A stretch of 23,033 nt of DNA. Origin: a virus. This document shows positions 1 through 23,033 of the stretch, piece by piece (position 1 is the stretch's first letter; each line of letters begins with the position of its first letter). The notes under the pieces are model-generated. The model ran no database searches and had not been told where the DNA came from. It saw nothing but the letters and a program-made list of their open reading frames with translations. The DNA lies in the IMG/VR virus record IMGVR_UViG_3300010297_003953, positions 1-23,033 of that record. One strand, given 5' to 3'. The translations under genes and the position numbers were made by a program.

Positions 1-818
1 AAACGCCCTGGATTTTTTGGTATCGTATACGTTGGTGCATAATTTGCAATCGTGTCATTAACACCGCATTGATTTCCTACATTAAATGTAGCTTTTGATT
101 TTATGTATAATTGAATTCGGATATCGATATGGCGCATATCCAATGCCTTTTTAAATACCAACCCACTATCCATTTCTGAAGTCCAATAAAACATTGGTAA
201 ATCGTATTCATCAAGTTTCCGTTGAATTAATTCGTTGTCAGTGCCTTTATATCTATTTGATAGTAACAATGTTCCAAATTCACCGTCGCAATGTTCTTTA
301 ATAATAGTATCACCAAGCTTCTTTTCAGCATCGGTCCAATATAATTCAGGTTCAATATCATCGAAATGCCTATCATCGATGCCCCAAAATCGCATCATCT
401 GTTGCAATAATGGATCATTATCAGTCTCATCATATATTCGATAATGATCGTTAAATACATCCCCCTCAAAAGAATCTACAAATTCATCAACATATGGATT
501 ATTATCAAATACAGTATGTACAACTTGAAATGGATCATCCCAAGAACTCCAATTCTTCTCGAGTGAACCAAACATTTCTTTAAGTAATTTTGGTGACGGT
601 ACTGTAACTTTGCAGTCAGGATAAATTTGTTTTAATTTTCTTGGGAAGGCTGATATAATTCCCCAATCACCAACACCAAAACACGTTCTTAAAATCACAA
701 AGTTTTGTTGCTCCAAATACTCGGGTGGAATATATGACGGATCATTAATTGAAAATCCCAATTTATTCACTTCACCTGTATTGTAGACTTTATTATTATA
801 TGTTCTCCAAAATTGCAT
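1..818 (-). CDS. Glycosyltransferase, GT9/heptosyltransferase-like (partial, 3' end outside window)
   Basis: An open frame runs from an ATG at 818 to the window edge without a stop, giving about 272 codons. Residues about 40-70 read as a GT-B N-terminal fold typical of GT9-like enzymes: a hydrophobic strand (FVILRTCFGVGDWG), then a helix ending in IYPDCKV, like the ADP-heptose transferase pattern 'vir..G.GDvi...P.lk..yPdckv'. Near the visible end, NVGNQCGVNDTIANYAPTY resembles the nucleotide-sugar loop of that family. The ATG follows the stop of the GT2 gene (820-822) by one base, so translation is probably coupled. It would move a sugar from a nucleotide-sugar donor, with acceptor unknown. 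The family call rests on pattern recognition; the open frame itself is certain. Confidence 0.6.
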   Translation of the reverse strand, partial: MQFWRTYNNKVYNTGEVNKLGFSINDPSYIPPEYLEQQNFVILRTCFGVGDWGIISAFPRKLKQIYPDCKVTVPSPKLLKEMFGSLEKNWSSWDDPFQVVHTVFDNNPYVDEFVDSFEGDVFNDHYRIYDETDNDPLLQQMMRFWGIDDRHFDDIEPELYWTDAEKKLGDTIIKEHCDGEFGTLLLSNRYKGTDNELIQRKLDEYDLPMFYWTSEMDSGLVFKKALDMRHIDIRIQLYIKSKATFNVGNQCGVNDTIANYAPTYTIPKNPGR

Positions 819-819
819 A

Positions 820-1530
820 TTAATTAATTGTTTGATAAAATTCATTTTGGCGCCTTTGTCTCTCTAACGCCTTAATGTGTATAATACACCAATCTTGAGT
901 TGCTTTTGGATCTATGTCCTGGTCGTATTCGTAATTAAATAACCTTGCTGACGATTTATGATTTTTTATCACTTCATGAACAGCATTTTCCCAACAAATT
1001 TCAGGCTTGTTTTTCATAAGTCGTGCTTGTAAATCTGGGAAATTAACAACATGGTAATCGTATTCTTTAGCAATAGGAAATTGCAAATTGTTAGTAACAT
1101 TCCATCTTTGTGATATTGCGTACTCAGGTGTTAAGCCTTTGACGATATTGATTCGTGGTAACCAAAATAAATCAGTATCTGTATTTTCGCTCAATAATAA
1201 TTTTATATGCATTAATAATCCATCACCTAATAACTCATCAGCATCGATCTGAAACACATATTGCTTCGTGCAATTCTTCTTCAAGTTGTTTTTGAAAGAC
1301 GCAAAATCTTTATTTAGTGGATACTCTATGATTTTTAATTCACACGAGCACGCCGTCTCAAATACTTTCACAACCTGCTTAACCTCATCGGTTGTATTAC
1401 CTTGATCAAACTGAATTACAATTTCATCTGAATCGTCAACAAACTGATTTAATTGCGTTAATAAGCTATCTAACTCGTCGTGCTCATTACAAACCGGTAT
1501 GCAATATGAAATTGTTATATTTGTATTCAC
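820..1530 (-). CDS. Family 2 glycosyltransferase
   Basis: A 236-residue GT-A type glycosyltransferase. The N-terminus has the GT2 pattern: a first strand ending in YCIPVCNE, then EIVIQFDQGNT, and the metal/nucleotide-binding acidic motif QIDADE near residue 97. The C-terminal half has a WENAVHEV segment typical of small GT2 enzymes that build glycans. The start is GTG at 1530, and this GTG overlaps the TGA stop of the upstream 74-aa gene (GTGA), so it is translationally coupled. No membrane segment is seen, so it probably acts in the cytoplasm. It is part of a run of four glycosyltransferase genes. Whether the target is virion protein, host surface glycan or DNA cannot be told. Confidence 0.85.
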   Translation of the reverse strand: MNTNITISYCIPVCNEHDELDSLLTQLNQFVDDSDEIVIQFDQGNTTDEVKQVVKVFETACSCELKIIEYPLNKDFASFKNNLKKNCTKQYVFQIDADELLGDGLLMHIKLLLSENTDTDLFWLPRINIVKGLTPEYAISQRWNVTNNLQFPIAKEYDYHVVNFPDLQARLMKNKPEICWENAVHEVIKNHKSSARLFNYEYDQDIDPKATQDWCIIHIKALERQRRQNEFYQTIN

Positions 1531-1751
1531 TGTCGTATTGTATCATCTCCGTAATTAATCTCCTCGTCAGGACATAGGAAATTACCACTGCTCTTTATTG
1601 TCTCTATTTGCTGCATAAAGGACTCTGAGACCGTCTCTCTTAGCATCATAATAGCTTCAGTAACAGCATCCTGGTTGCATATATCTAAGTCACCAAAGTC
1701 GAACTTGACGTAACCTTGCTTATTATTGTAATTAATTTTAATATCTGTCAT
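1527..1751 (-). CDS. Hypothetical protein (74 aa)
   Basis: A small acidic protein of 74 residues that I do not recognise. It has a short beta-like start (IKINYNNKQGYVKFDF), a helical middle (AVTEAIMMLRETVSESFMQQIETI) and an acidic tail (CPDEEINYGDD). There is no signal peptide or membrane segment. It is the first gene after the promoter at 1773-1801, and its TGA stop overlaps the GTG start of the GT2 gene. It therefore probably heads the operon holding the GT2 and GT9-like genes. Confidence 0.7.
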   Translation of the reverse strand: MTDIKINYNNKQGYVKFDFGDLDICNQDAVTEAIMMLRETVSESFMQQIETIKSSGNFLCPDEEINYGDDTIRQ

Positions 1752-1772
1752 TTTATTTCGTATATGTTATTT

Positions 1773-1801
1773 AATATATGGAATATTTTTTACAATTCCA
1801 A
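1773..1801 (-). promoter_or_regulatory. Phage promoter P1 (TTGGAA-N17-TATATT)
   Basis: On the minus strand TTGGAA (1801-1796) is followed after exactly 17 bases by TATATT (1778-1773), about 20 bases before the ATG at 1751. The spacer holds an A-run, as in three of the four other copies. The TTTGGAA overlaps the stop codon (1803-1805) of the preceding gene. The same architecture recurs at 11382, 18029, 20801 and 21451. Confidence 0.75.
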
Positions 1802-1802
1802 A

Positions 1803-2327
1803 TTATTGTGAATCATTTTCTAAAACTATCGCTGCGTTTCCACACAATTCCATATAATCATCAAATGCATCTGCAAACTTATCGATAGAATACATCTGTA
1901 TTGACTCATTTTCAATTTTAAGAACTTGTAATTTTTCACTACCGTCTTCTAAAATAATTGGATTGAGCATTGTCTGGTGTGTTTGTATATCATCCTTATG
2001 CTCGATAGGTCGTACATTTGCTGTTCTCCAAAATAATTGAAAATTCGTATCCTCATTTACGATTGGCAATAATGCATACTTAAAATGCTGAAACGGCAAT
2101 GGATACCAAACCAGTCCGTGCGCATCAGTATATTTTGAATCTCGACAAGATGGTGACATTGATTTTTCAATCTCAACCAACTCTTTCGAATCTTTATGCC
2201 AATTAGAATATGTTTGATATCCGCAGTCTGTACATAGTTTATATTTAATGTTGCCTTCCGTCTTCTCTGTCAGAACTGTATATTGCTTTGTTATTGGACA
2301 ATTCTCATCGTATCGTAGTTTCTCCAT
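1803..2327 (-). CDS. Hypothetical protein with possible zinc-binding cysteines
   Basis: A 174-residue protein of unknown role. The N-terminal third has a CTDCGY knuckle (Cys32, Cys35) with further cysteines at 10 and 61, which could make a four-cysteine zinc site. The rest looks like a soluble alpha/beta domain with LVWYPLPFQHFKYALLPIV and FQLFWRTANVRPIE segments. It starts at an ATG two bases after the TAA stop of the preceding glycosyltransferase (2330-2332), so it belongs to that operon. Its position between glycosyltransferases suggests a role in the same glycan pathway, but no enzyme motif supports that. Confidence 0.7.
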   Translation of the reverse strand: MEKLRYDENCPITKQYTVLTEKTEGNIKYKLCTDCGYQTYSNWHKDSKELVEIEKSMSPSCRDSKYTDAHGLVWYPLPFQHFKYALLPIVNEDTNFQLFWRTANVRPIEHKDDIQTHQTMLNPIILEDGSEKLQVLKIENESIQMYSIDKFADAFDDYMELCGNAAIVLENDSQ

Positions 2328-2329
2328 AA

Positions 2330-3637
2330 TTATGATTTGGGTTTTATTTTGGGTAATTTCAATTTTGGAAGTGGCAAATCTGGTGCTTTCGTGAGTTCCG
2401 GAGTCTTATCTTCAATATATCGTTCTAAATACTCGACGAGCAAATCACCCATTTTTTCCATAGTGAATTTTTCGAATGTGTGCGCTTGATGTGGCTTCGA
2501 ATGCTCTAGAAAACTATCATACTGTTTAAAACAATTTAGCATTACGTTGGCTGCCACTTGGTAGTTAACTTGGAACCACTGACTCTCTGGAATTATCCAG
2601 TCGTTAACTGCACTCGGATGCACCTTTACCAATGTACCAGGTAGGAGCGCAGCGTAATCTGGATTTAAGAAATCTACTTGTCCACTCCATGCGCTAGCAA
2701 TTACAGGTTTTCCTGTCGTTGTAAATTCCAAAAGCGGTCTTCCAAAGCCTTCTCCCTTTGTAAAACTCACCATAGCTTTTACTTTTTCGTGATGATATAA
2801 ATTATTCATCTCCGAATCTGTCATGTTCCCATGCAGTAAATAAATCGGCGGTAGTTTCGTTTTACCTATATTTTCTACAAGATCGTGAATCTGTTGAATC
2901 TTACTCTTTATATGATTCCGATCCGTCACCGAATATGTTGCACCTGATGTTTTTAATAGTAATGCTGGTTGTTCCTTTGCTGGTAACCCTGCAAACGTCT
3001 GTAAAAATGTGTGTATTAAAGTTCCAATATCTTTTCTATCATGACCTATTTCTCCCTGTAACCAATGCCCACAGAAAAGAAAACAAAAATCATTCGGAAT
3101 ACTATCCAATTCCTCTAAAACGAAATCATGTGCATGGCCAGGATACACCTCTTCGTCAATCCCTTCAAATAAAACTTGGATAGGTGTACGAGCTTCAACA
3201 AGCTCGACTGCTTGATTGTTTTGTTTGTTTCGCTTTTCATATTTAACTGATTCAAATACATTTTTAGAATGCTTGCTCGACACGAGAACCAAATCCATTC
3301 TATTTATTCCCTCTAACCACTCAGCACGACAACCTGTTGTTTCAATTCCTGCTGTAATTCCTATATTATATTTTCCTATCGGCTTGAATTCATTTGGAAT
3401 TGAAATTTGCAAGAAAATATCAGGTTGTGTTTTCAAGCTGGTTGTTATTACTTTAGATTTTAATATAGGGTCATTGTCCAAGGCTCCCATCGGTGTATTT
3501 CCCCACGGAAGAGACATAATTTCAATGTCGCATCCGGCATTAATTAGCGCCTTACAAATATCCCTGGAACGAGCTCCATAACCTGAGCGGGTGTCTGCAG
3601 GACAAGCTATTACTATTTTCTTTTCTTTTATATTCAT
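2330..3637 (-). CDS. Glycosyltransferase, GT4-like (GT-B fold)
   Basis: A 435-residue glycosyltransferase. The N-terminal domain begins with IVIACPADTRSGYGARSRD, the glycine-rich acceptor-side loop seen in GT4-type enzymes. The C-terminal domain has the sugar-nucleotide motif KGEGFGRPLLEFTTTGKPVI, which is the EGFG...E pattern used to grip the donor phosphates, followed by SGQVDFL. The last 25 residues are a proline/lysine-rich tail (LPLPKLKLPKIKPKS) that is probably unstructured. No signal peptide or membrane helix is present. It lies 19 bases downstream of another GT4-like gene, so the two may add successive sugars to one acceptor. Confidence 0.85.
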   Translation of the reverse strand: MNIKEKKIVIACPADTRSGYGARSRDICKALINAGCDIEIMSLPWGNTPMGALDNDPILKSKVITTSLKTQPDIFLQISIPNEFKPIGKYNIGITAGIETTGCRAEWLEGINRMDLVLVSSKHSKNVFESVKYEKRNKQNNQAVELVEARTPIQVLFEGIDEEVYPGHAHDFVLEELDSIPNDFCFLFCGHWLQGEIGHDRKDIGTLIHTFLQTFAGLPAKEQPALLLKTSGATYSVTDRNHIKSKIQQIHDLVENIGKTKLPPIYLLHGNMTDSEMNNLYHHEKVKAMVSFTKGEGFGRPLLEFTTTGKPVIASAWSGQVDFLNPDYAALLPGTLVKVHPSAVNDWIIPESQWFQVNYQVAANVMLNCFKQYDSFLEHSKPHQAHTFEKFTMEKMGDLLVEYLERYIEDKTPELTKAPDLPLPKLKLPKIKPKS

Positions 3638-3656
3638 TGTTATAGTTTCAGTTATA

Positions 3657-5177
3657 TTAATATGCAGTAACTCCTGTTTCTTTCACTACTGGCTGTCCTT
3701 TCACGCGTTCTACGTGTATTCTTGGCCTAGGTTGCCAGACGTTTATCGTATCTTGTATTCCTTTCGCAATTCCATCAGACATTGCTTTAGCTGACATATT
3801 AGCTTCACCTAATAGCCATTCGCGACCTTCTTGTCCAACTTTACGTAAAGTTGCCCGACCTGTTTTCCATGCGTCGTATATTGCGTTTGAAATTGTAAGC
3901 GGATCAGCAATATCATCAAAAATATATGGTGTTGGTACAGATCCTTGCAATGTTCTAACATGAGGAAATATAGGAAATGCCCACGAACCACATTTTGTGT
4001 AATGACCTAAGTGGTTACTACTAATTTCATTGTTTGGTTGAAACCAGTTTCCATCATCATCAACAAATCGCATTTGATCTTGAAGTCCACCTGTTACATT
4101 ATTAATTATTGGTGTCCCGGACATAATAGATTCTGCTGAAGATAGCCCAAATCCTTCGTTGCTAGCAATGTTTATTGTAACATTTGCAACATTATATAAA
4201 AAGTTCATTTTTTCAGGTGCTAATCTATCAGTATGAAACATTATATTGCAATCGGGTGCCAGCGTATTTTGAGTTGCTATCAAATCTGTGCCGTGCCTGT
4301 CTACCGGATCTGTATGTAATAATAGTAATGTCTCGTTACGATGCTTAGCTGGTAATTGGTCAATAAATAACTTAAATGCATATATTAAATCACCTGGGCG
4401 CTTTCTTTTAATGTTTCGATTGTTCCAAAATACAACAAATCGAGGTGCTTTTTTAAAGCCCTTAAATAAATCCTTTTTAAATTTCACAAATTCATCCCAA
4501 TCTCGATCACCGGATTTTAGTGGCCTGAACATATTGCTATCAATACCATGCGGTACATACTTTGTAATAACACTGCCCGGTTTATAATCTGAAAGAAGAT
4601 CGCCATTTTCCAAATCAACAACATCTGTACCTCCGTACTCTAATACTTTAGTATGAATCAAATGCGACTGTTTACTAATTCCTAAAATGCAATCACACGA
4701 TGCATAGGCTGAATGGTTCCATAATGGATATGGAAAATTGTCCCAAATTGCATAATATATTATTGGTATCTTGTATTGGAAGTGAATTTCATCTTCCATT
4801 TCATATAACCAGCCCCAAAATCTTGGATCTGTAAAATGTATAATCGCATCTGGTTTTTCTGTGTCAAGCAGTCTACGCAATTTGTTTGGATCACCGTATC
4901 CTGTTGATGGATACAATTTAACGATCGCATCATCTACACCTGTTATTTTGCGTGCTTCTGCACTATAATCAATCACTTTGCCGTCATTTGGATGTTTAAC
5001 AGCAGCTGCTAACTGTACCCAATTAAACCGATCAACTGTTCCAAATACGAATGTACGAGACATGGTTGCAATACCAGAAAATGCCGTCAGATCATCTCCT
5101 AACAATAATATTTTTGGTCTCTTTAAACTCGCCTCAGATATTTTCTGCAGCTTTGGTAACTTTATTTTATTTTCCAT
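3657..5177 (-). CDS. Glycosyltransferase, GT4-like (GT-B fold), large form
   Basis: A 506-residue GT-B glycosyltransferase. It has a Rossmann-like N-terminus (KILLLGDDLTAFSGIATMSR), a conserved middle (RFVVFWNNRNIKRKRPGDLI, the start of the donor-binding domain), and the donor motif NEGFGLSSAESIMSGTPII followed by VTGGLQDQM. This is the EGFG...E signature of GT4 enzymes. The length exceeds the usual 350-430 residues, with the extra sequence mainly in the last 130. It starts at ATG 5177, 39 bases after the SLOG-like gene, in a short AT-rich spacer with no clear copy of the repeated promoter. It resembles its downstream neighbour in layout, so the pair could be an old duplication. Confidence 0.85.
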   Translation of the reverse strand: MENKIKLPKLQKISEASLKRPKILLLGDDLTAFSGIATMSRTFVFGTVDRFNWVQLAAAVKHPNDGKVIDYSAEARKITGVDDAIVKLYPSTGYGDPNKLRRLLDTEKPDAIIHFTDPRFWGWLYEMEDEIHFQYKIPIIYYAIWDNFPYPLWNHSAYASCDCILGISKQSHLIHTKVLEYGGTDVVDLENGDLLSDYKPGSVITKYVPHGIDSNMFRPLKSGDRDWDEFVKFKKDLFKGFKKAPRFVVFWNNRNIKRKRPGDLIYAFKLFIDQLPAKHRNETLLLLHTDPVDRHGTDLIATQNTLAPDCNIMFHTDRLAPEKMNFLYNVANVTINIASNEGFGLSSAESIMSGTPIINNVTGGLQDQMRFVDDDGNWFQPNNEISSNHLGHYTKCGSWAFPIFPHVRTLQGSVPTPYIFDDIADPLTISNAIYDAWKTGRATLRKVGQEGREWLLGEANMSAKAMSDGIAKGIQDTINVWQPRPRIHVERVKGQPVVKETGVTAY

Positions 5178-5215
5178 TAAAACTCTTTATTATAAATATA
5201 TTTTTTAATACTATT

Positions 5216-5620
5216 TTATTTCAAGATAAGATATGATTTATTCATTTTCTTGCACATTTTCAGTGCTGCAGCAATCTCTTTTTCAAGAGAACCTGTTTTT
5301 GGTAAGAAGAATAAAATACGATCGGAATCAATAATAAGCTTTCTATATCTGTCGTGGAAGTGGCTTGGGTGAAACCCCTTTCCATAATATTCTTCTGGGA
5401 GTGCAGAATACATTTTATATCCTGTAAATGATGGATTATACTCCAGATATTTCAATCCAAAATTCAGTGCTTCCTTTTTAGCAAATAATTCTGCACCCGT
5501 ATCTGTACCTCCTGATAATATAACCAATGTTGGTCCGAATCGACTTTTTAATTTTTGTAGGCAGTCGACGACAAGGCTGCGTTTAACGAAGTTTCTAGAT
5601 CCTATGATTCCTAAATTCAT
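5216..5620 (-). CDS. SLOG-superfamily (DUF2493/YspA-like) nucleotide-binding protein
   Basis: A 134-residue Rossmann-type protein. The family signature is clear: GIIGSRNF at residues 4-11, then ILSGGTDTGAELFAKKEA at about 34-51, then a late strand DRILFFLPKTGS. SLOG-fold proteins bind nucleotide-derived ligands; members include DprA, LOG phosphoribohydrolases and sensors in conflict systems. The specific ligand here is unknown. The gene sits 9 bases downstream of the iron-sulfur nuclease gene, so the two are probably co-transcribed. A nucleotide hydrolase, a nucleotide sensor or a DNA-handling helper are all possible. I am fairly sure of the fold but not of the function. Confidence 0.75.
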   Translation of the reverse strand: MNLGIIGSRNFVKRSLVVDCLQKLKSRFGPTLVILSGGTDTGAELFAKKEALNFGLKYLEYNPSFTGYKMYSALPEEYYGKGFHPSHFHDRYRKLIIDSDRILFFLPKTGSLEKEIAAALKMCKKMNKSYLILK

Positions 5621-5629
5621 TTTTTCTTT

Positions 5630-6640
5630 TTATAATTCCCCAATTACCCGTTCATCAGGTGGGCACAAATCATGTCGATCATTATAGTTACAAAATTTAC
5701 AGTTCCAATTTTCACGCTTTCCTTGAAGTGCTTGATGCGAGATATCTAAGTATTCACCGCTCTTATCAAAACAACTATCAATAAAGTATTGAAAATCCTT
5801 TTCTACACGTTTTATAGATACTTTTCCGGATGCCGGTTTAAATTGCGATACTCTTGGTATTGGCCATAGACTATCTTCATCAATTTTTTGTCTTACTATA
5901 AAATATTCAATATCAACTTTTTCTGGATCAATGCCAAATTTTTCGCAAAAATATTTTTTATACAAAACAAGCTGGTTGGTTACAGTTTTGTCCTGTCTCT
6001 TGTATTTGTTCCATCCGTTACGAGCCGTTTTTATATCAATAATCCGATACTTTCCGCTAACTTTATTATAAAACACGAGATCCAAATGCGATTGTAATTT
6101 AATAGTTGGCCTATTCGGATCAGGTGCAATAAAAATTGGTATTTCTATACCAACCAATGTCGTATTTTTGCTGCTAAAATATGTGGTTCGTTTTTTCAAA
6201 ATGTATTTTAAAATCTGACAACCATCATGATAAAATTCCGCTAATTCCTCCTTTGAGGAATAATGCACACCACCCAATTCGTCTATGTCTTTTGTATATA
6301 ATGTTTTCAATTTATTTAAAAAAATTGCATTCCAATCAGTTTCTTTGGCTTTTTTGACAGCTTTTTTATAGCAAACATACAGCATCTCTTGAATAGTTTC
6401 GTGCATGGCCGTACCATAAACGAAATAAATGTTTTGCTCTGGAACACGATGTTTTCTAACATACCTCAGCTCCCATGATTTCGGGCACTTTTTAAATTTC
6501 GCATATTGTGAGTAAGATACTAATTTCTCAGTATCGAACTGTATACTGTCACCAACGCAAAGTCCAAATATACCTTCAGCAAAAACAAGTCCACCACCTT
6601 CTTCTTCAATTAGAATTTCCTTTTTTTTCTTTGTTCTCAT
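5630..6640 (-). CDS. PD-(D/E)XK nuclease with Fe-S cysteines, Cas4/RecB-like
   Basis: A 336-residue nuclease of the PDDEXK_1 (Cas4/RecB) type. It has motif GTAMHE with His80, an acidic residue in SHLDLVF (Asp187), the core IIDIKTA (Asp202, Lys204), and a following QLVLYK motif. Four cysteines, Cys52 near the N-terminus and Cys314, Cys317 and Cys326 at the C-terminus, match the C...CxxC...C cage that holds a 4Fe-4S cluster in Cas4 and AddB. Family members are single-strand exonucleases or end-processing nucleases. The ATG at 6640 overlaps the TGA stop of the gp62-like clamp-loader gene (ATGA), tying it to the replication block. A recombination or replication-fork role is likely. Confidence 0.85.
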   Translation of the reverse strand: MRTKKKKEILIEEEGGGLVFAEGIFGLCVGDSIQFDTEKLVSYSQYAKFKKCPKSWELRYVRKHRVPEQNIYFVYGTAMHETIQEMLYVCYKKAVKKAKETDWNAIFLNKLKTLYTKDIDELGGVHYSSKEELAEFYHDGCQILKYILKKRTTYFSSKNTTLVGIEIPIFIAPDPNRPTIKLQSHLDLVFYNKVSGKYRIIDIKTARNGWNKYKRQDKTVTNQLVLYKKYFCEKFGIDPEKVDIEYFIVRQKIDEDSLWPIPRVSQFKPASGKVSIKRVEKDFQYFIDSCFDKSGEYLDISHQALQGKRENWNCKFCNYNDRHDLCPPDERVIGEL

Positions 6641-7098
6641 AGCCCATACACCTTTTTCATAGTTGCAGAATCAACTCCATAACGAGTTAGATATTCTTTA
6701 ACAATATCTTTTCCAATCGGCATTGACAGAAGTAATTGCAGATTCTCCCTGCACTCATCTGTAGATCTGTGATCATTATCTGCAACAAATTTAATTAAAT
6801 TCTCATTTAAATCAAAATCCGAAGTTTTTGACTTTTTAATATATTTTGAATAAAAACCACGCTGCTTTGGAAAAATGCTCTGATACAACTTATATACATC
6901 CTTTGGCCTTAAAATACCAATAGAATATCGCTGCAAATAATTAATAATTCCGGTGTAATTTTGGTCCATTGATATAAATCGATTAATCATATAAGGAGAA
7001 AATGCTTTCTTCTCTGTTTCAGATAACGATTCCCATGGTGTCTTATCAAAAATACACCCAAGCAAATCAAAAAGAGACTTTTGTTTTTTCTTTGCCAT
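6637..7098 (-). CDS. 62: Clamp-loader small subunit, gp62-like
   Basis: A 153-residue protein resembling the short gp62 proteins of distant T4 relatives. It has a PWESL segment, the PYMINRFISMD helix that resembles the 'FMINR.LS' block of those proteins, and a basic FPKQRGFYSKYIKK stretch. In T4, gp62 joins four gp44 subunits to open the gp45 clamp and load it on primed DNA. This one lies near the gp44-like gene but is separated from it by a zinc-ribbon gene. Its ATG overlaps the zinc-ribbon stop by one base, and its own stop overlaps the nuclease start. The similarity is weak and short, so context carries part of the call. Confidence 0.7.
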   Translation of the reverse strand: MAKKKQKSLFDLLGCIFDKTPWESLSETEKKAFSPYMINRFISMDQNYTGIINYLQRYSIGILRPKDVYKLYQSIFPKQRGFYSKYIKKSKTSDFDLNENLIKFVADNDHRSTDECRENLQLLLSMPIGKDIVKEYLTRYGVDSATMKKVYGL

Positions 7099-7382
7099 TA
7101 TTCACCATTCAATGAAATTATTTTACTATCATCATTATCCTCGGTTGGACCGGGTTGTGGATTATCTCTTGGAACCATATCTGCTACCGGGGTCAGGCAG
7201 TCATCGCATCGAAAGACTGGAATAGGAATCATCTGGTCGTGCGGGGCACCAATTACCAATTTTGAAACTCTGCGTAGCATTATTACTTGTCTAAAGAACT
7301 GCCCTTGGCAGTTTTCACAAACTTCTTCTCGAGAATTCTCCAGTAACATTTGTGGACTTAAATCTGAAATATTATTTTTCAT
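7098..7382 (-). CDS. Zinc-ribbon protein between clamp-loader genes
   Basis: A 94-residue protein with two CxxC knuckles, CENC at residues 22-25 and CDDC at 59-62, separated by a beta-rich stretch (FRQVIMLRRVSKLVIG). This is a four-cysteine zinc ribbon. The C-terminal 30 residues are acidic and likely disordered. I do not recognise a specific family. It lies 33 bases downstream of the gp44-like gene and its stop overlaps the gp62-like start, so it is co-expressed with the clamp loader. It could bind DNA, a replisome protein or RNA polymerase, as some small zinc-ribbon phage proteins do, but the sequence does not decide. Confidence 0.75.
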   Translation of the reverse strand: MKNNISDLSPQMLLENSREEVCENCQGQFFRQVIMLRRVSKLVIGAPHDQMIPIPVFRCDDCLTPVADMVPRDNPQPGPTEDNDDSKIISLNGE

Positions 7383-7415
7383 GTTTTTAATTTTTTTTTA
7401 TTGTGCTTTAATATT

Positions 7416-8351
7416 TTATTTTTGCATCGCGATGATTTCTATAAGCATTGCAACAGCGGAAATCTCTTTATCTACCACTAGAGCATCAGCACGTTGTGCT
7501 TCTGCTATTTTTAGTATCATTGCCCCTTCTTTCCCCTCAGGTGCTATTTCTGATGCATTGTCATACAAATATCGAAAAAGATCCTGGAAATCCCTTATTG
7601 ATGTATCTGCGATAATCTGTCGTATCTCTCTATACTTGTCTTTCGGGGCTTTTTTAGTATTTTTTAATATTTCTGCAATTTTATCTAAATAGTCAAGAAC
7701 AGATTTTTGTAAATCATCTAGGACCAATTTTCCATCTTTTACTTGCTGCTGCGTATAAGAAATGCAGCGTCTGATGTCTGGATAATTTTTCTTTATAATC
7801 TGGCCAACATCTTTTATATCATATTGTACACTTTCTTTTTGCAGTATCTCTGCGATCCGCATCGCTACTGCTTTTGGAGAAGGTGGAAATACTTCAAATA
7901 CTGTGCACCGACTCTGAATTGCATCGATTATCTTTTCCGGATAGTTGCACGTCATTACAAAACGCGATCTTTTTGAAAATTTCTCCATCATATTTCTCAA
8001 TACTGCTTGAGCATTCGGTGTCAGATAATCAGCTTCATCCAGCAATACGAGTCTCCATTTTCGAAAACTACTTGCAGACACAAAACTTTTTATTTTGCTT
8101 CGAATCGTGTCGACGGAGTTTTCGTCTGACGCATTTAAGTATAGAACATCACAATCGAGTGTATGAGTAATTATTTCTGCGAGCGTTGTTTTTCCTGTAC
8201 CAGCTCTCGCATAGAATAATAGATGTGGAATATCCTCGCTATCTAAATATTTTTGTATTGTTGCTTTCAGTGCATCATTACCTACATATTCTTCTAATAA
8301 CTGTGGTCTGTATTTTTCGACCCATAATGTATTTTTTATTGGATTTTGCAT
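7416..8351 (-). CDS. 44: Clamp-loader AAA+ ATPase, gp44-like
   Basis: A 311-residue clamp-loader ATPase. It begins with TLWVEKYRP, the hallmark start of the RFC/gp44 family. Walker A is GTGKTT (51-56), Walker B is LVLLDEAD (101-108), a sensor-1 type TCNYPEK lies at 134-140, and the SRC arginine-finger motif is at 147-149. The length matches T4 gp44 (319 residues). It hydrolyses ATP to load the sliding clamp at primer-template junctions. Its 5' end overlaps the upstream glycosyltransferase-like gene by 16 bases, an unusual neighbour for a replication gene. All catalytic motifs are intact. Confidence 0.93.
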   Translation of the reverse strand: MQNPIKNTLWVEKYRPQLLEEYVGNDALKATIQKYLDSEDIPHLLFYARAGTGKTTLAEIITHTLDCDVLYLNASDENSVDTIRSKIKSFVSASSFRKWRLVLLDEADYLTPNAQAVLRNMMEKFSKRSRFVMTCNYPEKIIDAIQSRCTVFEVFPPSPKAVAMRIAEILQKESVQYDIKDVGQIIKKNYPDIRRCISYTQQQVKDGKLVLDDLQKSVLDYLDKIAEILKNTKKAPKDKYREIRQIIADTSIRDFQDLFRYLYDNASEIAPEGKEGAMILKIAEAQRADALVVDKEISAVAMLIEIIAMQK

Positions 8352-9391
8352 ACTATTTCTAAAAATTTATCTGATTTAAAATATTTGTCGTGTATTCTTT
8401 CTAATTCTGAGTCTCTGTTTAAATTTTCATAATTTTCCATATATGATACAAGCCGCTCTTCAAGCTCTTCTGAACCTCTTACAAAATTCAAGTATTTTCC
8501 TTTCAGTATTTTGTGATCATATAACCACCTTTCATCAAATATCTCTGCATACAATGGTATATCTGGTAATATTGGCAATGCCCCAAGTACCATTGCTTCA
8601 TAAATTGAAAATGGATTTTGATCAGATATATTTGTCGAAAATATAACTTTTGCCCGACTCAATAATTTCAAATAGCTTGCAGAATCCAATGAATGATCGT
8701 GTATATTAACAAACGTATATTTCGGAAATTGATTCGAAAATACCTTAGCTAACTTCTGATCAAAATTAGAAGACGGCGTTCCATTAATCAGCACAATATC
8801 CTCCTTTGTTTCAGAGCCATATGTATTGCGCAATTCACTAATAATTGAAGTATATGGAATCGGGCATTTAATAATCGAGTCTGCGTGTTTTGTTGAATAT
8901 GTTTTCAGCATTCGATCAAATGACTGCAACGGCACTAAGTTGTAATCGTAACAGTAAAATAAGGCACGCTCGAATCTCTCTGACCACTTGTATTTTCTTC
9001 CACGCAATTTCGTACGAACATCACCACTTTGATGATACATTGAATCTAACCAAAAACCAATAAAGGTAGCATCAATACTATGAAATTCGCAAAATTCCTT
9101 TATCTGTATTGCGAGTGCATCACGGGCATTTGGAAATATAAATAAAAATTTTGAATCACTTGCAATCCCCGTTTCCCATCTTTGTGCAAAATAACTTGTT
9201 AAATTTTTTAAATGTTCGCGATGCATCGTAAATCGGTGGAAGTTGTATTTGTCAGGTGTGTATTTGCCTGGTATCATTTTAACAGTTGATATATTTGGTA
9301 ATTTTAATATCTCTTGGCCTGCGTGTTCCCAGGCTTTTGATACGTTAGCACCACTTATAATATTATCAACAATTACAACTTCCACCTCCAA
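8336..9391 (-). CDS. Glycosyltransferase-like protein (GT-B fold) within replication genes
   Basis: A 351-residue protein resembling a GT-B glycosyltransferase. The C-terminal half has DQNPFSIYEAMVLGALPILPD, which matches the donor-binding 'E.FGl..lEAma.G.PvI' block with the first acidic residue replaced. The N-terminal domain is divergent. The annotated start is TTG at 9391, four bases below the stop of the previous gene; GTG at 9385 is in frame and equally possible, and no ATG is near. The 3' end overlaps the gp44-like gene by 16 bases. T4 encodes DNA glucosyltransferases, so DNA glycosylation is one option, but it could equally belong with the glycan module at 1-5177. Confidence 0.65.
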   Translation of the reverse strand: MEVEVVIVDNIISGANVSKAWEHAGQEILKLPNISTVKMIPGKYTPDKYNFHRFTMHREHLKNLTSYFAQRWETGIASDSKFLFIFPNARDALAIQIKEFCEFHSIDATFIGFWLDSMYHQSGDVRTKLRGRKYKWSERFERALFYCYDYNLVPLQSFDRMLKTYSTKHADSIIKCPIPYTSIISELRNTYGSETKEDIVLINGTPSSNFDQKLAKVFSNQFPKYTFVNIHDHSLDSASYLKLLSRAKVIFSTNISDQNPFSIYEAMVLGALPILPDIPLYAEIFDERWLYDHKILKGKYLNFVRGSEELEERLVSYMENYENLNRDSELERIHDKYFKSDKFLEIVCKIQ

Positions 9392-9394
9392 ACG

Positions 9395-9628
9395 TTATAC
9401 TTGAGCTGGGGCTTCTGGTACCACATCAACAATCTTTGTTTCTGAGACTGCTTTCACTCTGTAATCTCTGATGTCTCCGATTGTTTCAAAATTGTGGACG
9501 ACATTCGCTTCTGCTTCTGTAACGCTGTATGCGAGTGTTAAATAACGCTCAACGTGCTTTTTGTATTTACCGTTTGCAGATTCTTGCGTGATCGATACGT
9601 CGACTTGAAAATATTTCTGTCCTGTCAT
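9395..9628 (-). CDS. DUF4494-like small protein
   Basis: A 77-residue protein with the pattern of DUF4494: a first strand YFQVDVSI, a charged turn GKYKKHVERYL, the helix start SVTEAEANV, and a last strand YRVKAVSETKIVDVV. As far as I recall, DUF4494 is found mainly in Bacteroidetes and their phages, which supports the host guess. Its function is unknown. It starts at ATG 9628 after a 43-base AT-rich spacer and ends three bases before the TTG start of the glycosyltransferase-like gene. The tail (VPEAPAQV) is likely flexible. Confidence 0.7.
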   Translation of the reverse strand: MTGQKYFQVDVSITQESANGKYKKHVERYLTLAYSVTEAEANVVHNFETIGDIRDYRVKAVSETKIVDVVPEAPAQV

Positions 9629-9671
9629 GTTTTTTTCAATTTTAATTGTAAATTTAATGAATTTTATTTAT

Positions 9672-9872
9672 TTATGCAATATTATACATTTCCAATTCCG
9701 GCGGCGGGTTGTTTACAATCGAAAGTTCTTTTCGTTTCACACGAATCATTTCTTCCAATTCCTTACCATTGAAGGTAATTATCCAGGCCCACCTGTTTTC
9801 TGTTTTTAGGAATAGTGCATATTTATCCTGGTGTTTAACTATTGCACCGCGCTTTAATTTATTCTTTTTCAT
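9672..9872 (-). CDS. Hypothetical small basic protein (66 aa)
   Basis: A 66-residue protein of unknown role. It begins with a lysine-rich KKNKLKRGAIVKH stretch, followed by KYALFLKTENRWAWIITFNG. This alternation of short strands looks like a small SH3-like or KOW-like barrel. No membrane segment is present. The ATG at 9872 lies inside the end of the preceding 53-codon ORF, so the two would be coupled. It sits between the phosphoribosyltransferase and the DUF4494-like gene. Confidence 0.65.
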   Translation of the reverse strand: MKKNKLKRGAIVKHQDKYALFLKTENRWAWIITFNGKELEEMIRVKRKELSIVNNPPPELEMYNIA

Positions 9873-10020
9873 GTGTGCATATGTGTTTTTTGTTGAATTT
9901 GCTTTTTAACCAGCACATACAATATCGGTAACCGGTTACAATTATGGGTATCCCAAAAAGCAGATTTGGATGCGACTCGCCACAAAGACCAAATAAATGT
10001 TTTAAAAATTCTAATATCAT
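9859..10020 (-). CDS. Small membrane-like protein (53 aa)
   Basis: Reading the 154-base gap by eye gives an ATG at 10020 and a TAA at 9861-9859. The peptide starts MILEFLKHLFGLCGESHPN, followed by a hydrophobic segment (LLFGIPIIVTGYRYCMCWL) and a lysine-rich end. That is the layout of a small single-pass membrane protein. An AAGG lies six bases upstream, a weak Shine-Dalgarno. The stop overlaps the first codons of the 66-aa gene by 14 bases. Short phage proteins with a similar 'LFG.CGE.HPN' start are familiar to me, which supports it being real, but no function follows. Confidence 0.6.
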   Translation of the reverse strand: MILEFLKHLFGLCGESHPNLLFGIPIIVTGYRYCMCWLKSKFNKKHICTHEKE

Positions 10021-10026
10021 AACGCC

Positions 10027-10602
10027 TTATACTTTACAGATATATGGTAAATTGCGTGAGTTTCCATCTTCATCATCCATACCGCAACCGATGAGCCACT
10101 CGTCGTCAATAATAAATGCAGTAAATATATTTGAGTAAATACCTTCTAATAAATCTAAATCCTGTTGCGCATTTTTTCTCCTTGCGTATGTAACAAGTAC
10201 GGCATCCTCGATATTCAATATTTTTGAATATTCCTCTACAACTTTTAAAGCCGTTTTTCCGGAATCCAAAATATCATCAAATACTACAAGACGAATTCCA
10301 GTAGAATCAATTCCGTCAAACAACGACGCTTGATAGTTAGCGTCTTGAGAATTTAATTTATTATCAAATCGTTGAAATTTTATTTCTCCTTGAGTTTTTC
10401 CTGTATATGATTTACATTGACAGAAATCAATTTCTGCGGGAAATGCTGTGTATTTTGACACGTCGCTGATTATTCTATATCCTCCGTTCAGAATACCAAC
10501 AAATAATGTACGCATTGGTTTTAGTTTCTGAACTTGGTTTAGTTGTTTTGCTAAAGATATATTAGCTTCTTGAATTTCCTGATAATTGAATAGTTTTTCC
10601 AT
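10027..10602 (-). CDS. hpt: Hypoxanthine/guanine-type phosphoribosyltransferase
   Basis: A 191-residue type I phosphoribosyltransferase. The PRPP-binding loop is VVFDDILDSGKT at residues 106-117. The C-terminal FIIDDEWLIGCGMDD and RNLPYI (about 163-187) match the purine-binding end of hypoxanthine-guanine phosphoribosyltransferases. The early VGILNGGY is the family's PPi loop. The enzyme joins a purine base to PRPP, giving IMP or GMP. It starts six bases after the clamp stop, so it is in the clamp operon. DpdA-type base exchange would release guanine, so this enzyme could recycle it; that link is an inference. A relaxed specificity for another purine or deazapurine cannot be excluded. Confidence 0.85.
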   Translation of the reverse strand: MEKLFNYQEIQEANISLAKQLNQVQKLKPMRTLFVGILNGGYRIISDVSKYTAFPAEIDFCQCKSYTGKTQGEIKFQRFDNKLNSQDANYQASLFDGIDSTGIRLVVFDDILDSGKTALKVVEEYSKILNIEDAVLVTYARRKNAQQDLDLLEGIYSNIFTAFIIDDEWLIGCGMDDEDGNSRNLPYICKV

Positions 10603-10608
10603 GCCATT

Positions 10609-11358
10609 TTAAGATTGGAGCATCACTAAATAATAAACAGTTGCAAATCCGTCACCCTGGAATTGCATTTTTAATAACCCCTTTGTTGATAAGAAAAATT
10701 TCATACTTGTTGCATCTTTGTTTGCAACCAAAACATCACGAAGGAGATCTGAGTTAAAGCGCATATTTTCAAAACTTCCTTCCTTTGCATCAGGTATTAG
10801 TGATATTTTAATGTTATCGGTATTATGATCTGCGTGATTAAGTACAACATCCACACCATCACCACTATCAATAAATGTCACCGTGTTGCTATCCGGCAAG
10901 GCATTTGTAGCTTTAATAAAATTCTCAGAAAAGGCACTTCCAAGAAAATTAAATTCCATTTCAAAATCAGGCAAATCATTCAACTTTGGTGGCTCTTCAA
11001 TTATATCCAAGTCGGCGAGCATAATGTTTGACTGAAATGTGCCATCATCCATCGACATTTGATAGACTTTCCCCATTTCCGATTTAAATGAAATATCGAC
11101 TTGATTTCCCATTACGGAAAGTATTTTTGAAAGGGTGCTGGTATTAAATACACCGATTTCCATTTCGTTACCACTTATCACATCTTCAGGTAATGATGGA
11201 AACTCGAGATCACTTACAGCGACAAATCCTAGCAAGTCCTTTTGCTCTGTTGCAAAGCTCGTTACTAATTTATCGGGCTTTACTTTAATTTTCACCTGCT
11301 GGCATTGTCCTTGTAGATGATATTTAGTAATAAAATTGACAATTTTGTTTTTTTGCAT
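10609..11358 (-). CDS. 45: Sliding clamp, gp45-like
   Basis: A 249-residue DNA polymerase processivity clamp, slightly longer than T4 gp45 (228). It has the repeated beta-alpha layout of the family: an N-terminal LVTSFATEQKDLLGFVAVSD region, FNTSTLSKILSVMG in the first domain, and a second domain ending in MKFFLSTKGLLKMQFQGDGF. It forms a ring around DNA that holds the family-B polymerase. It lies directly after the polymerase gene but has its own promoter at 11382-11410, so it can be made in larger amounts. The ATG at 11358 has no Shine-Dalgarno. Confidence 0.88.
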   Translation of the reverse strand: MQKNKIVNFITKYHLQGQCQQVKIKVKPDKLVTSFATEQKDLLGFVAVSDLEFPSLPEDVISGNEMEIGVFNTSTLSKILSVMGNQVDISFKSEMGKVYQMSMDDGTFQSNIMLADLDIIEEPPKLNDLPDFEMEFNFLGSAFSENFIKATNALPDSNTVTFIDSGDGVDVVLNHADHNTDNIKISLIPDAKEGSFENMRFNSDLLRDVLVANKDATSMKFFLSTKGLLKMQFQGDGFATVYYLVMLQS

Positions 11359-11381
11359 AATATATAATTTACTATTTGTGT

Positions 11382-11410
11382 AATATACGAAATTCTTGTC
11401 GGAATTCCAA
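11382..11410 (-). promoter_or_regulatory. Phage promoter P2 for the clamp operon
   Basis: On the minus strand TTGGAA (11410-11405) and TATATT (11387-11382) are separated by exactly 17 bases. The clamp ATG is 24 bases below the -10 element. It lies in the 64-base gap between the polymerase stop and the clamp start. The spacer shares its start (TTC) and end (TTTCG) with copy P5. Confidence 0.8.
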
Positions 11411-11422
11411 ATTTTTCTTCAA

Positions 11423-14092
11423 TTAAAATTTAAAAAAATTATTAGCGATTGCGTTTAATTGTATAGGACCCCATTCTAAAGATGACCAAAAATTTTGAAG
11501 TTTATTTAATAGGTAATTATTAAAATTCGTATCGTGATCGATGTATTTTTCAACAAATTCAACTATTCTCTCGTCATCTTCAAAACCCTTTAATGCAATA
11601 CGATCAAAATTTAATTGATTTCTTTTAATATATGTCCAAATGATTTTGTCACCATTTACAATATTGGGCACTGCAGCATTCTTGAATTTATTCAATAAAT
11701 CATTATAGTTTAATGCAGCATTTACATGAGCAGGTGTTCCCTTTTTCCTAACACCGAAACGACCGGTTGTGTATTTTTCGATATCCTTTACACCTGTCGG
11801 CATCATAATATTTTTATAATCAACTGAATACATATTCTTTTTGAATGTTCGCACTTTCTCATTTAATGTATCTTTATCAGCGTCATGTAAGATATCTGTA
11901 AGAATTCCATTCATAAAATCTCTAAATAGCGGCGGAAAATTTGACCTTACAACATCCAAACCTTTAACATCCATTTCATCAACACGATGACCTTCCTGAT
12001 CAACTATCCACATTGCATATCTCTTCTTTACTCCCTCAAATTTTTTACTCTTGGTATCTGTGTTACCGACCCAAAATGCCCTCTTTGCAATAAGCTCTTG
12101 TTTAATATCCCATCGATGAGAATTAATATTATGAAGACGCTTTGCATACACATCGAATGATTTATTTATATAGGTTTGTACATCGTTAATAATACCTTTG
12201 GATTTTTCAATAATTTCTGCATCCGTATAATTTTCCATAGGTCCAAATCGATTGATAAAAAGTGGCTCGAGTGGCTCGAATATGGAATCAGTATCGGTGT
12301 AAATACAAAAGGATTTATTATTCGCTGTCTTGGATGCGATACCTAACTCTTTATTATAAAAATGATCTGCTGCTTTTGATGAGTGGTGAATAACTGATTG
12401 TCCTGTAAGCGTGACAGCTTCGCCATTTTGTTTATCATAGAATCTAAATGACGGTAACAGCAATACACCATAAAATGAATTGAGTAAGATTTTTGTTATT
12501 AGCTGCTGACCATCATAATATTCTGCATTTTTTATATCACCCTCCTTTTCATATTTTTTTCGTAAATTTTTATACTCCGAGCGTTCGTCGAACCACATTT
12601 TCAAAATCGCAGGTATAACTCCTTCCTTTTTTTGATCATATATCACACCATTACTCGCAATACCATATTCGTTTTCATCCAACCACTTTTTTAAGTTGCT
12701 TGACCCTTGTAGTTCTATGTGCATAGGTTTCGATTCATCGAAAGAATCATCAAAATTACCTAATACAGTATTATCAGAATAAAAATTCACATTATATGTT
12801 GATTGTGTTCCTTTTGCATATTCTAACTCATCCCACGATTCTATAATCCCAACTTTAGTTTCTGGAGATATATTTAGTGAGATTATTATACTCGGATAAA
12901 GCGATGTCAGATCCAAATCATAGACCCACTTATATAAGCCAGGAGTTGGCTTTCTAACAAACGCACCTTGAGCTTTACCAGATGCGGCTGAGCGATTTGC
13001 TGACGCGACCATATTATTTCGCTTACAGTATGTTAGAAACGCACCATCCAAATACATCGATGTAAAGAGTATGTCTTGGTGCTGAACGTGCCCTTTATGA
13101 CATAGTCCTAAGCCGGTCATGATTAGGCGCATTTTTTCTTCCAACGCAACTACCAGCTCGACATCTACAATATTATACTTTGCAAATTTGACAATATCAG
13201 TTTTATATAAATGATCCAAGTCCCCCTCGTATTCTATCTTACCTCTATATAATTCGAACTTTGCGATAGTATCTAATCGATAATTACTCTGATCAGTAAA
13301 TGTAAATTTACGATACATTGTAAGATAATCATATATAGTTACACCAGCTATCGAAATTGTTTGGCGTTCTTTTAAATATGTCCTTTTGACTATTTTAGCA
13401 TCGGGACTAAATAAATCTGCAAATGCATAATCAAATAATTTGACAATACGATTATACAAATATGGCATATCAAAAAACTCAACGTTCCATCCTGTAATAA
13501 TATTGTGCCCAATTTTTTGATATCGCATCATAAAGCTCCGGAGTAGCTCACGTTCACTATGAAATGTGATTATATCAACATCAATAGTTTTCGTTTTTCC
13601 ATCAACGATCTGGCCGTTCTCTTTTTTCTTCAGTTGTATGTCGACCGTTGTATTTTTTGTAGATGCATTGCCTGGATCTAATAGCAAACACGTATATTTA
13701 TCATCTCCGGTAGCAACATATGTTATTGCTGTTACTGTATTGTCGGCATCTTCAGGTGTGCTGTATGCGTCTTCTTTTGCAACCTCTATATCCAAATATA
13801 GTATCTTTGTCTGATCCGATACTTTATCACTGTCTAAGTATTTATCAATTAAAAATCTCGTTGTAGGAGATACATTATGCTCATATACCATACCCATTTT
13901 TTCAGCCTCTGGCGACCAAGTGGATACTTTTTTGCAACGATGATTATCAATAGTAATGCAATCGCCATTTTTATCTACTATATAGGCATATGGCTCATAT
14001 TTGAAAACCTTGTACCCAGAATCATCGTGTTGCCCGTCGCCCCATAAATGTATTTCTGATCTGCTGCTATTATAGTAAACCGATCTATACAT
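11423..14092 (-). CDS. 43: Family B DNA polymerase, T4 gp43-like
   Basis: An 889-residue replicative DNA polymerase close to T4 gp43 in length (898). The exonuclease motifs are intact: Exo I LDIEV (Asp101, Glu103), Exo II GWNVEFFDMP (Asp208) and Exo III YNIVD (306-310). The polymerase motifs are intact too: motif A DLTSLYPS (394-401), motif B KILLNSFYG (534-542) and motif C YTDTDS (598-603). It should be both polymerase and proofreader. The ATG at 14092 overlaps the end of dpdA by 8 bases, so the polymerase is translated from the same message as the 7-deazaguanine genes. No intein or intron is seen. Confidence 0.96.
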   Translation of the reverse strand: MYRSVYYNSSRSEIHLWGDGQHDDSGYKVFKYEPYAYIVDKNGDCITIDNHRCKKVSTWSPEAEKMGMVYEHNVSPTTRFLIDKYLDSDKVSDQTKILYLDIEVAKEDAYSTPEDADNTVTAITYVATGDDKYTCLLLDPGNASTKNTTVDIQLKKKENGQIVDGKTKTIDVDIITFHSERELLRSFMMRYQKIGHNIITGWNVEFFDMPYLYNRIVKLFDYAFADLFSPDAKIVKRTYLKERQTISIAGVTIYDYLTMYRKFTFTDQSNYRLDTIAKFELYRGKIEYEGDLDHLYKTDIVKFAKYNIVDVELVVALEEKMRLIMTGLGLCHKGHVQHQDILFTSMYLDGAFLTYCKRNNMVASANRSAASGKAQGAFVRKPTPGLYKWVYDLDLTSLYPSIIISLNISPETKVGIIESWDELEYAKGTQSTYNVNFYSDNTVLGNFDDSFDESKPMHIELQGSSNLKKWLDENEYGIASNGVIYDQKKEGVIPAILKMWFDERSEYKNLRKKYEKEGDIKNAEYYDGQQLITKILLNSFYGVLLLPSFRFYDKQNGEAVTLTGQSVIHHSSKAADHFYNKELGIASKTANNKSFCIYTDTDSIFEPLEPLFINRFGPMENYTDAEIIEKSKGIINDVQTYINKSFDVYAKRLHNINSHRWDIKQELIAKRAFWVGNTDTKSKKFEGVKKRYAMWIVDQEGHRVDEMDVKGLDVVRSNFPPLFRDFMNGILTDILHDADKDTLNEKVRTFKKNMYSVDYKNIMMPTGVKDIEKYTTGRFGVRKKGTPAHVNAALNYNDLLNKFKNAAVPNIVNGDKIIWTYIKRNQLNFDRIALKGFEDDERIVEFVEKYIDHDTNFNNYLLNKLQNFWSSLEWGPIQLNAIANNFFKF

Positions 14093-15308
14093 TCACAGCT
14101 GATTTTTCTACAAAAAATTCATGCTTTACTATTTCATTCTTAGGTCGATGTTTTGTTAATTGCGGCAATACTCTTTGAAATTCCTTTCGTGGATTGTCTG
14201 ATTTTATAATTTTGTCGATCAGCTTTATATTCTTGAACATTTGAGTAGATAAAATTTGCTCTTGAAAATATTCATGTGAATGCACAACATTATGAATATT
14301 TTGCTTTACATCAACAAATGTTGCCATATTAGATAAAACTAATACTGCATACGCCTCACTTTTAAAATGAACAAACGCCTCTGTATCTATATATTCATCC
14401 CTTAATATATTATGTACCTCATTATAAACAGGTGGATACGTTCTGGTGTTTTGATAATCTATCTTTCCGCCTTTCAATGTAATGTCTCTTGGTACATTCA
14501 TAATCTGCCAATCCAGACCTCGGGGTATAAAATACCCACCAAACTTTGCAGATATATTTGGTGTTGATGAATCTGTAGATATTTGTACATGAGAACCTAT
14601 CTCTTCTAATGACTTCTGGACTTGCGTCAGATATACTAATGGTTCTGTTCCTGTTACACCCAAGAAATGTATCCATTCTATATTTTTCTTTTCGTGCTCT
14701 TTGCCATCCATCAATATAGATACCGCGGCCATTATTTGATATAATGCAGCTGTACGTTGATCAACACCAATCGCCCAGCCATTAAATTCAAAATCACAAA
14801 CTCTATTATACCACTTTAAATAATTCTCTTCATGAAGACCTTGAAGAACATTTAAAAACTTTGTTTTACCAGATTGATGCTTTTCAAAATATTTAAAATT
14901 ATTGTAGCTAATGTCTAAACACTCATCGAAGTGACCAGACTTTGATACTTTAGGTGGTATATCTAAATTAGCTGCAATAGTAGAATTGTTCTCTAACCAA
15001 CGGAATATTTTTTCACGTAACTCGTCAGTATACTTTAATTTTCCAGTAGCTATTTGAAAACCACCCGAATCACCAAAAACAACACAATCATCTGGAAAAT
15101 CAAATCCTTTAATGTATTCTTCTTTTTTGTACAAATGCCCTGCTGTTGTTAGATACGCCGGTATTCTATAATCTGAGGGGTATTCTTCAGAATAATAGCG
15201 AAATGGTAACTTTTTATTTGGTGTCCACTGGTTTTTCACCATCATTGCAGATATAGGTCCCGCACTATTTGCTGGGAAATAAAATAATTTCTTATTTAGT
15301 TCGTTCAT
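14085..15308 (-). CDS. dpdA: DpdA-like DNA guanine transglycosylase
   Basis: A 407-residue TGT-like protein of the phage DpdA kind. It carries the TGT signature DSGGFQ (Asp80 to Gln85), LNVLQGLHE (about 152-160), GWAIGV (177-182) and a TDSSTP segment with Asp246, the likely nucleophile position. The C-terminal CxCxxC zinc site of tRNA TGTs is absent. DpdA swaps guanine in DNA for a 7-deazaguanine base (preQ0 in the best-known cases), releasing free guanine. It overlaps queC by 17 bases and the polymerase by 8. Given the adjacent folE and queC, a DNA role is much more likely than a tRNA role. The base actually inserted is unknown. Confidence 0.88.
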   Translation of the reverse strand: MNELNKKLFYFPANSAGPISAMMVKNQWTPNKKLPFRYYSEEYPSDYRIPAYLTTAGHLYKKEEYIKGFDFPDDCVVFGDSGGFQIATGKLKYTDELREKIFRWLENNSTIAANLDIPPKVSKSGHFDECLDISYNNFKYFEKHQSGKTKFLNVLQGLHEENYLKWYNRVCDFEFNGWAIGVDQRTAALYQIMAAVSILMDGKEHEKKNIEWIHFLGVTGTEPLVYLTQVQKSLEEIGSHVQISTDSSTPNISAKFGGYFIPRGLDWQIMNVPRDITLKGGKIDYQNTRTYPPVYNEVHNILRDEYIDTEAFVHFKSEAYAVLVLSNMATFVDVKQNIHNVVHSHEYFQEQILSTQMFKNIKLIDKIIKSDNPRKEFQRVLPQLTKHRPKNEIVKHEFFVEKSAVNV

Positions 15309-15930
15309 TATATTTTTGTATTTCTTTACAATTATTACATTCGCCGCATTGCGTAGTGCTTGAATTAAAACAGTTCCAAAAATCAGACATATTTAATCCA
15401 AAATCATCAATCAATGCATCAAATACTTCGAATTTAGTCATTTTGTTTTGGCGATTTTCCATCAATATTGGATCCATCTTAATAGAACCATCTGTTAAAT
15501 AATTCAACATCGAATCCATATGCAAGTAAAAACCCAACGTCGAATCGGAAAAAGACCACGGTTGTTTATCCTTGTTTAAAGTTTTGCTACCGGAAACAAT
15601 TACAGATGCCCCGATACGTTCTGCTAAGGAGCTTGCCATTGCACCAATCACAAAGTTTCTTAATGGTGTATATATATCCGAGACTTCTTCAACATTGTGC
15701 TCACCTGTAACTGCGCCTCCTACGAATAATCCATCGACCGAAACAATATGCAATTTTATATTGTATTTATCACAAAACTCTAATGCTTTTGCCTTTTCTT
15801 TTTCAAAAGGTAGTTGGTGGTAATCAACAAGAATTCCATGATATTCTGCATCCGTCCCATATTTTTTTATTGCCAATAATGACGATAACATACTATCAGC
15901 ACCACCGGATATTTCCATTAATATTTTCAT
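15292..15930 (-). CDS. queC: 7-cyano-7-deazaguanine (preQ0) synthase
   Basis: A 212-residue QueC. The PP-loop ATP-pyrophosphatase motif SGGADS is at 8-13, and the QueC-type YTPLRNFVIGAMASSLAE block is at about 87-104. The zinc site is Cys187 in FWNC plus CGECNNC (Cys195, 198, 201). It converts 7-carboxy-7-deazaguanine to preQ0 with ATP and ammonia. It is not fused to a glutamine amidotransferase, unlike the Gat-QueC of phages that make archaeosine-type DNA. Its ATG overlaps the aminotransferase stop (ATGA), and its end overlaps dpdA. Confidence 0.92.
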   Translation of the reverse strand: MKILMEISGGADSMLSSLLAIKKYGTDAEYHGILVDYHQLPFEKEKAKALEFCDKYNIKLHIVSVDGLFVGGAVTGEHNVEEVSDIYTPLRNFVIGAMASSLAERIGASVIVSGSKTLNKDKQPWSFSDSTLGFYLHMDSMLNYLTDGSIKMDPILMENRQNKMTKFEVFDALIDDFGLNMSDFWNCFNSSTTQCGECNNCKEIQKYNERTK

Positions 15931-16934
15931 TTACGGCATATTTTTTTAATAATCTTATTCAATTTTTTATATGCTTTCTTATTGTGACCAAACATTCCAA
16001 TTTGGAACTTATCTTTCATATAAACAGAATTGAAATATATTTCCATATTATTTTTCTTCAAGGCTTTAATCACTCGTTTCATCAACGCCTTATCACTGAA
16101 TTTAAATGTCAATACAGGTGCATATCGCTCCCCAAGTAGCGTAAAACAAGTGGTTGAATCAATAACACTAAGAGCCTCACAATTCGCATCAATACATTCC
16201 CGATCGAAAAAATTAGCCGAATTAATTGACTGCAACTGTGGTATCATTGATGTATGCGGTGTTTGGCAATCCTTTTTAGATTCAATATACCTTTTCATAT
16301 TTAAATAATATCCAGATGAACCTATAAGCGGTTTGCTATCTTTTCGATACGCCACAATACCTAATACCGGCAACCCGCGCAATACTTTTGCTGTACTTGA
16401 GCATACTGCTGTTGCATTATATGGTGGAGCGTAATATCCTAATGCCGAAACCATATCGATTATTGTTATAATCCCCTTGTTATTACAATATTCAACTATA
16501 TTATGTAAATTATTATAAGTCGAACTACTGGTCTCGAATGCTACACCACAAAACACGTCAAACGGTACAGTCGAGCTCTGTAATACGTGAAGAGCTTCAT
16601 CAACACTCTGGACAGGCATCGTTACTATTTTGCCAGGTATAGTTTTGCAAATATCATATAATCTATGCCCAAAGCTCCCATTAGTCAAAACCAGCACATA
16701 CTTTGTATGGTCAGCATTACCACCGGATAGATATCCATTTAATGCAACTTCTATTGCTGACGTTCCCGATCCTTGTGTTAATAACACATCGTAATCATTT
16801 GTAAAATACTCAGCTTTTATAATATTACATTTCTCAGCATATAAATTCTTAAATGTATTGCTGCGGTGGTGATAATTTATTTCTACTGTTTGCTTAGATT
16901 TAACAGGACCTGGTGAGAATAAATATTTCTTCAT
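15927..16934 (-). CDS. Class V PLP-dependent aminotransferase inside the 7-deazaguanine operon
   Basis: A 335-residue fold-type I PLP enzyme resembling alanine-glyoxylate and 2-aminoethylphosphonate (PhnW) aminotransferases. It opens with FSPGPV and has QGSGTSAIEVAL (54-65), a TNGSFGHR cofactor segment (84-91), Asp160 in IIDMVSALG for the PLP pyridine nitrogen, and Lys183 in SSTAKVLRGLP for the Schiff base. All cofactor-binding residues are present, so it should be active. It starts one base after the folE stop and overlaps queC by four bases. That suggests a joint role, perhaps making an amino-modified 7-deazaguanine or supplying an amino donor; the substrate cannot be read from the sequence. 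It may also be a desulfurase-type relative, though no catalytic-cysteine loop is evident. Confidence 0.85.
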   Translation of the reverse strand: MKKYLFSPGPVKSKQTVEINYHHRSNTFKNLYAEKCNIIKAEYFTNDYDVLLTQGSGTSAIEVALNGYLSGGNADHTKYVLVLTNGSFGHRLYDICKTIPGKIVTMPVQSVDEALHVLQSSTVPFDVFCGVAFETSSSTYNNLHNIVEYCNNKGIITIIDMVSALGYYAPPYNATAVCSSTAKVLRGLPVLGIVAYRKDSKPLIGSSGYYLNMKRYIESKKDCQTPHTSMIPQLQSINSANFFDRECIDANCEALSVIDSTTCFTLLGERYAPVLTFKFSDKALMKRVIKALKKNNMEIYFNSVYMKDKFQIGMFGHNKKAYKKLNKIIKKICRK

Positions 16935-16935
16935 A

Positions 16936-17523
16936 CTACTTTAGGAATTTTATAAAATTATAGAATTCTTCCCTAACTTCATGACTTTCCAAAAATTCAC
17001 CCGATAATTTGCTTGTCATCATTGTGCTATTATGTTTCACACCTCGTACACAAGCACACATATGATCCGCTTCAATAACTACTGCAACGCCTTTGTTATT
17101 TTCACAAATTTCATTTATATAGCTATGTATCTGCATTGTCAGGTTTTCTTGCACTTGTGGTCTTCGAGCAAACCATTCTACAATACGATTCAATTTAGAC
17201 AATCCAATTACTTTTGTTCCTGGTAAATATGCAACATGAGCTTTGCCAATAAACGGCAACGAATGGTGTGAACATATAGATTTCAAATCAATATTCCCTT
17301 GAAAGACCATTCCATCATACCGGTCGACATTGTTGAATGCGGTAATTTTTGGTGCTTCGTAGTAAATTCCTTGCCACAAATCATCATAGTGTGCCTTTGC
17401 TACACGCATTGGAGTTTCGCGCATATTTGGATCATTCTCCCAATCAAATCCCATTGCCGTTAAGAATTCACCGTATGCCTTTTGTGCTTTTTGTAGCCTT
17501 TCTTCTCTAAACATTTTTTTCAT
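16936..17523 (-). CDS. folE: GTP cyclohydrolase I (type IA)
   Basis: A 195-residue GTP cyclohydrolase I. It has the zinc and catalytic residues CSHH (84-87) and HMCACVRGV (154-162, Cys156), with [20 protein letters not shown] and [10 protein letters not shown] between them, all typical of FolE. It converts GTP to dihydroneopterin triphosphate, the entry step to preQ0 as well as to folate. The location beside queC and dpdA points to the preQ0 use. The ATG at 17523 has AAGGAA about eight bases upstream, one of the few good Shine-Dalgarno sites here. A second Met at residue 4 is a possible start. The gene follows denV by 19 bases. Confidence 0.95.
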
Positions 17524-17542
17524 AAAACGTTCCTTTTAAATT

Positions 17543-18007
17543 TTAAACAAAATATAAATCAGAATCTAATAAGTTTTTACAAAATTTGTGTATATTTGCA
17601 ATATACTGTTTTTCATATCTGTGTGGTTTTTTTAATTTCAATGGATTTTTTAAACGATCCACAATTCGTTTTCTTACCAACATAGTATCAGTCATTGATG
17701 GTGTCCAATCATTTAAACATTGTCCATCATGCAAATACTTAAATTCATCAATATCCACCTTTGTCCCAGGAAAGAATCCACGCCTTATCATTTCCTTGTT
17801 TACTTCTTGCAATCTGCGTTTTAAATATCTTAAACGAACTTTAAAGAAATTTATATGACCTTTCCCTAAAGAAAATGCATCGGGGATATTTTGTAACCGC
17901 TTATGTGTACGCAAATGTCCTGTAATTATTGTTATCTCTGACGACTCTGCAATTAAATGTGCATCAGATAAATACTTTGGATTAATACCAACATTAACGC
18001 GCGCCAT
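17543..18007 (-). CDS. denV: DenV-like pyrimidine dimer DNA glycosylase (endonuclease V family)
   Basis: A 154-residue protein of the T4 endonuclease V (Pyr_excise) family; T4 DenV has 138. It shares MARVNV with the T4 start MTRINL, then DAHLIAES-SE with the catalytic glutamate (Glu24, aligned to T4 Glu23), and GHINFF (50-55). The enzyme cuts the glycosyl bond at UV dimers using its N-terminal amino group after Met removal. Here residue 2 is Ala rather than Thr, and T4 Arg22 and Arg26 are replaced by Ser and Ile. The frame stays open up to 18142, but the promoter at 18029-18057 and the family start both point to ATG 18007. Confidence 0.85.
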   Translation of the reverse strand: MARVNVGINPKYLSDAHLIAESSEITIITGHLRTHKRLQNIPDAFSLGKGHINFFKVRLRYLKRRLQEVNKEMIRRGFFPGTKVDIDEFKYLHDGQCLNDWTPSMTDTMLVRKRIVDRLKNPLKLKKPHRYEKQYIANIHKFCKNLLDSDLYFV

Positions 18008-18028
18008 AATTATAAAATTGTAGTATAC

Positions 18029-18057
18029 AATATATGAAATATTTTTCAGAATTCCAA
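18029..18057 (-). promoter_or_regulatory. Phage promoter P3, upstream of denV and the folE operon
   Basis: On the minus strand TTGGAA (18057-18052) and TATATT (18034-18029) are separated by 17 bases, 22 bases before the denV ATG. The TTTGGAA lies in the last codons of the preceding membrane-protein gene. The spacer differs from that of P5 at only two or so positions. It is the likely driver of denV, folE, the aminotransferase, queC, dpdA and the polymerase, as no other promoter of this type is seen before 11410. Confidence 0.8.
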
Positions 18058-18285
18058 ATTCTGTGTAGGTTTTTTTGTTATATTTCTGATTGCCAATAAA
18101 TTTAAACCGATAAGCAAAAATGACAATACCATATGTGACCAATTGTGGATAATAATATCATATGTAACCCATCCTATGTCGCCAATGATCCATACAATCA
18201 TTGCAATCCTATGTTGCAATCGTGCGTTAAATGTGTAACCTAACAAAATTAAAATCGTTGAAATCCAACCCAAAAATACTACCAT
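18046..18285 (-). CDS. Small membrane protein, three predicted helices
   Basis: A 79-residue hydrophobic protein with three membrane segments at about residues 3-18, 27-46 and 50-67 and a polar C-terminus. The pattern GWISTILILLGYTFNAR then WIIGDIGWVTYDI and LIGLNLLAIRN resembles small three-helix proteins related to SemiSWEET or PnuC-type carriers. That would allow a small-solute transport role, but the match is only by layout. Its ATG is two bases after the stop of the 26-codon membrane peptide. Its own stop lies within promoter P3. Confidence 0.7.
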   Translation of the reverse strand: MVVFLGWISTILILLGYTFNARLQHRIAMIVWIIGDIGWVTYDIIIHNWSHMVLSFLLIGLNLLAIRNITKKPTQNLEF

Positions 18286-18286
18286 G

Positions 18287-18367
18287 TCATTTGTTTTTGT
18301 CCCAATGATGCCCCAAAATTATATATCCTGCTATAAGAACTATTAATATGGATATTATGAATATCAT
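18287..18367 (-). CDS. Very small single-pass membrane peptide (26 aa)
   Basis: Reading the gap at 18286-18385 gives an ATG at 18367 and a TGA at 18289-18287. The peptide is a membrane helix (IFIISILIVLIAGYIILG) followed by a short polar tail with two His and two Lys. A good Shine-Dalgarno, AAGGA, lies about eight bases upstream, which is notable where few genes have one. The stop is immediately followed by the ATG of the 79-aa membrane protein (TGACATG), so coupled expression is likely. Role unknown. The ribosome-binding site and coupling make it more credible than a chance ORF. Confidence 0.55.
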   Translation of the reverse strand: MIFIISILIVLIAGYIILGHHWDKNK

Positions 18368-18385
18368 TCTAAATCCTTTTTTATT

Positions 18386-18751
18386 TTATGCGTGTTCCAA
18401 CATAACCGTTCTTTCTGAATCAATTACGAACACTTCACGGTCATTGAGCGTATTTAATAATTCTGAACCCAATTCTAGTGCTGCATCAAACAATTCATCC
18501 TTTGTTTTTGGATACCTAGGATATTGATTTATAGAAACAGTTAATCCTGAGAATTTGTTATGACTACTAAATTCATTTCTTTTAATCGCCACAAGCAATT
18601 TGTTGTTATTACAATATTCCTCACATATATCAACAGCATCAGCTATATATCTTGCACCCGAGTTGTCATAGCGGTTTTCTGAGAACTTTAATATAATGTC
18701 CACACTATATGTCGGGAGCATGGACATAGCTATATGCATTTGTTTTTTCAT
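18386..18751 (-). CDS. Hypothetical protein (121 aa)
   Basis: A 121-residue soluble protein that I do not recognise. It has an alpha/beta look with strands SVDIILKF, LLVAIKRN and LTVSIN, a central DAVDICEEYC helix and a helix DAALELGSELLNTL. It ends in EVFVIDSERTVMLEHA. The size is that of QueD, and a QueD would be expected here, but the paired histidine zinc motifs and the catalytic cysteine of QueD are missing, so I reject that. The ATG at 18751 is six bases below the nuclease stop; Met5 and Met9 are other possible starts. Confidence 0.65.
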   Translation of the reverse strand: MKKQMHIAMSMLPTYSVDIILKFSENRYDNSGARYIADAVDICEEYCNNNKLLVAIKRNEFSSHNKFSGLTVSINQYPRYPKTKDELFDAALELGSELLNTLNDREVFVIDSERTVMLEHA

Positions 18752-18756
18752 ATTTT

Positions 18757-19371
18757 TTATTTTTTATACACGACGTTTTTTGAATGATTGTGTTTGACTT
18801 CATATAATTGCCAAGAACGATTCGGTTTCTCATTAGGAAAATCAAAACAGCGCCATCTCTTATCTCGAGAAAAATAGATATGTTTGATCATTCGAGATGG
18901 TACATGAGCACCCGTTTCTAAAATGATGTGCATATCCTCGAAAACATTTTCTACGCCTACAATTAAATCTTGGTCATCATCCCATTCCCGCTCCTTGGAT
19001 TCCAGCTTGCGCCATTCTCCGCGATTAAGACTTTGATGCTGTAATGTGCAATTAAGAAATGAAAATGTCTGAGCTAAGTTTTGATAGTTGTCAGAGAATG
19101 TTGCTGCTGGAGCTAAGTGACCTTTATCCCATTCATTATGCCGATAATCTCTATCATCCGACGTTCGTATAGAATCCTCTAAATAAAAATCCATCGATCC
19201 ACGATCAACATTTTTCGGCCTATTCGATGAGATATACATCAATTTTAAAGGTTGTTCATATTCTTGACTGTATAATACAGTGAAAACAGGATTGGAAATC
19301 GTAATCGTTCTTTGCCCAAATCCTGATGTTACACAACGTATTAATAATAATATCAACAATATTTTTCTCAT
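18757..19371 (-). CDS. Secreted DNA/RNA non-specific endonuclease (NUC1 family)
   Basis: A 204-residue endonuclease of the NUC1/Serratia nuclease type. The first 20 residues (MRKILLILLLIRCVTSGFGQ) form a signal peptide with a cleavage site typical of Bacteroidetes proteins. The catalytic block is DKGHLAPAATF (82-92), where the usual DRGH reads DKGH with His85 kept. The metal-binding region LNCTLQHQSLNRGEWRKLE (106-124) keeps Asn116. These enzymes cut single- and double-stranded DNA and RNA. The mature enzyme should act in the periplasm or outside. An AGGGG lies seven bases before the ATG. It is preceded by the 49-codon ORF. Confidence 0.88.
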   Translation of the reverse strand: MRKILLILLLIRCVTSGFGQRTITISNPVFTVLYSQEYEQPLKLMYISSNRPKNVDRGSMDFYLEDSIRTSDDRDYRHNEWDKGHLAPAATFSDNYQNLAQTFSFLNCTLQHQSLNRGEWRKLESKEREWDDDQDLIVGVENVFEDMHIILETGAHVPSRMIKHIYFSRDKRWRCFDFPNEKPNRSWQLYEVKHNHSKNVVYKK

Positions 19372-19381
19372 ATATACCCCT

Positions 19382-19531
19382 TTATTTTGGTTCAGTTTCC
19401 CAACTGATTGCTATTTGAAAATTCAACCATTCTAACGATATTTCGTAAGTACCGTATAAATATTTATCTGTAAATGATATTGTTGGTAAAAGATACCATT
19501 TTCCGGATATGTGTATTTTTTTTATCTGCAT
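19382..19531 (-). CDS. Small hypothetical protein (49 aa)
   Basis: The 181-base gap between queE and the nuclease holds an ORF from ATG 19531 to TAA 19384-19382. The product starts MQIKKIHISGKWYLLPTISF and continues with alternating hydrophobic and polar residues, rich in Trp and Tyr, ending EWLNFQIAISWETEPK. This looks like a small beta-rich protein. The upstream AAAGAAAAAAAG is purine-rich. A shorter 29-codon ORF from ATG 19553 overlaps in another frame and overlaps the queE stop, so it is a rival reading. I do not know a function. Confidence 0.5.
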   Translation of the reverse strand: MQIKKIHISGKWYLLPTISFTDKYLYGTYEISLEWLNFQIAISWETEPK

Positions 19532-19552
19532 CTTTTTTTCTTTTTGTATACA

Positions 19553-20347
19553 TTACACTTCGCGCATCGTACCAAATGCCATGATGTGCGACCTTGGTGT
19601 AAAGCAATATCCATTCTCAGCACAAAATCGCATAACATCTCCGTAGTTAAGGAATAATAATTCTGGAGTGTCACCTGGTGGCATTATGAATGTTTTGCTT
19701 TTTGGTATTCCCATTTCTACCCTAAACTCTTCAACTTCTTTCCAAGTATCCGGATCTTGTATTGGGTTTACAACAGGCTTATAATGATAATCTTTATGAT
19801 ATGAAATTGACTTTGCAATTGCATCTTTGTTTAATCTAAACTTTTCATGCTGTCTAATAAAGCGTTCGTCAACTTCTGGCCTTCTCATTTCCCACTCCTC
19901 TGGAAATTTAACTCCGAGAACAGGTACTGAGTTGGAGAACTTGGGCGACAAACTTACTAAATCTATTGGAATATCCGTTTCAACAAAATGCGATCCTTCT
20001 GTTTCAATAGTAACAAATAAATTGTATTTGTTTGCAAGATGCATTATCTCATTGCACAATACTGGTTGCATTGTTGGAGAACCACCCGTCAACATAATAT
20101 CAGTAGCTTGTGGATTGTCTTTGATAAAATCTTCAATATCTTGCATTGAATATTTACCTTTCTCTGGAGCTATGGAACTGTACCATGTATCACACCATCC
20201 CCCTTTTTCTCCGAAATAACATCTATGCGTGCAGCCTGTCGTGCGGATCACTATATTTGGCCTACCCAGACGAGATCCTTCACTCTGCACTGCGATGTAC
20301 AGCTCGTTGATAGCTTGTTTTTTACTATAATCTTCAATTCGTTTCAT
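19553..20347 (-). CDS. queE: 7-carboxy-7-deazaguanine synthase, radical SAM
   Basis: A 264-residue QueE. It has the QueE start NELYIAVQSEGSRLGRPNIV, the cluster cysteines Cys39, Cys43 and Cys52 followed by DTWY, TGGSP (87-91), ETEGS (115-119) and SLSPK (132-136). It rearranges 6-carboxytetrahydropterin to 7-carboxy-7-deazaguanine using SAM. The cysteine spacing is C-x3-C-x8-C rather than the usual C-x3-C-x2-C, so a six-residue insertion (about YFGEKG) enlarges the cluster loop. It begins 17 bases after the terminator's T-run. No repeated-type promoter lies in front, so it may depend on read-through or an undetected promoter. It is separated from folE and queC by about 2 kb. Confidence 0.92.
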   Translation of the reverse strand: MKRIEDYSKKQAINELYIAVQSEGSRLGRPNIVIRTTGCTHRCYFGEKGGWCDTWYSSIAPEKGKYSMQDIEDFIKDNPQATDIMLTGGSPTMQPVLCNEIMHLANKYNLFVTIETEGSHFVETDIPIDLVSLSPKFSNSVPVLGVKFPEEWEMRRPEVDERFIRQHEKFRLNKDAIAKSISYHKDYHYKPVVNPIQDPDTWKEVEEFRVEMGIPKSKTFIMPPGDTPELLFLNYGDVMRFCAENGYCFTPRSHIMAFGTMREV

Positions 20348-20363
20348 AATATACGTTTTTTGT

Positions 20364-20397
20364 AAAAAAGGGAGTACCTTTCATCGTTGGTACTCCC
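20364..20397 (-). terminator. Intrinsic terminator after the DUF1508 gene
   Basis: A perfect 9-base-pair stem GGGAGTACC / GGTACTCCC (20370-20378 and 20389-20397) encloses a 10-base loop. On the minus strand it is followed directly by six T residues (20369-20364). This is a textbook rho-independent terminator for the minus-strand transcript, placed between the DUF1508 gene and queE. Confidence 0.88.
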
Positions 20398-20400
20398 GAT

Positions 20401-20426
20401 GTTGCCTCGATCCAATAATTGGCAAC
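20401..20426 (-). other. RNA hairpin next to terminator
   Basis: GTTGCC (20401-20406) pairs with GGCAAC (20421-20426) around a 14-base loop. The loop region itself contains the near-palindrome CCAATAATTGG. It has no T-run. It lies between the terminator and the end of the DUF1508 gene and may protect the 3' end of that message. Confidence 0.5.
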
Positions 20427-20433
20427 TATAATA

Positions 20434-20458
20434 CCGCTTACCTTGATATTGGTAGCGG
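20434..20458 (-). other. RNA hairpin over the DUF1508 stop codon
   Basis: CCGCT and ACC (20434-20442, with one bulged T) pair with GGTAGCGG (20451-20458) around an 8-base loop. The stem covers the last codons and stop (20438-20440) of the DUF1508 gene. With the next two hairpins it makes three stems in about 90 bases. Confidence 0.45.
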
Positions 20459-20758
20459 CTGTGCAAGTTCTCTTGCAGATTTCAAGTATTGCTTAATCGA
20501 GTTAAAGCCCCGCATTGCATTACTTTTTGAAAAATAACTTCGCTCAGCTAGAATATGGCCATTATTCGATTTTAGTTGAACAGTTTGACCATCCTCTGTT
20601 ACTGTCAAATTGTTTGCAAGCATTCCCATTCTAGCTTTTCTAGCACCACGATATGCGTTGCTTGATTTAGAATACGTGCCATACGCAGATTCCAATAGTG
20701 TTTGACCTGCTTTGCTTACAATTTGAAAAGCATTGTTGTCTGTAATTTTGATTTTCAT
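20438..20758 (-). CDS. DUF1508 (YegP-like) protein, two repeats
   Basis: A 106-residue protein made of two copies of the DUF1508 repeat. The first has FQIVSKAGQTLLESAYGTYSK then NAYRGARKAR; the second has VQLKSNNGHILAERSYFSK then NAMRGFNSIKQYL. Each is a short beta sheet followed by a helix, as in E. coli YegP. The function of the family is not established. It has its own promoter at 20801-20829 and its own terminator, so it is a single-gene transcript, suggesting high or timed expression. Confidence 0.85.
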   Translation of the reverse strand: MKIKITDNNAFQIVSKAGQTLLESAYGTYSKSSNAYRGARKARMGMLANNLTVTEDGQTVQLKSNNGHILAERSYFSKSNAMRGFNSIKQYLKSARELAQPLPISR

Positions 20759-20800
20759 AAAAATATTTTATGTGAATAAATAAAAACTAATTATAATACT

Positions 20801-20829
20801 AATATAGGGCATTTTACCCAGACTTCCAA
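20801..20829 (-). promoter_or_regulatory. Phage promoter P4 for the DUF1508 gene
   Basis: On the minus strand TTGGAA (20829-20824) and TATATT (20806-20801) are spaced by 17 bases. The spacer is richer in G and C than in the other four copies, which may change strength or timing. It lies 43 bases before the ATG at 20758, in a 103-base intergenic gap. Confidence 0.75.
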
Positions 20830-20861
20830 ATTTAAAGTGTTAAAATTTTGTTAACAAAATG

Positions 20862-21035
20862 TTAAAATTTATCGCTAGAATAATCATTTCCTTTATGCTT
20901 CTTTTTCCGAGTATATTTTTTTTCAGATCGATGCACTTTCGACCGCATTCTTTGATAAATATTAGAAGCCATTTCACCAAAAGTGATATCCATATCATCA
21001 ACTTTTTTTGAGCGATCAATTTTTTTATTTCTCAT
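20862..21035 (-). CDS. Small basic hypothetical protein (57 aa)
   Basis: A 57-residue, lysine- and arginine-rich protein. The C-terminal half (RSKVHRSEKKYTRKKKHKG) is strongly basic and could bind nucleic acid. The frame is open up to 21098, but the ATG at 21035 lies one base after the TGA stop of the 131-aa gene (21039-21037), which fits the tight coupling seen elsewhere. The longer form would overlap that gene by 62 bases. No known family. Confidence 0.6.
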   Translation of the reverse strand: MRNKKIDRSKKVDDMDITFGEMASNIYQRMRSKVHRSEKKYTRKKKHKGNDYSSDKF

Positions 21036-21036
21036 G

Positions 21037-21432
21037 TCACGATTCTTTTTCAAATGGGCTTGAGTGCCCATTAAATACAGGTAACACTCGTATTTCAAGA
21101 ACGGCGTTTGGTAAAGTTTTATTAAAATATTCCATTAAAGATTCCTCGAACCATTTGTAATCCCGTACTGTTATTTCATCAACATCTAACGTAATACAAT
21201 CCAATAAACCTGTCCCGCTTACCGTAATAACTGAATCGAGATCCGGGCTATTGCTGGCAACATATAGACAGCCGTTATAATCATTGATAGTATCCCTGAT
21301 CATAATTGATTGTTCTGGAGTAACATCATTTGATTGATTTAATAATATATCAACACATCTCGGTTTAAAGAAATTGTCACCAATTGTAGCATCTTTGATA
21401 ATTAACCTGAAATTTTCATATATTTTTAACAT
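21037..21432 (-). CDS. Hypothetical protein (131 aa)
   Basis: A 131-residue acidic protein that I do not recognise. It begins with a strand-rich segment (IYENFRLIIKDATIGDNFF), has a helix EQSIMIRDTINDY and ends with a second alpha/beta part (YKWFEESLMEYFNKTLPNAVLEIRVLPV). No membrane segment or signal is present. It has its own promoter copy and is the first gene of a two-gene unit with the basic 57-aa protein. Confidence 0.7.
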   Translation of the reverse strand: MLKIYENFRLIIKDATIGDNFFKPRCVDILLNQSNDVTPEQSIMIRDTINDYNGCLYVASNSPDLDSVITVSGTGLLDCITLDVDEITVRDYKWFEESLMEYFNKTLPNAVLEIRVLPVFNGHSSPFEKES

Positions 21433-21450
21433 GATTCTTTATTTTTATAT

Positions 21451-21479
21451 AATATACGAAATATTTTTGAGAATTCCAA
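21451..21479 (-). promoter_or_regulatory. Phage promoter P5, upstream of the 131-aa gene
   Basis: On the minus strand TTGGAA (21479-21474) and TATATT (21456-21451) are spaced by 17 bases, with an A-run in the spacer. It lies in the 63-base gap after the ribonucleotide reductase stop and 18 bases before the ATG at 21432. Confidence 0.8.
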
Positions 21480-21495
21480 ATTTTTAACGATTTTT

Positions 21496-23033
21496 TTACC
21501 CATCGCACGCTGTGCAAGTCAACAATTCTTGATTGAACGCTTGTGCAGCATTTATAGAATATTGATAATATAATGTCTTGATTCCAAGATCATGTGCTTC
21601 AAGTATCAAATTCGACACATCTCGTGGTGGAGTTTCTGGATGAATCATTAAATTGATACTTTGTCCTTGGTCTATGTATTTTTGACGTTGAGCTGCAAGT
21701 TGAATTATATCTCTTTGTGATACTTCTGAAAATGTTTTGAATACATCTCGTTCATCATCTGTCAAAAAATCCAGGTGCTGAACGCTGCCATTATTTTCTA
21801 AAATACTTTTCCAGGTCTCTCTATTATCATATCCTTTCTCTGATAGTAACTTTTTTAACTGCGGATTTCTGTATTCTGTTTGTATTTTAGACAATGTCTT
21901 TTCATGTGCATTGGATTTTATGGGTTCTATTCCTGGACTAACTGCCCCCATTATAAACGATGTGCTTTTGGTCGGTGCCACTGCTATTCTTGTAGTATTT
22001 CGCAATCCATATCCCTGTAACATTGCAGGTTCTCCCCATTGTTCTGCCATCCATTTACTCGCATACAATGATTCGTCATGTATCTGTTTAAATATCTGAT
22101 TATTTTTTTGGTAACTTTCAATACTACCAAACGGAATCATGTTTTTTTGTAAATATGTGTGAAATCCTATAACACCCACACCAATTGATCGATGTTCTTC
22201 TGCAAACCTAACAGCCTTTTCTAAACCTGGCAGGTTCTTTCCCTTTTCAATATATTCTGTCAAAACAGAATCCAGGATTATATTTGCAATAAAAACCAAA
22301 TCTTCAGGCCACTCATCATATTTTGCAACATTCAAAGACATTAAACAACAAGCAAACTCTTTATTTGTATCACAGTATTCGATAACTTCTGTACAAATGT
22401 TGCTGGTGAATAATTTCATGTCTTTGTCAACATAAACTTGCGGTTTTTGATTGTCGCAATTATCCTCAAACAACAAATATGGAAATCCAATTTCACTTCT
22501 TCTCTTTAGAACTTTTGCATAAATCTTGCGTTTTTCAACATCTCCTGCTTTCATAGATTCTATCCACCCATCAGGAAATGTAACACCTGTTGTTATATTT
22601 CGGATTGCATATCCTGGTGTTGATACTGGTCCATTGGCACCGATATTCAAAAACCAATCAATCTCTGGGTGTTCAACTGAGCAATATACTGTTAAAAACC
22701 CCCTACGCATTCCACCTTGATTAACCTTTGATATTATTGAGCTGTACTCGCTCACCCAAGATAGCAAGCCCTCTGATTTGCCTGATTTATCCTTTCCATA
22801 AGCTTCTCCATATGGTCTTATATTACTTAAATTCTTTGCTGTACCCGCTCCATTTTTTGCTAACATACCAATCTCATAAATACCATGTAATATAGAATGC
22901 AATGTATCGTCTACTACTCCAAAATTGCATGAAATTGGCAATCCCTTTTCGGTTCCAAAATTACTGAGTATTGGAGATGAAAACGACAAAAAATTATCTG
23001 CCGAGTATTGATAAATCTTGTCTGCTATGCCCG
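21496..23033 (-). CDS. nrdA: Ribonucleoside-diphosphate reductase large subunit (5' end outside window)
   Basis: The last 511 codons of a ribonucleotide reductase alpha chain; the frame is open to the window edge. A TTG at 22989 is only an internal leucine, since upstream codons (GIADKIYQYSADNF) continue the family sequence. It shows the disulfide cysteine in GLPISCN, the active-site SNICTE with the radical cysteine and glutamate, the partner cysteine in ACCLMSLN, the substrate loop PTKSTSFIMG, and a C-terminal CTAC pair for re-reduction. It makes deoxynucleotides for phage DNA. About the first 200-250 residues are missing from view. The class (I or II) cannot be fixed without seeing a beta subunit. 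Confidence 0.92.
   Translation of the reverse strand, partial: GIADKIYQYSADNFLSFSSPILSNFGTEKGLPISCNFGVVDDTLHSILHGIYEIGMLAKNGAGTAKNLSNIRPYGEAYGKDKSGKSEGLLSWVSEYSSIISKVNQGGMRRGFLTVYCSVEHPEIDWFLNIGANGPVSTPGYAIRNITTGVTFPDGWIESMKAGDVEKRKIYAKVLKRRSEIGFPYLLFEDNCDNQKPQVYVDKDMKLFTSNICTEVIEYCDTNKEFACCLMSLNVAKYDEWPEDLVFIANIILDSVLTEYIEKGKNLPGLEKAVRFAEEHRSIGVGVIGFHTYLQKNMIPFGSIESYQKNNQIFKQIHDESLYASKWMAEQWGEPAMLQGYGLRNTTRIAVAPTKSTSFIMGAVSPGIEPIKSNAHEKTLSKIQTEYRNPQLKKLLSEKGYDNRETWKSILENNGSVQHLDFLTDDERDVFKTFSEVSQRDIIQLAAQRQKYIDQGQSINLMIHPETPPRDVSNLILEAHDLGIKTLYYQYSINAAQAFNQELLTCTACDG

Follow-up and report, generated by a model that had tools for sequence, protein, structure and literature searches.

Phages use 7-deazaguanine pathways to shield their DNA from restriction, and the list of bases made in this way is still growing. 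An operon that is, by its gene content, of this type lies in the 23,033-nt virus record IMGVR_UViG_3300010297_003953 (positions 1 to 23,033; hereafter the window), and it raises a question: what is a class-V PLP enzyme (hereafter AT) doing between folE and queC? The window is part of a tailed phage by content, encoding a ribonucleotide reductase, a B-family polymerase, a clamp and a clamp loader (Pfam, PHROGs), and its main genes all lie on the minus strand.

Gene order and the transglycosylase

Genes for FolE, a QueE-like radical SAM enzyme, a QueC-like protein and a transglycosylase form a single co-directional run (Table 1). The AT open reading frame begins with ATG, contains no internal stops and is intact. 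It is separated by 1 base from folE, which ends at 16936, and is coupled to queC through a common ATGA that holds the AT stop and the queC start (an overlap of 4 nt); queC in turn overlaps the gene for the 407-aa transglycosylase by 17 bases. The initial annotation had described a complete PLP enzyme with Asp160, Lys183 and a GSGT motif, encoded between folE and queC, and on both counts it is borne out: the 335-aa frame is whole, the junctions are as given above, and these residues are invariant in both phage lineages that carry the gene.

Table 1. Genes and residues of the operon, in window coordinates
Feature	Position	Strand	Basis
AT, class-V PLP enzyme, PhnW/AepZ branch, 335 aa	15927..16934	-	ORF; Pfam, NCBIfam, hhalign, Foldseek
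AT GSGT, residues 55-58, PLP-phosphate loop	16761..16772	-	sequence; invariant in both lineages
AT Asp160, expected partner of the PLP pyridine nitrogen	16455..16457	-	invariant with PhnW
AT Lys183, expected Schiff-base lysine (SSTAK)	16386..16388	-	invariant with PhnW
AT Arg186, Lys183 + 3 residues; candidate replacement anion binder	16377..16379	-	alignment
AT Gln311 in FQIG, at the PhnW/AGXT substrate-carboxylate Arg position (FRIG/LRIG)	16002..16004	-	alignment
FolE, GTP cyclohydrolase I	16936..17523	-	Pfam 3.2e-54
QueE-like radical SAM enzyme (7-carboxy-7-deazaguanine, CDG, as product)	19553..20347	-	PHROG 7.1e-43; Pfam Radical_SAM 3.9e-6
QueC-like ATP-dependent enzyme; SGGADS, PxRN, FxD, Cys4	15292..15930	-	Pfam 7.9e-19
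QueC Phe127 (E. coli Tyr131, Cap9 Tyr115)	15550..15552	-	alignment
QueC Phe188 (E. coli Tyr189)	15367..15369	-	alignment
DpdA/TGT-fold transglycosylase, 407 aa, short form	14085..15308	-	predicted fold, Foldseek
Transglycosylase Asp80 (DSGGFQ)	15069..15071	-	invariant
Transglycosylase Asp246, position of the TGT nucleophile	14571..14573	-	invariant

The transglycosylase gene product was assigned to no family by Pfam or NCBIfam. Its AlphaFold2 model, built from 19 phage sequences with a mean pLDDT of 83.3, matches tRNA-guanine transglycosylases (6.5e-9) and the DNA preQ0 insertase DpdA (7ui4; 8.3e-7) in Foldseek searches, with a weak match to Cap10 of type IV CBASS (1.3e-3). Together with the fold, the protein has both the Asp of DSGGFQ and the Asp at the nucleophile position. 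From its relationship to DpdA we infer that its target is DNA.

Family and active site of AT

AT has an E-value of 4.5e-4 against Pfam Aminotran_5, but its 19.8 bits fall short of the gathering score of 21.5. It matches the NCBIfam PhnW-AepZ model at 81.8 bits (E=5.8e-23), short of the equivalog cut-off of 360.8, and PRK13479 (PhnW) at E=5.2e-17, again far under the equivalog cut-off. An hhalign comparison of the AT profile with a set of three PhnW-like proteins, of which two are annotated as PhnW, extends over 304 columns at a probability of 98.6%. The top Foldseek match of the AT model is 7e7g, a 2-aminoethylphosphonate aminotransferase (E=4.6e-14), among 437 PDB matches at E<=0.001; this low-confidence model, made from 4 sequences with a mean pLDDT of 56.6, was used for fold only, and no active-site geometry was taken from it. 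AT is thus similar to the class-V aminotransferase superfamily in whole-length sequence and in fold, with the Pfam score below threshold, and its closest cellular relatives are PhnW/AepZ enzymes. At the level of sequence and predicted fold, these comparisons confirm that AT is a class-V PLP enzyme of the PhnW/AepZ branch. With that branch (TIGR03301, PDB 7e7g, 1m32) it shares the fold, the PLP-site GSGT, Asp, Lys and Thr, and the full-length profile alignment; it differs in being only ~25% identical to PhnW, in a shorter C-terminal domain, where the gaps that make AT shorter than PhnW chiefly fall, and in being encoded among 7-deazaguanine rather than phosphonate genes.

A further difference lies at the expected substrate site. 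Among the relatives aligned (PhnW, one linked to PntC, and a class-V protein from a Staphylococcus record) the C-terminal motif reads FRIG, FRVG or LRIG, whereas it is FQIG in both phage lineages, with Gln311 in place of the Arg expected in PhnW/AepZ and AGXT-type transaminases. In PhnW this Arg presumably binds the acid group of the substrate. In AGXT, Arg360 binds the substrate carboxylate (PMC9340776). Because this residue is Gln in both lineages, AT is, as judged by alignment, neither an ordinary PhnW nor an ordinary keto-acid transaminase, and the class of chemistry that it carries out is unsure. Three residues beyond Lys183, the phage ATs have Arg where two annotated PhnW have Glu; it is possible that the anion site has been relocated, with Arg186 standing in for the lost Arg.

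A non-catalytic AT, with a structural or regulatory part to play alongside QueC, would fit the lost substrate Arg, the shortened sequence and the Pfam score below cut-off, but we consider it highly improbable, as GSGT, Asp160, Lys183 and Thr228, the PLP-site residues expected of a class-V enzyme, are all kept between lineages that are 51% identical and under purifying selection.

Class-V enzymes and PP-loop ATPases are also natural partners in sulfur transfer, and phage NifS-like proteins occur among the viral structure matches; AT might on these grounds supply sulfur to QueC, as a cysteine desulfurase does for a PP-loop ATPase of the TtcA, ThiI or MnmA style, to yield a thio-substituted base. 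However, the loop before the FQIG strand, where NifS/IscS/SufS desulfurases keep their catalytic Cys, reads NSVYMKD in AT, the conserved cysteines (36, 96, 150, 178, 252 and 333) all lie outside this loop, and sequence models favor PhnW over NifS. We rejected AT as a cysteine desulfurase for want of the catalytic Cys, and give very little credence to a role in sulfur transfer.

Conservation and distribution

AT is encoded by four contigs that are nearly identical to one another and by a further two from a sister lineage; all carriers belong to these two phage lineages, and all are metagenomic fragments. Gene order in the sister lineage matches that of the window, folE-AT-queC-TGT-polB (TGT being the transglycosylase gene), and in both lineages the junctions are overlapping or nearly so, down to one base. 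Identity between the lineages is 51% for AT (tblastn), 66% for QueC, 70% for the transglycosylase and 72% for FolE. For AT, comparison of the two lineages gives dN ~0.40 and dS ~2.0, the latter near saturation, and the resulting dN/dS of ~0.2 indicates purifying selection. Because order and junctions are kept at 51% identity and with this dN/dS, the placement of AT is not a matter of chance. In one sister contig the transglycosylase gene (L010, 8001-9078) is split into two overlapping ORFs by a frameshift, a deletion or an assembly error; in the other it is whole.

Every copy of the phage AT subfamily that was found lies between folE and queC, and relatives farther off are PhnW-like enzymes of the ordinary kind, encoded in other settings. 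The outcome that the initial annotation had named as refuting its idea, homologues mostly away from 7-deazaguanine genes, therefore did not arise for the phage subfamily. Host-type metabolic genes are common in phages and the nearest cellular relatives of AT are PhnW/AepZ, so that AT could be a metabolic enzyme (of phosphonate, glyoxylate or amino acids) that merely sits in the operon. Yet all close copies occur in this operon, the folE-AT-queC position and its overlapping junctions are conserved in both lineages, and identity to PhnW is low, with the FRIG Arg lost; we regard a metabolic role as quite unlikely.

The wider transglycosylase family was surveyed by scanning viral contigs for GDSGGFQ, from which 80 loci were taken. 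A search with the AT profile detected its positive controls (the window and L009), whereas the 48 other contigs of this family that were searched gave no match; in the GenBank relatives PA5oct, Phosso, Vibrio 2.275.O and GR7B, the Pfam model, which is less sensitive, gave none either. QueC scored over the cut-off in 2 of 50 contigs of the family. One of these is a short partial match; the other, L204, has a canonical QueC alongside the transglycosylase, QueD and FolE but lacks AT. Degenerate AT-motif scans of viral contigs, which demanded an exact motif that diverged homologues would escape, returned only the two lineages, and a QueC motif scan returned only chance matches besides the known contigs. 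Other matches to TAKxLxGxP, and 19 motif matches in genome contigs, were rejected as not being AT proteins. GenBank phage matches to AT amounted to two unannotated records. In one, a Staphylococcus record, the gene adjoins a serA-like gene and looks like host DNA; in the other, a gut contig, the setting is PntC-like.

The nearest relatives of FolE and the transglycosylase outside the two lineages (62% and 39% identical to those of the window) are encoded by L086, in the order queD-queE-folE-TGT; there folE and TGT are directly adjacent, and both AT and queC are missing. Set beside this one cousin contig, the AT-queC pair that separates folE from TGT has the look of a two-gene cassette. Because the tree fork that joins L086 to the window lineage is weak (80/70), gain of the cassette here and its loss in L086 are indistinguishable.

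Several neighboring genes are also of note. A glycosyltransferase-like gene, u351 (window 8336-9391, minus strand; L016 13350-14411; also in L088, L119, L127, L134, L136 and L150), has homologues within seven genes of TGT in about 36 of the 80 loci, 1-2 genes upstream in six; in PA5oct its homologue is the gene immediately following TGT. Its product may add a sugar to the modified base, or its position could reflect a shared, conserved replication-gene neighborhood. A run of glycosyltransferases occupies 820-5177 (minus strand) of the window and continues downstream in both lineages (L041, L046). Phosphoribosyltransferase-like genes near TGT (window 10027-10602, minus strand; L086 6203-6589; L127 1432-1857) might salvage guanine released by the transglycosylase. 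In the L086 operon, which lacks queC, a methyltransferase-like gene directly 3' of TGT (5365-6210) is a candidate tailoring enzyme. A family of small proteins with HRHMFH and DDR motifs, encoded beside or close to either TGT or the glycosyltransferase-like gene (L127 1073-1453; L136 7038-7523; L134 2-265), resembles by eye a diverged QueD-type T-fold.

A possible role with QueC, and known systems

Canonical QueC is marked by SGGxDS, VPxRN, YPDC and Cys4 motifs and by catalytic Tyr131 and Tyr189 (PMC13329287). The phage protein keeps SGGADS, PxRN (as TPLRN), the aromatic-x-Asp motif (as FxD) and Cys4, so that its motifs for ATP, zinc and 7-deazaguanine recognition are retained, with FSDS in place of YPDC; at both catalytic Tyr positions it has Phe in both lineages, where E. 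coli and six other phage QueC proteins keep Tyr. In E. coli QueC both residues are essential, Y189A being inactive and Y131F partly active (PMC13329287). In Cap9, Tyr115 stacks on 7-deazaguanine, and the Tyr and Asp of the aromatic-x-Asp motif stack on and read the base (PMC13279940). The Phe substitutions of the phage protein could mark an altered or a weak enzyme.

FolE and QueE of the CDG route (FolE, QueD, QueE) are present, while QueD was absent from the seven contigs, all of which are fragments; no QueF was found on seven to eight contigs, with PF14489 matching only inside folE. Taking context and conservation together, we think it likely that AT is a dedicated PLP enzyme of the phage DNA 7-deazaguanine pathway. 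It most likely works as a two-gene cassette with its neighbor QueC, acting on the carboxylate/amide at C7 of CDG, and probably helps build an undescribed DNA base, making a new hypermodified base in the DNA of this phage plausible. In the pathway we propose, FolE, QueE and a QueD encoded either by the host or in a stretch of the phage genome beyond these contigs would make CDG. Its C7 carboxylate would be turned into a nitrogen-bearing group by AT together with the QueC-like, ATP-dependent ligase, and the DpdA-like enzyme would then exchange guanine in phage DNA for the completed base, so that the AT/QueC step would precede insertion. Short of calling it probable, we suggest that AT together with QueC is a new tailoring module for an undescribed, DpdA-installed 7-deazaguanine side chain, such as an N-substituted 7-carboxamide; AT would then be the first PLP enzyme of any 7-deazaguanine pathway acting on DNA.

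Two precedents are instructive for the step itself. In QueC enzymes, ATP is used to activate the CDG carboxylate, which ammonia then attacks, and Cap9 takes a protein amine instead (PMC13279940); phage CmoY couples glycine to the carboxylate of carboxymethylcytosine in DNA (PMC12783734). By analogy, AT might make an amine, or deliver one, for QueC to couple to the activated CDG carboxylate, which would leave an amide-type side chain. This role is favored because AT is coupled to queC and neither QueF nor QueD was found on the contigs, but it is a doubtful proposal when taken singly, and no specific AT reaction deserves greater confidence.

Alternatively, AT could interconvert the C7 aminomethyl group of preQ1, perhaps made by a host QueF, and a 7-formyl group, in either direction and before or after insertion into DNA. 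PhnW-type enzymes interconvert R-CH2-NH2 and R-CHO, and AT weakly matches the model for pyridoxamine-pyruvate transaminase (E=1.3e-4), whose substrate pyridoxamine is an aromatic ring bearing CH2NH2. We nonetheless hold this reading unlikely: none of eight contigs has QueF, the Arg for the keto-acid half-reaction is Gln, and the coupling of AT to queC would be left unexplained. The initial annotation had AT building a side chain, for example an amine from an aldehyde. A class-V PLP enzyme in a conserved 7-deazaguanine operon agrees with the general idea, but an ordinary aldehyde-to-amine transaminase is weakened by the Arg-to-Gln change and by the lack of a QueF, and hence of phage-made preQ1, on these contigs. 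Other PLP chemistry accounts for the remaining possibilities.

Cui and colleagues reportedly described four more phage 7-deazaguanines in 2023, naming a decarboxylase, a formyltransferase and a methyltransferase but no PLP enzyme. Our literature search on aminotransferases and phage DNA modification found none described in a 7-deazaguanine pathway, and a search on PLP enzymes in thymidine hypermodification returned no paper. The word 'aminotransferases' is used once in PMC6884629, in a figure legend, for archaeosine-forming enzymes. With none found in GenBank phage 7-deazaguanine loci either, the earlier statement that no class-V aminotransferase is known in these pathways stands for the loci and literature searched. 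If true, coupling of a PLP enzyme to QueC would bring a new type of chemistry to 7-deazaguanine pathways, and it suggests that DNA bases can be substrates for QueC as an amide ligase, just as proteins are for its relatives.

Among known systems, the QueC-family CDG-amine ligases (Cap9, type IV CBASS; PMC13279940, PMC13329287) share with the phage QueC the SGGxDS motif, YxQ(x)5E spacing, aromatic-x-Asp and Cys4, and both have a transglycosylase-fold partner, Cap10 being the weak match noted above. The phage gene is instead grouped with folE and queE, a CD-NTase gene being absent, and its product has Phe at the two Tyr positions. This resemblance is one of motifs, from which CDG-amine ligase activity is proposed, and the Q(x)5E spacing does not discriminate the Cap9 type because it also occurs in Gat-QueC, with Cys for Gln. 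CmoX/CmoY hypermodification (PMC12783734) is likewise a phage system in which a carboxylated base serves as the handle for an ATP-dependent amide ligase, but it uses unrelated enzymes, a cytosine base and no PLP enzyme. Closest are the phage 7-deazaguanine systems in which DpdA occurs with FolE, QueD, QueE and QueC (9g, Dp-1, CAjan; PMC6884629), where, as here, FolE, QueE, a QueC-like protein and a DpdA/TGT-fold enzyme are clustered. The AT-containing operon is, by its genes, a new variation on them: it has no QueD, QueF or Gat domain on the known contigs, its QueC is divergent, its DpdA is short (~400 aa), and a class-V PLP enzyme has been added.
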